DNA of 64,000 nt from Promicromonospora sukumoe 327MFSha3.1 (lineage in GTDB: Bacteria > Actinomycetota > Actinomycetes > Actinomycetales > Cellulomonadaceae): NCBI RefSeq assembly GCF_000385135.1, contig NZ_ARQM01000010.1, positions 1,054,001-1,118,000 of the forward strand. The letters are read 5' to 3'. A model generated the notes under the pieces. That model was not told the DNA's origin. It ran no database searches and saw only the letters and a list, made by a program, of their open reading frames with translations. The first letter of the stretch is position 1; the number at the start of each line of letters is the position of its first letter. This document shows, piece after piece, positions 1 through 64,000 of this stretch. The position numbers and the translations under genes were made by a program.

Positions 1-1
1 C

Positions 2-757
<756 letters not shown>

Positions 758-766
758 TGCACTGAG

Positions 767-820
767 AACGACCACGGCGCCCCGTCCCTCCTCGCGGAGG
801 GGCGGGGCGCCGTCGTCGTT
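767..820. terminator. Bidirectional intrinsic terminator
   Basis: A near-perfect 25-bp inverted repeat (767-791 against 796-820, one mismatch, loop TCGC) fills the gap between the aconitase stop and the stop of the convergent arginase-like gene. A/T pairs at both outer edges give short U runs on either strand, so it can end both transcripts. Confidence 0.85.
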
Positions 821-1704
821 CACCCTCCGAGCGCTCCGGCCAGCAGCCGGCCGACGCCGCGCAGGCCCGCCTCGTCCGCGTGGTCGGGGTTGACCTCCAC
901 GCACGTCATGGCGACCAGGCCGGGGTCGGCGGCGAGCGTGCGCAGCGCGCGGTCCAGCGTCGCCGGGGCCAGGCCGCGGCCGTACGTCGGGACGTCGGCC
1001 ACGGGGAGGGTCAGGAAGTCGAGCACGTCGACGTCGAGGTGCAGCACGAACGGGGTGCCGCCCACGGCCGCCAGGGCACGCCGCGCGGCGTCCTCCGGGT
1101 CGGCGAGCACCTGAGCCGCCGGGATCCGCACCGCGGGCACGAGCCCGTGGACGTCCTCCTCGTCGTCGCCGTACCCGAGGTAGACGAGCCGGTCGGCCGT
1201 CAGCAGGGGGCGCCGGTGGCCGACGGCGGCGAGCGGCTCCCAGGCGCCGGGCAGGTCGAGGAGGTGGGCGACGCCCATGGAGTCGAGGATCGGCTCGTCG
1301 GGGTGGTCGGGCGGCAGCTGGAGGTCCTGGCCGCCGTCGACGTAGACGAGGGCCACGTCCGGGTGCCGCTCGGCGACGGCGTCGACCACCCCGAGGGCGA
1401 CCGTGCACTCCCCGCCGAGCACGAGGGCGCGCTCGCCGCGTGCCAGGACCGTTTCGACACGCCGCCGCACGCCGCGCAGTCCCTCGACCACGCGGTCGCC
1501 GTCGTTGGGCTCGCCCGGCGCGCGGTGCGCGCGCCAGGTCGCGACCGGGAGGTCGCCGTCGTCCCGGACGTCGACGCCGGCGGCCCGCAGGGCGTCGAGC
1601 AGCCCGGCCGCGCGCAGGGCGGCGGGTGCCTTCTCCAGGCCGCGGGAGTGGGCCGCGGCGCTGGACGGGACGCCGAGCAGGGCCCAGAGATCCGGGGACG
1701 TCAT
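820..1704 (-). CDS. Arginase-fold (ureohydrolase family) protein with altered metal site
   Basis: A 294-residue member of the arginase/agmatinase/formiminoglutamase fold. The start is taken at MTSPDLWALLG; an earlier in-frame ATG (1737) adds only eleven unconserved residues. The family's metal motifs are recognisable but changed. GGDHS reads GGECT (His to Cys), DAHxD reads DGGQD (His to Gly), and only the last block, LDVDVLD, keeps its aspartates. Classical arginases need the two His plus four Asp for a di-manganese centre, so a standard Mn2+ ureohydrolase activity is doubtful and the substrate is unknown. The gene stands alone, convergent to acnA. A hexamer CACACT lies six bases before the ATG and may be a weak leaderless promoter. 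Confidence 0.75.
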   Translation of the reverse strand: MTSPDLWALLGVPSSAAAHSRGLEKAPAALRAAGLLDALRAAGVDVRDDGDLPVATWRAHRAPGEPNDGDRVVEGLRGVRRRVETVLARGERALVLGGECTVALGVVDAVAERHPDVALVYVDGGQDLQLPPDHPDEPILDSMGVAHLLDLPGAWEPLAAVGHRRPLLTADRLVYLGYGDDEEDVHGLVPAVRIPAAQVLADPEDAARRALAAVGGTPFVLHLDVDVLDFLTLPVADVPTYGRGLAPATLDRALRTLAADPGLVAMTCVEVNPDHADEAGLRGVGRLLAGALGG

Positions 1705-1809
1705 CCGACCAGTGTGCCGACGGGATGCCCCTGGCACCAGGCCGGAGCACGACGCAGGCCGCCTGCCCGGGGGCAGACGGCCTGCGTCGTCACTGCGGTG
1801 GTGCGGTGC

Positions 1810-3711
1810 CTACCTCCCGACGTCGGACTGGCGGGCGGCCCGGATCAGCTTCGTGGCCTCCTGCGCGGTGATGAGGTCGGCGTCGTCGAGCTGGTCGGCG
1901 ACCTGGGTCACGTGGCTGACGAACGCGCTGTGGCTGACCCACCCGCCGTCGGCGTCGATCAGGTCGGCGACCGTGCACCCGTTGCCGGTGTCGTAGTTGG
2001 TCACCTTGCTGTCCTTGTTCCCGATGACCACCGTGGGGCGCTCGTCGGAGACGGGGCACGCGTCGATCTCGCCGCGGGCGACGTCGAACCGCAGGGTGCC
2101 GGTCCGGGTTACGTTGCCGGCGTTGTCGGTGGCCCGGTACCGGAACGCGTGCGAACCGGCCTCGGTGACCACCACGGCGCCCGTGTACTCCCGGAAGGCG
2201 GGTGAGTCGAGCGCGTACTCGATGAACGCCACCCCCGACTCGTCGTCCCGGGCGTTGACGGTGACCGTGGCGGACCCGAGGTAGAAGCCCTCGTCGTCCT
2301 GGTCGCCGTCGACCTGCGCCGACGCGATGGGCTGCGTGGTGTCCGGCGGGTCCTGCCCGCCGACCACGACCAGCTCCACCGTGCCGGGCTCCGACGTGTT
2401 GCCCGCGGCGTCGGTGGCCCGGTAGGACACCGTGTGCGGGCCGGTCACGTCCACCACGACCGCGTCCGTGTAGGGCGTGTACGCGGCGCCGTCGAGGCTG
2501 TACTCGACGGACTCGACGCCCGAGCCGGTGTCCTCGGCCAGGACCTGCACGGTGGCGGAGCCCACGTAGGCGCCGTCCTCGTCCTGCTCGCCGGTGACCT
2601 CGGCCGTGACGGTCGGGGGAGTGGTGTCCTCCGGCGGCGCCTCGACCACGGTGAACGTCGCCGAGCCCGGCTCCGACACGTTGCCGGCCCGGTCGGTGGC
2701 CCGGTAGGTGACGGTGTGCTCGCCAGGCTCGTCGACGACGACGGGCCCGGTGTACGCCGCGTAGCCGGCGCCGTCGAGGTCGTACTCGATGCCCGCGACG
2801 CCCGAGCCGGGGTCCCGCGCCGTGAGGTTCACGGACGCGGAGCCCACGTAGGCGCCGTCGCCGTCGAGGTCACCCGTCACCTCGGCGGTCACGACGGGCG
2901 GCGTGGTGTCCTCGCCGTCCGGCGCGACCACCGTGACGTGCAGCATCTCCGGCTCGGAGACGTTGCCCGCCACGTCGGTGGCCCGGTACTCCAGCATGTG
3001 CTCGCCGGGCTCGTCGAGGACGACCGGCTCCGTGTACGGGGTGTACCCGGCGCCGTCCAGGTCGTACTCGATGCTCTCCACGCCCGAGCCGTCGCCGTCG
3101 TCGGCCGCGAGGTTCACGGTCGCCGCGCCGACGTAGGCGCCCTCGTCGTTCTGGTCGCCCTGGACCTCGGCGGTGACGGTCGGGGCGGTGGTGTCGTCGC
3201 CCCCGCCGCCCTCGGTGACCACGAGCTCGCCGGTCATCGTGCCGTGCCCCGGGATGGCGCAGAAGTACCGGTACGTGCCCGGGGTCAGGTCGACCTCGGC
3301 CTCGTAGCGGCCGCCGTTGGCGTCCAGGGGGTTGGCCAGGATGTCGAGGGTGACGTCCTGGTTGTACTCCGACGAGCCGGTCTCGAACGTCAGGGTGTGG
3401 GACATCCCGATGTTGTTGCCGGTCGCCGTGCTGTTCTCGAACACGATCGTGGTGGGCCCGGCCGCCGCCGTCGTGGGCGCGGAGGCATAGGCCGACACGC
3501 TCGCGCTGGCGGTGAAGGTCAGCACCTGGTCGGCCGCCTGGGGGGCGGCCTCCTTCGCGGGCGTCTGGTCCGACGTGCTGCCGGCCACCGGGGTGGCGGA
3601 CGCCGGCGTGACCTCACCGGCGTACTCGACGGCGGTGGCGGGCGCCAGCGGCACCGCCACCAGGGCGCTGACCGCTGCCGCCGCCAGGAGGCGGGACAGT
3701 TTGTGTCGCAT
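1810..3711 (-). CDS. Secreted cupredoxin with four Ig-like (OmpL47-type) repeats and a two-Cys C-terminal module
   Basis: A 633-residue exported protein. Start taken at MRHKLSRLLA rather than the earlier in-frame ATG at 3744, because a Sec signal peptide (about residues 1-27, ending APATA) begins there. Residues 62-165 form a plastocyanin/azurin-like cupredoxin with a full type-1 copper set: His105 (MSHTL), Cys151, His156 and Met159 (FCAIPGHGTM). Four tandem repeats of about 95 residues follow (DTTxPxVTAEV...SGVxxIEYxLDGAxY...YRATDxAGN), resembling the Ig-like OmpL47-type domain. Residues 552-633 form a module with two Cys (CPVSDERP, NGCTVADLI) and a helical tail (FVSHVTQVADQL), also present in the upstream gene's protein. 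It is last in the laccase / sugar-dehydrogenase operon, 29 nt after the previous stop. Likely an electron carrier or copper-binding surface protein; its partner is inferred. Confidence 0.82.
   Translation of the reverse strand: MRHKLSRLLAAAAVSALVAVPLAPATAVEYAGEVTPASATPVAGSTSDQTPAKEAAPQAADQVLTFTASASVSAYASAPTTAAAGPTTIVFENSTATGNNIGMSHTLTFETGSSEYNQDVTLDILANPLDANGGRYEAEVDLTPGTYRYFCAIPGHGTMTGELVVTEGGGGDDTTAPTVTAEVQGDQNDEGAYVGAATVNLAADDGDGSGVESIEYDLDGAGYTPYTEPVVLDEPGEHMLEYRATDVAGNVSEPEMLHVTVVAPDGEDTTPPVVTAEVTGDLDGDGAYVGSASVNLTARDPGSGVAGIEYDLDGAGYAAYTGPVVVDEPGEHTVTYRATDRAGNVSEPGSATFTVVEAPPEDTTPPTVTAEVTGEQDEDGAYVGSATVQVLAEDTGSGVESVEYSLDGAAYTPYTDAVVVDVTGPHTVSYRATDAAGNTSEPGTVELVVVGGQDPPDTTQPIASAQVDGDQDDEGFYLGSATVTVNARDDESGVAFIEYALDSPAFREYTGAVVVTEAGSHAFRYRATDNAGNVTRTGTLRFDVARGEIDACPVSDERPTVVIGNKDSKVTNYDTGNGCTVADLIDADGGWVSHSAFVSHVTQVADQLDDADLITAQEATKLIRAARQSDVGR
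2075..3200 (-). repeat. Four tandem repeats of ~95 codons inside the cupredoxin gene
   Basis: Four head-to-tail coding repeats begin near 3195, 2915, 2625 and 2345 (minus-strand order). Each starts with a DTTxP block and ends with a YRATDxAGNxSEP-like block. High similarity between copies makes this stretch prone to unequal crossing-over or collapse during assembly. Confidence 0.8.
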
Positions 3712-3740
3712 GGGTGTACCTCTCGTCTCCGCGGGCCTGG

Positions 3741-6700
3741 TCACAGGTCACGCACCCGGATGTTGCGGAACTCCATGGCGTCCGCGCCGCTGTGGTTCTG
3801 CAGGCCGATGTAGCCGCGCAGGAACTGGCGCAGGTCGGTCGGCGGGTCGCCGGCACGCGAGGACTCCTTGCCGGGCGAGTTCTCGAACTCGTTGATGACC
3901 TCGCCGTTGCGGATGATCGTGTACTGCTGGCCGACCACCTGGATCTCGTAGGTGTTCCACTCGCCCTTCGGGGTCACCCCGGCGTTCTCCAGGGTGTTGG
4001 GGTCGAAGTTGTACACCGACCCCGTCTTCTGGACCTCACCGGTGGGACCGTCGTAGAGCTGGATCTCGTGGCCGCAGTAGATCGCCACCCAGGCCTCGTC
4101 GTCGGTGCCCTGCCCACACTCGGGCCGGTCGTCGCGCGCCACCCGCGGGTCGGGGAACCGCGTGAAGACGCCGCTGTTGGCGTACCGCCCCTCGGGCGCG
4201 ACGTCCTTGAACTCCAGCTTCAGCGAGAAGTCACCGAGCTCCTCTCCCGGGTGCCAGAGCATGCCGAGCCCGCCGGTGGACAGGATCGACCCGTCGTCCA
4301 GCAGGTCGAACTTGCCGCCCGGGGCCTGTCGCCAGTCCGCGAGCTGCTCCGCCGTGCCGTCGAACAGCCACCGGTACCCGGTGCTGCCCTCGCCGCCGAC
4401 GCCCGACGACTTCGCCGCGCTGATCAGCTTCTTGCGCTCGGCGACCGTGATCACCTTGTCGGCCCGGAGCTGGTCGGCGACGGCCGTGACGTGGTTGACG
4501 AACCGGCCGTTCGTGTCCCACTCCCGCTCGTCCTCGATCAGGTCGTTGATCGTGCAGCCGCCCAGGTCGTCGTTGGTGACGCCGCTGTCCTTGTCGCCCA
4601 GGAACACGGTGCCCCGGTCGTCGGGGATCGTGCAGGTGGTCTCGGCCGCGACCTCGACCGTGGACGTCTCGCCGTCGGCGTAGGTCACCGTCAGCGTCGC
4701 GTCGTAGCTGCCCACGCGGGCGTAGGTGTGCCGCGGGTTGGCCTCGGTGGACGTGTGGCCGTCCCCGAAGTCCCAGGCGTACGAGACGCCGCCCGAGCGG
4801 TCACCCGTGAAGGCGACGGTCAGCGGGGAGCTCTGCACGCTCGCGCCGGACGCGGCCGGGGCCGGGGTCGGTGCCCCGCCCTTGTAGCTGATCCGGACGA
4901 GCTTCTGGTTCGGGTGCAGGGAGAAGAACCCGCCCGCGTAGTCCAGCAGGTACAGGGCGCCGTCCGGGCCGAACTTGGCGTCCATCCAGCTCTGCACCTG
5001 CTCGTTGCCCGCGCCGCCGGCGATGATCTTGCGCAGGTCCTCGGCGAAGACCGGCGGACCGGCCTCCTCGACCGTGTCCGGGTTCACCGTGACGGCGATC
5101 CGGTTGCTGGCGTTGGACTGGTCGCCGATGAACCACTTGTTGTCCCAGTACGCGGGCCAGGCGACGCCGCTGTCGGTGTCGACGTCGGACCGGTGGTAGG
5201 TGGGACCGTCCATCACGGCCTGACCGCCACCGCGCAGGTACGGCAGCGTGTACGTGGCCTCCTCGTCCACGTACGACGGGATGCCGTTCTCACCCTCGGG
5301 GAAGACCGGCCCGCCACCGCTGGGCGAGTACCAGATCATGTTGTCCCGCACGGGCGGGAGGTCCACCAGGCCGGTGTTGCGCGGCGAGGTGTTCTTCGGG
5401 TTGTCGCAGTCGTACCAGCCCGTCAGCACCGTGGCGTCCTCGTTGCTGCGGTCGCGGTACGGCTGTCCGTTGCCCATGCAGTACGGCCAGCCCTGGTTGC
5501 CCGCCGACGTGATGATGGTCGCGGTCTCGTACTTGGCCGGCCCGAGCTCCGGGTCCGGCATGCCCGCGTCCGGACCCACCCAGGCCGCCGTCAGCCAGTC
5601 GTTCTTCTTGTCGTAGGCCAGGCGCGAGATGTTGCGCACGCCCATCACGTAGATCTCCGGGCGCGTCTTGTCGCCCGGGTCGTCCGCCTCGGGGAACAGG
5701 TTGCCCTCGGGGATCGTGAACGTGCCGTCGTCCTCCGGGTGGATCCGCAGGATCTTGCCGTTCAGGTCGTTCGTGTTACCGGCCGTGCGGCGCGCGTCCT
5801 GGAACGACAGGCCCGCGTACTCCTGCGTCCAGTTGTTGCCGGAGTAGCCGTCCGAGCCGCCCGACGAGTTGCTGTCGCCGGACCCGATGTACAGGTTGCC
5901 GTCGTTGTCGAAGTCCATGCCACCACCGGCGTGGCAGCAGCTGTGGATCTGCGTGTCCCACTCCAGCAGGTCCTTGCGCGTGGACTGGTCGATCGTGTCG
6001 GCCGCGGCGTCGTACGTGAAGCGCGAGACCGTGCGCTGGCCCACGCGCCGCTCGACGTCGATCGACTCGTGCGGCATCCAGTAGACGTAGATCCACTGGT
6101 TCTCCTCGAAGTCGGGGTCCAGCGTGATGCCGAGCAGCCCCTCCTCGTTCTTGACCAGCTCGCTGCCGCTGCCGCGGTTGCCCATGACGTCCAGCGTCGT
6201 CAGCAGGTTGGTCTCGCCCGCCTCGGGGTCCCAGCGGTGGATCGTGCCGCAGCCCAGGCCCACGTTCGGGTCGTCCCAGGAGACGACCGGCCCGGAGGGG
6301 CACGCGCCCTTGCCGACGTAGAAGACGCCGCCGTCGGGCGCGACCGTCAGGCCGTGCGGCTCGCCGATCTGGTCGAGCGTGCCCGCGGCGTTCGCCCCGG
6401 TCAGACGCTCGGCCTCGTAGTTCGCCGCGATGGTCGCCTGGCAGTCGCCGCGCACCATGCCGGTCGACCACAGCAGGCCGCCCAGCAGGTGGTCGCGGAA
6501 GCCCTCCTCGGCGTAGCTCGCCGCCGTGCCGCCCATGCCGGTGTAGAACGAGCGGCCGCCGTCGTAGTCACGGCACCACGAGATCGGGTGGAACGGGCCG
6601 TTGGCCGCCTCGCCCGGGTCGTAGTCCCACTCCTGCACCTGCGCGATCGTGTGCACCTCGCCGATCGGGTTCGGCGACCAGTTCAGCCACCGGTCCTCAC

Positions 6701-7742
6701 GGGTCCAGTTCAGGGGCAGCCCGTCGTTGGCGGGGTGCGCGCGGTCGACGACGTTCACCGTCGCCTCCTGCACCGGGACCTCCGGGTCCGGCTCCTCCTC
6801 GCCCGAGGTGTCGAAGAGCTGGATCTCGGCGAGCTGGGTGAGGTCGTCACCCGCGTTCGCCGTGATGTCCAGGCGGTAGTGCTGGTACGCGACGTCGTTG
6901 TCGAGGTCGTAGTCGTTCGTGGCGAACCGGTCCGGGAAGTCCTGGTCCGTCTGCGTGTCCAGGTCGGTCCAGGTCTCGCCGTCCGTCGAGCCCTGCAGCG
7001 TCCAGTCGGCCGGGTCGCGGCCCTCGGAGTCGTTGGCCGAGGTCAGCGCGTACCGGGCGGCCGCGAGCGGCTCGGCGAGCTCCAGCTCGATCGACGCCGT
7101 CGGCTCGAACGCGAGCCACTTGGTGCGCGAGTCGCCGTCGATCAGCTTCGAGGCCACCTCGTTCGGCGGGTTCTCGGCGCTCGCGGTGGCGCTCTCGACC
7201 GGCAGCGGGTCCGGCAGGTTGCCCGCGGGCCGGGTGCCGATCAGGCCGGTGAACCACTGCGACCGGGCCTGGGCCCGGGCGGCGTCGCGGACGCCGAGGA
7301 ACCCGCCGCCGCCCTGCACGTAGGCCTTGAGCGCGTCCTCCTGCGCGGTGCTCAGCTCGACGCCCTCGGCGGACAGGAAGACGACGCCGCGGTACTCCGC
7401 GAGCGACTCGGCCGTGAACACCTCCGGGTCGCTCGCCGTGTGCACGGTGAAGCCGTTCTCGGCGCCGAGCTCACGGATGGTCTTGGTGGCCAGGGTGACC
7501 GGGTCGGACTGCTCGGCGGGCGCGCCGTGGAAGACCAGCACGGTGGGCTCGCCCTCCGCCGTGGCCTTCGGGGCCGTGACCGGCGCGGTCTGGGCCGGTG
7601 CGGTCTTCGCCGTCGTCAGGGCCGCGGGCGCGGCCGCCGCGGTCGTGCTGCGCTGCGCGGCCGCCGGGGTCGCCGCCATCGTGGCGACGAGGGCGGCGCC
7701 GGCCACCGCGGCGATGAGGCCTCTTCGTGTTCGTTGCATCAC
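3741..7742 (-). CDS. Secreted ThuA / discoidin / GSDH-type sugar dehydrogenase / PKD / DUF1080 multidomain protein
   Basis: A 1333-residue exported protein. Residues 1-29 are a signal peptide (RTRRGLIAAVAG...ATPAAA). A ThuA-like domain is split: about 62-172, then 325-430 (HPISWCRDYDGGRSFYTGMG), with an F5/8-type C (discoidin) domain at about 178-315 inserted between. Residues 445-950 are a glucose/sorbosone-dehydrogenase (PF07995-type) beta-propeller (EPHGLTVAPDGG, LLGITLDPDFEEN, HSCCHAGGGMDFD). A PKD domain follows (about 960-1035, YAWDFGDGHTS), then the two-Cys module shared with the downstream cupredoxin (1036-1118), and DUF1080, a family now linked to 3-keto-disaccharide hydrolysis (1121-1333). 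Members of the propeller family use PQQ, but I cannot see which cofactor this subgroup binds. Together the domains suggest oxidation and cleavage of glycosides outside the cell. Second gene of the operon, 33 nt after the laccase gene. Confidence 0.85.
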   Translation of the reverse strand: MMQRTRRGLIAAVAGAALVATMAATPAAAQRSTTAAAAPAALTTAKTAPAQTAPVTAPKATAEGEPTVLVFHGAPAEQSDPVTLATKTIRELGAENGFTVHTASDPEVFTAESLAEYRGVVFLSAEGVELSTAQEDALKAYVQGGGGFLGVRDAARAQARSQWFTGLIGTRPAGNLPDPLPVESATASAENPPNEVASKLIDGDSRTKWLAFEPTASIELELAEPLAAARYALTSANDSEGRDPADWTLQGSTDGETWTDLDTQTDQDFPDRFATNDYDLDNDVAYQHYRLDITANAGDDLTQLAEIQLFDTSGEEEPDPEVPVQEATVNVVDRAHPANDGLPLNWTREDRWLNWSPNPIGEVHTIAQVQEWDYDPGEAANGPFHPISWCRDYDGGRSFYTGMGGTAASYAEEGFRDHLLGGLLWSTGMVRGDCQATIAANYEAERLTGANAAGTLDQIGEPHGLTVAPDGGVFYVGKGACPSGPVVSWDDPNVGLGCGTIHRWDPEAGETNLLTTLDVMGNRGSGSELVKNEEGLLGITLDPDFEENQWIYVYWMPHESIDVERRVGQRTVSRFTYDAAADTIDQSTRKDLLEWDTQIHSCCHAGGGMDFDNDGNLYIGSGDSNSSGGSDGYSGNNWTQEYAGLSFQDARRTAGNTNDLNGKILRIHPEDDGTFTIPEGNLFPEADDPGDKTRPEIYVMGVRNISRLAYDKKNDWLTAAWVGPDAGMPDPELGPAKYETATIITSAGNQGWPYCMGNGQPYRDRSNEDATVLTGWYDCDNPKNTSPRNTGLVDLPPVRDNMIWYSPSGGGPVFPEGENGIPSYVDEEATYTLPYLRGGGQAVMDGPTYHRSDVDTDSGVAWPAYWDNKWFIGDQSNASNRIAVTVNPDTVEEAGPPVFAEDLRKIIAGGAGNEQVQSWMDAKFGPDGALYLLDYAGGFFSLHPNQKLVRISYKGGAPTPAPAASGASVQSSPLTVAFTGDRSGGVSYAWDFGDGHTSTEANPRHTYARVGSYDATLTVTYADGETSTVEVAAETTCTIPDDRGTVFLGDKDSGVTNDDLGGCTINDLIEDEREWDTNGRFVNHVTAVADQLRADKVITVAERKKLISAAKSSGVGGEGSTGYRWLFDGTAEQLADWRQAPGGKFDLLDDGSILSTGGLGMLWHPGEELGDFSLKLEFKDVAPEGRYANSGVFTRFPDPRVARDDRPECGQGTDDEAWVAIYCGHEIQLYDGPTGEVQKTGSVYNFDPNTLENAGVTPKGEWNTYEIQVVGQQYTIIRNGEVINEFENSPGKESSRAGDPPTDLRQFLRGYIGLQNHSGADAMEFRNIRVRDL

Positions 7743-7775
7743 TGCTCCTTTGCGCGTGAACGGGGAGTCGTGCGG

Positions 7776-8858
7776 TCAGTGGTGCCCGGCATGACTTGCC
7801 GCGCCCGTCTCGGTCTCGGTGGTGGCGGCACCGCTCGTGGTGCCGCTCATCGTGTGGCCGCCGTGCTCGTGGAACCGGTCGATGGCGTCCTGGGCGCCGG
7901 CCGGCATGCTGCCGTCGGCGTTGCGCACCAGGAAGATCCCGGCCATGCCGCCGTCCGAGTGGAACTGGACGTGGCAGTGGTACATCCAGGCGCCCGCGCC
8001 CACGCCCTCGCCCGCGATGACCTGGAAGCCGAACGAGGAGCCGGGGTTGAGGTCGCGGGTGTCGATCACCCGGGAGGGGTCGTCGGGGCCGGTCAGCCAG
8101 CCGGTGCGGTTGTCCGCCCAGCGGTGCGCGTGCACGTGGAACGTGTGGAGCTGGTCCCCGTGCCCGATCGCGATGAACTCGACCTTCTCGCCCTTGTTCG
8201 CCTCCAGCATCGGGGTGTCGGGGGCGACCTTGTTGTTGATGGTCATGTCGTTGAACACGACGGTGTGCTGGCGGTCGGGCAGCGGGTCGCCCTCGCGCCG
8301 CACCACGAGGGCGCCGTACAGGCCCTTGCGCAGCCCCTCGGTGCCGTGCTCGCCGCCCATCGCGTGGTCGTGGTAGTGCCAGTAGCCCGCGGAGCCGGCC
8401 ATCCAGGTGCCGTCGGCGCGCTGCTTCGGCTTGTGGCTCTTCCAGACGTAGGTGCGGGTCTCGCCGGGCTCGTTGAACGAGTCGTTGAACGGGCTGCCGT
8501 CCGAGTCGGTCGCGTAGTCCACGCCGTGCGGGTGGATCGACAGGCGCTTGTCGGTGTTGTTCACCAGCTCGACCTGGAGGGTGTCGCCCTCCCACATCTC
8601 GAGCACGGGGCCGGGGATGGTGGCCTTGCCGGGGGTGAGCCCGTAGCCGTACTGGCCCCCGGGCAGCGCCTCCGCGTACACGGTGATGTGCCGCGTGGAC
8701 GCGAGCGGCCGGACCGACGACGACACGGCCACCGCCGTGTCGGAGCCGAGCGCCAGCGCCGCCGTCGGCGCCATGAGCCCGGCGAGGGTTCCGGTCAGGA
8801 TCGAGCGACGGGACACGCCGCCGGGCAGGGGAGTGGCGTCAGTGCTGTTCTCGGGCAT
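7776..8858 (-). CDS. Two-domain multicopper oxidase (small-laccase type), exported
   Basis: A 360-residue oxidase of the two-domain laccase type, half the usual three-domain length. All four copper motifs are intact: HPH (109-111), HYHDH (161-165), HTFHVHAH (238-245) and HCHVQFH with Met305 (294-305), supplying the type-1 and trinuclear centres. Such proteins trimerise and reduce O2 to water while oxidising phenols, metal ions or a protein donor. The twin arginine in SRRSILTG (17-18) followed by a hydrophobic stretch indicates Tat export, fitting a protein that loads copper before export. The tail is His-rich (HEHGGHTM near 330-337, ending AGHH). First gene of the operon; in this position it could be the terminal oxidase for the dehydrogenase and cupredoxin encoded downstream. 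Confidence 0.9.
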
Positions 8859-8931
8859 GAGTCTCCGTTCGACACCATCGGGCAGGCGGAAGTGCCCGTC
8901 CCGACGAGACTGAAGTGCAGGAGGGACTGGC

Positions 8932-8997
8932 TCAGGCGTGCGACGCGGGCGGCGGCGACGCCGGGAGTGACAGCGGTGTCAGAGAGGTGGACCTCAT
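8932..8997 (-). CDS. Candidate 21-residue leader ORF in the laccase-operon 5' leader
   Basis: An ATG with a strong Shine-Dalgarno (GGAGG at 9006-9010, eight bases before the start) opens 21 codons ending in TGA, 73 nt before the laccase ATG. The peptide is rich in Ser, Thr, Leu and Pro (core [12 protein letters not shown]) and has no Cys, no His cluster and no signal peptide. It could be a regulatory upstream ORF, with the Pro-rich core a possible ribosome-slowing stretch, or chance. The predicted transcript carries it. Confidence 0.4.
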
Positions 8998-9086
8998 CGT
9001 CGTTCCCTCCATGGGTGCGTCACGTGGTCGTCGGCGACGACGGCCACGCCCCCGGGGCAGGACGTACTCCACCGGGTGACTTTTCG

Positions 9087-9115
9087 AACATAGGAGGACT
9101 TATGGCGAGTGTCAA
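9087..9115 (-). promoter_or_regulatory. Promoter of the laccase / sugar-dehydrogenase / cupredoxin operon
   Basis: On the minus strand a perfect TTGACA (9115-9110) is followed after exactly 17 bases by TATGTT (9092-9087). This is the best sigma70/HrdB-type promoter in the window. The spacer overlaps an inverted repeat CATA-N8-TATG (9104-9089), a plausible operator. The local A/T richness stands out in this genome. The regulator is not encoded nearby as far as I can tell. Confidence 0.75.
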
Positions 9116-9194
9116 GCAAAAGTTGGACAAACAGCGACAGGCTTCGTCTATGTGACCAAGCAAAGATCCCGGTGGGTCACGCAGTTTCGGGGGT

Positions 9195-9812
9195 TCACGC
9201 GGTCCCGAGCAGCAGCCAGACCGCGGTCGCGAGCAGCACGGCACCCGTGAGCAGGCCGGTCAGCGGGTGGGCGAGGGCCACCGTCGGGCGGTGCCCGCGC
9301 GGGCTCGTGACCAGGCGTAGCAGCCCGCCGAGCAGCCAGGCCGCGGCGGCGGCCACCAGCCCGGCGGCGGCGCCGAGGTACAGGTGGGGCACGTCCAGGG
9401 TGTTCGCGATGACCGCCACCTGGATCGCGGTGGAGACCGAGACGACGGTCGGGATCAGGTGCAGCCGGGACTTGCCGGTGGTGACGCTCGCCTTGTCGGC
9501 GTCCTTGGCCGCGGCCTTCGCCCTGCGGTACCTGCTCGCGATCGCGCCGGTGGCGAACCGGGTCACCGCGCCGTGCACCAGCAGTGCGGCGGCGTAGATG
9601 CTCACCACGCCGCCGGTCACCGACGTGCCGTCTGGCCAGGTGCGCACGGTGGTCAGCACGCCGAGCGCGCCGACCACCACGCCGAGCACCACGCCCCCGA
9701 TCGGGAGGAACCGGGACCTGGGTCCGGAGTGCCGCACGGTCCAGGCGAACCACAGGGTCCCCAGGACGCTGACCGCGGTGGCTGCCAGTGCTCCGTCGCT
9801 CGTGTGCTCCAT
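9195..9812 (-). CDS. Hypothetical integral membrane protein (~6 TM)
   Basis: 205 residues with about six hydrophobic segments (near 8-25, 37-56, 70-88, 120-142, 144-166 and 183-203) and a basic cytoplasmic loop (RYRRAKAAAKDADK) in the middle. I do not recognise a family. The start ATG has a good Shine-Dalgarno (GGGAGGAAG). It lies between the laccase operon promoter and the hydrolase gene and is transcribed in the same direction as both, with no visible functional link to either. Confidence 0.65.
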   Translation of the reverse strand: MEHTSDGALAATAVSVLGTLWFAWTVRHSGPRSRFLPIGGVVLGVVVGALGVLTTVRTWPDGTSVTGGVVSIYAAALLVHGAVTRFATGAIASRYRRAKAAAKDADKASVTTGKSRLHLIPTVVSVSTAIQVAVIANTLDVPHLYLGAAAGLVAAAAAWLLGGLLRLVTSPRGHRPTVALAHPLTGLLTGAVLLATAVWLLLGTA

Positions 9813-9927
9813 CGTCTTCCTCCCGTCCGAAAAAAGTACAAATCGGACGGCAGGCTACGGTGTTATGCCAGGTCAGGGAAGGTTTCTGGTATCCGGTTGG
9901 TGATGTCGGCAGGAGTTCACGCCGAGT

Positions 9928-10857
9928 TCACCACGCCGGCGCGGCGAGGTGGTCGAGAATCCTGGACCGGACCGCGCGGTCGCCCAGGATCTTGTTGTGC
10001 CCCAGCCCGGTCGTGGTGAACAGCTCGCTCGAGTCCGCGTGCGCCTCGTGGAGCTGGACCGACAGGTGGTGCGGGTTCATGCGGTCCCCGTCGTCGTGCA
10101 GCCAGAGGGTCGGCACGGACGTCGGGACGGTGCGGGTCAGCAGGTCGAACCGCTCGTAGACGTCCGGGTGGTCGGGCAGCCCGTACCGCTGGGCGGCCGT
10201 CGCGAAGGCGTCGCGGAGCGCCCAGGGGAGCCCCGAGCCGCGGACGAAGCCGTCGGTCGTGACGCGGACCGACGTGAGGCCGGAGACCGCGGTGAACCGC
10301 TCGGCCGCGACCCCCTCGTGCAGCGCGATCCCCGCGCCGAGCACGCCGAGCGAGTGTCCGACGACCGCGGCCCACGGGGCGGGCTCGGTGTCGGACAGCC
10401 GGCGGATGATCGCCAGGTCGTCGAGGCCGGTGCGTCGCCGCCCGCCGGAGGCGCCGTGCCCGGGCGCATCGTAGGCGACGGCCCGGAGCCCGGCGCCGAC
10501 CAGGTCCTCGATGACGCGCCCGAACGCGGACGCGCGGGACTGCCAGCCGTGGACCAGCAGGACGCCGGGTGCGCCGGGATCGCCCCAGGAGTAGGTGGCG
10601 ACCGTGACGGTGCCGCCGGCGCCGAGGCGCCCGTCCTGGCCGCGCCGGAACGTGGGGCGGTGCTCGAGCGGGGTGCGCCGCGCCGCGTCGTGGACGGCCT
10701 GGTCGGCGGGCCGGACCGGGGTCCGTGCGCCGACGTGCCAGTAGGTGGCGGCGCCGAGCGCCAGGGCGGCCGGCGGCGCGACGCGGCCGAGGGCGCTGAA
10801 CAGGGTGCGCGCGGCGCGCGGGGTCTGGGGCACGGGGGACCTCCGGGGTGCGGTCAT
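9928..10857 (-). CDS. Alpha/beta hydrolase, probably membrane-anchored
   Basis: A 309-residue serine hydrolase of the alpha/beta fold. An oxyanion-hole motif HGW (103-105) precedes the nucleophile elbow GHSLG with Ser169. The acid is probably in HDDGD and the base His in GLGHNKIL near the C-terminus. A hydrophobic stretch at 27-43 could be a signal anchor. The start is MTAPRRSP; the frame stays open further upstream but runs across the operator and into the antisense of the regulator. It is transcribed divergently from a TetR regulator 57 bp away, sharing one operator, so it is very likely that regulator's target. Substrate unknown. Confidence 0.8.
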   Translation of the reverse strand: MTAPRRSPVPQTPRAARTLFSALGRVAPPAALALGAATYWHVGARTPVRPADQAVHDAARRTPLEHRPTFRRGQDGRLGAGGTVTVATYSWGDPGAPGVLLVHGWQSRASAFGRVIEDLVGAGLRAVAYDAPGHGASGGRRRTGLDDLAIIRRLSDTEPAPWAAVVGHSLGVLGAGIALHEGVAAERFTAVSGLTSVRVTTDGFVRGSGLPWALRDAFATAAQRYGLPDHPDVYERFDLLTRTVPTSVPTLWLHDDGDRMNPHHLSVQLHEAHADSSELFTTTGLGHNKILGDRAVRSRILDHLAAPAW

Positions 10858-10863
10858 AAAACT

Positions 10864-10905
10864 GTACGATCGTTCGCACACTATCTGATGAGCGAACGGT
10901 CGTAC
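10864..10905. promoter_or_regulatory. Inverted-repeat operator between hydrolase and TetR genes
   Basis: GTACGATCGTTCGC (10864-10877) is mirrored by GCGAACGGTCGTAC (10892-10905), 13 of 14 positions matching, with a 14-bp spacer. Each arm also carries a small palindrome centred on ACGATCGT or ACGGTCGT, so two dimers could bind. It covers both start regions; the right arm overlaps the regulator's TACACT box. This is the expected site for autoregulation by the adjacent TetR protein. Confidence 0.7.
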
Positions 10906-10908
10906 ACT
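10903..10908 (+). promoter_or_regulatory. -10 box of the TetR gene (leaderless)
   Basis: TACACT sits six bases before the GTG at 10915, so the message should begin at or next to the start codon. This favours GTG 10915 over the ATG at 10888, which lies inside the operator. Confidence 0.5.
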
Positions 10909-10914
10909 TATTTT

Positions 10915-11556
10915 GTGACCGAGCCGACCGAGCCGACCGACCTGCGCCGCCTCCGGGGTGACCGCACGCGCCGCGCCGTGCTGGACCACGCGGTGCAGGA
11001 GGCCTCCGTGCGCGGACTGGACGCGCTGTCGTTCGGCACGCTGGCCGAGGCCGTCCCCGTGAACAAGAGCGGGATCGCCGGCCTGTTCGGCTCCAAGGAG
11101 AAGCTGCAGCTCGCCGCGTTGGAGCGCGCCGTCGAGATCTACACCGAGCACGTGATCGTCCCCGCGCGGTCGGCCGAGCGGGGGCTGCCACGGCTCTGGG
11201 CGCTGGTGCTGGCCTGGACCGAGTACTCGCGGTCCCGCGTGTTCCAGGGCGGGTGCTTCTTCCGCACCGTCGAGGTCGAGTTCGACATGCGCGACGGCGC
11301 CGTGCACGACGCCGTCGTCGCGGCCCAGCAGTCCTGGGAGTCGTACCTGGTGCACCAGGCGCGCCTCGCGCTCGAGCAGGGCGAGCTCGCCCCCGGCACC
11401 GATCCCGAGCAGGTCACCTTCGAGGTCAACGCCCTGCTGAACGCCGCGAACGACCGGTCCCTCCTGCTCCGCGACGACGCCGTCTACCGGCGGGCGCTGG
11501 AGGCCGCGCGGTCCCTGCTGGCGGCGCGTGGCGCCGATCTCGCCGCCCTGCGGTAG
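10915..11556 (+). CDS. TetR/AcrR-family transcriptional regulator
   Basis: A 213-residue repressor. Residues about 17-63 form the TetR HTH (RRAVLDHAVQEASVRG...FGTLAEAV...SGIAGLFGSKEKL), followed by a helical ligand-binding domain with a Cys in FQGGCFF. The GTG start is chosen because a TACACT box lies six bases upstream and the earlier ATG is buried in the operator. It is divergent from the alpha/beta hydrolase gene and should repress both itself and that gene; the inducer is unknown. A second alpha/beta hydrolase gene begins 51 bp downstream but has its own promoter box. Confidence 0.9.
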   Translation: MTEPTEPTDLRRLRGDRTRRAVLDHAVQEASVRGLDALSFGTLAEAVPVNKSGIAGLFGSKEKLQLAALERAVEIYTEHVIVPARSAERGLPRLWALVLAWTEYSRSRVFQGGCFFRTVEVEFDMRDGAVHDAVVAAQQSWESYLVHQARLALEQGELAPGTDPEQVTFEVNALLNAANDRSLLLRDDAVYRRALEAARSLLAARGADLAALR

Positions 11557-11595
11557 AAACGGGCAATTGTTTCAAGCCGGTATACATCTGCTCGT

Positions 11596-11601
11596 TACCC
11601 T
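11596..11601 (+). promoter_or_regulatory. -10 box of hydrolase 11608 (leaderless)
   Basis: TACCCT lies six bases before the ATG at 11608. No Shine-Dalgarno is present, consistent with a leaderless message. Confidence 0.45.
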
Positions 11602-11607
11602 CTGTTC

Positions 11608-12390
11608 ATGGCGATGTGGCACGAAGTTCCGGGCGGCACCTCCCAACCACCTGCGGCCGTCGCGCTCGCCACGACCAGGTGGGGCACCGGTCCGGGCCGG
11701 GTGCTGCTGCTGCACGGCATCGTGTCCGCCGGGGCCACCTGGTGGCGGCTCGCCGAGACCCTCGCCGACGACGGCTACGAGGTCGTGGCCCCCGACCTGC
11801 GCGGCCACGGGACCAGCCCGCGCGCCGACTCCTACCTGCTGGCCGACCACGTGGCCGACGTGCGCGCCCTCGGCAGCGGCTGGGACCTCGTGGTCGGGCA
11901 CAGCCTCGGCGGCCTGCTCGGTGCGCTGGCCGTCGACGCCGACCGCCGGTTCACCCGCCGCCTCGTGCTGCTCGACCCCGCGCTCGACGTCGAGGAGGAG
12001 CGGTTCGAGGCGGTGGCCAGGGCCGAGATCCGCGACGCCACCCACCCGCCGTCGGCTCGCACCGTGCAGGGCGCGCACGCGGCCTGGGACCGCCGGGACG
12101 CGGCGGCCGTCGCCGCGGCCGCCAAGGCCGCGGACGCCGCCGCCGTGGCCCACACCCTGCGCGACAACGCGCCCTGGCGGCACTCCGCCGTCGTCACGCG
12201 GCTGACCGTGCCCACCCTCGTGCTGGGCGCCGACCCCGCCCGGGGCGCGCTGTTCCACCCCCGCACCGGCGTCGAGCTGATGATCCGCAACCCGAGCGTG
12301 CGGGCGCGCGTCGTGGTCGGCGCCGGGCACGCCGTGCACCGGGAGCGGCCCTCGGCGGTGGCGACGGCGGTGCGGTCGTTCCTCTGGTGA
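11608..12390 (+). CDS. Alpha/beta-fold hydrolase
   Basis: A 260-residue single-domain alpha/beta hydrolase. It has the oxyanion motif LLLHGIVSAG, PDLRGHGTS, the nucleophile elbow GHSLGGLLG (Ser near residue 93), an Ala-rich lid (AAVAAAAKAADAAAVA), and a His in GAGHAVHRERP at the C-terminal base position. The expected acid is in LVLGADPARG. This layout is common to esterases, lactonases and cofactor-free haloperoxidases, so no substrate can be named. It precedes a Nudix hydrolase gene transcribed in the same direction but separated by a small hairpin. Confidence 0.85.
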   Translation: MAMWHEVPGGTSQPPAAVALATTRWGTGPGRVLLLHGIVSAGATWWRLAETLADDGYEVVAPDLRGHGTSPRADSYLLADHVADVRALGSGWDLVVGHSLGGLLGALAVDADRRFTRRLVLLDPALDVEEERFEAVARAEIRDATHPPSARTVQGAHAAWDRRDAAAVAAAAKAADAAAVAHTLRDNAPWRHSAVVTRLTVPTLVLGADPARGALFHPRTGVELMIRNPSVRARVVVGAGHAVHRERPSAVATAVRSFLW

Positions 12391-12419
12391 GCCCTCTGGT
12401 GGGCGCTGCCCGCTGAGGT

Positions 12420-12440
12420 CCGCCGGCCGGTTTCCGGCGG
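12420..12440 (+). terminator. Weak hairpin after hydrolase 11608
   Basis: CCGCCGG (12420-12426) pairs with CCGGCGG (12434-12440) across a seven-base loop, 30 bp after the stop and just before the next promoter box. No U run follows, so termination strength is uncertain. Confidence 0.35.
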
Positions 12441-12456
12441 GGTCACGGGGCGGGGT

Positions 12457-12462
12457 TAAGGT
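12457..12462 (+). promoter_or_regulatory. -10 box of the Nudix gene (leaderless)
   Basis: TAAGGT ends six bases before the GTG at 12469, and no ribosome-binding site lies in between. This supports GTG 12469 as the true start. Confidence 0.5.
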
Positions 12463-12468
12463 CGGGCG

Positions 12469-13155
12469 GTGAGCTCCTCCGCATCCGCACGCAAGCAGCT
12501 GGTCGCCCTCGCCGAGCGAGGCTTCGAGGGGCCGTGGCCCCACGCGCGCGGCGAGTTCACCGGCGGCGCGCGCCCCGCGTCCGTGCTCGTGCTGTTCGGC
12601 GTGCTCGACGGCCTCGCCGCCGAGCGCGGCGACCACGACCTGGCCGTGCCCGCCGACCTCGACGTGCTGCTGCTGGCGCGCGCCGCCACGCTGCGCAGCC
12701 ACGCCGGGCAGGTCGCCTTCCCGGGCGGCCGCGCCGAGGACGGCGAGGACGCCGTCTCCGCAGCCCTGCGCGAGGCCGTCGAGGAGACCGGCCTGGACGC
12801 GGCCGGCGTCGAGGTGCTCGGCGCGTTCGGCGAGCTGCCCATGCCCGTCAGCAACCACGTGGTCACGCCCGTGCTCGGCTGGTGGGCCCGGCCCACGCCC
12901 GTGCGCGTGGTCGACGTCGCCGAGTCCGCGCACGTCTTCCGCGCGCCCGTGGCCGACCTCCTGGATCCCGCCAACCGGTTCACCACCGTGCTGCGCCGCG
13001 GCAACCAGACCTGGCGCGGCCCCGGCTTCCACGTGCACGACGGCGACCTGACGCACCTCGTGTGGGGGTTCACCGCGGGGATCCTGGACGCGATGTTCGA
13101 CCAGCTCGGCTGGACCGAGGACTGGGACCGGGACCGAGAGCTGGGGATCAGCTGA
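12469..13155 (+). CDS. Nudix hydrolase, CoA-pyrophosphatase type
   Basis: A 228-residue Nudix protein. The Nudix box is readable as GGRAEDGEDAVSAALREAV followed by EETG (about residues 85-108). Upstream, RSHAGQVAFPGG is the signature of the NudL/CoAse subgroup, which cleaves coenzyme A or acyl-CoA to 3',5'-ADP and 4'-phosphopantetheine. It acts in the cytoplasm in CoA turnover. The gene overlaps nothing upstream and is followed after 11 nt by the PLP dehydratase gene, probably in the same transcript. Confidence 0.88.
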   Translation: MSSSASARKQLVALAERGFEGPWPHARGEFTGGARPASVLVLFGVLDGLAAERGDHDLAVPADLDVLLLARAATLRSHAGQVAFPGGRAEDGEDAVSAALREAVEETGLDAAGVEVLGAFGELPMPVSNHVVTPVLGWWARPTPVRVVDVAESAHVFRAPVADLLDPANRFTTVLRRGNQTWRGPGFHVHDGDLTHLVWGFTAGILDAMFDQLGWTEDWDRDRELGIS

Positions 13156-13166
13156 TGGAGGATTCG

Positions 13167-14114
13167 ATGACCGACGTACCGACGACAGAGGTGACCCGTT
13201 CCGCCATCCGTGCGGCGGAGGCCCTGATCCGGCCGCACGTGCGGCACACGCCCGTGCTGGAGGTCGACCTGGCCGACTTCGGCCGGCCCGCGCAGCCCGT
13301 GGCGCTCAAGCTGGAGTGCCTCCAGCACTCCGGCTCGTTCAAGGCCCGCGGCGCGTTCACCAGCCTGCTGACCCGCGACGTGCCCGACGCCGGCGTGGTC
13401 GCCGCCTCGGGCGGCAACCACGGGGCCGCCGTCGCGTACGCTGCGGCCCGGCTCGGCGTGCCCGCCACGATCTTCGTGCCGAGCGTGACCACCCCGGCCA
13501 AGGCCGAGCGCATCCGCGGGTACGGCGCCAAGCTCGTCGTGGGCGGCGACCGGTACGCCGACGCCCTGGCCGCCAGCGAGGAGTTCGTCGCCGGCACCGG
13601 CGCCATGACCGTGCACGCCTACGACCAGCCCGCCACGCTGACCGGGCAGGGCACCCTCGGCCTCGAGATCGGCCAGGACCTGCCCGACCTCGACACCCTG
13701 CTGGTCGCCGTCGGCGGCGGCGGGCTGATCGGCGGCATCGCCGCCTGGTTCCGCGGCGACGTGCGCGTCGTGGCCGTCGAGCCCGAGGGAGCGCCCACCC
13801 TGCACCGCGCGCTCGCCGCGGGCGAGCCCGTGGACGCGCCCACCGAGGGGATCGCCGCCGACTCGCTCGCGCCCAAGCAGGTGGGGCGGCTCATGTTCCC
13901 GCTGGCCCAGCGGTTCGTCGAGCGGTCCGTGCTGGTCACCGACGAGGCCATCGCCTCCGCCCAGCGCTCCCTGTGGGACGCCGCCCGCGTGGTGGCCGAG
14001 CCCGGCGGCGCGACGGCGCTCGCGGCGCTGCTGTCCGGGGCCTACGTGCCCGAGCCCGGCGAGCGGGTCGCGGTGCTCGTGTGCGGCGCGAACACGTCGG
14101 CCGTGCAGCTCTGA
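13167..14114 (+). CDS. Threonine/serine dehydratase-like PLP enzyme (fold type II)
   Basis: A 315-residue fold-type-II PLP enzyme. The cofactor lysine is in SGSFKARGAF, the phosphate-binding loop is GGGGLIGG, and ASGGNHGAAVAYAA is the substrate loop. The C-terminal ACT domains of biosynthetic IlvA are absent, so it resembles catabolic threonine dehydratase or serine racemase/dehydratase (product 2-oxobutanoate or pyruvate plus ammonia). An ATG at 13155 overlaps the Nudix stop (TGATG), but the second ATG at 13167 follows GGAGG at good spacing and is preferred. Likely co-transcribed with the Nudix gene. Confidence 0.87.
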   Translation: MTDVPTTEVTRSAIRAAEALIRPHVRHTPVLEVDLADFGRPAQPVALKLECLQHSGSFKARGAFTSLLTRDVPDAGVVAASGGNHGAAVAYAAARLGVPATIFVPSVTTPAKAERIRGYGAKLVVGGDRYADALAASEEFVAGTGAMTVHAYDQPATLTGQGTLGLEIGQDLPDLDTLLVAVGGGGLIGGIAAWFRGDVRVVAVEPEGAPTLHRALAAGEPVDAPTEGIAADSLAPKQVGRLMFPLAQRFVERSVLVTDEAIASAQRSLWDAARVVAEPGGATALAALLSGAYVPEPGERVAVLVCGANTSAVQL

Positions 14115-14145
14115 GCCGGTTCCGGGCGGCGCCCGTGCGGCACCG

Positions 14146-14853
14146 TCAGTCGTCGGCCTCCGCGGCGTCGTCCTCGTCGTCCTCCTGGTCGTCGTCGGGG
14201 CCGGCGACCAGGAGGTCGATGTGCACCCCGAGCAGGGTGCCGTCGGCGGCGTGCGTCGTGACCACGGGGTAGAACCCGTCGCCCCAGCCGGAGTGGCTGA
14301 GCACCACGTTCTCGCCGGCGGTGGCCAGCGGCATGGCGATGTTCGCGCTGCCCTCCCGGTAGTGCTCGGGGCTGTCCATCAGCTCGAACCACGACGTGGG
14401 CTCGCCCGAGTCGAACAGCAGGTCGTACCAGTCGGTCGAGTCGTCCTCCGGCGGCATGCACCGCACGATCGCCTCGGCGTCCGCGAACCCGACCGTGCCG
14501 GCGTCCACGCCGACCCCGTAGTGCTTGCCGTCGTCCGCCGGCTCGGCGCCCTCCGGGGTGACGCCCCGCACCTCGGCGACCGGTGCGCCGTCGGACAGCA
14601 CGAGCGAGAGGTACGCCTCCCGCAGGTGGCTGCCGTCGCGCTCCTCGGACACGTCGGCGACCGTGACGAACGCGGGGTAGGAGCCCGGCTCCACGCGGAC
14701 GACCAGGCCCTCGCCGAGCGTGACGTACGGGTCCGACGCCTCGATGCGGCCGGAGGGGACGTGCAGCAGGCCGAGGTCGTGCACCTTCTGCGGGTACGGG
14801 GTGCCGTCGGGCGTCCCGTCGAGGAGGGCGAAGAAGGGGAGGTCGTAGGTCAT
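14146..14853 (-). CDS. DUF4241 domain protein
   Basis: A 235-residue protein matching the DUF4241 family, whose hallmark is a G(V/I)DAGTxxFxD segment, here GVDAGTVGFADAEA. Function is unknown; several members sit in toxin/immunity neighbourhoods, but nothing around this gene suggests that. The last ~17 residues are almost all Asp, Glu and Ala (DDDQEDDEDDAAEADD), a disordered acidic tail. A TAGGTT box six bases before the ATG fixes the start. It ends convergently against the PLP dehydratase gene. Confidence 0.75.
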   Translation of the reverse strand: MTYDLPFFALLDGTPDGTPYPQKVHDLGLLHVPSGRIEASDPYVTLGEGLVVRVEPGSYPAFVTVADVSEERDGSHLREAYLSLVLSDGAPVAEVRGVTPEGAEPADDGKHYGVGVDAGTVGFADAEAIVRCMPPEDDSTDWYDLLFDSGEPTSWFELMDSPEHYREGSANIAMPLATAGENVVLSHSGWGDGFYPVVTTHAADGTLLGVHIDLLVAGPDDDQEDDEDDAAEADD

Positions 14854-14859
14854 GGCAGG

Positions 14860-14865
14860 AACCTA
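14860..14865 (-). promoter_or_regulatory. -10 box of the DUF4241 gene (leaderless)
   Basis: On the minus strand TAGGTT lies six bases before the ATG at 14853. Confidence 0.5.
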
Positions 14866-14897
14866 GCGGCAGCCACCGACACTCCCGCCCGGCCCCG

Positions 14898-15788
14898 TCA
14901 GCCGAAGAGCTGCTCCACGGCGTGCTCCCCGACGCCCACCATGACCGGGTGGGTGTCCGGGTAGGCGAAGCAGATGGACGTGAACAGCACGGCCCAGCCC
15001 TGGGCGCGGCGCCACGTCCCGGCGTCCCAGCCGCGCCCGTCGCGCGCCTCGGCGTCGATCACCGCGCGGAACCGCTCCCGGCCCTCCGCGTCGAAGGTGA
15101 GCCACGCCATGCCGAGGTCGGACGCCGGGTCGCCGCTGGTCACGTCGCCGAAGTCGATGACGGCCGACAGCCGGTCGCCGTCGGCCACGAGGTTGGCCGG
15201 GTGCGGGTCGCCGTGCAGCCACACCGGCACGCCGTCGTACGCGGGGGCGGCGACGGCCTCGGCCCACAGCTCCCGGGCGCGTGCGTGGTACCGCTCCGGC
15301 AGCAGCGGGATCCGTTCCTCCAGGCTCGCGGACCGCTCGGCGACCGGGACCCCGCGGAACGTGTTCTCGGGCGCGTCGGCCGGCGCGGGCCGGTGCAGCG
15401 CCACGAGCACCCGCGCCAGGTGCTCGGCCCAGGGCGTGCGGCGGTCCGCAGGGACGGTCGCCGCCGCGACGCCGTCGGCCCAGCGGACCACGCCCCACGG
15501 CCACGGGTAGCCGAGCGCCGCGCTGGGCTCCCCGGTGCGGACCGGGTCGGGAACGGCGACGGGCAGCCGGGGCGCGAGCAGCGGGAGCACCCGGTGCTCG
15601 TTGCGCATGAGCTGTGCCCCGAGCTCGCGGCGCGGCAGGCGCAGGGCGAGGTCGTCGCCGAGCCGGAGCATGACGTTGTCCCAGCCGTTCGCGACCAGCC
15701 GCAGCCGGCGGTCGGCGAGGTCGGGGTGCTGCTCGGCCAGGAGGGACCGGGCGAGATCGACGGTGACGTCGAGGTCGGCGGCGACCAC
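14898..15788 (-). CDS. Aminoglycoside phosphotransferase (APH)-family kinase
   Basis: A 296-residue small-molecule kinase of the APH/choline-kinase fold. GWDNVMLRLGDDLALRLPRR is the ATP-binding N-lobe, VPVWLHGDPHPANLVADG the catalytic loop (HGDxHxxN), and AVIDFGDVTSGDPASDLG the metal-binding IDFGD segment. The start is GTG with an AAGGAG ribosome site. Chromosomal homologues of this kind are common in actinobacteria and phosphorylate unknown metabolites or macrolide-like compounds (Mph-like); resistance cannot be inferred from sequence alone. Confidence 0.88.
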   Translation of the reverse strand: MVAADLDVTVDLARSLLAEQHPDLADRRLRLVANGWDNVMLRLGDDLALRLPRRELGAQLMRNEHRVLPLLAPRLPVAVPDPVRTGEPSAALGYPWPWGVVRWADGVAAATVPADRRTPWAEHLARVLVALHRPAPADAPENTFRGVPVAERSASLEERIPLLPERYHARARELWAEAVAAPAYDGVPVWLHGDPHPANLVADGDRLSAVIDFGDVTSGDPASDLGMAWLTFDAEGRERFRAVIDAEARDGRGWDAGTWRRAQGWAVLFTSICFAYPDTHPVMVGVGEHAVEQLFG

Positions 15789-15910
15789 GGGGGCTCCTTG
15801 TCTCCGGGTGGGTCCGGGCTGGGTGGGGGGCGCTCACCCTATCCGGCCAGGTGCGGGCGCCGCAGGTCGGGCGGCGTGCCGGTCCCGCCCCCGCGCGGGA
15901 TACTGGCGGC

Positions 15911-16339
15911 ATGCCGACCACCTGGACCGACGTCGACCCCGGCGCCTACCTCGACGCGGTGACGCCCGCCGTCCGTCGCCGCGACGCGGACACGCTGCGT
16001 GACCTCATGGAGCGGGTCACGGGCGAGCCGCCGCGGATGTTCGGCGCGTCCGTCGTCGGGTTCGGCGAGTACCACTACGAGTACGCCAGCGGCCGCTCCG
16101 GGGACGCGCCCGCGATCGCCTTCGCGCCGCGCAAGCCGGCGACCACGATCTACCTGCCGGACGGCGTCGGCGCGCACGAGGAGCGGCTCGCCGCGCTCGG
16201 GCCGCACACCACCGGCGTCGGCTGCCTGTACCTGAAGGACCTGGAGCGGGTGGACCTCGCGGTGCTCGAGCAGATCCTGCGCGCCTCGTGGGCCACGGTC
16301 ACCTCGGGGACGTTCGGGCAGCGGGCCCACGAGTCCTGA
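15911..16339 (+). CDS. DUF1801 domain protein
   Basis: A 142-residue protein of the DUF1801/YdhG-like fold: DPGAYLDAVTPAVRRRDADT, GFGEYHYEYASGRSGD, APRKPATTIYLPDG and GVGCLYLKDLERVD are typical. Function is unknown. The start ATG has no ribosome site; a GATACT hexamer six bases upstream suggests a leaderless message. It stands alone before helD. Confidence 0.8.
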   Translation: MPTTWTDVDPGAYLDAVTPAVRRRDADTLRDLMERVTGEPPRMFGASVVGFGEYHYEYASGRSGDAPAIAFAPRKPATTIYLPDGVGAHEERLAALGPHTTGVGCLYLKDLERVDLAVLEQILRASWATVTSGTFGQRAHES

Positions 16340-16430
16340 CCGGCGCGCCACGCCCGGGCGCGGTGCCGGCCCGGGAACGTTCTGCGGCACGATCGCGTTG
16401 ACACCAGGTTCCGACACGAATGGAGACCCG

Positions 16431-18482
16431 GTGCACCCACGCCAGACCGAGCAGTCCGCCGAGCAGCAGCACGTCGACGCCCTGTACGCCCGGCTCGACG
16501 GCGAGACCCGCCGCGTCCGGGCCGACCTCGACGACGCCGTCCGCGCCTCGTCGACGGACCCGGCCGAGGCCTACACGCGCGAGGTCCGCGTCGCGATGCT
16601 CAGGCGGCGGGAGCGCACCCTGGACGCCGCCGAGCACCACCTCTGCTTCGGCCGGATCGACGACGCCGAGGGCCGCACGCTGCACATCGGCCGCACCGGG
16701 CTGAGCGACGGCGACGACCAGCTCCTCGTGGACTGGCGCGCCGAGGCGGCCCGCCCGTTCTACGCCGCCACGGCCGTGCACCCGATGGGCCTGCGCCGCC
16801 GCCGGCACCTGGCCCTGGACGGCCGCACGGTGTCCCGGGTGAGCGACGAGATCCTGGACGGCACCGAGCCCGGGCCGCACGACGTCGTCGGCGACGGGCC
16901 GCTCCTGGAGGCCATCAGCGCGCGGCGCACCGGCCGCATGCGCGACGTCGTGGCGACCCTGCAGGCCGAGCAGGACGCGATCATCCGCTCCGCGCACCGC
17001 GGCGTCACCGTGGTGGAGGGCGGCCCCGGCACCGGCAAGACCGTGGTCGCGCTGCACCGCGCCGCGTACGTCCTGGCGGGCTTCGACGAGGCGCGTACCG
17101 ACGGCGTGCTCGTGCTCGGCCCCGGCACGCGGTTCCTCGACTACATCGCCGAGGTGCTGCCGTCCCTCGGCGAGAACGACGTCGCCCTGAGCACGGCCGA
17201 CCGCCTGGTCGCCGACGCCCTGGGCCTGCCCGAGGCGCCCGCGGCCGGCCACACGCTGCGCCGGGCCGCCGGCGACGTCCGGCTGGCCGACGAGCTGGCC
17301 GAGGTCGTCCGCGGCTACCAGGCGCCGTCCGGCACCCTCACGGTGCTGGTCGACGGCGACCCCGTCACCCTCGACGAGCACGCGCTCGCCGAGGCGCGCG
17401 AGACGGCCGGCGGCACCGGCCTGCCGCACAACCAGGCCCGGGCCATCTTCAAGGACCTCGTGGTCGACGTCGTGGCCGACGAGGTCCAGGCCCGCGCCCG
17501 CGTGTTCCTCGCGAAGCTGGACGAGGACATCGAGGTGCTCACCGGCGGCGTCGACGTCGACAAGGCCGCCGCCGGCGACCTCGCACGGCTCGGCTACGCC
17601 CCCGACGACGGCGGCAAGTTCGGCCACGCCGCCGCCGTGGCCGAGCTCGACCCGGGCGCGCTCGCCGCGGAGCTCTCCGAGGACGTCGCACTGGAGCGCG
17701 CCGTCGAGGAGGCGTGGCCCTACCTCGTGGCGCAGGACGTGGTGCTGGACCTGCTCGACGCCCGCCCGGAGCTGGCGGTGCCCGACGCCGACACCCCGGC
17801 CTGGACCACCGCCCACCTGCCCCTGCTCGACGAGGCCGAGCACCTGCTCAACGGCCCGCCCGCGCGGATCTACGGGCACGTCGTCGTCGACGAGGCGCAG
17901 GAGCTGACGCCGATGCAGTGGCGCTCCGTGCTGCGCCGCTGCCCCGGGCGCTCGATGACCGTCGTGGGCGACCTGGCCCAGGCCGGCCCCGCGACCGGCG
18001 CCCGCTCCTGGGCCGACGCGCTGGGCACCGACCTGGCCCGGCGCGCCGATGTGCGCACCCTGACCGTCTGCTACCGCACCACCGCCGAGGTCCTCGCGGA
18101 GGCAGCGCCGCTGCTCGCCCGGATCGCCCCGGACCAGGCGCCGACGCGCGCGGTCCGGTACGGCGACGCGCCCCGCCAGGTCGCGGTCCCCGCGCCGGGC
18201 GACCTCGTCGCCGCCGTGGCCCAGGAGGCGGGGGCGCTCGCGGCCGCGGAGCCCGACGAGCTGGTCGCCGTCGTCGCGGCCGACGCGCGGGTCGGTGAGC
18301 TCACCGACGCGCTGGCCGCGACGGACGTCCGCGTGGTGCCCGTCTCCCAGGTGCGCGGCCTGGAGTTCGACGCCGTCGTGGTGGCCGACCCCGACGGGAT
18401 CACGGCCGCGCGGCCGGGCGGGGAGCGCGACCTCTACGTGGCGCTGACCCGCCCGACGCGGCGACTCGTGGTCGTCGGCTGA
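16431..18482 (+). CDS. helD: HelD-like RNA polymerase-recycling ATPase (UvrD/Rep superfamily)
   Basis: A 683-residue SF1-helicase-like protein of the HelD family. N-terminal coiled segment: EQQHVDALYARLDGETRRV. Motor motifs: Walker A GGPGTGKTVVALHRAAYVLA near residue 197, Walker B VDEAQELTPMQW near 486, a QxxGLEF-type block (SQVRGLEFDAVVVAD) and a final ALTRPTRRLVVVG. HelD proteins pry stalled RNA polymerase from DNA by pushing arms into the active site and secondary channel; actinobacterial HelR also protects against rifamycins. The length fits class II HelD. GTG start with GGAG eight bases upstream. I found no rifamycin-associated element upstream. Confidence 0.88.
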   Translation: MHPRQTEQSAEQQHVDALYARLDGETRRVRADLDDAVRASSTDPAEAYTREVRVAMLRRRERTLDAAEHHLCFGRIDDAEGRTLHIGRTGLSDGDDQLLVDWRAEAARPFYAATAVHPMGLRRRRHLALDGRTVSRVSDEILDGTEPGPHDVVGDGPLLEAISARRTGRMRDVVATLQAEQDAIIRSAHRGVTVVEGGPGTGKTVVALHRAAYVLAGFDEARTDGVLVLGPGTRFLDYIAEVLPSLGENDVALSTADRLVADALGLPEAPAAGHTLRRAAGDVRLADELAEVVRGYQAPSGTLTVLVDGDPVTLDEHALAEARETAGGTGLPHNQARAIFKDLVVDVVADEVQARARVFLAKLDEDIEVLTGGVDVDKAAAGDLARLGYAPDDGGKFGHAAAVAELDPGALAAELSEDVALERAVEEAWPYLVAQDVVLDLLDARPELAVPDADTPAWTTAHLPLLDEAEHLLNGPPARIYGHVVVDEAQELTPMQWRSVLRRCPGRSMTVVGDLAQAGPATGARSWADALGTDLARRADVRTLTVCYRTTAEVLAEAAPLLARIAPDQAPTRAVRYGDAPRQVAVPAPGDLVAAVAQEAGALAAAEPDELVAVVAADARVGELTDALAATDVRVVPVSQVRGLEFDAVVVADPDGITAARPGGERDLYVALTRPTRRLVVVG

Positions 18483-18589
18483 GCCGGAGGTGCAGCGGAG
18501 GGTGCGGGCCGCAGCGGAGCAAGGCACGCGCCCGTAGCGGAACCGCAGGCTCGGCCGACAGTAGGCATCGGCTGAGCCGGAGGTGCAGC
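18475..18589 (+). repeat. 22-bp direct repeat across the end of helD
   Basis: The same 22 bases, starting TCGGCTGAGCCGGAGG, occur at 18475-18496 (including the helD stop) and 18568-18589, 93 bp apart. The intervening DNA is non-coding. It looks like a local duplication or the scar of a small insertion. Confidence 0.75.
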
Positions 18590-18593
18590 CCGC

Positions 18594-20192
<1,599 letters not shown>

Positions 20193-20218
20193 TCACCGGG
20201 CACGACGAAAGGACGCGC

Positions 20219-22114
20219 ATGGGCTTGCTGAGCGACATCCGCTCGCCGCAGGACGTCCGGGCTCTGACGCCCGGCCAGATGCCGGAGCTCGCCGAGGAGA
20301 TCCGCCGTTTCCTGGTGGAGAGCGTCTCGCGCACCGGCGGGCACCTCGGGCCCAACCTCGGTGTCGTCGAGCTGACCATCGCCATGCACCGGGTCTTCGA
20401 CTCGCCGCGCGACTCCCTCGTGTTCGACACGGGCCACCAGTCCTACGTGCACAAGCTGCTCACGGGCCGCCAGGACTTCTCCGACCTGCGCAAGCGGGGC
20501 GGCATGTCCGGCTACCCGAGCCGCGCCGAGTCCGAGCACGACGTCGTGGAGAACTCCCACGCGTCGACCGCCCTGTCTTGGGCCGACGGCATCGCCAAGG
20601 CCAACCAGGTGCGCGGCAAGGACGACCACGTGGTCGCCGTCATCGGCGACGGCGCGCTCACCGGCGGCATGGCCTGGGAGGCGCTGAACAACATCGCCGA
20701 GAGCCGCGACCGCAAGCTCGTGATCGTGGTCAACGACAACGGCCGCTCCTACTCGCCGACCATCGGCGGCCTGGCCAACCACCTCGACACGCTGCGCACC
20801 ACCAGCGGCTACGAGGCGTTCCTGAGCTGGGGCACGCGCGCGCTGCACCGCTCCGGCCCGCCCGGACGCTTCGCCTGGCGCTGGCTGCACGGCCTGAAGA
20901 AGGGCCTCAAGGACGTCGTCGCCCCGCAGGGCCTGTTCGAGGACCTGGGCATCAAGTACATCGGCCCCGTCGACGGCCACGACACCGAGGCGCTCGAGCG
21001 CGCGCTCGGCCGCGCCAAGGCGTACGGCCGGCCCGTGATCGTGCACGCCATCACCGAGAAGGGCCGCGGCTACAAGCCCGCCGAGGAGGACATCGCCGAC
21101 CGGTTCCACGCCGTCGGCGTCATCCACCCCGAGACCGGCCTGCCCGTGGCCGCCAGCCGGTTCGGCTGGACCAAGGTCTTCGCCGACGAGATCGTCAAGA
21201 TCGGCCGCCGCCGGTCCGACGTCGTCGCGATCACCGCCGCCATGCTGCACCCGGTGGGCCTCGCGCCCTTCCAGGAGCAGTTCCCGGAGCGCACCTTCGA
21301 CGTCGGCATCGCCGAGCAGCACGCCGCGACGTCGGCCGCGGGCATGGCGTTCGCCGGCCTGCACCCCGTCGTCGCCGTCTACGCGACGTTCCTGAACCGC
21401 GCGTTCGACCAGGTCCTGATGGACGTCGCCCTGCACAAGGCGGGCGTCACCTTCGTCCTGGACCGCGCCGGCATCACCGGTGACGACGGCGCCAGCCACA
21501 ACGGCATGTGGGACATGGCGATGCTGCGCATCGTGCCGGGCCTGCGCCTGGCCGCGCCCCGCGACGAGACGACGCTGCGCGCGGCCTTGCGCGCCGCCGT
21601 CGACGTCGACGACGCGCCCACCGTGGTCCGCTACCCGAAGGGCGCCCTCGGCGACGACATCCCGGCCGTCGAGGAGCTCGACGGCGTGGACGTCGTGGGC
21701 CGGTTCACCCCGGACCCGACCCGCCAGAAGAGCGCCGTGACCCGGCGCGTGCTCGTCGTCGGCGTGGGGTCGATGGCGGCCTGCGCGATGGAGACCGGCA
21801 CCGCGCTCGCGGCGCACGGCGTCGAGGCCACCGTGGCCTCCCCGACGTGGGTGCTGCCCGTGCCGGAGAACCTGGTCAAGCTCTGCGGCGAGCACGACCT
21901 CGTGGTCACGCTGGAGGACGGCGTGGTCGACGGCGGCGTGGGCGACATGCTGGCGCAGCGCGCCGGGGAGCAGGGCATCGGCACACCGCAGGTGCACATG
22001 GGCCTGCCGGTCCAGTTCCTCGACCACGCCAGCCGGGACCACATCGTGCGCGCGCAGCGGATGACCGCGGCCGACGCGACGCGGGACGCCCTCGCGGCGC
22101 TCGCCCTGCTGTGA
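20219..22114 (+). CDS. dxs: 1-deoxy-D-xylulose-5-phosphate synthase
   Basis: A 631-residue, full-length Dxs, the thiamine-diphosphate enzyme that condenses pyruvate with glyceraldehyde 3-phosphate at the head of the MEP isoprenoid pathway. Visible: [14 protein letters not shown], the ThDP motif [16 protein letters not shown], the activating-Glu block [38 protein letters not shown], and a transketolase C-terminal domain. ATG 20219 follows GAAAGGA at good spacing; the frame is open further upstream but without conservation. A TAGAGT hexamer at 20169-20174 is the likely -10 box. The next gene starts 7 nt after the stop, so it is co-transcribed. Confidence 0.96.
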
Positions 22115-22121
22115 CGACACG

Positions 22122-23207
22122 GTGACGACGAACAGGCGCACCGTCGGCGTCGAGGAAGAGCTCATGCTGGTCGGGGCCGACGGGGCGCCGATCGCGCGCG
22201 CCCAGGACGTGCTCGGCACCGCCGAGCCGGACGACGGCCCGCTGGAGCACGAGTTCATGGAGGAGCAGATCGAGACGGCCACGCCGCCGCGCTCGACGCT
22301 CGAGGACGTCGCCGCGGCGATCCGGGAGGGCCGGGCCGGCGCGCAGGCGGCGGCCGAGCGGCACGACGCGCGCATCGCGGCGCTGGGCACGTCGCCCTTG
22401 GCGTTCGCCGGGACGACGGTCGGCAAGCTCCGCTACCTGCAGGCGCGCGCCGAGTTCGGCCTGACGGCGCGCGAGCAGCTCACGAGCGGCTGCCACGTGC
22501 ACGTCGCGGTGGCCGACGACGCCGAGGGCGTCGTCGTGCTCGACCGCATCGGCCCGTGGCTCGCGCCGCTGCTGGCGCTGTCGGCGAACTCGCCGTACTG
22601 GATGGGCGACGACTCCGGGTACGCGAGCTTCCGCTCGCAGGTCTGGTCGCGCTGGCCGACGGCGGGCCCGACGCGGGTGTTCGGGTCGCCCGAGGCGTAC
22701 CACGCCGCCGTCGCGGGCCTGGTCGCGACCGGCACGATCCTCGACCAGGGGATGGTCTACTTCGACGCCCGGCTCTCCGCCAAGTACCCGACCGTGGAGA
22801 TCCGGGTCGCGGACGTGTGCCTGTCCGCCGACACGGCGACGCTCCTGGCCGCGCTGGCCCGGGGACTCGTCGAGACGGCGGCGCGGGCGGGCGACCAGCC
22901 GCCGCCGGAGGTGCCCGTGGAGATCCTGCGCACCGCCCTGTGGCGGGCGGGCCGGTCCGGCCTGTCGGGCGCCCTCGTGGACCCGCGGACCTGGCGGCCG
23001 GCCCCGGCGCACGACGTCGTCGGCGCGCTCGTGGAGCACGTCCGCGACGCCCTGGTGGACCTCGGCGACCTCGACACCGTGACCGAGCTGCTCGGCGGGC
23101 TCTGGTCCCAGGGCAACGGCGCGATGCGCCAGCACGCCTGGGCGGCCCAGTCGGGCGGCAACCTCGGCGCGGTGGCGCTGCACGCGGCGGACGCGACCCT
23201 GGTGTGA
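22122..23207 (+). CDS. YbdK-type carboxylate-amine ligase (GCS2 family)
   Basis: A 361-residue glutamate-cysteine-ligase-2 homologue: TVGVEEELMLVGADG at the N-terminus, HEFMEEQIET, SGCHVHVAVAD and TVEIRVADVCLSA are the conserved GCS2 blocks. E. coli YbdK has weak gamma-glutamylcysteine synthetase activity. In actinobacteria these proteins are generally annotated as putative ligases of unknown substrate, and mycothiol rather than glutathione is the expected thiol. GTG start seven bases after the dxs stop implies one transcript and probable translational coupling. Confidence 0.85.
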   Translation: MTTNRRTVGVEEELMLVGADGAPIARAQDVLGTAEPDDGPLEHEFMEEQIETATPPRSTLEDVAAAIREGRAGAQAAAERHDARIAALGTSPLAFAGTTVGKLRYLQARAEFGLTAREQLTSGCHVHVAVADDAEGVVVLDRIGPWLAPLLALSANSPYWMGDDSGYASFRSQVWSRWPTAGPTRVFGSPEAYHAAVAGLVATGTILDQGMVYFDARLSAKYPTVEIRVADVCLSADTATLLAALARGLVETAARAGDQPPPEVPVEILRTALWRAGRSGLSGALVDPRTWRPAPAHDVVGALVEHVRDALVDLGDLDTVTELLGGLWSQGNGAMRQHAWAAQSGGNLGAVALHAADATLV

Positions 23208-23348
23208 GCCCGCCTGTCGCCGGCCGTCCCGGTGCGAAATGCAGCCCACCCGACACCCCTCGTCCGAGCATGAGCTGCTCCGGAGCTCGACACGCCGTCG
23301 GCCGATTTCAGGTTGCCCGGGCCCGGCGGCACCTGGAACGGTCGGGCG

Positions 23349-24014
23349 ATGGATCTCGCCAGCGCCTTCCCGCCGTTCGGGCTCCGGGTCACGAGCGGTG
23401 ACCTCGAGCTGCGCCTGCCCGACGACGCCGACCTCGTCCGCCTGGCCGACCTCGCCGTCGCGGGCATCCACCCGCCCGAGCGCAGCCCGTTCCTCGTCCC
23501 GTGGAACGTCGGCGAGCCGGACGAGGTGCGCCGCGGGCTCCTGCAGTACCACTGGGCGTCGCGCGGCCGGATCGCGGCCGAGGCCTGGGCGCTGGAGCTC
23601 GGCGTGTTCCTCGACGGCGAGCCGGTCGGCGTCCAGAGCGTGGGCGCCAAGGCGTTCGCCGCGACGCGCTCGGCCGGGACCGGCTCCTGGCTCGGCCTGG
23701 CGCACCACGGCAAGGGCCTCGGCAAGCGCATGCGGCTGCTGGCGCTGCACCTGCTGTTCGAGGGCTTCGGCGCCGCCGACGCCACGACCGAGGCCTTCGA
23801 CGACAACCCGGAGTCCAACGGCGTGACGCGGTCGCTCGGGTACGCGCCGAACGGCGTCGCGCTCGTGGACCGCAAGGGCGGCCCGGCGACCGAGAACCGC
23901 TACCGGATGACCCGCGAGATGTGGGCGGCGCGCCCGGACCTGCACCGGCCCGACGTCACGCTGACCGGCGTCGCCCCGGTCCGGGCCATGCTCGGGATGG
24001 ACGAGCCGGCGTGA
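23349..24014 (+). CDS. GNAT-family N-acetyltransferase
   Basis: A 221-residue GNAT protein resembling the RimJ/RimL branch. The acetyl-CoA loop appears as HHGKGLGKRMRLLALHLLF (Q/RxxGxG/A type, with HGKGLGKR), followed by ATTEAFDDNPESNGVTRSLGY, the usual N-x-x-S-x-x-x-x-x-x-x-G-F/Y block. Substrate unknown. ATG 23349 starts the recognisable protein. It is 141 bp after the YbdK-type gene and probably has its own promoter. Confidence 0.85.
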   Translation: MDLASAFPPFGLRVTSGDLELRLPDDADLVRLADLAVAGIHPPERSPFLVPWNVGEPDEVRRGLLQYHWASRGRIAAEAWALELGVFLDGEPVGVQSVGAKAFAATRSAGTGSWLGLAHHGKGLGKRMRLLALHLLFEGFGAADATTEAFDDNPESNGVTRSLGYAPNGVALVDRKGGPATENRYRMTREMWAARPDLHRPDVTLTGVAPVRAMLGMDEPA

Positions 24015-24065
24015 CCGCCGACCCCGCGTGACGTCCGCCCCGGCCCGGGGCCGCCCCGGACCGCC

Positions 24066-24695
24066 TCACCTCCGCGCGACCGCCCACCAGATGATCCCGG
24101 CGATCAGCATCGCGAGGCCCAGCCCGCCGACCAGGAGGCCGATCAGCAGGACGATCCCGCTGCCGCCGATGCCGGCCACGCTGCCCGCGTTGTACGGGCC
24201 GCTCACGGCGATGCTGACGTCGGCGGAGGCCACCTGTGGGTCGACGACGATCGCGTGCGTACCTTCCTCGTCGGGGACCAGCACCCCGACGGGGAACACC
24301 GACCAGCCGTTGACCTCCAGCGAGCCGGACTGGTCGGGCCGGCTCATGCGCTCCGGGCCGCTCGGCCCCTCGGCGCTCACCGCCGAGGCGGGCAGGCGGG
24401 CCGACGGGTCCTGCGAGACCTCGAGGACGAGGTAGCCGCCCCGCTCCCGGACGTCGAAGGGCAGCGGCGTGGTGGACGGCCCCAGCGCGAGCGCGTCGCT
24501 GCCGGCCGTCCCCTCGCGGGTGACGAGGTCCGTGGGGATCAGGTCGACGACACCCCGTGCCGCGCCCGCGACCCCGACGACGCCGAGAATCATGCCCAGG
24601 ACCAGGACGGCGATCCCGCCGAACGTGAGCACCTTGGGGCCGGTCCTCCGCGGTCGTGGCGCGGGGTACGTCGGGCCCTCGGAAGGTGCGGACAT
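24066..24695 (-). CDS. Hypothetical membrane protein with two TM segments
   Basis: 209 residues with a short Pro-rich cytoplasmic N-terminus, one TM at about 22-46 (LTFGGIAVLVLGMILGVVGVAG), an extracellular domain of roughly 135 residues, and a second TM at the C-terminus (GSGIVLLIGLLVGGLGLAMLIAGI, ending WWAVARR). The external part is beta-rich with no Cys. I do not recognise the family. It ends convergently against the GNAT gene. Confidence 0.65.
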   Translation of the reverse strand: MSAPSEGPTYPAPRPRRTGPKVLTFGGIAVLVLGMILGVVGVAGAARGVVDLIPTDLVTREGTAGSDALALGPSTTPLPFDVRERGGYLVLEVSQDPSARLPASAVSAEGPSGPERMSRPDQSGSLEVNGWSVFPVGVLVPDEEGTHAIVVDPQVASADVSIAVSGPYNAGSVAGIGGSGIVLLIGLLVGGLGLAMLIAGIIWWAVARR

Positions 24696-24762
24696 GTTCG
24701 CATCGTCCCCCGGCGCCGGAGTGCTGCCAACCAGAGTCGCGAAGATCACCCGCCCCAGGGGC

Positions 24763-25407
24763 TCAGCCGTAGATCGTGTCGGCGTACCTCGGGCCGTAGT
24801 GCGCGTCGAGCGTCTCGAGGCTGTCGTCCGGGCGCTCCAGCGTGCGCGAGATGACGGCGCGGCGCGGCACCTCGTCCTGGCCCCAGGTCTCCGGGTCCCA
24901 GGTCTTCGAGCGCAGGAAGGCCTTGGAGCAGTGGTGGAACACCTCCTCGATGTCCACCTCCAGCGCGAGGACCGGCACGTTGCGGCGCACCTGGAGCTCG
25001 GCGAGGTAGGGCGCGTCGCGCACCAGGCGCGCCCGGCCGTTGACCCGCAGGGTGTCGCCGCGGCCGGGGATCACGAAGATCAGCCCCACGTGCGGGTTGG
25101 CCAGCACGTTGAGGAACCCGTCGGTGCGCCGGTTGCCGGGGCGCTCGGGGACGGCGATCGTGCGGTCGTCCAGCACCCGCACCAGGGACCCGGCCGGGTC
25201 GCCCTTGGGGGAGACGTCGAGGTTGCCCTCGGCGTCGGACGTCGCGACCAGGCACAGGGGCGAGGCCGCGAGCCACTGCCGGTCGAGCTCGTGCAGGGCG
25301 GGGCGCACCTTGTTCGCGGCCGTCTCCAGCGGCGGCGGGATGATCTCGCGGAGCTCCTCGACCGTCGTGACCGTCGTCCCGCCGAACTTGCTCTGCTCGT
25401 TCGTCAT
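24763..25407 (-). CDS. Pyridoxamine-phosphate-oxidase-like FMN protein (MSMEG_1061-type)
   Basis: A 214-residue split-barrel flavoprotein: LCLVATSDAEGNLDVSPKGD, IAVPERPGNRRTDGFLNVLA and GLIFVIPGRGDTLRVNG are the PNPOx-like FMN-binding strands, followed by a C-terminal cap (HHCSKAFLRSKTWDPETW). In this family FMN- or F420-dependent reductases act on diverse substrates; specificity is not readable. TATGTT six bases before the ATG predicts a leaderless message. It is divergent from the helicase gene, 63 bp apart. Confidence 0.85.
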   Translation of the reverse strand: MTNEQSKFGGTTVTTVEELREIIPPPLETAANKVRPALHELDRQWLAASPLCLVATSDAEGNLDVSPKGDPAGSLVRVLDDRTIAVPERPGNRRTDGFLNVLANPHVGLIFVIPGRGDTLRVNGRARLVRDAPYLAELQVRRNVPVLALEVDIEEVFHHCSKAFLRSKTWDPETWGQDEVPRRAVISRTLERPDDSLETLDAHYGPRYADTIYG

Positions 25408-25413
25408 GCGCTC

Positions 25414-25419
25414 AACATA
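25414..25419 (-). promoter_or_regulatory. -10 box of the PPOX gene (leaderless)
   Basis: TATGTT on the minus strand, six bases before the ATG at 25407. Confidence 0.55.
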
Positions 25420-25455
25420 GCCCTGGCATAAATGGGGCATGTCAGACCATCCGGG

Positions 25456-25461
25456 TACGCT
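25456..25461 (+). promoter_or_regulatory. -10 box of the SNF2 helicase gene
   Basis: TACGCT lies nine bases before ATG 25471, slightly far for a strictly leaderless message; a very short leader is possible. Confidence 0.35.
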
Positions 25462-25470
25462 CGCAGCGCC

Positions 25471-27684
25471 ATGACCGAGCAGACGACCCTCCCCAGCCCA
25501 GCCGACACCCCGGCCGCCGCCCCCGCCGGCCCGCCCCGGCCCTGGAAGGCCCGCGCGGCCCGCCGCGTCCTGGAGCAGGCCGAGGCGCTGCTCGACGACG
25601 CCCGGCTGCTCACCACCGCGGACCTCGGTCTGCGCGAGCGTGTCCGCGACGCGTACACGGCCACGCGTGAGGTGCGGGTCCACGCCGACCTGCGCGCCGT
25701 GTCCGTCACGGCGCTGGAGGAGCGGCGCAAGAAGCTGCGCGTCGCGGTCCTGGAGAAGGCCGGGTACAAGCACGTCGCCCAGGTGCTGGTGGCGGGGACC
25801 GACCGGCTGGTCGAGGCCGGCATCGGCGCGGGCACCGCGAAGCTCGCCACGTCGGCCGCCCGCGAGCTCGCCGACGAGGTCGACGCCGAGCTGCGGTTCC
25901 GCATCGACGTCGACCCCGACGACCCCTACGCGACCGTGCTGGTCCAGTCCCTGTACGCGTTCGGGCTGGCCACCGACGCCCGGCACCGGCACCTCGACGA
26001 GGCCCGTCGCGTGGCCGACGTCGTCCCCGGGAACCTCGAGCCCGCCCAGCTCGCCACGAGCCTCTGGCGGCGGCTGGTCGCGCCCGCCGACAAGAAGGCC
26101 GCCGCCCTCACCGCGGTCTCGGTGCTCGACGCCCAGGTGCGCGCCGCCCGGCTGACGGACGACGCACGGGCGGTGCGCGCCGCCGTCGGGCAGCCGCCGG
26201 AGGGCGGTGAGGTGTGGGCCGACTTCGAGGCGCGCTCCGCCGAGTACTACGGGCTGCTCTCCCAGGTCGTCGACCTGGGCGACGACCACGAGGCCGCCGA
26301 GGGCGGCCTGCCCGCCGACGTCGTGCGGCGGGTCGAGGCGCAGCCCCTGGACCGGTCCCTGCTGCGTGCCAACCTGCGCGGCTACCAGCAGTTCGGCGCG
26401 AGGTACGCGCTGGTGCAGCGGCGCACGATCCTCGGCGACGAGATGGGGCTCGGCAAGACCATGCAGTCCATCGCCGTGGCCGCCCACCTCGTGGCCACCG
26501 GCGGCACGCACGTGCTGGTGGTGTGCCCCGCGAGCGTGGTGACCAACTGGAAGCGCGAGGTGGAGCAGCACTCCGACCTGGCCGCCGTGGTGCTGCACGG
26601 CACCGACCGGGAGCAGGCGGCGGCGCGCTGGGTGACCGAGGGCGGCGTCGCCGTCACGACGTTCGAGGTGCTCGGTCGGCTCGACCTGCCCTACGACCTG
26701 CGGCCCGCCCTCATGGTCGTGGACGAGGCGCACTACGTGAAGAACCCCGAGACGCTCCGCGGCCGCGAGGTGCGGCGCTGGGCCGACCGGTCCGACCGCG
26801 TCCTGTTCCTGTCCGGCACCCCGATGGAGAACAAGGTCGCCGAGTTCAAGAACATGGTGGCCTACCTCCAGCCCGAGGTGGCCGGCCAGCTCGACCCCAA
26901 CGCCGGCCTGTCCGGCGCCAAGGCGTTCCGCCGGATCGTCGCGCCCGCCTACCTGCGCCGCAACCAGGAGGACGTGCTCACCGAGCTGCCCGAGATGGTG
27001 CAGGTCGAGGAGTGGGAGCAGTTCGGCCCCGTCGACGGCGCCGCCTACCGCGACGCGGTCCTCGCCGGGAACTTCATGAAGATGCGGCGCGCGGCGTTCG
27101 CGGTGTCCGACGCCGGCGACTCCGCCAAGCTGGTCCGCCTGCGCGAGCTCGTCACGGAGGCCGTCGACGCCGGCCGCCGCGTCATCGTCTTCTCGTACTT
27201 CCTCTCGGTCCTGGAGCAGGTGATGGACCTGCTCGGCGACCTCGCCGTGGGGCCGCTGACCGGCTCGGTCCCGGTGCCCGAGCGGCAGACCATGGTGGAC
27301 GCCCTGTCCGCGCCCGGCGGGCCGTCCGTGCTGGTCAGCCAGATCACCGCCGGGGGAGTGGGCCTCAACGTCCAGGCCGCGAGCGTCGTCATCTTCTGCG
27401 AGCCGCAGGTCAAGCCCACCATCGAGGCCCAGGCCGTCGCCCGCGCCCACCGCATGGGCCAGACCCGCACCGTCCAGGTGCACCGGCTCCTGGTCGAGCA
27501 GTCCGTGGACCAGCGGATGATGGAGATCCTCGGGTCCAAGTCGGCGCTGTTCGAGGAGTTCGCCCGCCAGTCCGAGATCACCGACGCGTCGCCGTCGGCC
27601 GTGGACGTCGCCGCCCCGACCGAGGCCACGCTGTCGCGCACCATCCTCGCGGAGGAGCAGGAGCGGCTGAGCCGCACACCATGA
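25471..27684 (+). CDS. SNF2/DEAD-like superfamily-2 helicase
   Basis: A 737-residue SWI2/SNF2-type ATPase. Residues 1-310 are a helical N-terminal region without a recognised domain. The motor follows: motif I GDEMGLGKTMQSI (about 322-334), motif II DEAH (about 418), motif III FLSGTPMENKV, motif V ITAGGVGLNVQAAS, and motif VI QAVARAHRMGQTRTVQVHRL. Such enzymes translocate on double-stranded DNA. Small-Alarm/HARP-like or RapA-like roles are possible, but no zinc finger or nuclease domain is fused. Followed after 66 bp by the STAND/TPR gene on the same strand. Confidence 0.88.
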   Translation: MTEQTTLPSPADTPAAAPAGPPRPWKARAARRVLEQAEALLDDARLLTTADLGLRERVRDAYTATREVRVHADLRAVSVTALEERRKKLRVAVLEKAGYKHVAQVLVAGTDRLVEAGIGAGTAKLATSAARELADEVDAELRFRIDVDPDDPYATVLVQSLYAFGLATDARHRHLDEARRVADVVPGNLEPAQLATSLWRRLVAPADKKAAALTAVSVLDAQVRAARLTDDARAVRAAVGQPPEGGEVWADFEARSAEYYGLLSQVVDLGDDHEAAEGGLPADVVRRVEAQPLDRSLLRANLRGYQQFGARYALVQRRTILGDEMGLGKTMQSIAVAAHLVATGGTHVLVVCPASVVTNWKREVEQHSDLAAVVLHGTDREQAAARWVTEGGVAVTTFEVLGRLDLPYDLRPALMVVDEAHYVKNPETLRGREVRRWADRSDRVLFLSGTPMENKVAEFKNMVAYLQPEVAGQLDPNAGLSGAKAFRRIVAPAYLRRNQEDVLTELPEMVQVEEWEQFGPVDGAAYRDAVLAGNFMKMRRAAFAVSDAGDSAKLVRLRELVTEAVDAGRRVIVFSYFLSVLEQVMDLLGDLAVGPLTGSVPVPERQTMVDALSAPGGPSVLVSQITAGGVGLNVQAASVVIFCEPQVKPTIEAQAVARAHRMGQTRTVQVHRLLVEQSVDQRMMEILGSKSALFEEFARQSEITDASPSAVDVAAPTEATLSRTILAEEQERLSRTP

Positions 27685-27750
27685 CCTGACCCTTCGCCGC
27701 CCATTTCGGTGTGATATCCGCATCAAGGAGGATTCGGGTTCACTGACGGA

Positions 27751-30279
27751 GTGTCCACGTTGTCGTCAAGGCCCCGGGCGGGGGTCGCGCACACGACGTC
27801 GCCGGGGCGGCTCCTCGCGCCGGAACGACGCATCGTCCCGTTCGTCGGCCGCACCGCCGAGCACGCGTCGCTCGCCGTGTGGTGCACCAGCCCGGACCCC
27901 GTCGGGATCCGCCTGGTCACCGGCCCGGGCGGCGTCGGCAAGACCCGCCTCGCCCGCGAGTTCGCGCACCACATGGCCCGCGCCGGCTGGACCTGCCTGA
28001 ACGTGCCCGACGGCGCGGAGCACCTGGCCCTGGCGCTGGTCCCCGACGGCGCCCCCGCCCTCCTCCTGGTCGACGACGCCGGCACCCGCGGCCCGGCGCT
28101 CGCGGACCTCCTGGCCGCCGCCGCACGGGGCCGCAACGGCGCGCTGCGCGTGCTGCTGGTCGAGCGGTCCGCCGGCCCGTGGTTCGACCGGCTCGGGACG
28201 CTCGACCCGGTGCTCCGGGAGCTGCTCGAGGACGGCCGCGCCCCCGCGGCCCTGCCGGACGCCGTCCTGCCCGGGCAGGTCGACGCGCGGGTCGTGGCCG
28301 CGTTCGCCGAGCCGTACGCGCGGGCCCTGGGCGTGGCCGTGCCGCAGGTCTCGGTCGCCTCGGTCCCGGGCGGCGCGCGGATGCTCGACCTGCACGCGGC
28401 GGCGCTGTGCGCCGTCCTGCGCGCCCAGGAGCAGGGTCCGCGAGGCGTGCTGCCCGTCGACGTGTCCGACACGCTCGACGAGCTCCTGGAGCACGAGCGC
28501 TGGACCTGGTTCCGCTCCGCGGAGGGGGCCGGGCTGCTCGGCGACGCGGGCCTCGGCCCGGCGGCCCTGGACGGGCTGGTCGCCGCCGCGACGCTCACCG
28601 GCGTGCGCACGCCGGACGCGGCCGAGCGCCTGGTGCGCCGCGTCGCCGCCGTCCTGCCGGGCGTGCGGGCAGGCGCGGAGGACGCCGTCGGCCGCTGGCT
28701 GCTGGACCTGGACCCGCACCGGGCGCTGCCCGGCGCCCTGGTGGACCCGCACCTCCTGGGGGAGCTCACGGACGTGCCCGAGCTGCTGGGGGCGGCACTG
28801 CGCGGGGCGGGCGCGCCGTCCCTGCGCAGGGCCGCGCTGCGCGCCGCCGGCATGGTCGCCGACCGGCTCGACGGGCGCACCGGCGACCTGGACGCCGCGC
28901 TCGACGGCCTCGGCGCCGCGCTCGCGATCCTGCCCGACGACGCGGACACCCTGCGCACCGTCGCGGGCGTGCTCCCGCGCCCGTCGCTCACGCTGGGCGA
29001 GCTGCGGGCCGAGGTCACGCTGCGCGCCCTGGCCGCCACCTGCCGCGACGACGCCGCGCGGTACGCCGAGGCGCTGGGCGAGGCCGGGACCGCGCTCGGG
29101 GAGGCGGGCCGGGCCGCCGACGCCGAGCCCTACGAGCGGGAGGCGGTCGCCCTGCTGCGCGGCGCGGCCGAGGTGGACCCCGACAGGCTCCGGCCGCGCC
29201 TGGCGGGCCTGCTCGCGAACCTCGGCACCACGTGCGCGGCCCAGGGTCGTCCGGCCGAGGCGCTGCGCCACGCCGAGGAGGCCACGGCGCTGGTGCGGCT
29301 GTCCGCCGCGGACCACCCCGGCACCGCCCGGTTCGACCTGACCGTGGCGCGGCACACCCGCGCGGCGCTCCTCACCGACCTGGGGCAGCCGTCGTCCGCG
29401 CTCGAACCGGCCCGGGAGGCCGAGGCCCTGTGGCGCGAGCTCGCCCGCCGCCGTCCCGACCAGTGCGCCCCGTACCTGGCCCGGTCCCTGACGGACGTGG
29501 CACGCGTGCTGCTGGAGCTGGGCTTCGGCGCGGAGGCGCTGGCCCCGGCCCAGGAGGCGCTGGACCTCCAGCGCCGGCTGACCGCGGCCGACCCCGACCG
29601 GCACCTGCCCGGCCTCGCCGACACGCTCCAGGCCGTGGGCGACGTGCTGCGCGACCAGGGCCGGGCCGAGGAAGCCCTGGCCCACCTCGAGCAGGCCGTC
29701 GCGCTGCGCCGCCGGACCGCCCTGGAGAACCCGGGCCGGTACCTCACCGACCTCGCCCGGTCGCTGCGGGCGTTCGGCACGGGGCTGTCCGACGTCGGCC
29801 GGTGGGAGGAAGGTCGGTCGCTCCAGCAGGAGGCCGTCGAGGTGCTGCGCCGGCTCGCCGCCGAGGACCCGGCCCGGCACGTGCCCGAGCTCGCCGAGGC
29901 GCTGTCGGCCCTGGGCGTGACCCACTCCCGGCTGCACCGGTCGCAGGAGGCGCTGGACGCCGAGCACGAGGCGGCCCTGGTCTGGCGGGACCTCGTCGAC
30001 GCCGACCCGCAGCGGTACCGGCCCCGGCTGGCCCAGTCGCTGAGCAACCTGGGCGCGATCTTCACCGTGCTCAAGCTCGGCGACGAGGCGGTCGAACTCG
30101 TGCGCGAGGCCGTGGCCCTGTTGCGCGAGCTCCTGGCCGAGAACGCCGCGCGGTACCGGCCGCGGCTCGCGGAGGCGCTGCGCACGCTGGCGCTCACGCT
30201 CCACGACCAGGAGCGGTTCGACGAGGCCCGGCGGGCGCGGGCGGAGGCGCAGGAGCTCGGGGGGCTGGTGGCGGCGTAG
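27751..30279 (+). CDS. STAND-like NTPase with C-terminal TPR array
   Basis: An 842-residue signalling-type protein. Walker A is GPGGVGKT (about 58-65) and Walker B ALLLVDDAG (about 105-113), as in STAND/NB-ARC ATPases. After a linker region, at least eight TPR-like helical hairpins run from about 410 to 835, each with an RYRPRLAxxLxxLG-type spacing (e.g. RPRLAGLLANLGTTCAAQGR). No effector domain is fused at either end. STAND proteins are switch ATPases that oligomerise after ligand sensing by the repeat array; roles range from transcriptional control to antiphage defence. A GTG start is used; the AAGGAGG at 27725-27731 is rather far, so the start is less certain. The next gene encodes a small membrane protein that could be a partner. 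Confidence 0.78.
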   Translation: MSTLSSRPRAGVAHTTSPGRLLAPERRIVPFVGRTAEHASLAVWCTSPDPVGIRLVTGPGGVGKTRLAREFAHHMARAGWTCLNVPDGAEHLALALVPDGAPALLLVDDAGTRGPALADLLAAAARGRNGALRVLLVERSAGPWFDRLGTLDPVLRELLEDGRAPAALPDAVLPGQVDARVVAAFAEPYARALGVAVPQVSVASVPGGARMLDLHAAALCAVLRAQEQGPRGVLPVDVSDTLDELLEHERWTWFRSAEGAGLLGDAGLGPAALDGLVAAATLTGVRTPDAAERLVRRVAAVLPGVRAGAEDAVGRWLLDLDPHRALPGALVDPHLLGELTDVPELLGAALRGAGAPSLRRAALRAAGMVADRLDGRTGDLDAALDGLGAALAILPDDADTLRTVAGVLPRPSLTLGELRAEVTLRALAATCRDDAARYAEALGEAGTALGEAGRAADAEPYEREAVALLRGAAEVDPDRLRPRLAGLLANLGTTCAAQGRPAEALRHAEEATALVRLSAADHPGTARFDLTVARHTRAALLTDLGQPSSALEPAREAEALWRELARRRPDQCAPYLARSLTDVARVLLELGFGAEALAPAQEALDLQRRLTAADPDRHLPGLADTLQAVGDVLRDQGRAEEALAHLEQAVALRRRTALENPGRYLTDLARSLRAFGTGLSDVGRWEEGRSLQQEAVEVLRRLAAEDPARHVPELAEALSALGVTHSRLHRSQEALDAEHEAALVWRDLVDADPQRYRPRLAQSLSNLGAIFTVLKLGDEAVELVREAVALLRELLAENAARYRPRLAEALRTLALTLHDQERFDEARRARAEAQELGGLVAA

Positions 30280-30280
30280 G

Positions 30281-30303
30281 CGCGGGTGTCCTGTACCCCC
30301 GCG
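30281..30303 (+). terminator. Weak hairpin after the STAND/TPR gene
   Basis: CGCGGG (30281-30286) pairs with CCCGCG (30298-30303) over an 11-base loop, followed by TTCCTG. It is a weak terminator at best and would not fully separate the gene from the next one. Confidence 0.35.
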
Positions 30304-30382
30304 TTCCTGACCAGTAGGCTTTGCTGGTTGTTGGACCGATGAGGACTGCTGCTGTACCGAGCGACCGAGGCGGGGCCCGGGG

Positions 30383-31183
30383 GTGGCGGAAGTGGACCGA
30401 CGGACCCGGACCGACCGCTGGGGGTGGACACGCAGCGGTCTGATCGTGATCACCCTCGGGGTCGCCTCGAACCTCGCGCTGACCTTCGTGCCGGACGTCG
30501 TCCCGGACCGGGCCGCCGAGATCGTCGTGTACTGCATGACGGCGGTGGTGATCGTCGTCGCCCCGCTCTGGGTATACCGCGAGCTGGTCGAGTCGTCGCG
30601 CCGGCTGGAGGAGGAGCGACGGCGGATGCGGGGCATCGAGGCCGCCGGGAGCGACTTCGGCCGGGAGGCCGACACCTATGCCGTGTGGGGCGCTGCGGAG
30701 CAGAGCGTGCTCTGCTTCGGGGTCGGGCTGACCGGCGTGTCGAAGGACGTCGAACGCATAGCAGAGGCCGCGGGCCGCGGGGTGCAGGTCGACCTCGTCA
30801 TGGTCGACCCCCGGTGGCTGCGCGAGCGGTCCGCGCTGTCCGGCGTGATGGACGACTTCTACGACGAGGTGGAGTTCGTCGCGCGGGTCGAACGGGCGCA
30901 CGAGGCACTCATCGCCCTGTCCGAGCGGCTCGCGGCCGAGGGCGCGGCGGGGCTGGTCCGCGTGCACACCTACCGGTCCTGGCCGCAGCACAGCGCGACG
31001 ATCGCCGATCCCTGGGCCGAGGAGCCGAAGGGCTACGTCGAGTTCCATGTCTTCCGGCGGCGTCGGGACTGGGTCCGGATCGTCGCGTCCGGGTTCGACG
31101 GACCACGGATCGACCGGCCCGTCGTGGCGAACATCCTGCACGAGATCGACCGTCTCGTCGGATATCACCTGGCCCCTGCCTGA
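30383..31183 (+). CDS. Membrane-anchored protein with PLD-like C-terminal fold
   Basis: 266 residues: two N-terminal TM segments (about 16-36 and 43-64), a coiled stretch (ESSRRLEEERRRMRGIEAA), and a soluble domain. In this domain GVQVDLVMVDPRWLRERSAL, VRVHTYRSWPQHSATIAD and EFHVFRRRRDWVRIV resemble the beta strands of phospholipase-D-like folds. The HxKxxxxD catalytic motif is not present, so it is either divergent or non-catalytic. Family uncertain. It follows the STAND/TPR gene by 103 bp on the same strand; a sensor/effector pairing is conceivable but unproven. Confidence 0.6.
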   Translation: MAEVDRRTRTDRWGWTRSGLIVITLGVASNLALTFVPDVVPDRAAEIVVYCMTAVVIVVAPLWVYRELVESSRRLEEERRRMRGIEAAGSDFGREADTYAVWGAAEQSVLCFGVGLTGVSKDVERIAEAAGRGVQVDLVMVDPRWLRERSALSGVMDDFYDEVEFVARVERAHEALIALSERLAAEGAAGLVRVHTYRSWPQHSATIADPWAEEPKGYVEFHVFRRRRDWVRIVASGFDGPRIDRPVVANILHEIDRLVGYHLAPA

Positions 31184-31212
31184 GCGTTCCCGGCTGTGGG
31201 ACGATCCAGGGC

Positions 31213-31959
31213 GTGTCCCTCGAACGAATTGCCCTGATCAGCGACGTCCACGGCAACCTGACGGCCCTCGACGCCGTGCTCCATGACATCGCGTCACGAG
31301 GAATTGACCAGATCATCAATCTCGGGGACTTCGTCGGTAAAGGGCCGCAGGGAAGTGCCGTCGTCGACCGTTGTAATGACGCGTGCGACGTCAATATCCG
31401 CGGCAACTGGGACGACTTCCTCCCGACGCTCGGCGACGACGCGTCCCCCGGGATGGTCTGGTGGCGCGACGAGCTGCGGCCCGACCAGCACGAGTGGCTG
31501 CGCACCCTCCCGCTGAGCCACGACCTGCTCCTGAGCGGGCGGCGCATCCGGCTGTTCCACGCCTCCGCGACGAGCCCGCACGTGCGCGTGCGGGCCCGGC
31601 ACACCGCCGAGGAGTTCGACGGCATGTTCTGGAACACGCCGATGACCGGTGACGGCGCGCCGCCGTCGATGGTGGGCTACGGCGACATCCACGAGTCGTT
31701 CCTCGAGGTGGACCGGGGGCGCACGCTGTTCAACGTGGGGAGCGTCGGCAACCCCCTGGACGAGCCCGTTCCCGGGTACGTGATCCTCGAGGGCGTCGTC
31801 GGCGAACCGGGCCCGGCGCCGTTCGGCCTGCAGTTCGTGCGTGTGCCGTACGACGCCGAGGCCGAGATCGCCGTGGCCGCCCGACTCGGCATGCCGGAGC
31901 TCGAGCCGTACGCCACGGAGCTGCGGACCGCGGTGTACCGGGGGCTCCAGACGCCGTGA
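31213..31959 (+). CDS. Calcineurin-like metallophosphoesterase (YfcE/MJ0936-like)
   Basis: A 248-residue phosphoesterase with a two-metal site: ISDVHGN (DxH), NLGDFVGKGPQ (GD), RGNWDDF (GNxD, with Trp in place of the usual His), LFHASATSP, and GYGDIHESF where GHTH is usual, then NVGSVGNP. The missing GNHD histidine and altered GHTH may lower or change activity. The start is GTG 31213; the frame is open far upstream, but that stretch lies antisense of nothing conserved and overlaps the previous gene. Locally the GC content drops in the first third of the gene. Confidence 0.8.
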   Translation: MSLERIALISDVHGNLTALDAVLHDIASRGIDQIINLGDFVGKGPQGSAVVDRCNDACDVNIRGNWDDFLPTLGDDASPGMVWWRDELRPDQHEWLRTLPLSHDLLLSGRRIRLFHASATSPHVRVRARHTAEEFDGMFWNTPMTGDGAPPSMVGYGDIHESFLEVDRGRTLFNVGSVGNPLDEPVPGYVILEGVVGEPGPAPFGLQFVRVPYDAEAEIAVAARLGMPELEPYATELRTAVYRGLQTP

Positions 31960-32127
31960 CCAGCGGCGCAGCGAAGGGCGTGCGAATCAATGCGAGGAAT
32001 ATCCCCGCCGCGGGCGTGAGTAATTGCCCGGCGCATCAGTCTCGCGGAGAAAAGAATCATCGACGGATATCGAAACTCGCACCGATTCGACTGGACTCTG
32101 GGCACCGGAACGCGCAAGACTGGCCGT
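31960..32127 (+). other. 168-bp A/T-richer intergenic stretch
   Basis: No gene. This stretch is noticeably less GC-rich than the surrounding DNA. Just before the next start an AAGACT hexamer lies six bases ahead of GTG 32128, a possible degenerate -10 box. Confidence 0.4.
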
Positions 32128-32358
32128 GTGAACGAAATCACATTGGAAGCCGAAGCCAGCAATCAGCACAAGGACCTCACGACGCTTGAGGCCGCCCGTC
32201 TGCTGGGTGTGTCCAAGCTGCACGTCATCGACCTGCTCGAGGCCGGTGAGATCGACTATCACATGGTCGGGTCGGACCTGATGTTCAGCGCCACTGAGAT
32301 CGAGTCCTACAAGTTCGACCGTGAGCACCGCGACTCGGAGTCGCTCGTATCGGCATGA
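32128..32358 (+). CDS. Small excisionase/MerR-type helix-turn-helix protein
   Basis: 76 residues: an acidic N-terminus (EITLEAEASNQHKD), then a winged-HTH of the HTH_17/excisionase type (LTTLEAARLLGVSKLHVIDL, LLEAGEIDYHMVGSDLMFSATEIESYK). Similar domains occur in phage excisionases, in small transcriptional regulators and in PHD-like antitoxin partners. No integrase, recombinase or toxin gene is nearby, so it is probably a stand-alone DNA-binding protein. It is followed by a strong terminator. Confidence 0.75.
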   Translation: MNEITLEAEASNQHKDLTTLEAARLLGVSKLHVIDLLEAGEIDYHMVGSDLMFSATEIESYKFDREHRDSESLVSA

Positions 32359-32445
32359 CCCCCGCGCGGCGGCAGACGCCCTGGCGTTTCCGCTGACGCA
32401 GTGCGTGCGGCCCGCGAACCTGCGGCGCCACGCACCCTGACGCCT

Positions 32446-32477
32446 GAGCGCACGTTCATCACCGCGAACGTGCGCTC
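32446..32477 (+). terminator. Intrinsic terminator after the HTH gene
   Basis: A perfect 12-bp inverted repeat, GAGCGCACGTTC (32446-32457) and GAACGTGCGCTC (32466-32477), eight-base loop, followed by TTGT. It sits between convergent genes (HTH protein and phosphoesterase), so it may serve both. Confidence 0.75.
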
Positions 32478-32523
32478 TTGTCATGTCCGGACCGGGCCGG
32501 CCCGGCCTCACGCCAGCCCGGCC

Positions 32524-33156
32524 TCACGCCCAGCCCAGCGGCTCCAGGTCGCGCGGGCCGTCGGCGATGAGCCCTGCGATCGTCGCGGCGGACACGGGCC
32601 GGCCGCCCCAGGCGTCGACACCGACGTTGATCTGCCGCCCCCGCTGCCGCCAGGTGTCGTGCACGTGGCCGTGCACCACCCAGCCGCCCCGGTCCGCGAG
32701 CCGGTACTCGACGAACCGGTCCGCGCCGTGCGAGTCGCCCTCGTAGGGGAAGTGGGACAGCTCGACGGTCGCGTTGCCCACCGCGACCGGCTCGGGCCGG
32801 TCGTGGATCTCGGCGAAGCCCGCGGCCAGGTAGCGCTCGTGCTCCTTGGCCCGACGCCGCTCGCGGGCGTCCGGCTCGCCCTTGCGCAGCGCGCGGTCGC
32901 CCTCCCAGCAGCGGTCGTGGTTGCCCGGCACGAGGATCTTGCGCCCGGCCAGCCGCCCGATGTTGGCGAGGGAGTCCGCCAGGGAGCCGAGGGCGACGTC
33001 GCCCAGCACCCACACGGTGTCGTCCTCGGTGACGGTCTCGTTCCAGAGCCGCACGAGGGCGGCGTCCATGTCCCCGACGCCGGCGAAGGGGCGGTCGCAG
33101 AACCGGATGATGTTCAGGTGTCCGAAGTGCAGGTCGGACGTGTAGTACGTAGTCAT
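32524..33156 (-). CDS. Calcineurin-like metallophosphoesterase
   Basis: A 210-residue phosphoesterase with a complete metal site: TSDLHFGHLNIIRFC (DxH), VLGDVALG (GD), PGNHDRCW (GNHD), LSHFPYEG (H) and VVHGHVHDTW (GHxH). The order and the HFGHxNIIxF segment match the family annotated as metallophosphatase/phosphohydrolase of phage and bacterial origin, substrate unknown. It is the second phosphoesterase within 2 kb, but this one keeps all ligands. Transcribed towards the HTH gene. Confidence 0.88.
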   Translation of the reverse strand: MTTYYTSDLHFGHLNIIRFCDRPFAGVGDMDAALVRLWNETVTEDDTVWVLGDVALGSLADSLANIGRLAGRKILVPGNHDRCWEGDRALRKGEPDARERRRAKEHERYLAAGFAEIHDRPEPVAVGNATVELSHFPYEGDSHGADRFVEYRLADRGGWVVHGHVHDTWRQRGRQINVGVDAWGGRPVSAATIAGLIADGPRDLEPLGWA

Positions 33157-33231
33157 GTCAGGACGTATTCAACCGGGCCCGGGCCGCCGAGGGAACCGAA
33201 TTGGGCGGCCCGGGTCCGGCTGGTCCTGCCG

Positions 33232-34998
33232 TCAGTACCGGTACGACCAGGTGCAGAACCCGCCGTCGGCGGTGTAGGACACCTTGTCGACGCCCTTGCC
33301 CTCCCAGCCGAGCACCGTCTTGTCGCGGCGGGTCGCCGTCAGGTAGTCGCCGGCCGGGATGGTGATCGTTGTGCTGGGGAGAGTCAGCGAGTAGCCGCTG
33401 CACACGGGCTGCTCGCCCTCCGGGTAGTACTCGCAGTCGTCGCACGCGTCGATCTCGACGACGCCGGTGGCCGGCCCCGTGTAGACCATCTGGAAGGGGT
33501 CGGGGCTGTAGTTGTAGACGGTCAGCGTGACCGTGCCGTCGGGCTCGTCCCGGGCGGGGAGCCGGACGCCGGCCTCCGGGTCCACCAGGGCTATCCCCGC
33601 CGCGATCCGCACGCGCTCCGCGTAGTCGGCCTCCTTGGCCCGCGGGTACGACTCCACCAGACCGGTCAGGGCCTGCACCACCGTCGCGTACCGCTTGCGC
33701 TCGAACTCCTGCAGCCCGCACCTCAGGAGCTCGGCGGGCACCTGCTCGCGCGCCTCGTCGGACAGGGCGCTGACCTCACCGGACTCGAACTTCGCGAGGA
33801 AGCCCGCTGACGCCGCCGCGGCCCTGGTGTCGGTGCAGCCGTTCTTGCCGCTCAGGTCCTTCAGCACGCCGTCGCGCCACTCCGCGAGGTTTCCGGGCAC
33901 CGCCAGGGCCGAGTCGCTGGCCGGGTGGTCCGCCAGGAGCTCGGAGAGGTAGGTCCGGGACATGTCGAAGTTGCCGGCCTCGGCGGACCGGAGTCCGCAG
34001 TCGTGCAGGGCTCTCGGGATCTCGCTCTGCGCGACCTCGTGCAGCGGCCCGGGCGTGCCGGGCTCGGCGAAGTGCCGGACGACGACCAGCCCCGTGCACG
34101 GGTCGTCGGTCTTGGCCTGCGCGTACAGGTCGTCGATGAGGCCCGGCACCCGGTCGGCGGCGCGCGTCGCGGGGTGGTCCGCCGCCACTCCCAGGTAGGT
34201 CGCGTACGCGGCGTCGTACGTCTCCCTGAACGGGCCGAACACCGTGCCCGTCGACTCCAGGCTCGCCTCGGCGCGGTCCAGGTCGGAGGCCAGGTGGGTC
34301 TCCAGCACCTCGTGCTGCGCCACTGCGTACCCCGTGCCCAGCAGGGGCACGATCGCGAGCGTCGCCCACGCGACCCGGCCGGCGGCGTCCGGCGACCAGG
34401 TCGTGCGGCGCCGGTCCGTGGACCCGGCCGGGCGGCGGGCGCGGCTCCGGGCGAGCAGCGCGGCGTCGAGGGCGAACAGCCCGAGCGCGCCCACGTACCC
34501 CACGGCCCACCAGACGGCGATCGGCTCGCGCCCGATCGGCAGCGCGACCCAGGCCAGGCCCGCGGTCGCGGCCAGGGCGACCGCCAGGCGGAGCCACGCC
34601 CGCAGGTGCAGGTAGCCCAGCCCGAGGCCGCTCAGGTTGAGCAGGGCGGCCGTGCGCGGGCGGGTGCCGGGGTCCGCGGGCGCGCCGGGCACCTCGTCCG
34701 CGCCGGGCACCTCGTCCCTCACGCCGGGGTACGACGGCGCCGTGGGGGCCGGCTCGGACGTAGCCTCAGCCGTCGCCTCGGACCCGTTCGGTGACCCCGC
34801 CCGCGCCCTCCCCGTGGCCCCTGCCCCCGTGGCCGCCGCCCGCGCCGTCGCCGCCCATGCCGCCGCCCGTGCCGCTGCCTCTGACCTGGGCTCGGACCTC
34901 GGCTCGGAGCCGGTCTCGTCCGTCGTGCCGGGGCCCTTGGACGTCGCGCCGGACGGCTCCTCCGTCGGGGCCGCGTCCGGTGCGGTATCGGTGCTCAT
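33232..34998 (-). CDS. Large hypothetical membrane protein with disordered N-terminus and extracytoplasmic repeats
   Basis: 588 residues. Residues 1-115 are low-complexity (Ala, Glu, Pro, Ser, Thr) and disordered. Three TM segments follow at about 132-152, 160-182 and 207-227. The rest, presumably extracytoplasmic, has TPR-like helical pairs (YLSELLADHPASDSA, ALTGLVESYPRAKEAD) and ends in a Cys-containing beta domain (DACDDCEYYPEGEQPVC, GGFCTWSYRY). I do not recognise the family. TAGCAT eight bases before the ATG supports the start. It is divergent from the MocR-type regulator gene. Confidence 0.65.
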   Translation of the reverse strand: MSTDTAPDAAPTEEPSGATSKGPGTTDETGSEPRSEPRSEAAARAAAWAATARAAATGAGATGRARAGSPNGSEATAEATSEPAPTAPSYPGVRDEVPGADEVPGAPADPGTRPRTAALLNLSGLGLGYLHLRAWLRLAVALAATAGLAWVALPIGREPIAVWWAVGYVGALGLFALDAALLARSRARRPAGSTDRRRTTWSPDAAGRVAWATLAIVPLLGTGYAVAQHEVLETHLASDLDRAEASLESTGTVFGPFRETYDAAYATYLGVAADHPATRAADRVPGLIDDLYAQAKTDDPCTGLVVVRHFAEPGTPGPLHEVAQSEIPRALHDCGLRSAEAGNFDMSRTYLSELLADHPASDSALAVPGNLAEWRDGVLKDLSGKNGCTDTRAAAASAGFLAKFESGEVSALSDEAREQVPAELLRCGLQEFERKRYATVVQALTGLVESYPRAKEADYAERVRIAAGIALVDPEAGVRLPARDEPDGTVTLTVYNYSPDPFQMVYTGPATGVVEIDACDDCEYYPEGEQPVCSGYSLTLPSTTITIPAGDYLTATRRDKTVLGWEGKGVDKVSYTADGGFCTWSYRY

Positions 34999-35006
34999 GT
35001 GCCGGG

Positions 35007-35012
35007 ATGCTA
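35007..35012 (-). promoter_or_regulatory. -10 box of the 33232-34998 membrane-protein gene
   Basis: TAGCAT on the minus strand, eight bases before the ATG at 34998. Confidence 0.4.
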
Positions 35013-35108
35013 GATCGGCGGCGAGGGCGAAAAGCCCGAAAATCGTTGGTCGACCGGGTGATTTATCCGTTGAGTCCGAACTGTGACGAGCGGGCCCGTC
35101 CGATGCGT

Positions 35109-35114
35109 CATGAT
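35109..35114 (+). promoter_or_regulatory. -10-like box of the MocR gene
   Basis: CATGAT, one mismatch from TATGAT, ends six bases before ATG 35121. The same hexamer and spacing occur before glgX. Confidence 0.4.
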
Positions 35115-35120
35115 CGGCGG

Positions 35121-36533
35121 ATGGACCTCGCCGTCGAGCTCAGCAGCCGCACCGGACGCACCGACGCGATCTACCGCGCCCTGCACTCGGCGCTGACCAC
35201 GGGCCGTGTCCCGGCGGGGGAGCGGCTCCCCTCGACCCGCGACCTCGCGCGCGACCTCGGTGTCTCGCGGGCCAGCGTCGCCACGGCGTACGAGCGGCTC
35301 GTCGCGGAGGGGTTCCTGGAGACCCGCACCGGCGCCGGCACCTTCGCCACCGCGGCGGCGAGCGACACGGCGCCCGCGCGCCGCCGGAACCCTGGCGTCC
35401 TGCGGCCCCGGGCCGGCTGGCGCTGGCAGGTGCGGCCCGCGAGCGGCGACCGGCCGGCCCCGGCCCACGACTTCCGGGTGGGCATCCCCGACGCGACCCT
35501 CTTCCCGTTCGACACCTGGCGGCGGCTGCTGGCGGCCGAGTCGCGCGCGGGCGGCCCCGCCGCGGGCTCGTACGGCGGCCCGGCGGGCCTGCCCCGGTTC
35601 CGCGCCGCGGTGGCCCGGTACGCGACCGGCTCGCGCGGCGTCCGCGCGGGGGCCGACGACGTCGTGGCCACCACCGGCGCGCAGCAGGCCCTCGACCTCG
35701 TGGCCCGCGTGCTGCTCGAACCGGGCGACGTCGTCGCCGTGGAGGACCCGGGCTACCCCGAGGCGCGCGAGCTCTTCGCGCTGCACGGGGCCGAGGTGGT
35801 GCCCGTGCCGGTCGACGCCGACGGCCTGGTCGTGGACCAGATCCCGGCGCGCGCCCGGCTGGTCTACACCACGCCGTCGCACCAGTTCCCGCTCGGGATG
35901 CCGCTGTCGCTGGCCCGGCGCCGGGCCCTCCTGGCGCACGCGGCCCGGCACGGCGCCGCGGTCGTCGAGGACGACTACGACAGCGAGTTCCGCCGCGTGA
36001 ACCGGCCGCTGGAGCCGCTGCAGGCCCTGGACCGCGACGGCCGCGTGGTCTACGTGGGCACGTTCTCCAAGTCGCTGCTGCCGGGCCTGCGCGTGGGGTA
36101 CCTGGTGGCGCCGCCGTCGCTGCGCGACGCGCTGCTCGCCGCCCGGCAGCTCACCGACGGGCACGGGGCCGTGCACGTGCAGGGGGCGCTGGCACGCCTG
36201 ATCGACGACGGCCTGCTGGCCCGGCACGTCCGCAAGGCGTCCGCCGTCTACGCCGAGCGGCACGAGATCCTGCTCGACGCCCTGGCCGGGCTGCCCCTCG
36301 AGGTGGTCCCGTCGGCCGCCGGCCTGCACGTGGCGGCCTACCTCGCGGACGGCGTCCCGGTGGGTTCGCAGGCCGTCGTCGCCCGGGCCCGGCGCGGGTC
36401 GGTCGGCCTGGAGTCGCTGGCCGCCTTCGCGACCGGGCCCCACCGTGACGGGCTGGTGCTCGGCGTCGGGGCCGCGGTCACGAGCTCGATCCGGCCAGGG
36501 ATCCAGACGCTGGGGCGGCTGCTGGAGCCGTGA
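35121..36533 (+). CDS. MocR/PdxR-type regulator (GntR wHTH fused to aminotransferase fold)
   Basis: 470 residues. The N-terminal GntR winged helix (YRALHSALTTGRVPAGERLP, STRDLARDLGVSRASVATAY) is joined by a linker to a fold-type-I aminotransferase domain (YGGPAGLPRFRAAVARY, EDPGYPEARELF, VVEDDYDSEFR). The PLP-binding lysine is in GTFSKSLLPGLRVGYLV, about residue 316. MocR regulators sense PLP or amino compounds and control pyridoxal, GABA or amino acid genes. The expected target is adjacent; here the convergent amino acid exporter gene overlaps its 3' end by 56 bp. No pdxST genes are present in the window. Confidence 0.9.
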   Translation: MDLAVELSSRTGRTDAIYRALHSALTTGRVPAGERLPSTRDLARDLGVSRASVATAYERLVAEGFLETRTGAGTFATAAASDTAPARRRNPGVLRPRAGWRWQVRPASGDRPAPAHDFRVGIPDATLFPFDTWRRLLAAESRAGGPAAGSYGGPAGLPRFRAAVARYATGSRGVRAGADDVVATTGAQQALDLVARVLLEPGDVVAVEDPGYPEARELFALHGAEVVPVPVDADGLVVDQIPARARLVYTTPSHQFPLGMPLSLARRRALLAHAARHGAAVVEDDYDSEFRRVNRPLEPLQALDRDGRVVYVGTFSKSLLPGLRVGYLVAPPSLRDALLAARQLTDGHGAVHVQGALARLIDDGLLARHVRKASAVYAERHEILLDALAGLPLEVVPSAAGLHVAAYLADGVPVGSQAVVARARRGSVGLESLAAFATGPHRDGLVLGVGAAVTSSIRPGIQTLGRLLEP

Positions 36534-37776
36534 CGGGCGCCGCCGTCCGCGCCCGGCGTCGCCGCCACGCGGTCCAGGCGAGCCCGCCCAGCGCGGCGAG
36601 CACGGGCCCGGTCATGTGCGCGCCCGTCATCACGAGCAGGCCGAGCGCCGCCGCGAGCGACACCGCCGCGCACCACCAGGACGCGCGCCAGCGGGGCAGG
36701 AGCCGCAGCGCCGCGGCGGCGCCCACCACGTAGAGCAGCGAGAACGTGGCCGTCGCCATGAGCAGGATCGCGTCGGTGGACAGGTGCAGCAGGGCGAGCG
36801 TCGCCGTCGTGCCGAGCGCCACCACCGTGATCAGCACCAGGGAGCGGCGCGGCGTGCGGCCCGGCGCGGCGGCCAGCCAGGACGGGAGCGCGCCGTCACG
36901 GGCCAGGGCGGTGCCCATCCGGCTGCCGCCCGCGAAGTACACGTTGATGGCCCCGACCGTCAGGAGCACGGCCACCACCGTGGTCACGGGCCGGGCCTGC
37001 TCGCCGAACCCGAGCACCAGCAGGTCCGACAGCGGCGCGGGCCCCGGCGTCGGCCCCAGCACGGCGACCGTCGCGAAGGCGACGCCGAGGTACAGCACGC
37101 CGACGGCGGCCACCGCGATCGCGGTGGCCCGCGGGATGTCGCGGGCCGGGTTCCGGTACTCGGCCGACAGCGAGCCCAGGATCTCCCACCCGGCGAACGC
37201 CCAGACCAGCAGCGCGGCGGCCGAGCCCACCGCGCCCCAGCCGTGCGGGGCGAACGGCGTCAGGTTGCCGGGCTGCGCGTGCGGCAGCGCCACCACGACG
37301 GCGACCGCGAGCAGCAGCGCGACCGTGCCCGCGATGACGAGCTGGGCGGTGCCCGAGACCCGCAGGTCGAACCAGTTCATGACGGCGCAGACCGCGATGA
37401 TGGCCACGGTCGTGGTCAGGGCGGTCCCGACGCCGCCGCCGGTCGCGTCGGCCACGTAGGCACCCGCGAAGCCCGCCGCGGCGGGCGCCCCCACTGGGAT
37501 CGTCGCGTAGAACGCCCAGCCGACCATCGTCGAGGCCCGCTCGCCGAACGCGAGCCGGGCGTACGTGGCCACGCCGCCGCCGTCGGGGTGCCGGGCACCC
37601 AGGGCGGCGAACGTCGTGGCGAGCGGGACGGAGAGGAGCACGAGGGCTCCCCAGGCGACGAGCGAGGCGGGGCCCGCGACGCCGGCGGCCAGCGCCGGGA
37701 GCGAGATGACACCGGTACCGAGCATGGCGCCGAGGGTGAGCGCCGCGCCCTGGGGGACGCTGAGACCGTTCTTCAT
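36478..37776 (-). CDS. APC-superfamily amino acid permease, YjeH-like exporter
   Basis: A 432-residue, 12-TM-type transporter. LGAMLGTGVISLPALAAGVAG is the APC TM1 unwound GxG segment, and VPLATTFAALGARHPDGGGV and FAGWEILGSLSAEYRNPARD match the subgroup of E. coli YjeH, an L-methionine and branched-chain amino acid exporter. Substrate assignment by similarity only. TAGGTT seven bases before the ATG predicts a leaderless message. The 3' end overlaps the MocR gene tail to tail, so the two transcripts are complementary over at least 56 nt. Confidence 0.82.
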   Translation of the reverse strand: MKNGLSVPQGAALTLGAMLGTGVISLPALAAGVAGPASLVAWGALVLLSVPLATTFAALGARHPDGGGVATYARLAFGERASTMVGWAFYATIPVGAPAAAGFAGAYVADATGGGVGTALTTTVAIIAVCAVMNWFDLRVSGTAQLVIAGTVALLLAVAVVVALPHAQPGNLTPFAPHGWGAVGSAAALLVWAFAGWEILGSLSAEYRNPARDIPRATAIAVAAVGVLYLGVAFATVAVLGPTPGPAPLSDLLVLGFGEQARPVTTVVAVLLTVGAINVYFAGGSRMGTALARDGALPSWLAAAPGRTPRRSLVLITVVALGTTATLALLHLSTDAILLMATATFSLLYVVGAAAALRLLPRWRASWWCAAVSLAAALGLLVMTGAHMTGPVLAALGGLAWTAWRRRRARTAAPVTAPAAAPASGSLAGSSS

Positions 37777-37783
37777 GACCTCG

Positions 37784-37789
37784 AACCTA
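37784..37789 (-). promoter_or_regulatory. -10 box of the exporter gene (leaderless)
   Basis: TAGGTT on the minus strand, seven bases before the ATG at 37776. Confidence 0.5.
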
Positions 37790-37825
37790 GGGTCGCGGTG
37801 GACCGGCGAACGGGCCGATCCGGGG

Positions 37826-39613
37826 TCAGTCGTTCAGGCCGATCGGCGCCCGGGCCAGGGCCGCCGGGGTCACCGGCGGCGCCGCCGCCAGCTCGCGCAG
37901 GTGCAGCAGCCCCGTCGTGGTCGCGATGGCGAAGACGCGGTCGCCCGGGTTCAGCGGGCGGCCCTGCGACGGCTCGAACATGCGCCCGCCCCCGCCGCTC
38001 GAGTGGGTCACCGTGTCGAACGCCAGCAGGCGGCTGCGCGCCGCGCCGGGCCGGTCGAAGCTGACGTCGCTGCTGTGCGCGCCGTCCAGCTCGCTGCCGC
38101 GCTCGACCCGGATCTCGGCGAGCACGAGCACGCGGTCCCGGTACGGGATGGTGGCCTTGACCTCCTGGCCGATCATCGCGGCGGCGAAGGACGGCGCGGC
38201 GAGGAACGACGAGCTGAGACCCACCGAGTCCGGGATCTCGCGCCGGATGCGCCGCGCCAGGTCCCGGTCGAACACCCGCAGCACCGTGCGCAGGCTCGGC
38301 GGCGCGTCCTTGGCCCGGGGGACCGAGCGGGCCGCGAAGCTGATCCCGATGGTCGTGGCGCCGCCGCTCGTGACCACCACGATCGCCTGCGCCGCCCCGA
38401 CGTAGGCGCTGCGCAGGGTCGTGGCCCGCCGGGCGTCGCCGATCACCACGGGCACGTCGCGGGCGCGCGCCACCGCGATCCCGCGAGCGGACTCGTCGAT
38501 GTCGACCGCGACGACCGGGACGCCGCGCCGGTCCAGGGACCGCACGATCCGGGTGCCGAGGTCGCCCATGCCCACGACCACCACGTGGTCGGACATCGCG
38601 TGCAGCGGCGAGCCGGTGTCGAGCAGCCGCTGGGTGCGCACCACGCCGTCGACCACCACACCGGTGACCCAGGGGATCACGGCGACGCTCACGACCGTCA
38701 GCGCCACCTGGGTGACCTTGACGACCGGGTGCGCGTCGTGGTCGGGGTCGCTGCCCGCCAGGGACGGCAGCACCGCCTCGTACAGCGCCCCGAAGAACGA
38801 GGCGCCGGTGGCCAGCTCGATGGTCACCGCCCCGACGAGCACCACCACCAGCAGCACGGCCGCGGCCAGCAGCAGGTTCCAGCCCGACGTGATCGCCAGG
38901 GTGCGCAGGTAGTCGCCGAACCGGCGGCGCCGGTGCGGGTCCACCTCGTCCTCGTCGGGCTCCAGCTCGGCCCTGACCTCCGGCAGGACGTCGTCCGGGC
39001 CGGCGTCCGCCAGGAGCACCTTGGGCGTCAGCGCCCCCAGCTCGCCCTCGGTCGGCAGCGCCACCACGCCGTCGTCGCCGTCGGACGCGAACAGGACCAT
39101 GCGGGTGGGCAGGGCCTCCTCCTCGTCCGACACCGTGACCAGGCGGCGGTGCCGCACCGGCAGGCGGACCTGGCGCCGCAGCGCGGCGCCCACGATCTCG
39201 GGGGCGGAGAACGCCGAGGACGACAGGACGGTGCAGCGGTCGTGCTCCAGGTGCCGGCCGAGCGACTCGTCGAAGATGCGGACCACGACGCGCAGCCCGG
39301 GCCACCGCTCGCGCAGCAGGAGCGCGAGGGCGACGTTCCCGCCGTCGTCCTGGTCCACGAGCGCGGCCGCCGCGGCCCGCTCGATGCCCGCCGCCTTCAG
39401 GGCCTCCTCGTCGACCCGCGCCGCCTCCTGCACGTCCACGTGCTTCAGCTCCAGCGCCACGATGTCCTCGGCGTACCGCGAGGTGCGGTCGGGCATCAGC
39501 ACCGTGACCGACCCGCGGAACCGGCTCGCGAGGGCCCGGGTGAGGCGAAAGGCGAGGGGGCCGTCGCCGACGACGACGTAGTGCGCTCGCGTGCCCGAGC
39601 TGGCATCCGTCAT
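37826..39613 (-). CDS. Double-RCK (TrkA-N) membrane protein, CASTOR/POLLUX-like
   Basis: 595 residues. A first Rossmann/RCK domain (HYVVVGDGPLAFRLTRALAS, about 8-200) is followed by a charged linker, two TM segments (about 240-268 and 298-320) and a second RCK domain (HVVVVGMGDLGTRIVRSLD, from about 340) with a C-terminal TrkA-C-like region. The layout recalls RCK-gated ion channels and CASTOR/POLLUX proteins. However, the segment between the TMs (ASFFGALYEAVLPSLAGSDP) has no TxGYGD selectivity filter, and the soluble domain precedes the membrane part. NAD(H) binding is likely; ion transport is not certain. TACGCT seven bases before the ATG supports the start. Confidence 0.75.
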   Translation of the reverse strand: MTDASSGTRAHYVVVGDGPLAFRLTRALASRFRGSVTVLMPDRTSRYAEDIVALELKHVDVQEAARVDEEALKAAGIERAAAAALVDQDDGGNVALALLLRERWPGLRVVVRIFDESLGRHLEHDRCTVLSSSAFSAPEIVGAALRRQVRLPVRHRRLVTVSDEEEALPTRMVLFASDGDDGVVALPTEGELGALTPKVLLADAGPDDVLPEVRAELEPDEDEVDPHRRRRFGDYLRTLAITSGWNLLLAAAVLLVVVLVGAVTIELATGASFFGALYEAVLPSLAGSDPDHDAHPVVKVTQVALTVVSVAVIPWVTGVVVDGVVRTQRLLDTGSPLHAMSDHVVVVGMGDLGTRIVRSLDRRGVPVVAVDIDESARGIAVARARDVPVVIGDARRATTLRSAYVGAAQAIVVVTSGGATTIGISFAARSVPRAKDAPPSLRTVLRVFDRDLARRIRREIPDSVGLSSSFLAAPSFAAAMIGQEVKATIPYRDRVLVLAEIRVERGSELDGAHSSDVSFDRPGAARSRLLAFDTVTHSSGGGGRMFEPSQGRPLNPGDRVFAIATTTGLLHLRELAAAPPVTPAALARAPIGLND

Positions 39614-39620
39614 GTGCGCG

Positions 39621-39626
39621 AGCGTA
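39621..39626 (-). promoter_or_regulatory. -10 box of the double-RCK gene (leaderless)
   Basis: TACGCT on the minus strand, seven bases before the ATG at 39613. Confidence 0.45.
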
Positions 39627-39628
39627 GC

Positions 39629-39680
39629 GGGACCCTCCGACAGTCGGCACGCAAGGTGCGCGCCGCCGCCGGAGGGTCCC
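39629..39680 (-). terminator. Candidate terminator of the fadAB operon
   Basis: GGGACCCTCCG (39629-39639) and CGGAGGGTCCC (39670-39680) form an 11-bp stem 30 bp after the fadB stop, with a 30-base loop that can itself fold. No clear U run follows. Confidence 0.45.
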
Positions 39681-39710
39681 GGTGCTGCTCAGGCTCTGCC
39701 TGTCTGCTGC

Positions 39711-41861
39711 CTAGGCGGCGGGCACGTTCGCCACGCCGTCCGGCAGGAACCGCCGGCCCAGGACCTTCTCGCTGTAGCCGGTGCGGTCCAGGTACGGCGT
39801 GATGCCGCCCGTGTGGAAGCCCCAGCCGGCACCGAGGATCATCGCGAGGTCGATCTGCTGCGGCGAGGGCACGACGCCCTCCTCCAGCATGAGGCCGATC
39901 TCGGTGGTCAGGGTGGTCAGCACCGCGTCGAGCACGCCGTCGCCGTCGAGCACGACCTGGCCGTGACGGCCGGTCTCGCCCGCGACGAGCGCGTCGCCGA
40001 ACACGGCCTGGATGGCCGGGTCGACGGGCTTGGGCAGGCCCTTGGCGGGCGCGTCGAGCACTACGCGGGTGCCGTCGGCCACGAGCTTCTGCAGGCCGGG
40101 GGAGGCGGGGATGCGCTCGCCCAGGTCCTCGCGCAGCGAGGTGAGCACGTGCAGGCCGACGGCCGGGCCCACCAGGTCGAGCAGCTCGAACGTCGGCATC
40201 GGGAAGCCGAGCGGCGCGAGCGCGCGGTCGGCGACGGCGACCGGGGTGCCGTTCTCGATGGCGTCCATGACCTTGCCCATCACCAGCAGCAGCAGCCGGT
40301 TGACCACGAAGCCCGGGCGGTCGCCCGCCAGGACCGCGGTCTTGCGGAGCTTCTTGGTGACGGCGAACGCCGTGGCCAGCGCCTCGTCGGAGGTGTGCTC
40401 GGCGTTGATCACCTCGACCAGCGGCATCTGGGCCACCGGGTTGAAGAAGTGGATGCCGACCACGCGCTCGGGGTGGGCCAGGTCGGCCGCCATCTCGGTG
40501 ACGGACAGCGCCGAGGTGTTGGTGGCCAGGATCGCCTCGGGCGAGATGATGCCCTCCAGCTCGGCGAACACCTTCTTCTTGAGCCCCATGACCTCGGTGA
40601 CGGCCTCGATGACGAAGTCGCACGACGCGAACTCGCCGATGTCCGTGGTGCCGGTCACCGACGCGACGATGCGGGTCGCGGCCTCGGGCGTCAGGCGCCC
40701 GCGGCCGGCCAGCTTCTCCGCCGTCTCGCGGACGAAGGCCAGGCCCTTGTCCACGCGCTCCTGGTCCAGGTCGCGCATGACGACGGGCACGCCGAGCCGC
40801 TGCGCGAACAGGAACGCCATCTGCGCGGCCATCAGGCCCGCGCCCACGACTCCGACGCGAGTGATCGGCCGCGCGAGCTTCGGGTCCGGCGCGCCCGCGG
40901 GCTTCTTGCCGGCGCCCACGAGGTTGAACGCGTAGATGCTGGCGCGCATCTCGTCGGACATGATGAGGTCCGCGAGAGCCTCGTCCTCGGCCGCGAACGC
41001 GTCCGTCTTGGCGGCGTCGCGGGCGCCCGCGATCAGCTCCAGCGCGCGGCCCGGGGCGGGGCGCGAGGTGCCGACCACGGCGTCGAGCTGGGCCTTGGCG
41101 GCGCCGATCACGGCGTCCCACACGGGCTGCGGGTCGAGCTCGCGGCGGGGCACCTCGATCTCGCCGGTGACGACCTTGGCGGCCCAGATGATGGACTGCT
41201 CCAGGAAGTCGGCGGCCTCGAACAGCTCGTCCACCAGGCCGATCTTGAGGGCCTCGGCGGGCTTGTACGGCTTGTTCGCCGCCGGGCGGGTCAGGATGAC
41301 CTCGATCGCCTTCTCCACGCCGACCAGGCGCGGCACGAGGTAGGCGCCGCCCCAGCCGGGGACCAGGCCGATGCCGGTCTCGGGCAGGCCGAGCGCGGCG
41401 GCGTCGGACGCCACGGTGCGGTAGTCGCAGTTCAGCGCGACCTCGAGGCCGCCGCCGAGCGCCAGGCCGTTCACGAACGCGAAGGTCGGCACCCCGGTGG
41501 TGGCGCGCAGGTCGCCCAGGATCGTGTACGCGGCGTGGCCCATGCGGCCCAGCTCGACGGCCTCGTCATGGCCGCTCAGCGTGGTCACGCCCTTGAGGTC
41601 GGCGCCAGCCGCGAGGAAGTACGGCTTGCCCGTCACGCCGACGGCGGCGATCTCGCCGGCCTCGGCGCGGCCGCGCACGGCCTCCAGCGCGGCCCGGAGC
41701 TCGGCCATGCCGCCCGGCCCGAGCGTGTTCGGCTTGGTGTGGTCCAGGCCGTTGTCGAGCGTGACCAGGGCGAGCACGCCGGCGCCGCCGGGGAGCTGGA
41801 CGTCGCGCACCAGCGCGTGGGTGACGCGCTCGGTGAAGGTGGTCGAAGAGTTCTCGGTCAC
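39711..41861 (-). CDS. fadB: 3-hydroxyacyl-CoA dehydrogenase / enoyl-CoA hydratase (beta-oxidation alpha subunit)
   Basis: A 716-residue bifunctional protein of fatty-acid beta-oxidation. The N-terminal crotonase domain (about 1-300) hydrates trans-2-enoyl-CoA (PYFLAAGADLKGV, FVNGLALGGGLEVALNCDYR, GLPETGIGLVPGWGGAYLVPR). The NAD-binding 3-hydroxyacyl-CoA dehydrogenase part starts at VGVVGAGLMAAQMAFLFAQR and contains VGIHFFNPVAQMPLVEVI. The C-terminal domain is duplicated as usual. The GTG start lies 3 nt after the fadA stop, so translation is coupled. Together with FadA it carries out three steps of the cycle; the acyl-CoA dehydrogenase is not in the window. Confidence 0.94.
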   Translation of the reverse strand: MTENSSTTFTERVTHALVRDVQLPGGAGVLALVTLDNGLDHTKPNTLGPGGMAELRAALEAVRGRAEAGEIAAVGVTGKPYFLAAGADLKGVTTLSGHDEAVELGRMGHAAYTILGDLRATTGVPTFAFVNGLALGGGLEVALNCDYRTVASDAAALGLPETGIGLVPGWGGAYLVPRLVGVEKAIEVILTRPAANKPYKPAEALKIGLVDELFEAADFLEQSIIWAAKVVTGEIEVPRRELDPQPVWDAVIGAAKAQLDAVVGTSRPAPGRALELIAGARDAAKTDAFAAEDEALADLIMSDEMRASIYAFNLVGAGKKPAGAPDPKLARPITRVGVVGAGLMAAQMAFLFAQRLGVPVVMRDLDQERVDKGLAFVRETAEKLAGRGRLTPEAATRIVASVTGTTDIGEFASCDFVIEAVTEVMGLKKKVFAELEGIISPEAILATNTSALSVTEMAADLAHPERVVGIHFFNPVAQMPLVEVINAEHTSDEALATAFAVTKKLRKTAVLAGDRPGFVVNRLLLLVMGKVMDAIENGTPVAVADRALAPLGFPMPTFELLDLVGPAVGLHVLTSLREDLGERIPASPGLQKLVADGTRVVLDAPAKGLPKPVDPAIQAVFGDALVAGETGRHGQVVLDGDGVLDAVLTTLTTEIGLMLEEGVVPSPQQIDLAMILGAGWGFHTGGITPYLDRTGYSEKVLGRRFLPDGVANVPAA

Positions 41862-41864
41862 GGG

Positions 41865-43115
41865 TCAGTTCTCCTCGTCCGTGTGGCCGGAGTAGTCGGC
41901 GTGGTGCGGGTTCTCCCAGATGACGCTGCCGCCCTGGCCCAGGCCCACGCACATGGCGGTGAGCCCGTAGCGGACCTCGGGGTGCTGCTCGAACTGGCGC
42001 GCGAGCTGCGTCATCAGGCGCACGCCCGAGCTGGCCAGCGGGTGCCCCATGGCGATGGCGCCGCCGTACGGGTTGACGCGCGGGTCGTCGTCGGCGATGC
42101 CGTAGTGGTCCAGGAACGAGAGCACCTGCACGGCGAAGGCCTCGTTCAGCTCGAACAGGCCGATGTCGTCGATGGTCAGGCCCGCGGCCTTGAGCGCCTT
42201 CTCCGTGGAGGGCACCGGGCCGTAGCCCATGATCTCCGGCGGCACGCCGGCGTACCCGTAGGAGACGAGCCGCATCTTCGCGGGCAGGCCCAGCTCGGCC
42301 GCGACGTCGCCCGAGGCGAGGATCGCGGCGGTGGCGCCGTCGGTCAGCGGGGACGACGTCGCCGGGGTGACCCGGCCGCCGGGGCGGAACGGCGTCTTGA
42401 GGCCCTGGATGGACTCGAAGGTGGTCTCCGGGCGGGGCAGCTCGTCGGTGGTGGCCAGACCCCAGCCCAGCTCCGCCGAGCGGACGGCGACCGGCACCAG
42501 GTCCGGGTCGATGTTCCCGTTGGCCAGCGCCTTGGCGTACTTGGCCTGCGACTCGACGGCGAACCGGTCGGCGCGCTCCTTGGTGAGCTGCGGGAACTTG
42601 TCGTGCAGGTTCTCGGCCGTGACGCCCATGTTGAGCGACTGCGGGTCCACGAGCTTCTCGGCCACGAACCGGGGGTTGACGTCGGCGTCGAAGCCCATCG
42701 GGTGGCGGCCCATGTGCTCCACGCCGCCCGCGATCACGACGTCGGCGGCGCCCATGGCGATGCCCGCGGCCGTGGTGGTGGTCGCCGTCATGGCGCCGGC
42801 GCACATGCGGTCGATGGCGTAGCCCGGCACGGACTGGGGGAGGCCGGCGAGCATACCGACGGTGCGGCCGAGCGTGAGCCCCTGGTCGCCCTGCTGCGTC
42901 GTGGCGGCGATCGCCACCTCGTCGATCCGCTCCGGGGGGAGCTCGGGGTGCCGCCGCAGCAGCTCGCGCACCACCTTCACGATCAGGTCGTCAGCACGCG
43001 TCTGCGCGTACATGCCGTCGGGCTTGGCCTTGCCGAAGGGCGTGCGGGCGCCGTCGACGAAGACGACGTCGCGGACGGCGCGGCGGGCGCGCGGTGTTTC
43101 CGGGGCTGCGGTCAT
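41865..43115 (-). CDS. fadA: Acetyl-CoA C-acyltransferase (3-ketoacyl-CoA thiolase)
   Basis: A 416-residue thiolase. The acylated Cys is in AIDRMCAGAMTATTTTA. The His and Cys of the second half are in GGAIAMGHPLASSGVR and AMCVGLGQGGSVIWE, and FELNEAFAVQVL is the NEAF loop. It cleaves 3-ketoacyl-CoA to acetyl-CoA and a shortened acyl-CoA. ATG 43115 (MTAAPET) is preferred; the frame runs upstream without similarity. SD: AGGAGT seven bases upstream. First gene of the fadAB pair, with an inverted repeat about 70 bp upstream as candidate operator. Confidence 0.94.
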   Translation of the reverse strand: MTAAPETPRARRAVRDVVFVDGARTPFGKAKPDGMYAQTRADDLIVKVVRELLRRHPELPPERIDEVAIAATTQQGDQGLTLGRTVGMLAGLPQSVPGYAIDRMCAGAMTATTTTAAGIAMGAADVVIAGGVEHMGRHPMGFDADVNPRFVAEKLVDPQSLNMGVTAENLHDKFPQLTKERADRFAVESQAKYAKALANGNIDPDLVPVAVRSAELGWGLATTDELPRPETTFESIQGLKTPFRPGGRVTPATSSPLTDGATAAILASGDVAAELGLPAKMRLVSYGYAGVPPEIMGYGPVPSTEKALKAAGLTIDDIGLFELNEAFAVQVLSFLDHYGIADDDPRVNPYGGAIAMGHPLASSGVRLMTQLARQFEQHPEVRYGLTAMCVGLGQGGSVIWENPHHADYSGHTDEEN

Positions 43116-43184
43116 CAGCAGGACTCCTGGGTTTTTCGGGACGGCGGCGTCCGGTGTGCGACGCCGCTGGATCGAGATACACGC

Positions 43185-43201
43185 TACCGCGAGTACCGGT
43201 A
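43185..43201. promoter_or_regulatory. Inverted repeat upstream of fadA (candidate operator)
   Basis: TACCGCGAGTACCGGTA contains TACCG-N7-CGGTA plus the perfect palindrome TACCGGTA. It lies about 70 bp before fadA and overlaps a TAGCGT hexamer (minus strand, 43186-43181) that could be the -10 box. TetR-type regulators of fatty-acid degradation in actinobacteria bind sites of this general form; the regulator is not in the window. Confidence 0.4.
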
Positions 43202-43263
43202 AAAAGCACGCACGACCTGAGACCGAGTCCCGGGCAATCGTGAAACGCGGTATCGAAACACAG

Positions 43264-43338
43264 AAGTGCGCTTCTACCCAGTCATCGGGCCCGGAATCAC
43301 GCTGATTTCGGGCCGAATGGCGGGGTAGAAGCGCACCT
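43264..43338. repeat. Long imperfect palindrome, family member 1
   Basis: GTGCGCTTCTACCC (43266-43279) is mirrored by GGGTAGAAGCGCAC (43323-43336), with a second paired block inside (CGGGCC...TCA against TGA...GGGCCG) and a three-base loop. The same family occurs at 62849-62925. Extragenic, between divergent-side fadA and the 3' end of femX, so it may terminate femX. Confidence 0.8.
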
Positions 43339-43394
43339 TGGTGTCGCCAGGCTGGCCGGAGCGCGGTCACGCGCCCCTGCGGGGTGGGTGCGGG

Positions 43395-44447
43395 TCAGTT
43401 GCCGCGGAGCTTGCGCACCACCTTCTTGGCCGTCGGCAGCGCGCTGTTCCAGGTCGTGTACCAGCGCGAGAACGAGACGTCGATCGAGCCCACGAGCTCG
43501 TCGGTGTGCTTCGCGAAGCTCTTCTTGAAGTCGCTGATGCCGTCGTTGAGCAGGCCGTTCATGTCGTACCGCACCAGGCCCTGCTCACGGGCGATCTCGA
43601 TGGTGCGCCAGTACGTCGGCGCGGTGGCGGTCGCCTTGCGGCCGGCGTCGTTGCCACCGCCGTACAGCAGGAACGACGTGCTGGCCGAGTTCACGCACCA
43701 CGCGAAGCACGCCGGGACGTCGTCGAGGTAGGTGGCCACCAGCACCGACTTGTCGCCGAGCTGCCGGTTGATGTCCAGGTAGTACTCGTCGGAGTGGATG
43801 GCGAAGCCGGCGCGCTGGGCGGTCTCCTTGTAGACGTCGAGCACGCGCAGCACCTCCGCGTCCTCCGTGACCCGGCGGATGTCCAGGCCCGCGCGGCCGC
43901 CCTTGCGGATCTCGTAGCGCGTCGACTTGCGCATGTCCGCCATCAGCTCGTCCGCGGGCCGGGTGAGGTCCAGGATGAGCGTGCTCGGGATGAGGATCTG
44001 GTTGGGCGCGTAGCGCCGGCCGTTGAGGTCGAGCTGGGTGCCCGCGGGCCAGTCCGGCTCGATGGTGATGCCGACCCCGCCCACGTTCTCGCGCGCCCAC
44101 TCCACGACCGTGTTGGTCACGGCGTTGCGGGTCGCGGTGTCGCCCACGCCGAACACGGCCTGCGCGGTCTCGCCGTCGTGGTGCGCGACGACGGGGCCGC
44201 GCGGCACGTAGGACAGGGCCCGGAACTGGGCGGGCAGCGGCCGCACCAGGAGCTGCGCCAGGCCCACGGTGGAGCCGTCCTCGGTGACGCGCAGGCGGTG
44301 CGCGCGCCAGTTCCCGGCCGCCTTGACCTCGCCCCAGCCCCACAGCTGGAGGGGGTGGCCGCCGAGGGCGAGCACCTCCCGGTCCCAGGTCGAAGGATCG
44401 GTGACGACGTCGACGGCGAGCGTGATTGGCTCCGACAGGGCTGGCAT
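43395..44447 (-). CDS. FemABX-family peptidoglycan aminoacyltransferase
   Basis: A 350-residue protein of the FemX/FemAB family, which adds amino acids from aminoacyl-tRNA to the lysine side chain of lipid II. Two GNAT-like lobes are visible; typical blocks are HPLQLWGWGEVKAAGNW near the N-terminus, YVPRGPVV, and STRYEIRKGGRAGLDIR, with SFLLYGGGNDAGR...TYWRTIEIARE in the second lobe. The C-terminus is basic (KKVVRKLRGN), which could contact tRNA or membrane. With the D-aspartate-ligase-like gene at 48 kb it suggests a Lys-based wall with an interpeptide bridge. TAGAGT seven bases before the ATG fixes the start. Confidence 0.85.
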   Translation of the reverse strand: MPALSEPITLAVDVVTDPSTWDREVLALGGHPLQLWGWGEVKAAGNWRAHRLRVTEDGSTVGLAQLLVRPLPAQFRALSYVPRGPVVAHHDGETAQAVFGVGDTATRNAVTNTVVEWARENVGGVGITIEPDWPAGTQLDLNGRRYAPNQILIPSTLILDLTRPADELMADMRKSTRYEIRKGGRAGLDIRRVTEDAEVLRVLDVYKETAQRAGFAIHSDEYYLDINRQLGDKSVLVATYLDDVPACFAWCVNSASTSFLLYGGGNDAGRKATATAPTYWRTIEIAREQGLVRYDMNGLLNDGISDFKKSFAKHTDELVGSIDVSFSRWYTTWNSALPTAKKVVRKLRGN

Positions 44448-44454
44448 GGGGACG

Positions 44455-44460
44455 ACTCTA
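44455..44460 (-). promoter_or_regulatory. -10 box of the FemX gene (leaderless)
   Basis: TAGAGT on the minus strand, seven bases before the ATG at 44447. Confidence 0.5.
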
Positions 44461-44480
44461 CTGGGGTCGGCGTGCGCCTT

Positions 44481-45746
44481 TCACACCGGTTCCTGTGCAG
44501 CTTGCGCGAACGCCCGCTCCAGGGGCTGCGCCAGCAGGTCCGTCTGCCACTCGCGCGCGCTCCGGCCCCGCAGGAACTCGGCGATCCCGGCGGCGTCGGC
44601 GGTCGTGGGTGGCGTCCAGCACAGGCGGCGCAGCGCGTCGGGCTGCAGCAGGTTCTCCACGGGGATGTTCAGCTCCGCCGACAGCGCCGTGACGAGCTCG
44701 CGCGCCGCGGTGAGGCGTCGGGCGGCGACGGCGTCGCGGTCGCCCCAGGTGCGCGGCGGGGGCGGGCCGTCGGACCGGGGGCCTCGCACGGTCGGCAGCT
44801 CGGCGTCCGGCAGGGCGCGCGCCTCGTCGATCGCCTTCTGCCAGTACGCGGCGCGGCGCTTGGTGCCCTTGCCCGCGAACTCGGGCAGCGCCACGAGCTG
44901 GCCGGCGGTCTTGGGCATGGCCTTGGCGGCCGCGACGATCGCGCGGTCGGGCAGCACCCGGCCCGGCGAGATGTCGCGCGCCTGCGCGCTCGCGTCCCGC
45001 GCGACCCACAGGGCCCGCACGGCGGCGACCTGGCGCGGGTTGCGCAGCACGTGCATGCCCGACGTACGGCGCCACGGGTCCACCCGGGGCGCCGGCGGGG
45101 CGGCGGTGCGCACCGCCTCGAACTCCTGGGCGGCCCACTCGGACTTGCCGGCGGCCTGCAGCCGCTCGGCGAGGCGGTCGCGCAGCTCGACGAGCACCTC
45201 GACGTCGAGCGCGGCGTACCGCAGCCAGTCCTCGGGCAGCGGGCGGGTGGACCAGTCCACGGCCGAGTGCTCCTTGGCCAGGCCGAGGCCGAGCACCTCG
45301 GCGACGACGGCGGCCAGGCCCACGCGCTCCATGCCGAGCAGCCGCGCCGCGAGCTCGGTGTCGAAGACGCGCGCCGGGTGCAGGCCGTGCGCGGCGAGCC
45401 CGGGCAGGTCCTGCGAGGCGGCGTGCAGCACGAACTCGGCGTCGCCCACGGCGGCGCCGAGCGCCGACATGTCCGGCACGCCGACCGGGTCGATCAGTGC
45501 CGTGCCCGCACCCTCGCGTCGCACCTGCACCAGGTAGGTCGCCTGGCCGTACCGGTACCCCGAGGCCCGCTCGGCGTCGGCGGCCACGGGCCCCGAGCCC
45601 GCGGCGAACGCCTCGACGACCCGTGCGAAGGCCCCTGGTGTCGCCACGACGTCGGGCAGCCCGTCAGCGGGCTCGGTCAGTGGGGTGACGGGTGCCGGCA
45701 CGGGCGGTGATGTCTCCGTAGGGACTCCTCGCTCCGTGGTGGTCAT
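44481..45746 (-). CDS. rnd: HRDC-domain ribonuclease D
   Basis: A 421-residue DEDD-type 3'-5' exoribonuclease. The exonuclease motifs are GPVAADAERASGYRY (DxE), FVLHAASQDLPGL (D) and WLRYAALDVEVL (YxxxD). The HRDC domain follows at about 235-310 (RNPRQVAAVRALWVARDASA), plus a second helical C-terminal domain. RNase D trims tRNA and other structured RNA 3' ends. Start ATG 45746 overlaps the stop of the DUF3000 gene (ATGA), so the two are translationally coupled, a conserved actinobacterial arrangement. Confidence 0.9.
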   Translation of the reverse strand: MTTTERGVPTETSPPVPAPVTPLTEPADGLPDVVATPGAFARVVEAFAAGSGPVAADAERASGYRYGQATYLVQVRREGAGTALIDPVGVPDMSALGAAVGDAEFVLHAASQDLPGLAAHGLHPARVFDTELAARLLGMERVGLAAVVAEVLGLGLAKEHSAVDWSTRPLPEDWLRYAALDVEVLVELRDRLAERLQAAGKSEWAAQEFEAVRTAAPPAPRVDPWRRTSGMHVLRNPRQVAAVRALWVARDASAQARDISPGRVLPDRAIVAAAKAMPKTAGQLVALPEFAGKGTKRRAAYWQKAIDEARALPDAELPTVRGPRSDGPPPPRTWGDRDAVAARRLTAARELVTALSAELNIPVENLLQPDALRRLCWTPPTTADAAGIAEFLRGRSAREWQTDLLAQPLERAFAQAAQEPV

Positions 45747-46411
45747 GGGCCTACCGTATGGCGTTGCCTGGATCGGTCGGTAAAACGCCTGGTGAGAGCC
45801 GCGACGCCCTCGGGCAGCGGAGGCACCCCGGCGGCCGTCGTCAGCAGCGCCGCCCACGCCCGCAGGTGCGTGCCGAGCCGCGTGCCGACCGGCGTCCAGG
45901 ACGCCCGGATCTCCAGGTCCACCGCGCCCGGCGTGCCCTCCAGGGCGCCGTAGCTCTGCGACAGCACGCGGGTCACGGTGCCGCCGTCGGCCAGGGTGTC
46001 GGTGCCCGGGGTGAGGCCCGCGGTCTCCAGGCACTCGCCCACCCAGGACCAGGCGACGTCGGCCAGCAGGGGGTCGGCGGCCATCTCGGGCTCCAGCGTG
46101 GCGCGCACCAGCGTCACCACCCGGAACGTGCCGTGCCACGCCTCCTGGCCCGCCGGGTCGTACAGGACGACGAACCGCCCGGTGGCCAGCGGGTCGACGT
46201 CGTGGTCGTGCTCGTCGGGCGCGTCCGCGCTCCGCGGGCCGGGCGGGGCGCCGGGCAGCACGTCCCCCGACAGGGCCACGCTGAACGGCGCGACCCGGCG
46301 GGGCGCGGGGATCTCCGTGAGGCGCACCTCGGCGCGCAGGGCCGCGCTCCGCAGGTCGGCGAGGGCTGCTGCGAAGTCGACGGGTACGCCGGTGGGCGGG
46401 CCGCTTGTCAC
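45743..46411 (-). CDS. DUF3000 protein
   Basis: A 222-residue actinobacteria-specific DUF3000 member (FAAALADLRSAALRAEVRLTEI, APFSVALSGDVL, FVVLYDPAGQEAWHGTFRVVTLVRA, ASWTPVGTRLGTHLRAWAALL). Function unknown. The gene regularly precedes rnd in actinobacteria, as here, with a 4-nt overlap. A GTG start is supported by TACGGT six bases upstream. Divergent from gnd. Confidence 0.88.
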   Translation of the reverse strand: MTSGPPTGVPVDFAAALADLRSAALRAEVRLTEIPAPRRVAPFSVALSGDVLPGAPPGPRSADAPDEHDHDVDPLATGRFVVLYDPAGQEAWHGTFRVVTLVRATLEPEMAADPLLADVAWSWVGECLETAGLTPGTDTLADGGTVTRVLSQSYGALEGTPGAVDLEIRASWTPVGTRLGTHLRAWAALLTTAAGVPPLPEGVAALTRRFTDRSRQRHTVGP

Positions 46412-46417
46412 CCGTTC

Positions 46418-46423
46418 ACCGTA
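46418..46423 (-). promoter_or_regulatory. -10 box of the DUF3000-rnd operon (leaderless)
   Basis: TACGGT on the minus strand, six bases before GTG 46411. Confidence 0.5.
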
Positions 46424-46576
46424 CGTCGGCCACGGGGCCGGCAGGCGGAGGCGCGCGGTCGTCTCCGCATCGTGATCTGCGCGGTGGCGAAGTGAGCCAG
46501 GGCACTAGGCTGGCAGCGGGTCGCGGCGCGCGCTCGGCGCACGCCGCTCCGTTTCCACTGCAGAAGGAGCAAGAAC

Positions 46577-48013
46577 GTGTCTGGCACAGCACAGATCGGC
46601 GTCACCGGCCTGGCGGTGATGGGTCGCAACCTCGCGCGCAACTTCGCACGTCACGGGTACACGGTGGCTATCCACAACCGTTCGTACGCGAAGACCGAGT
46701 CGCTGGTCGCGGAGCACGGCGACGACGGCGACTTCGTCCCGTCCGAGTCGATGGCCGACTTCGTCGCCTCGCTCGAGCGGCCCCGCAAGGTCGTCATCAT
46801 GGTCAAGGCCGGTGGTCCCACGGACGCCGTCATCGACGAGCTGATCCCCCTCCTCGAGGAGGGCGACATCGTGGTCGACGCCGGCAACGCCCACTTCCCG
46901 GACACGATCCGGCGCGAGAAGGCGCTCAAGGAGCACGGCCTGCACTTCGTCGGCACCGGCGTGTCCGGCGGCGAGGAGGGCGCGCTGAACGGCCCGTCCA
47001 TCATGCCGGGCGGCACCCGCGAGTCCTACGCCTCGCTCGGGCCCATCCTGGAGGACATCTCCGCGAAGGTGGACGGCACCCCGTGCTGCACCTACGTGGG
47101 CTCCGACGGCGCCGGGCACTTCGTCAAGATGGTGCACAACGGCATCGAGTACGCCGACATGCAGCTCATCGCCGAGGCGTACGACCTGCTGCGCCAGGGC
47201 CTGGGTGTCTCGGCCGCGGAGATCGGGCAGATCTTCGCGCAGTGGAACACGGGCGACCTGGAGTCGTTCCTCATCGAGATCACCGCGGACGTGCTCCAGC
47301 ACGTCGACGCGGCCACCGGCAAGGCGTTCGTCGACATCGTGCTCGACCAGGCCGAGCAGAAGGGCACCGGCCGCTGGACGGTGCAGAACGGCCTGGACCT
47401 GGGCGTTCCCATCACCGGCATCGCCGAGGCCACGTTCGCCCGCGCGCTGTCCGGCTCGGTGCCGCAGCGTGCGGCCGGCCTCGCCGCGCTGCCCGCCCAC
47501 GCCGCCGAGTGGGAGGTCAAGGACCGCGACGCGTTCATCGAGGACGTGCGCCAGGCCCTGTACGCCTCCAAGGTCGTCGCCTACTCGCAGGGCTTCGACC
47601 AGATCGCCGCGGCCGCCACCGAGTTCGGCTGGGACATCGACCGGGGCGCCATGGCCCGCATCTGGCGCGGCGGCTGCATCATCCGCGCCCGGTTCCTGAA
47701 CCGCATCACCGAGGCCTACGAGCGCCAGGCGGACCTGCCGCTGCTGCTCGCCGACCCGTACTTCACCGACGCCGTCGCGAGCGGCCTGCCCGCCTGGCGC
47801 CGCGTGGTGGCCGGCGCGGCCCAGAACGGCGTGCCCACGCCCGCGTTCTCGTCGTCCCTGGCGTACTACGACGGCGTCCGCGCCGAGCGGCTCCCCGCCG
47901 CCCTGGTGCAGGCGCAGCGCGACTTCTTCGGCGCCCACACCTACAAGCGCGTGGACCGCGAGGGCACGTTCCACACCGAGTGGTCCGGCGACCGCACGGA
48001 GGCCGAGGCGTGA
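46577..48013 (+). CDS. gnd: 6-phosphogluconate dehydrogenase (decarboxylating)
   Basis: A 478-residue, full-length 6PGDH, which oxidises 6-phosphogluconate to ribulose 5-phosphate and CO2 in the pentose phosphate pathway. Seen: the NADP loop IGVTGLAVMGRNLARN with HNRSYAKTE after it, GVSGGEEGALNGPSIMPGG, VGSDGAGHFVKMVHNGIEY with the catalytic Lys, and the C-terminal DFFGAHTYKRVDREGTFH. NRS(Y/T)xKT after strand 2 indicates NADP preference. GTG start preceded by AGAAGGAGC. TAGGCT at 46506-46511 is a possible -10 box. Overlaps the next gene by 4 nt. Confidence 0.96.
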   Translation: MSGTAQIGVTGLAVMGRNLARNFARHGYTVAIHNRSYAKTESLVAEHGDDGDFVPSESMADFVASLERPRKVVIMVKAGGPTDAVIDELIPLLEEGDIVVDAGNAHFPDTIRREKALKEHGLHFVGTGVSGGEEGALNGPSIMPGGTRESYASLGPILEDISAKVDGTPCCTYVGSDGAGHFVKMVHNGIEYADMQLIAEAYDLLRQGLGVSAAEIGQIFAQWNTGDLESFLIEITADVLQHVDAATGKAFVDIVLDQAEQKGTGRWTVQNGLDLGVPITGIAEATFARALSGSVPQRAAGLAALPAHAAEWEVKDRDAFIEDVRQALYASKVVAYSQGFDQIAAAATEFGWDIDRGAMARIWRGGCIIRARFLNRITEAYERQADLPLLLADPYFTDAVASGLPAWRRVVAGAAQNGVPTPAFSSSLAYYDGVRAERLPAALVQAQRDFFGAHTYKRVDREGTFHTEWSGDRTEAEA

Positions 48014-49311
48014 GGGGTTTCCCCGCGGAGCAGGGGCAGGTAGGCGGAGGGGAGCAGGCAGCTCCCGAGATGCTGGTGGTGGGGATCGGCGGCGACGTCG
48101 GGATGTACGCCCTGGTGCGCGCGTTCCACGAGCAGTACCGCACGCGCGCCGTCGTGCTGTCCAAGGTCGCCACGCGCGCCATGCAGGACTCGGCGATCGC
48201 CGAGAACGTGGTGGTGCCCGGCCTGGACGAGGTGGACGTGTTCCTCTCCACGCTGGAGGGCATCGCGCAGCAGCACCGGGACAAGACGCTCGTGCTGCTC
48301 ACCAACGCCGACTGGCACGTGCGCACGGTCATCCTGAACCGGGAGCGGCTGGAGGCGGCCGGCTACGTGCTGCCGTACCCGTCGCTCCCGGTGCTGGAGC
48401 AGGTCAGCAGCAAGGAGGGCTTCGCCCAGGTCTGCGACCAGCTCGGCATCCCGACGCCGCGCACCGTCCCGGTCGACGTCGCCAAGCTGGTCGCCGAGGG
48501 CGGGCGCGCCGCCGTGCCGGCGCTCGCGGTCGACCTGCAGTACCCGGTGGTCGGCAAGCCGTCCAACAGCGCCGAGTGGTACTACGTGGACTTCCCGGGC
48601 AAGGCGAAGATCCACCACATCGACTCCCGCGAGGAGCTCGACGTGATCCTGGGCCACCTGGCGGACGCCAACTACCCGGGCACGTTCCTGGTGCAGGAGT
48701 TCATCCCGGGCGACGAGACGCAGATGCGGTCCCTGACCGCGTACCGCGACACGTCGGGCGAGGTGACGCTCCTGGCCACGGGCCGGGTGCTGCTCGAGGA
48801 GCACACGCCGGGCACGCTCGGCATCCCGGCGGCGATCCTGGTCGAGCCGTACGACGACGCCATGGACGCGGCCACGAGGTTCCTCGACCTGACGGGCTAC
48901 GTGGGGTTCGCGAACTTCGACTACAAGCTGGACCCGCGCACCGGCAAGCACGTGTACTTCGAGGTGAACCCCCGCATCGGGCGGAACAACTACTACGTGA
49001 CCGCGGGCGGGGCCAACGTGGCCCGCGTGCTGGTCGAGGACTGGGTGCTGCACCGCCCGATCCGCCCTGTGCGGGCGGTCCGCGAGGTGCTGTACACGGT
49101 CGTGCCGTTCGGGCTGCTGTCCAAGTACGTCCTGGACCCGGAGCTCAAGAACCGGCTCAAGGCGCTCAAGGCGAGCGGTGACGTGGTCAACCCGCTGAAG
49201 TACGACGCCGACTCCGGTCTCAAGCGCCGGCTCATCGTCGAGGCGATCACGCAGAACTACCGCCGCAAGTACGCCCAGTACTACCCGGAGCCGACCGCGA
49301 CGGGCTACTGA
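48010..49311 (+). CDS. ATP-grasp carboxylate-amine ligase, D-aspartate-ligase-like
   Basis: A 433-residue ATP-grasp enzyme. The N-terminal Rossmann-like block GIGGDVGMYALVRAFHEQY, then VQEFIPGDETQMRSLTAYR, LLEEHTPGTLGIPAA and the metal-binding YVGFANFDYK...YFEVNPRIGRNNYYVTAGG follow the enterococcal D-aspartate ligase (Aslfm) family. That family loads D-Asp on the lysine of peptidoglycan precursors. Start GTG 48010 overlaps the gnd stop (GTGA) and has GGAGG seven bases upstream; ATG 48070 is the alternative but would trim the usual N-terminal extension. With the FemX gene 3.5 kb away this suggests a D-Asp-containing cross-bridge, by inference. Confidence 0.82.
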   Translation: MRGFPAEQGQVGGGEQAAPEMLVVGIGGDVGMYALVRAFHEQYRTRAVVLSKVATRAMQDSAIAENVVVPGLDEVDVFLSTLEGIAQQHRDKTLVLLTNADWHVRTVILNRERLEAAGYVLPYPSLPVLEQVSSKEGFAQVCDQLGIPTPRTVPVDVAKLVAEGGRAAVPALAVDLQYPVVGKPSNSAEWYYVDFPGKAKIHHIDSREELDVILGHLADANYPGTFLVQEFIPGDETQMRSLTAYRDTSGEVTLLATGRVLLEEHTPGTLGIPAAILVEPYDDAMDAATRFLDLTGYVGFANFDYKLDPRTGKHVYFEVNPRIGRNNYYVTAGGANVARVLVEDWVLHRPIRPVRAVREVLYTVVPFGLLSKYVLDPELKNRLKALKASGDVVNPLKYDADSGLKRRLIVEAITQNYRRKYAQYYPEPTATGY

Positions 49312-49322
49312 GCCGCACCACC

Positions 49323-49366
49323 GTGTCAGACGCTCAGGTCACCATGGTGACCTGAGCGTCTGACAC
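49323..49366. repeat. Perfect 44-bp palindrome
   Basis: Bases 49323-49344 are mirrored exactly by 49345-49366 with no spacer; the left arm begins GTGTCAGACGCTCAGG and the centre is CCATGG. It starts 12 bp after the ATP-grasp gene stop. As RNA it would make a long stable hairpin, with TTCT after the last base, so it may act as a terminator. Confidence 0.85.
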
Positions 49367-49498
49367 GTTCTGGAGACTTTCTCACCCATGGGTACTTCTG
49401 CCCGGATTTAAGCCTTGCGCACCGATTGACTGATCGGGACACTGTGTGCGCACTTGCTGGAGATTTCCGGTAAGAACCGTGAGAGAGGCTTTTTCCTG

Positions 49499-49960
49499 AT
49501 GTCGTTCATCGAGTCCATCCGGACCGTGCTGTCGAAGTACGCCACGTTCAGCGGCCGTGCCCGGCGCTCCGAGTTCTGGTGGTACTACCTGGCCGTGGCC
49601 ATCGTCGAGGGCGTGCTCTACTTCGCGCTCATCGTGCCGGGCCTCACGGCCTACACGACCGCCACCATGGAGTACGCCATGGCCGGCGACCCCGCCGCGC
49701 CGATCCCCGCGATGCCGGGCTCCCTGACCGCCGGCTACCTCGTGGTCTCGCTGGTCGGGCTCGCGCTGCTGCTGCCGACGCTCGCCGTCATCGTGCGCCG
49801 CCTGCACGACACCGACAAGCCGGGCGCGCTGGCGTTCCTGCTCCTGATCCCCGTCGTCAACTTCATCCTGATCATCGTGTGGGGCGCCTCCGCCGGCACG
49901 CCGGGCCCGAACCAGTTCGGCCCGGACCCCAAGGCCGTCGACGCCGCCGCAGCGGTCTGA
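49499..49960 (+). CDS. DUF805 membrane protein (copy 1)
   Basis: A 153-residue DUF805 protein: SGRARRSEFWWYYLAVAI, a long loop, TLAVIVRRLHDTDKPGALAFLLLIP and GTPGPNQFGPDP are the family hallmarks, with about four TM helices. Function unknown; copies are often in tandem. Start ATG 49499 follows GAGAGAGG. The next gene is a paralogue starting 6 nt after this stop. Confidence 0.88.
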   Translation: MSFIESIRTVLSKYATFSGRARRSEFWWYYLAVAIVEGVLYFALIVPGLTAYTTATMEYAMAGDPAAPIPAMPGSLTAGYLVVSLVGLALLLPTLAVIVRRLHDTDKPGALAFLLLIPVVNFILIIVWGASAGTPGPNQFGPDPKAVDAAAAV

Positions 49961-49965
49961 CCCAG

Positions 49966-50388
49966 GTGACCCTCACCGAGGCCGTCCGGACCTGCCTGCG
50001 CAAGTACGGCGTGTTCACCGGCCGGGCCCGGGCCGCCGAGTACTGGCTCTTCTACCTCGGGCTCGCGGTCGTGAACGTCGTGATCTTCGTGGCGCTCCTG
50101 CTCCCGGCCCTGATCATGATGGACCCGGTCACGCAGGAGCCGGGGGTGCTCGGGTCGATCGGCTCGACGCTGGTCGCGATCGTGGCGATCGGGGCGTTCG
50201 TCCCGCTGCTCGCGGCCGGCGTCCGGCGCCTGCACGACACCGGGAAGTCCGGCTGGTTCTACCTGCTGTGCCTCGTCCCGTTCGTCGGCGGGATCGTCAT
50301 CATCGTGCTGCTGGCCCTGCCCGGAGAGCCCGGGCCCAACCGGTTCGGTCCCGACCCCAGGGCAGTGCCGCAGCCGGTCACGGTCTGA
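49966..50388 (+). CDS. DUF805 membrane protein (copy 2)
   Basis: A 140-residue DUF805 paralogue of the preceding protein: TGRARAAEYWLFYLGLAVV, GVRRLHDTGKSGWFYLLCLVP and GEPGPNRFGPDPRA. The two genes are 5 nt apart and clearly arose by tandem duplication, though well diverged. GTG start without a clear ribosome site, so probably coupled to copy 1. Confidence 0.87.
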   Translation: MTLTEAVRTCLRKYGVFTGRARAAEYWLFYLGLAVVNVVIFVALLLPALIMMDPVTQEPGVLGSIGSTLVAIVAIGAFVPLLAAGVRRLHDTGKSGWFYLLCLVPFVGGIVIIVLLALPGEPGPNRFGPDPRAVPQPVTV

Positions 50389-50390
50389 CC

Positions 50391-50396
50391 TAGTCT
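50391..50396 (+). promoter_or_regulatory. -10 box of the 50404 SDR gene (leaderless)
   Basis: TAGTCT ends seven bases before the ATG at 50404. Confidence 0.5.
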
Positions 50397-50403
50397 GAAC
50401 CGC

Positions 50404-51060
50404 ATGACCAGCCCCCGCCCCGTCCTCGTCGTCGGGGCCAGCGGATACGTCGGCAGCCGGGTCGCCCGCGGCCTGGCTGCCGGCGGACACACCGTGCTCG
50501 CCGCCGCGCGGCGCCCGCTGCCGGACGCCGGCGACGGCGTCGTGCCCGTCGGCTACGAGCGGGCCGACACCCTGCCCGACGCCGTCCGCGCCGTCTGCGC
50601 GCGGGACGGCCTTCCCCTGCCCGGCGCCGTCGTGGCGTCGATCGGCGGCTGGCACAAGGGCGCCGCCCTGCTCGACGAGGACCCCGACCGGTGGACCGCC
50701 ACGCTGGCCTCCCACCTCACCGCGCACCTCGACGTCGCCCGCGCGCTCGCCCCGCTGCTCGGGCCCGGCGACCCCTACGTCGTGCTCAACGGCGCCGCGT
50801 CCCGCGAGGCCATGGCCGGGTCCGGCGCGATCTGCGTCACCGGGGCCGGGCTCGCGATGCTGGTCCAGGTGCTGCGCCTGGAGGCCGGACAGGCGGAGCC
50901 GTCCCGTGCTGTTCGATTCCACGAGCTCGTCATCGACCACGCCGTCGCGGGCGACGACCGCAACGCCGACCCCGCCCAGACCCGGACGACGGCCCAGGTG
51001 GTCACGGCCCTGCGCGGGGTGCTCGACGACGCCGCCGCGCCCGCCGTCACGCACGTGTGA
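50404..51060 (+). CDS. NAD(P)-dependent short-chain dehydrogenase-like protein
   Basis: A 218-residue Rossmann protein with an N-terminal nucleotide loop VVGASGYVGSRVARGLAAG. The SDR catalytic YxxxK is not evident at the expected place (YVVLNGAASREAMAGSGAICV instead), so it may be an atypical or non-oxidoreductase member. No substrate can be named. It lies between the DUF805 pair and zapE and has its own leaderless promoter box. Confidence 0.72.
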   Translation: MTSPRPVLVVGASGYVGSRVARGLAAGGHTVLAAARRPLPDAGDGVVPVGYERADTLPDAVRAVCARDGLPLPGAVVASIGGWHKGAALLDEDPDRWTATLASHLTAHLDVARALAPLLGPGDPYVVLNGAASREAMAGSGAICVTGAGLAMLVQVLRLEAGQAEPSRAVRFHELVIDHAVAGDDRNADPAQTRTTAQVVTALRGVLDDAAAPAVTHV

Positions 51061-51099
51061 CGTTGCTCTCGTGGCACGCCCGGTGACCCCGGGCGCCGG

Positions 51100-51105
51100 T
51101 AATCT
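51100..51105 (+). promoter_or_regulatory. -10 box of zapE (leaderless)
   Basis: TAATCT ends eight bases before GTG 51114. Confidence 0.5.
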
Positions 51106-51113
51106 TTGGCTTC

Positions 51114-52205
51114 GTGACAGCCCCCGCCGACACCCAGACCGCCCGGACCACCGAGGCCGCCCGCACCACCCAGGCCGCCCTCAGCGCCGTCCGGCCGCAG
51201 GTCCCCGTCGACCGGCTCGTCACCGACCTCGTCCCGCCGCGGCACTTCGCCGCCGCGCGCTTCGCGACCTACCGCGCCAACCCCGCGCACCCCAGCCAGG
51301 GCCGCGCGCTGACCCGGCTGCAGGAGATCGCCCAGCAGATCGTCGCTCCGAAGCGGGGGCTGTTCGCCCGCCGCCAGCCGGCCCCCGCCGTCTACCTCGA
51401 CGGCGGCTTCGGCGTCGGCAAGACGCACCTGCTGACGTCGCTCGCGCACGCCGTGGGGGAAGCTGCCGGCCCGGCCCTCGGATCGGGTGCTGCCGCGTAC
51501 GGCACGTTCGTCGAGTACACCAACCTGGTCGGCGCCCTCGGGTTCCTGCCGACCGTCGAGGCGCTGGCCGCGAAGAAGCTGGTCTGCATCGACGAGTTCG
51601 AGCTCGACGACGCCGGCGACACGACCCTGATGTCCCGCCTCATGCGCGAGCTGGCCGACCGCGGCGTCGCGCTCGCCGCGACGTCGAACACGCTGCCCGG
51701 CGCCCTGGGCGAGGGCCGGTTCGCCGCCCAGGACTTCCAGCGCGAGATCAAGGCCCTGTCCGACCGCTTCGAGACCCTGCGGGTCGACGGCGAGGACTAC
51801 CGCCACCGCGACGTCGTCACCGACCCCGAGCCGCTGAGCGCCGCGGAGGTCGCGGCCGCCGCGGCCCGCCCCGGCGCCACGCTCGACGCCTTCGACGACC
51901 TGCTGGAGCACCTCGCCACGGTGCACCCCAGCCGCTACGGCGCGCTGCTGGACGGCGTCTCCGTGGTCGCCCTGACCGGCGTGCACCCCGTCACCGCCCA
52001 GGCGGTCGCGCTGCGCCTCGTGGTGCTCGTGGACCGGCTGTACGACCGCGACGTGCCCGTGCTGCTCGCCGGCTCCGGCGACACCCGCGGGCTGTTCACC
52101 GAGGAGATGCTCGCCGGCGGGTACCGCAAGAAGTACTACCGGGCGCTGTCCCGGCTGGGCGCGCTGGCCGAGGAAGGGCGCCGGCTCGTCCCCAGCCCGA
52201 ACTGA
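51114..52205 (+). CDS. zapE: Cell division protein ZapE (AFG1-like AAA ATPase)
   Basis: A 363-residue ATPase of the ZapE/AFG1 family, which in E. coli binds FtsZ and acts during constriction under stress. Walker A is GGFGVGKTHLLTSLAHA, Walker B CIDEFELDDAGD, then SNTLPGALGEGRFAAQDFQR and an arginine-finger-containing C-terminal part (LVVLVDRLYDRDVPVLLAGSG, YRKKYYRALSRLG). The GTG start is leaderless. The stop is 3 bp from the convergent PPK2 gene stop. Confidence 0.88.
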   Translation: MTAPADTQTARTTEAARTTQAALSAVRPQVPVDRLVTDLVPPRHFAAARFATYRANPAHPSQGRALTRLQEIAQQIVAPKRGLFARRQPAPAVYLDGGFGVGKTHLLTSLAHAVGEAAGPALGSGAAAYGTFVEYTNLVGALGFLPTVEALAAKKLVCIDEFELDDAGDTTLMSRLMRELADRGVALAATSNTLPGALGEGRFAAQDFQREIKALSDRFETLRVDGEDYRHRDVVTDPEPLSAAEVAAAAARPGATLDAFDDLLEHLATVHPSRYGALLDGVSVVALTGVHPVTAQAVALRLVVLVDRLYDRDVPVLLAGSGDTRGLFTEEMLAGGYRKKYYRALSRLGALAEEGRRLVPSPN

Positions 52206-52208
52206 GGC

Positions 52209-53078
52209 TCACGTCGCCGCGAGCCGGGCCTTCTCCGCCGCGACGTCGAAGTCGGCGGGCGGCCAGCCCAGGTCGAGCGACCGCAGGGCACCGGCCAGCA
52301 GCTCCGTGACGGCCAGGCGCGAGTACCACTTGCGGTCCGCGGGCACCACGTACCAGGGCGCGACGTCGGTGGACGTGCGGTCCAGCATCTCCTGGTAGGC
52401 CGCCAGGTACTCCGGCAGCTTGAGCCGCACGTCGATGTCGCTCGGGTTGTACTTCCAGTGCTTGTCCGGCCGGTCGAGGCGCTTGGCCAGGCGCTTCTTC
52501 TGCTCGTCGGACGAGACCATGAGGGCCACCTTGACGATCTCGGTGCCCGACGCCGCCACCTCGGCCTCGAACGCGTTCAGCTCGTCGTAGTGCCGGCGCC
52601 AGGTCGCCTCCGGCTCCAGCTTGTCCACCCGCACCACCAGCACCTGCTCGTGGTGCGACCGGTCGAAGACGCCGACGTAGCCCGGCCGCGGCAGGGCGTT
52701 GCGGATGCGCCACAGGTAGCCGCGCTCGCGCTCCTCCTGCGTCGGCACGCCGAACCCGCGGTGCATCACGCCCTGCGGGTCCACCATGCCCACCACGTGC
52801 CGCACGATGCCGCCCTTGCCCGACGTGTCCAGGCCCTGGAGCACGAGCAGCACGGACCGGTCGCCGCCGCTGCGGCCGTGCGCGAAGAGGCGCTCCTGCA
52901 GGTCCGCCAGCTCGTCGCCGCGGTCGGCCAACAGCTTCTCGCCGTCGGCCCGTGTGCCCGCCCAGCCGGGCGTGCCGGCCGGGTCCAGGGCGGTCAGGTC
53001 GGTGCCGCGCACCCAGCGCAGCGCCTCGTCGGCCGGGGTCGTCCAGCGGCCCGTCCTCCGTGCCGGATCCTTCGCCAT
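52209..53078 (-). CDS. Polyphosphate kinase 2 (PPK2)-family protein
   Basis: A 289-residue PPK2 protein, which moves phosphate between polyphosphate and nucleotides. Walker A is LLVLQGLDTSGKGGIVRHVVG, the lid block is FGVPTQEERERGYLWRIRNALP, and FDRSHHEQVLVVRVDKLEP is the Walker B/DRS region. The length and FDRSHHExVLVVRV form fit class I enzymes acting on nucleoside diphosphates, but the direction of reaction is not readable. ATG 53078 has a strong GAGGAGG ribosome site. Confidence 0.88.
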   Translation of the reverse strand: MAKDPARRTGRWTTPADEALRWVRGTDLTALDPAGTPGWAGTRADGEKLLADRGDELADLQERLFAHGRSGGDRSVLLVLQGLDTSGKGGIVRHVVGMVDPQGVMHRGFGVPTQEERERGYLWRIRNALPRPGYVGVFDRSHHEQVLVVRVDKLEPEATWRRHYDELNAFEAEVAASGTEIVKVALMVSSDEQKKRLAKRLDRPDKHWKYNPSDIDVRLKLPEYLAAYQEMLDRTSTDVAPWYVVPADRKWYSRLAVTELLAGALRSLDLGWPPADFDVAAEKARLAAT

Positions 53079-53136
53079 CGGACGCCTCCTCGAGCCCGAC
53101 CGGCCGACGCCGGTCACCGAACCTCAGAATCCCAGG

Positions 53137-54957
53137 TCAGACCTCCGCGCGCAGCACGGCGGTCATCCGCGGCGGCACGGTCAGCGTGTCACCCACCAGC
53201 CGGGTCGCGCCGGGCTCCCACGCCGCGGCCAGCCGGAAGGCCCCCGGCAAGGGGGCCTTGCTGGCGCCCTCGGCCGGCCGCAGCAGGCTGCCGAGCCGCA
53301 GGGCGGCCAGGCCGTGGCCGGTGTTCAGCACGAACGCCAGGCTGCCGCGCAGCACCGCGATGACCGACCGGTCGGCGGTGGACCGGATCTCCAGGGGGAG
53401 GTCGAGCTCGTCGGTGATGGCGTGCCGGATGCCGATCAGGTCGTGCGCCCAGCGCACCAGGCGCTGCTCGTTGGCGCTGCGTGGCACCACCGGAACGTGC
53501 ACGGTGTCCAGCACCAGCGGGTTGCCCGCGAGCAGGACGGTCGCGAGCACGCTGGCCCGGATGTCGACGTCGTCCACGCCCAGCAGGGCCGTGGCGGGGC
53601 TCTCCTCGCCGGCCCACGGCACGGTGAGCTGGGCGGCGGGCAGCCGGGTGATGTCCTCGACCACGCTGGCGCCGGCCCGCACGCGGTTGCGCCGTCCGCC
53701 GTTCTGCCGCGTCGCGCGGCGCACGGAGGGGTGCACCAGGTCGGCGAGCATCTGCAGGGCCTGGATGTCCTCGGTCTTGCCGGGGCCGGACAGGATGCGC
53801 AGCAGGATCGAGGTGAGGCGGTCGCTGCGGCCGGGGCCGTCCACGAGCAGGCTGAACCGGCGGTCGAGCTGCTCGCCCAGGCCGACGACGTAGTCGGCCA
53901 GCTCACCGAGGAACGGCGTGGGGGAGCGGTCCACGAGCGCGTCGACGTCGAGCACGAGGCCGTCCACGTGGTACTCGCGCAGCCAGTGCCGCGCGTCGTC
54001 CACGAGGAAGTCCCGGGGCCCGCGGCTGCCGCTGCCGTCGAGGTTGATGCGGTCGCCCACGTAGTCGGTGCGCACCGTCGGCGAGGACGGCACCTTGCCG
54101 GCCCGGGTGCCGATCGTGGGCACCTGGCCGGTGCGGAGCTGGATGGGGCCGGTGCGCGGCCGGTCCAGCGGCACCTGGCCGGTCCGCGGGCGCATGGCCT
54201 GCAGCGCGTGCTCGCCCGCGTCGCCGAAGTCGGTCCGCTGCACGCGCGGCCGGCCGCCGCCGCCCGTCAGGTACGGGCCGTAGGCCTCCAGGCCGAGCTC
54301 GTCGGCCACGGCCCAGCGGTACGGGATGTCCAGCACGACGGCGAGCCGCTCGGCGTGCGCGGCGTCGACGAACCGCTGCAGCGCGCGCGGGCCGCCGTAC
54401 GGCTCGTGCACGGAGTAGAGGCGTACGCCGCGGGCCGGGCCGCGCGCCGGGTCGAAGGCCGCGACGGGCGCGAGCTCGACGCCGTCGACGCCGAGCCCGG
54501 CGATGGTGGGCAGCAGCTCCGCGGCGGCGTCCAGGGTGCCGTCGGGCGTGAACGTCTCCACGTCCAGGTGCATGAGCACGCTCGTGGACAGGTCGGGCGG
54601 CGACCAGGAGCCGTCGGTCCACTCGAAGGCGGGGTCGAACACCCGGGTGGGCCCGTGGATGCCCTGCGGCAGCCACACGCTGCGCGGGTCGGGCAGCAGC
54701 GGGCCGCCGTCCACGGAGTACCCGTAGTCGGTGCCGTGCCCGAGCACGCTGTCGGCGCCCCAGTACCCGGGCTCGCCCGCGCCCACGAGGCGCAGCGGCA
54801 TGTGCTCGGGCTCCTCGTACGGGTCGTACGGGACGAGCACCTCGATGATGCGGGCGCGCGGTGCCCACACCACCGGTCTGGGCCCGGGAACAGGCATGTC
54901 AGGGCCAGGTCGGGGCGGTGGGGTGCTGCCTCCGGTTCCACTCCTCGGTCCGGTCAC
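53137..54957 (-). CDS. TreZ-like GH13 pseudoenzyme
   Basis: A 606-residue homologue of maltooligosyltrehalose trehalohydrolase (TreZ). Its N-terminal third matches well (VVWAPRARIIEV, HGPTRVFDPAFEWTDGSW, VDGVELAPVAAFDPARG, EPYGGPRALQRFVDAAHAE). The GH13 active site is gone: DVVYNH reads DIPYRW (about 209), GxRxD reads GLVLD so the invariant Arg is lost (about 332), the acid Glu region reads LLVDGP (about 369), and QNHDQxGNR reads QNGGRRNR, losing the transition-state His-Asp (about 417). Residues 252-285 hold an insertion of RTGQVP/RTGPIQ-type repeats. Transcribed after glgX (10 nt gap) but with its own TAGGCT box at GTG 54957. A binding or regulatory role in glycogen/trehalose metabolism is inferred. 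Confidence 0.8.
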   Translation of the reverse strand: MTGPRSGTGGSTPPPRPGPDMPVPGPRPVVWAPRARIIEVLVPYDPYEEPEHMPLRLVGAGEPGYWGADSVLGHGTDYGYSVDGGPLLPDPRSVWLPQGIHGPTRVFDPAFEWTDGSWSPPDLSTSVLMHLDVETFTPDGTLDAAAELLPTIAGLGVDGVELAPVAAFDPARGPARGVRLYSVHEPYGGPRALQRFVDAAHAERLAVVLDIPYRWAVADELGLEAYGPYLTGGGGRPRVQRTDFGDAGEHALQAMRPRTGQVPLDRPRTGPIQLRTGQVPTIGTRAGKVPSSPTVRTDYVGDRINLDGSGSRGPRDFLVDDARHWLREYHVDGLVLDVDALVDRSPTPFLGELADYVVGLGEQLDRRFSLLVDGPGRSDRLTSILLRILSGPGKTEDIQALQMLADLVHPSVRRATRQNGGRRNRVRAGASVVEDITRLPAAQLTVPWAGEESPATALLGVDDVDIRASVLATVLLAGNPLVLDTVHVPVVPRSANEQRLVRWAHDLIGIRHAITDELDLPLEIRSTADRSVIAVLRGSLAFVLNTGHGLAALRLGSLLRPAEGASKAPLPGAFRLAAAWEPGATRLVGDTLTVPPRMTAVLRAEV

Positions 54958-54967
54958 GGCCGACAGC

Positions 54968-57118
<2,151 letters not shown>

Positions 57119-57124
57119 CGGACG

Positions 57125-57130
57125 ATCATG
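57125..57130 (-). promoter_or_regulatory. -10-like box of glgX
   Basis: CATGAT on the minus strand, six bases before the ATG at 57118, the same hexamer and spacing as at the MocR gene. Confidence 0.4.
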
Positions 57131-57259
57131 GCACCCCTGCGGGGAACGCGGGGGGAGATGTCGTGGTGGGCGTGCCGTGGTCGTGGAGGCTTTCGCCAGA
57201 ATTCAAAATACTGTGCCAAGCGGATGTGCGAATCAGCCGATCCCTGCGAAGATGAGGCC

Positions 57260-57505
57260 ATGATCACGGCGGAACCCCAGTCCACCAGTGACTCTGCCGA
57301 TTCGGTCCCGACCGACCTCATCGACGAGTCCAACGCCTCCTACGCCCACATCGCGCCGCCGGCCGTCCGCCGCGTCGCGACTCGCCGCGGCCTGCTCGGG
57401 GGCGGCGACGTCTCCAAGGCGCCACGCAACCTCGCCGGCTGCGAGCTCGACCCCATCTCGGGCGCGTCGAGCGGTGTGTCCTGGGACGACCCCGACGAGC
57501 TCTGA
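57260..57505 (+). CDS. Hypothetical 81-residue protein
   Basis: An 81-codon gene with strongly GC-biased third positions, so very likely real. The protein has an acidic, Ser-rich N-terminus, a Pro/Arg middle (IAPPAVRRVATRRG), a LLGGGDVSKAPRN segment and a single Cys (NLAGCELDPISGA), ending acidic (WDDPDEL). No TM or signal peptide, probably disordered. I do not recognise it. It is divergent from glgX and ends at a hairpin. A RiPP precursor is imaginable from the short size and GG segment, but no modification genes are present. Confidence 0.55.
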   Translation: MITAEPQSTSDSADSVPTDLIDESNASYAHIAPPAVRRVATRRGLLGGGDVSKAPRNLAGCELDPISGASSGVSWDDPDEL

Positions 57506-57508
57506 GGG

Positions 57509-57533
57509 CGACCGGGCCTGAGGCGCCCGGTCG
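57509..57533 (+). terminator. Hairpin after the 57260-57505 gene
   Basis: CGACCGGGC (57509-57517) pairs perfectly with GCCCGGTCG (57525-57533) over a seven-base loop, 4 bp after the stop. No U run. Confidence 0.5.
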
Positions 57534-57672
57534 GCGAGGCCCCTGATCGGCAGTGACGCCGGCGGGTCAGGTCGAGCGTGCCCTTCGGGCGACGTGCCCG
57601 TTCGCCATCCGCCCGCATCCTGTCGAGCCCGGCTGTGCCGGGCCGGGGTGTCGTGCGCAATCGTATATGCAC

Positions 57673-57701
57673 TTGCGTGTATATACACGAATATGTATGG
57701 T
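57673..57701 (+). promoter_or_regulatory. Promoter and palindromic operator of the ArsR operon
   Basis: TTGCGT (57673-57678) and TATGGT (57696-57701) are 17 bp apart. The perfect 14-bp palindrome CGTGTATATACACG (57676-57689) overlaps the -35 element and spacer, where an ArsR dimer would block polymerase. The A/T-rich block (57663-57698) is conspicuous here. Confidence 0.7.
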
Positions 57702-57707
57702 CGGCGG

Positions 57708-57743
57708 ATGGACATGACCACTGACCCGCACCGGGACCGATGA
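57708..57743 (+). CDS. Eleven-codon leaderless ORF overlapping the arsR start
   Basis: ATG 57708 lies six bases after the TATGGT box, so the transcript should begin with it. It encodes MDMTTDPHRDR and ends with a TGA that overlaps the ArsR ATG (ATGA, 57740-57743). The ArsR start itself has only a weak GGGA ribosome site, so ribosomes probably reach it by coupling from this tiny ORF. Confidence 0.5.
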   Translation: MDMTTDPHRDR

Positions 57744-58081
57744 CCGCCGCGCTCGAGCTCGAGGTGCTCACCGCGCTCGCGGAACCCAACCGGAAGCGGA
57801 TCGTCGAGCTGCTACGGGACGGGCCCCGTTCGGTCGGAGACATCGCGGATCGCCTGCAGCTGGTGCAGCCGCAGACCTCCCGGCACCTCCGGGTCCTCGC
57901 CGACGCCGGACTCGTGCGGGCGGAGCGGCAGGCGCAGTCGCGGATCTATCACCTGCACCCCGCGCCCTTCCGCTCGTTGACGGCCTGGCTCGACTCCTTC
58001 GCGCAGGTGTGGGAGACCCGCACCGACCGCCTCGACGGCTACCTGACGGAGCTACAGTCCCGGACCGAGGAGTCGGAATGA
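57740..58081 (+). CDS. ArsR/SmtB-family transcriptional regulator
   Basis: A 113-residue winged-HTH regulator (LTALAEPNRKRIVELLRDGPR, SVGDIADRLQLVQPQTSRHL, LADAGLVRAERQAQSRIYHL). The metal-binding Cys/His motifs of ArsR or SmtB are absent; it belongs to the branch fused or linked to SRPBCC (AHSA1) proteins. Its 3' end overlaps the SRPBCC gene start by 4 nt. It probably represses its own operon at the upstream palindrome. Confidence 0.9.
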   Translation: MTAALELEVLTALAEPNRKRIVELLRDGPRSVGDIADRLQLVQPQTSRHLRVLADAGLVRAERQAQSRIYHLHPAPFRSLTAWLDSFAQVWETRTDRLDGYLTELQSRTEESE

Positions 58082-58623
58082 CCGTGCGCGTCACCAAGGA
58101 CCTCGAGGGCAACCGGCTCGTCGTCGAGCGCTCGTACGAGGCGTCCGCCGATCTGGTGTGGGCCTGCTGGACCCGGCCGGAGCACCTGCGGCGCTGGTGG
58201 GGACCACACGGGTGGCTCGTCGACGTCTTCGAGCTCGACCTGCGACCGGGCGGATCCTGGCGGTACCGCCTGCGTCCGGAGGCGGAGCACGGGCTCGGTG
58301 AGGAGCAGTGGGGACAGGCGACCTACCGCGTCGTCGACGCACCCCACCGGCTCGAGTTCGACGACGCCTTCACCGACCCGTCGGGCCTGCCGGTCGAGGG
58401 CAGCGAGATGCCCACGGCGGTACGCATGGCGACGTCGGGCGGCCGGACCTCGGTGACGATCACCGTGACGTTCACCGCCGCTGCCCGGCTGGAGCAGGCC
58501 GAGGCGATCGGCATGGTCGAAGGATTCTCGGACGCGCTGGAACGGCTCGCGGCCGAGGTCACGACCACCGCAGAGGCACGTCCGGCCGGCCCGGGCGACG
58601 AGACGACAACGGAGAAGCGATGA
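58078..58623 (+). CDS. SRPBCC (AHSA1-like) domain protein
   Basis: A 181-residue START/SRPBCC-fold protein: VVERSYEASADLVWACWTRPEH, RWWGPHGWLVDVFELDLRPGG, WGQATYRVVDAPHRLEFDDAF and a C-terminal helix (AEAIGMVEGFSDALERLA). Such proteins bind hydrophobic ligands or clients. Adjacent ArsR-SRPBCC pairs are common, and the ligand may inactivate the repressor. ATG overlaps the arsR stop and its own stop overlaps the next ATG, making a tightly coupled three-gene operon. Confidence 0.9.
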   Translation: MTVRVTKDLEGNRLVVERSYEASADLVWACWTRPEHLRRWWGPHGWLVDVFELDLRPGGSWRYRLRPEAEHGLGEEQWGQATYRVVDAPHRLEFDDAFTDPSGLPVEGSEMPTAVRMATSGGRTSVTITVTFTAAARLEQAEAIGMVEGFSDALERLAAEVTTTAEARPAGPGDETTTEKR

Positions 58624-59495
58624 CCAGCAACGACACAGCACGAGCCCGTCTCGAGGGCACGGTCACCTCGGCGGACGGCACCACGATCGCCTATGAACGT
58701 GCGGGCAGCGGTCCGGTCGTCGTGCTCGTGGCACAGGCCCTGGCCGACCGGAAGGACAACCGCGGGCTCGCCCGGCTGCTCGCGGCGTCGTGCACCGTGG
58801 TCAACTACGACCGGCGCGGCAGGGGAGCGAGCACCGATGCCGGCGACTGGTCGCCCCAGCGGGAGATCGACGACCTGGACGCGCTGATCAGCGCGCACGG
58901 TGGGTCAGCCGCACTGGTCGGGGCGTCGTCCGGGGCCGTGCTCGCGCTCGACGCGGCGGCGGCGCTCCCGGGAGCCGTCACGCGGGTCGCCGCCTACGAG
59001 GCCCCGGTCATCGTGGACGACCGTCGCCCGCCCGTCCCGCGTGACCTCGGCGACCGGCTCGCCGAGCTGGTCCGGGCCGGTCGGGCCGCGCGGGCGGTCT
59101 CCGAGTTCAACCGTGTCGCACTCGGGGCGCCCGCGGTCATGGTCGCCGCGATGCGGCTGATGCTGCCGGCCTGGCGTGCGATGGTCGCCATGGCGCCGAC
59201 CACGGTCTACGACGCGCGCCTCTGCGTCGGGCTCCAGGACGGCACGCCGCTGGACGCGGCGCGGTGGGGCACGACGTCGGTCCCGGTGCTGGTCATGGTC
59301 GGGGGCAAGGGCGAACCCTTCATGCGGAGCGGGTCCGAGGCCTTGGCGGGGGCGCTCGGCGCACGGCACGCGGTCGTCCCGGGTGCCCATCACGGAACGC
59401 CGATGATGAAGCCGGCCGCGCTGCTGCCGGAGCTCGAGCCGTTCCTGCAGGAGGGCAGCGTCAGCGGGGCAGCCGCTCCGGTCCCACCGGGATGA
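58620..59495 (+). CDS. Alpha/beta hydrolase of the ArsR operon
   Basis: A 291-residue alpha/beta hydrolase: NYDRRGRGASTDAG, then the nucleophile elbow LVGASSGAVLALDAAAA with Ser in GASSGA (instead of GxSxG with His), VPVLVMVGGKGEPF and AHHGTPMMKP for the acid/base region. The unusual elbow G-A-S-S-G is seen in several actinobacterial hydrolases. Substrate unknown; presumably acts with the SRPBCC protein. The last 35 bp overlap the convergent gene at 59461-59736. Confidence 0.85.
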   Translation: MTSNDTARARLEGTVTSADGTTIAYERAGSGPVVVLVAQALADRKDNRGLARLLAASCTVVNYDRRGRGASTDAGDWSPQREIDDLDALISAHGGSAALVGASSGAVLALDAAAALPGAVTRVAAYEAPVIVDDRRPPVPRDLGDRLAELVRAGRAARAVSEFNRVALGAPAVMVAAMRLMLPAWRAMVAMAPTTVYDARLCVGLQDGTPLDAARWGTTSVPVLVMVGGKGEPFMRSGSEALAGALGARHAVVPGAHHGTPMMKPAALLPELEPFLQEGSVSGAAAPVPPG

Positions 59496-59736
59496 GCCGC
59501 GGCATGCCCGCGGGCGCCACCTCGCTGAGCGCGAGGTAGCGCGCCTCGGCGCGGTGCAGCCGGATGTGCTCGTCCAGCGACCAGTGGGGGCCGTTCGTGA
59601 GCGTCATGCCGCAGGAGCAGTCGATCTCCTCGCGGGCGCCGGGCAGGTGCCGCACCTGACCCACGGTGACGTGGGAGGCGCGGGCGTCCGCCTTGGCGCG
59701 GTGCATCACGGCGCTCACGGGGGCATGTTCGGTCAC
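59461..59736 (-). CDS. Hypothetical 91-residue protein with CxC and HxxxH
   Basis: A 91-residue cytoplasmic protein. DCSCGMTLTNGPHWSLDEHI carries Cys40 and Cys42, and His57 and His61 follow (DEHIRLH), a plausible small zinc-binding knuckle. I do not recognise the family. GTG 59736 is preceded by TAAGGT at seven bases, and the codon bias is GC-rich at third positions. It is convergent with, and overlaps by 35 bp, the alpha/beta hydrolase gene. Confidence 0.6.
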   Translation of the reverse strand: MTEHAPVSAVMHRAKADARASHVTVGQVRHLPGAREEIDCSCGMTLTNGPHWSLDEHIRLHRAEARYLALSEVAPAGMPRLIPVGPERLPR

Positions 59737-59743
59737 GGCCCCC

Positions 59744-59749
59744 ACCTTA
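59744..59749 (-). promoter_or_regulatory. -10 box of the 59461-59736 gene (leaderless)
   Basis: TAAGGT on the minus strand, seven bases before GTG 59736. Confidence 0.45.
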
Positions 59750-59765
59750 GTTCGGCCGGGCGGGC

Positions 59766-60941
59766 TCAGTGGGCGGCGTGGGCGCGGTCCAGCGCCTGCA
59801 GCACGTCGTCCAGCAGGTCCGTCACGTCCTCCAGGCCCACCGACAGGCGCACGATCGACGGCGAGACCTCGGCCTCCGTGCCCCGCACCGACGCGTGGGT
59901 CATCTCGCTCGGGTAGTTGACCAGCGACTCGACGCCGCCGAGCGACTCGGCGAGCAGGAAGACCTCGGTCGACTCGGCGAACGTGCGTGCCGCCGCCTCG
60001 CCGCCGGCGAGGTCGAGCGAGATCATGCCGCCGAACCGCGACATCTGGTGCGCCGCGACCTTGTGCCCCGGGTGGTCCGGCAGGCCGGGGTACAGCACGC
60101 GCGCGACGGCGGGGTGGTGCACCAGGCGCTCCGCGAGGGTCTGGGCCGTCTCGGAGTGGCGCTGCATGCGCACCGACAGCGTCTTGATGCCACGGGTGGT
60201 CAGGAACGCGTCGAACGGGCTGGAGACGGCGCCCGCGGCGAACTGCACGTAGCGCACCTGCTCCGCGAGCTCGTCGGCCCCGGCCTTCACGACGACGGCG
60301 CCACCCACGACGTCGGAGTGCCCGCCGAGGTACTTGGTCGTGGAGTGCACCACGACGTCGGCGCCCAGGTCGAGCGGGCGCTGCAGCGCGGGGGAGGCGA
60401 ACGTGTTGTCGACCACCAGGAGCAGGCCGTTCTCGTGCGCCAGCTCGGCCAGCGCGGGGATGTCGCTGATCTTCATCAGCGGGTTCGACGGCGTCTCGAC
60501 CCACAGCACCTTGGACTCCGGCCGGACCGCGGCGCGCACGGCGTCGAGGTCGGCCGTGTCCACGGTCGTGTGCGCCACACCCGCCTTGCCGTGCACGGTG
60601 CGGATCAGGCGGTGCGTGCCGCCGTAGACGTCGTTCGGCACCAGCACGTGGTCGCCCGGCGCGACGACGGCCCGCAGCAGGGCGTCCTCGGCGGCCAGGC
60701 CGGACGCGAACGAGATGCCGTGCGCGCCTCCCTCGATCGCCGCGAGCTGCTCCTCCAGGGCCGTGCGCGTCGGGTTGCCGCCGCGCGAGTACTCGTAGCC
60801 GCCGCGCAGGCCGCCGATGCCGTCCTGCGCGTACGTGGAGGTGACGTGGATGGCGGGGATCGCGTCGCCCGTGGTCGGGTCGGTGTGCTGTCCTGCGTGG
60901 ATGGCGAGCGTGTCGAAACGGCTCGGTCGGGCGTCGGTCAT
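59766..60941 (-). CDS. metB: Cystathionine gamma-synthase / gamma-lyase family PLP enzyme
   Basis: A 391-residue Cys/Met-metabolism PLP enzyme (fold type I): YEYSRGGNPTRTALEEQLAA, FASGLAAEDALLRAVVAPGDHVLVP, VETPSNPLMKISDI, VDNTFASPALQRPLDLG and the PLP lysine in VVHSTTKYLGGHSD. Directly downstream of cystathionine beta-synthase (37 nt), it should work with cystathionine, either forming it from O-acyl-homoserine and cysteine or cleaving it to cysteine. In this pairing the lyase direction (reverse transsulfuration) is at least as likely as the synthase named in the symbol. Expressed under the Cys-leader attenuator upstream. Confidence 0.87.
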   Translation of the reverse strand: MTDARPSRFDTLAIHAGQHTDPTTGDAIPAIHVTSTYAQDGIGGLRGGYEYSRGGNPTRTALEEQLAAIEGGAHGISFASGLAAEDALLRAVVAPGDHVLVPNDVYGGTHRLIRTVHGKAGVAHTTVDTADLDAVRAAVRPESKVLWVETPSNPLMKISDIPALAELAHENGLLLVVDNTFASPALQRPLDLGADVVVHSTTKYLGGHSDVVGGAVVVKAGADELAEQVRYVQFAAGAVSSPFDAFLTTRGIKTLSVRMQRHSETAQTLAERLVHHPAVARVLYPGLPDHPGHKVAAHQMSRFGGMISLDLAGGEAAARTFAESTEVFLLAESLGGVESLVNYPSEMTHASVRGTEAEVSPSIVRLSVGLEDVTDLLDDVLQALDRAHAAH

Positions 60942-60978
60942 GGGAGGTCAGGTCTCTCTTCGAAGGTGTGCGAGCGGT

Positions 60979-62346
60979 TCAGACCGCGAGGTAGTCGAGC
61001 AGGTCGGAGCGGGAGACCACGCCGAGGGCCTTGCCGCCGTCGGTCACGAGCAGTGCGGTCTCGTCGGCGAGGGCCGCGCGCAGCGTCCCGACCGGTTCGT
61101 TGACGCCGATGAGCTGCAGGGGGCGGCCGATCAGCCCGCCCACCTCGTCCGAGAGGTTCGCCTTGCCGGCGAACACCCCGTCGAGCAGCTCGTCCTCGTG
61201 CACGGCGCCGGCGATCTCGCCGAGCACCACGGGCGGTTCCGCGGTCAGCACGAGCAGCTGGGAGACGCCGGACCGGGTCATGCGGTCGATCGCCTCCCGC
61301 ACCGTGTCGGTCTGGTGCACGTAGAGCAGGGGCGGGGTGCGGTCCGCCTTGGCGGCCAGCACGTCCGCGACGGTGTGGTCCTCGATGGCGGGCGCGAACC
61401 CGTAGGACCGCAGCCAGGTGTCGTTGAAGATCTTGCCGAGGTAGCCGCGGCCGCCGTCGGGCAGCAGGACCACGACGACGTCGTCCTCGGTGAGGTCGCG
61501 GGCCGCCCGCAGGGCGGCGACCACGGCCATGCCGCTGGAGCCGCCCACGAGGATGCCCTCCTCCCGGGCGAGCCGGCGGGTCATCGCGAACGACTCGGCG
61601 TCGCTCACCGCGATGATCTCGTGCGGCACGCTCGGGTCGTAGGCGGACGGCCAGAAGTCCTCGCCCACGCCCTCGACCAGATACGGGCGGCCGGTGCCGC
61701 CGGAGTAGACCGACCCCTCGGGGTCGGCGCCGACGATGCGAACCCTGTCGCCCGAGACCTCGCGCAGGTAGCGGCCGGTGCCGGTGATGGTGCCGCCCGT
61801 GCCGACGCCGGCGACGAAGTGCGTCACGCGGCCGTCGGTGTCCCGCCAGATCTCCGGGCCCGTGGTCTCGTAGTGCGACCGGGGGCCGTTCGGGTTGGAG
61901 TACTGGTCGGGCTTGAAGGCACCGGGGATCTCGCGCACCAGCCGGTCGCTCACCGAGTAGTACGACTCGGGGCTGTCGGGCGCGACCGCCGTCGGCGTCA
62001 CGACCACCTCGGCGCCGTACGCGGTCAGCACGTTGCGCTTGTCCTCGCCCACCTTGTCGGGCAGCACGAAGACGCAGCGGTAGCCGCGCTGCTGGGCCAC
62101 CAGGGCGAGGCCGACGCCGGTGTTGCCCGACGTGGGCTCGACGATGGTGCCGCCGGGCAGGAGCTTGCCCTCGCGCTCGGCCGCGTCGATGATGCGGCCC
62201 GCGATGCGGTCCTTGGAGGACCCGCCGGGGTTGAGGTACTCGAGCTTGACCAGCACGGTGGCGCTGGTGACGCCCTCGGTCACGTGGGTGAGCCGGACCA
62301 GCGGGGTGTTGCCGACGAGGTCAACGACAGAATTGACGTACTGCAC
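60979..62346 (-). CDS. cbs: Cystathionine beta-synthase (with CBS domain pair)
   Basis: A 455-residue PLP enzyme that condenses homocysteine with serine to cystathionine, the first step of reverse transsulfuration. Catalytic part: VGNTPLVRLTHV, the PLP lysine in PGGSSKDRIAGRII, PTSGNTGVGLAL, GVGTGGTITGTGRYL, GEDFWPSAYD. Two CBS motifs (about 335-455: HQTDTVREAIDRMTRSGVSQLLVL, NEPVGTLRAALADETALLVT) give allosteric control, perhaps by SAM or nucleotides. The haem N-terminal segment of animal CBS is absent. GTG start with AGGAAGAG. First gene of the operon with metB and preceded by a cysteine leader peptide. Confidence 0.92.
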   Translation of the reverse strand: MQYVNSVVDLVGNTPLVRLTHVTEGVTSATVLVKLEYLNPGGSSKDRIAGRIIDAAEREGKLLPGGTIVEPTSGNTGVGLALVAQQRGYRCVFVLPDKVGEDKRNVLTAYGAEVVVTPTAVAPDSPESYYSVSDRLVREIPGAFKPDQYSNPNGPRSHYETTGPEIWRDTDGRVTHFVAGVGTGGTITGTGRYLREVSGDRVRIVGADPEGSVYSGGTGRPYLVEGVGEDFWPSAYDPSVPHEIIAVSDAESFAMTRRLAREEGILVGGSSGMAVVAALRAARDLTEDDVVVVLLPDGGRGYLGKIFNDTWLRSYGFAPAIEDHTVADVLAAKADRTPPLLYVHQTDTVREAIDRMTRSGVSQLLVLTAEPPVVLGEIAGAVHEDELLDGVFAGKANLSDEVGGLIGRPLQLIGVNEPVGTLRAALADETALLVTDGGKALGVVSRSDLLDYLAV

Positions 62347-62366
62347 CTGTTTCTCTTCCTGTTCTG

Positions 62367-62386
62367 CACGCGCGACGGCGCGCGTG
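62367..62386 (-). promoter_or_regulatory. Hairpin between the Cys leader peptide and cbs
   Basis: A perfect 8-bp stem (CACGCGCG, loop of four, CGCGCGTG) sits 20 nt before the cbs start and about 27 nt after the leader ORF stop. A ribosome paused on the Cys codons could alter folding of this hairpin or of upstream sequence and so change access to the cbs ribosome site. Confidence 0.55.
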
Positions 62387-62412
62387 GGGGACTGACGGAC
62401 CGGCGTGGGTGG

Positions 62413-62445
62413 TCAGTGACAGCAACAGGAGAGGTGTGCGAGCAC
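62413..62445 (-). CDS. Leaderless ten-residue leader peptide with Cys-Cys-Cys
   Basis: GTG 62445 begins ten codons, VLAHLSCCCH (start read as Met), then TGA; codons 7-9 are TGT-TGC-TGT. TACAGT lies six bases before the GTG, so the message should start at the GTG itself. It is 66 nt before the cbs start, in front of a cysteine-making operon. In mycobacteria, poly-Cys upstream ORFs of this kind mediate cysteine-responsive attenuation; the same role is inferred here. Confidence 0.75.
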   Translation of the reverse strand: MLAHLSCCCH

Positions 62446-62451
62446 GCCGCA

Positions 62452-62457
62452 ACTGTA
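62452..62457 (-). promoter_or_regulatory. -10 box of the Cys leader / cbs-metB operon
   Basis: TACAGT on the minus strand, six bases before the leader GTG. No convincing -35 element is visible. Confidence 0.6.
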
Positions 62458-62471
62458 GCGGCGCGGGCCGC

Positions 62472-62795
62472 TCAGTGCGAGTGCGCGATGCCCAGCTCGT
62501 GCATGCGCTCGTGCTCCTCACGCTCCTTGATGCGCTGCGCGATCCGCGCCTGGACCTCGGCCCGGCGCAGCGGCGGCACGGTCTTGGGCGGCTGACGGCG
62601 TTCGGGGAGCTCGTCGAGCAGGCGGGTCACGATGTCCGCGATCTCCTCGGTAGCGCGCTCCACCGGGTCGCGGGTGGTGTCGTTCACCTTGGTCACGCCC
62701 GTGACCTTGCGCACGAACTGCAGCGCGGCGGCGGTGATCTCCTCGTCGGTGGCGGCCGGTTCGAGGCCGCGCAGCGTGGTGATGTTTCGGCACAT
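62472..62795 (-). CDS. DUF2277 protein
   Basis: A 107-residue DUF2277 member: MCRNITTLRGLEPAATDEEI at the N-terminus, AALQFVRKVTGVTKVN and a Glu/Arg-rich C-terminal helix (AEVQARIAQRIKEREEHERM). The N-terminal Cys2 and FVRKVTG segment are the family signature; function unknown. TACCGT six bases before the ATG fixes the start. Only 27 bp separate its stop from the leader ORF's GTG, so the cbs promoter overlaps the end of this gene. Confidence 0.88.
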   Translation of the reverse strand: MCRNITTLRGLEPAATDEEITAAALQFVRKVTGVTKVNDTTRDPVERATEEIADIVTRLLDELPERRQPPKTVPPLRRAEVQARIAQRIKEREEHERMHELGIAHSH

Positions 62796-62801
62796 GCTCC
62801 G

Positions 62802-62807
62802 ACGGTA
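62802..62807 (-). promoter_or_regulatory. -10 box of the DUF2277 gene (leaderless)
   Basis: TACCGT on the minus strand, six bases before the ATG at 62795. Confidence 0.5.
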
Positions 62808-62848
62808 CGCCGGACGTCGCCCGTAGGGGAGGGGGCGTCGTCGGCCCC

Positions 62849-62925
62849 GAGGTGCGCTTCTACCCAGTCATTCGGCCCGAAACCCAGGTGATTCCGGGCC
62901 GAATGACTGGGTAGAAGCGCACCTC
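62849..62925. repeat. Long palindrome, family member 2 (31-bp perfect arms)
   Basis: Bases 62849-62879 pair perfectly with 62895-62925 around a 15-base loop. The outer part (GTGCGCTTCTACCC) is identical to the element at 43264-43338, and inner blocks (CGGGCC, GAAT) are also related. It lies between the stop of the MFS gene and the DUF2277 promoter, so it may end the transporter transcript. Confidence 0.88.
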
Positions 62926-62953
62926 CGCCGGGCGGGGCCAGCGCGACCTGCGG

Positions 62954-64000
62954 TCAGTGCCCGGCGGTGGTCTCGCGCAGCGCCTTGACGGGGATCGTGG
63001 CGGCGATCGCCGCGGACACCACGGCCATGCCGCAGCCGAGCAGCAGGGCCACGCGGAACCCGCCCTCGGTGGGCAGGGTGTGCTCGCCGAAGGTGGTGCT
63101 CATCCGGGCCAGCACCACGCCGATCACGGCGGCCGACACCGAGGTGCCGATGGACCGCATGAGCGCGTTGAAGCCGTTCGCGGCGGCCTTCTCGGAGGCG
63201 GGCACGGAGCCCAGGATGATCGCGGGCAGCGCGCCGTAGGCGAAGCCGACGCCGGCCGCCGCGACGAACGCCGTGGCCGACAGGCCCACGAGCGTGTCCA
63301 TGAACAGCGTGGACAGGCCGTAGCCCAGCGCCATGACCAGGCCGCCCAGCACCAGCGTCGTCTTGGGCCCGCGAGCGCGGGTGATGCGCGCGCCCACCGG
63401 CGACATGAGGGTCATCGCGATGCCCGACGGCGCCATCCACAGGCCCATCTGCAGCATGGACTGGCCCAGGCCGAACCCGGTCGCGGCCGGCGCCTGCATG
63501 AGCTGCGGTAGGATCAGCGACTGCGCGTACATGGCGAACCCGATCATGATCGAGGCCACGTTGGTGAGCAGCACGGCGGGGCGTGCCGTGGTGCGCAGGT
63601 CGACCAGGGCGTCGCGCGTGCGCAGCTCCCACCAGCCCCAGGCCAGGAGCACGACCACGGAGCCGGCGAACAGGCCGAGCACCAGCGGGCTCGTCCAGCC
63701 CCACTCGGCGCCCTTGGAGACGGCGAGCAGCAGGGCCACGAGACCCGCGGCCAGGCCGAGCACGCCCACGTAGTCGAACGGGGCGCACACCTTGGCGGGT
63801 GCGGCCGGGGCGGGGATCGCCCGCCAGACGACGACGCCGACCACGACGGCGCAGACGGCGATGAGCCAGAACAGGATGCGCCAGCTCGCGAACTCGGCGA
63901 CCGCGGCGGCGAACGGCAGGCCGAGGGCGCCGCCGATGCCGAGCGATGAGCTCATCAGGGAGATGGCGCCGGCGGTGCGCTCCTTGGGCAGCAGGTCGTG
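62954..64000 (-). CDS. MFS drug transporter (DHA2-like), N-terminus outside window
   Basis: 349 residues of a major facilitator, open to the window end. The visible start, LLPKERTAGAISLMSSSLGIGGALGLPFAAAV, is the TM4-5 region (motif C-like GxxxGPxxGG analogue), followed by about nine TM helices (WRILFWLIAVCAVVVGVVVW; APSGIAMTLMSPVGARITRARGPK; ALPAIILGSVPASEKAAANGFNAL). The number of helices and order fit the 14-TM DHA2 family of proton-coupled multidrug exporters. Substrate unknown. An internal ATG at 63955 should not be taken as the start. Confidence 0.9.
   Translation of the reverse strand, partial: HDLLPKERTAGAISLMSSSLGIGGALGLPFAAAVAEFASWRILFWLIAVCAVVVGVVVWRAIPAPAAPAKVCAPFDYVGVLGLAAGLVALLLAVSKGAEWGWTSPLVLGLFAGSVVVLLAWGWWELRTRDALVDLRTTARPAVLLTNVASIMIGFAMYAQSLILPQLMQAPAATGFGLGQSMLQMGLWMAPSGIAMTLMSPVGARITRARGPKTTLVLGGLVMALGYGLSTLFMDTLVGLSATAFVAAAGVGFAYGALPAIILGSVPASEKAAANGFNALMRSIGTSVSAAVIGVVLARMSTTFGEHTLPTEGGFRVALLLGCGMAVVSAAIAATIPVKALRETTAGH

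Follow-up and report, generated by a model that had tools for sequence, protein, structure and literature searches.

The cbs-metB operon of Promicromonospora sukumoe 327MFSha3.1 lies behind a ten-codon open reading frame (ORF) that contains three consecutive Cys codons, and comparative and folding evidence makes it probable (we would say roughly 0.8) that this leader is a cysteine-responsive translational attenuator of the two genes. The locus belongs to a 64-kb window, that is, the whole stretch of DNA analysed (64,000 nucleotides), from a genome of 6.25 Mb in 18 contigs. The original prediction had described a GTG start six bases after TACAGT, ten codons with three consecutive Cys codons, a stop and a hairpin 20 nt before the cbs start, and had interpreted the whole as a cysteine attenuator. 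All of these parts were found on the minus strand, in the order TACAGT, TGCGGC, GTG CTC GCA CAC CTC TCC TGT TGC TGT CAC TGA (Table 1). The leader GTG is at 62445 and the TGA stop at 62415-62413, and 66 nt separate the leader from the cbs GTG at 62346. The hairpin does end 20 nt 5' of that GTG; it is nested in a predicted long-range helix and carries no U-tract. The attenuator interpretation is itself supported, in the form of translational attenuation, by the conservation of the leader, by its potential to pair with the cbs Shine-Dalgarno (SD) region and by the masking results presented below.

Table 1. Features of the cbs leader and operon in the window (positions are those of the whole 64-kb stretch).
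Feature	Position	Strand	Remarks
-10-like hexamer TACAGT	62452..62457	-	6 bases (TGCGGC) 5' of leader GTG
Leader ORF VLAHLSCCCH, 10 codons + TGA	62413..62445	-	in 11/11 cbs-bearing Promicromonospora genomes
Cys codons TGT TGC TGT, presumed cysteine sensor	62419..62427	-	invariant in 11 Promicromonospora leaders
Putative anti-SD stretch CTCTCCTGTTGCTG within leader ORF (Leu-Ser-Cys-Cys codons)	62420..62433	-	predicted helix 2
Hairpin spanning leader stop codon	62391..62417	-	2/9 pairs changed on both sides
Perfect 8-bp GC-rich hairpin CACGCGCG-CCGT-CGCGCGTG	62367..62386	-	2/8 pairs changed on both sides
cbs SD region CAGAACAGGAAGAG, predicted partner of anti-SD stretch	62353..62366	-	best SD match AGGAAG 62360-62355
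cbs, cystathionine beta-synthase, 455 aa, GTG start	60979..62346	-	NCBIfam TIGR01137 equivalog, 593.8 bits vs cut-off 510.25
metB, Cys/Met-metabolism PLP enzyme, 391 aa	59766..60941	-	Pfam PF01053; NCBIfam PRK07811 611.6 bits vs cut-off 513

The position of TACAGT predicts a leaderless transcript, the 5' end of which would be at or adjacent to the leader GTG. Across the leaders compared, TAnnnT lies 6-7 nt 5' of the GTG or ATG start codon. A -35-like hexamer is absent at the window leader, where a generic sigma-70 promoter scan returned no site and no -35-like hexamer paired with a -10-like one. An Rfam search of positions 62000-62900 gave four matches at E values up to 10, all far below gathering scores. 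A long inverted repeat is present at 62849-62925, between a DUF2277 gene and a transporter-like ORF; its 34-nt arms are 97% complementary and enclose a 9-nt loop.

In the window, metB begins 37 nt after cbs, and the CBS protein shares 96% identity with its Promicromonospora thailandica counterpart. In all 32 other leader loci, metB also follows cbs, at a distance of 29-202 nt (judged from tblastn ends). The same gene order occurs in 56 of the 61 leader-less loci of our first set, so the operon is more widespread than the leader. Conversely, the upstream DUF2277 gene recurs, within the 32 leader loci, in Promicromonospora alone, which shows that the leader is tied to cbs and not to its neighbourhood. 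The operon had been taken for one of reverse transsulfuration. The cbs product matches the TIGR01137 equivalog, but the best NCBIfam name for the metB product is cystathionine gamma-synthase, and the assignment is thus no more than likely. Adjacency to cbs makes reverse transsulfuration the likelier role of the pair, the family name alone not being decisive. No match to serine acetyltransferase (PF06426) was detected in the genome.

In the mechanism that we infer, the transcript would begin with the leader GTG or right next to it, and translation of the leaderless ORF would be initiated by a 70S ribosome. As long as Cys-tRNA is abundant, this ribosome would complete the leader and depart, after which the Ser-Cys-Cys codons would pair with the cbs SD, with two small hairpins stacked in between, and cbs-metB would be poorly translated. 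When Cys-tRNA is scarce, ribosomes would dwell on UGU-UGC-UGU and hold this pairing open, exposing the SD in the cell; cysteine shortage would then induce cbs-metB, whose output would be cysteine made from homocysteine. As the key structure is probably the long-range pairing between the Ser-Cys-Cys codons and the SD, control would be translational.

We searched both strands of the window for leaderless mini-ORFs, defined as TAnnnT, 4-9 nt, ATG or GTG, and 4-35 codons including a Cys-Cys pair, and obtained exactly one match, the cbs leader. Over 80 whole cbs loci, the Cys-Cys scan returned 18 matches, 16 of them directly 5' of cbs. Leaderless ORFs with CC or C.C were found in 26 of 146 cbs upstream stretches (two duplicates included, eleven in the wrong orientation), while 100 rounds of dinucleotide shuffling of these stretches gave 0.04 matches on average and never more than 1. 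The same count for other residues is 11 for Arg, 4 for Leu, 4 for Ser and 0-2 for the rest. Once orientation was corrected and the start, length and spacing rules were slightly widened, 27 of the 146 upstreams had a leader. Removing the duplicates L086 (= L005) and L089 (= L006), as well as L042, left 24 leaders in 144 distinct stretches; the L042 candidate, a Cys ORF located 310 nt 5' of cbs, was counted at first and then removed as dubious. A further 72 upstreams provided nine leaders, bringing the total to 33 in 216 distinct cbs upstreams.

These 33 leaders comprise 11 from Promicromonospora and 22 others, 20 of which are in Microbacteriaceae or relatives. The 22 are distributed among Agromyces, Cryobacterium, Herbiconiux, Naasia, Humibacter, Leifsonia flava, another Microbacteriaceae genome, Occultella (two leaders, Ruaniaceae) and the family that we denote f5 (five genomes). 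Within Promicromonospora, 11 of 13 genomes carry this cbs, and every one of the 11 has the leader. For part of these genomes the genus was assigned through two of them, whose cbs loci are the same as in Promicromonospora records. Conserved Cys codons and a maintained frame were what the original prediction expected of related genomes, and both were observed: all 11 Promicromonospora leaders, including two that have lost one codon, preserve UGU-UGC-UGU and the frame, and the 22 others encode different peptides that retain Cys codons near the stop (in a few cases C.C instead of CC). Between genera the peptides, 8 to 14 codons long, diverge widely except for the Cys codons and, often, a following Arg.

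The leader is absent from all 59 cbs loci of other genera in Promicromonospora's own family (the long cbs matches outside Promicromonospora, minus one partial match). A class-wide search found a cbs match in 161 of 196 genomes. We examined 68 of these loci, namely the 28 best matches and 40 picked for genus diversity, with L187 excluded as its orientation is indeterminable. A leader was present in five of the six f5 loci examined (further f5 matches exist), versus none of the 62 other class-wide loci.

The fold of the window leader reaches -48 kcal/mol (z = -3.1), and 3 of 200 shuffles were equally good. In this predicted fold, CUCUCCUGUUGCUG of the Leu-Ser-Cys-Cys codons pairs with the SD region CAGAACAGGAAGAG, and the cbs start pairs with the first leader codons. 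Over the 11 Promicromonospora leaders, 92.7% of pair cells are paired, versus 22-46% in slid controls. Double changes affect four pairs, each within one of the two inner hairpins; 24 of 500 shuffles reach this number. In the long-range helix between Cys codons and SD, no double change occurs within Promicromonospora and 7 of 13 pairs are invariant; covariation is missing there because the pairs hardly vary. Further pair types in the 11 leaders are not above shuffles (472 of 500 as high), and the RNAalifold covariation term for seven leaders is slightly unfavourable (+0.94). The predicted long-range helix is conserved, yet without covariation proof. Leifsonia flava exhibits a similar match in other letters, GUGUUGUC with GACAACAC, and in other genera the leader ORF start often joins the pairing.

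When duplexes with cognate and non-cognate partners were compared, the putative anti-SD paired better with its own cbs initiation region than with the regions from other genera in six of seven Promicromonospora leaders. The result is also clear for L009, L010 and L027, the 3 of 17 leaders of other genera that beat all foreign partners; in the remaining 14, direct pairing of the Cys tract does not. Compared with shuffled initiation regions, the duplexes stood out little: p was 0.06 for the window and ranged from 0.01 to 0.245 across the seven Promicromonospora leaders. As the duplex test was unclear for most leaders of other genera, we adopted masking by a stalled ribosome as the general test: 30 nt were masked to mimic a ribosome positioned at the first codon of the Cys cluster, and the openness of the SD region was measured.

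In this model, the mean gain in openness of the SD region on masking was 0.34 for the 11 Promicromonospora leaders, against 0.05 for shuffles, and 0.17 for the 22 others, against 0.01. The gain exceeded the leader's own shuffle mean in 11 of 11 Promicromonospora leaders and in 18 of the 22 others (Wilcoxon p = 0.001 and 0.0002, respectively, computed from rounded values and with kinship ignored). For single leaders, the gain was matched by 4 of 60 shuffles for the window leader and by 8 of 60 for each of L090 and L178. Masking had no effect in 4 of the 33 leaders (L030, L057, L181 and L183) and almost none in L013 and L024. A mask placed at the leader stop, and partly also at the start, opens the SD about equally (19 of the 33 leaders run). 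Masking is thus not specific to the Cys codons, and under the model the regulatory signal must be ribosome dwell time, which is beyond what folding can reveal.

Codon choice within the leaders is strongly biased. UGU makes up 71 of the 92 leader Cys codons, with 22 of 33 coming from Promicromonospora and 49 of 59 from the other leaders, whereas the cbs genes of 24 leader loci use it for 2 of 27 Cys codons (Fisher p = 4.5e-11, kinship ignored). Consecutive UGU codons are complementary to AACA-type stretches found at several cbs SDs. The UGU excess could be caused either by complementarity to the SD or by UGU being the rarer codon in these genes. Cys codons doubling as sensor and anti-SD would account for the use in leaders of a codon that is rare in genes.

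Other explanations of the leader must be weighed against translational attenuation. It may act at the level of transcription, with ribosomes that are delayed at the Cys codons blocking Rho-dependent termination within the leader. The C-rich stretch after the leader stop fits this option, which was raised in the excerpted text of PMC1262725 for the terminator-less Cys leaders of Mycobacterium, P. acnes and Bifidobacterium longum cbs. However, that text terms its own Rho prediction weak, and Rho would leave the SD-sequestering structure superfluous, although the fold beats shuffles and responds to masking; we therefore regard this explanation as rather unlikely. Classical attenuation, with the GC-rich hairpin serving as intrinsic terminator, is scarcely conceivable. 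The hairpin is strong and perfect, but it stands 20 nt before the cbs start and adjoins the SD, no T-run follows it, and a scan of 62200-62700 detected no terminator-like site. Because it has no U-tract, the hairpin was rejected as a terminator.

The peptide rather than its codons might also matter, as a small Cys-rich product with a function of its own such as metal or redox binding. CC and C.C motifs are capable of binding metals, which speaks for such a role, but beyond the Cys codons and the frequent Arg the peptides differ too widely between genera, over lengths of 8 to 14 codons, for this to be other than very improbable. In addition, the leaders favour UGU, a codon seldom used in the cbs genes, and this indicates selection on nucleotides. 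Finally, an ORF of ten codons is short enough to arise by chance in a spacer, but the specificity of the scans and the conservation of the leader contradict this origin, the likelihood of which is practically negligible.

We also looked for further Cys leaders of the same genome at the sir and cysK loci. Upstream of sir lies a leaderless Cys-rich ORF, MTKAARISLVAHRHEMPMCAMPTCACDRCRSCQP (L163/L152, minus strand, sir being around 742650 of contig C11), which ends in MCAMPTCACDRCRSCQP and has recognisable relatives, with three to six Cys codons, in all 13 Promicromonospora genomes. The sir product belongs to the sulfite/nitrite reductase family (Pfam PF01077 and PF03460) and scores below every NCBIfam cut-off shown; we named the gene sir because a gene of the PAPS-reductase family comes next. 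The cysK leader (L162, contig C17), located 284 to 188 nt 5' of cysK, is an SD-led Cys-rich ORF ending in MCVTGCCHRGCL, with a TTG or an ATG as possible start after GGAGG. Its end, MC.T.CC.RGCL, was found in six of the eight genomes examined (of 13 Promicromonospora), the other two having single Cys codons only. The Cys-Cys scan gave no leaderless match at these two loci, where direct reading reveals a C.C-type leaderless leader (sir) and an SD-led one (cysK). A second long inverted repeat, of another sequence and with 30-nt arms, is located upstream of the sir leader (L152, 3097-3164).

The history of the cbs leader was approached through a quick maximum-likelihood tree of 141 CBS proteins (CBS only, metB not being in the tree), which is midpoint-rooted and has many weak inner forks. 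The 11 Promicromonospora proteins (support 100) are placed among Agromyces and Leifsonia flava (98), within Microbacteriaceae, and 23 family mates, taken from the 59 loci above, form a separate group (99). The f5 proteins group with Microbacteriaceae. On the simplest reading of this tree, leader, cbs and metB probably entered Promicromonospora jointly by transfer. Regulation in cis that needs only ribosomes and Cys-tRNA could travel with its genes, and the tree suggests that the leader did so. Three loci (L008, L014 and L018) lack the leader though they are inside leader-bearing branches. The cbs genes of L066 and L069, filed as Vibrio cholerae 35D and Sporosarcina beigongshangi, are placed among Arthrobacter, a case of contamination or mislabelling.

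Loci with and without leader also differ at the cbs start itself. TAnnnT is found 5-9 nt 5' of the cbs start in 43 of the 61 leader-less loci of the first set (L019-L084 among them; shuffle mean 1.5), versus none of the 33 cbs genes behind a Cys leader. In those 43 loci cbs itself is thus probably leaderless. A -10-like hexamer occurs at the cbs start in 13 of 59 loci of the family sample and in 35 of 63 of the class sample, and leaderless cbs is probably common among leader-less loci, while far from general. In Agromyces humi (L008), a -10-like hexamer is followed almost immediately by an initiation region of the A. ramosus type, the mini-ORF block being missing; the mini-ORF may have been lost or never gained, both being compatible with this arrangement.

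Taken together, these data allow a wider proposal, which we put forward tentatively as it falls somewhat short of an even chance. Leader, cbs and metB would form a self-contained cysteine-sensing cassette, without trans-acting regulator and mobile between families, Promicromonospora having received its copy from a Microbacteriaceae relative. Control would be gained or lost through the transcription start, cbs being either leaderless or behind a leaderless Cys mini-ORF, never both. The Cys codons would serve as sensor and anti-SD at once, and in this genome the same gauge would be wired separately to cbs, sir and cysK.

If the attenuator reading is correct, ribosomes gauge cysteine not just in mycobacteria but in a further group of actinobacteria, where natural variants offer a comparative series. 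What the leader does could be tested directly on related loci that have or lack it, one of them being the Agromyces locus devoid of the mini-ORF block. In the mycobacterial case, Canestrari and colleagues reportedly found in 2020 that a paused ribosome unmasks a downstream ribosome-binding site. Papers citing that work describe the attenuation by mycobacterial polycysteine leaderless sORFs as dependent on cysteine supply (excerpts of PMC9031893, PMC13236596 and PMC9094748). The cbs leader resembles these sORFs, as described there, in being a short, by prediction leaderless, ORF with contiguous Cys codons upstream of the genes it would control. It differs in taxon and operon (cbs-metB), in that its Cys codons are themselves the predicted anti-SD, and in being known from sequence and folding.

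That poly-Cys upstream ORFs are established in mycobacteria, as the original prediction stated, agrees with the excerpts of PMC4633059 and PMC1262725. The former reports leaderless Cys-rich uORFs (Shell et al. 2015), among them the cysA2 uORF, which is leaderless, as predicted for the cbs leader, and like it carries a C-terminal Cys cluster and lies 5' of a sulfur gene; the operon and taxon are different, and ribosome profiling in M. smegmatis is available there whereas our evidence is computational. The latter (Seliverstov et al. 2005) describes leaders with a run of Cys codons 5' of Bifidobacterium longum cbs and of the cys operons in Mycobacterium and P. acnes. These candidates share with ours a short ORF, a Cys run near the stop, a position before cbs in one case and the lack of a terminator, but in the excerpted text they have no conserved hairpins and Rho is considered, whereas we predict an SD-sequestering fold. 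Compared with trp and ilv attenuators, end-product codons in the leader ORF are a common feature, but no terminator was found at the cbs leader. Among the matches listed for titles and abstracts of the open-licence literature, there was no cysteine leader of Promicromonospora or Microbacteriaceae. This kind of leader is already known, including before cbs; new are the present instance, the predicted fold and the apparent transfer. Finally, the Streptomyces lividans metL leader, filed as methionine-dependent in the excerpt of PMC8079986, ends in RCMCRRMCAF, which would fit a cysteine leader just as well.
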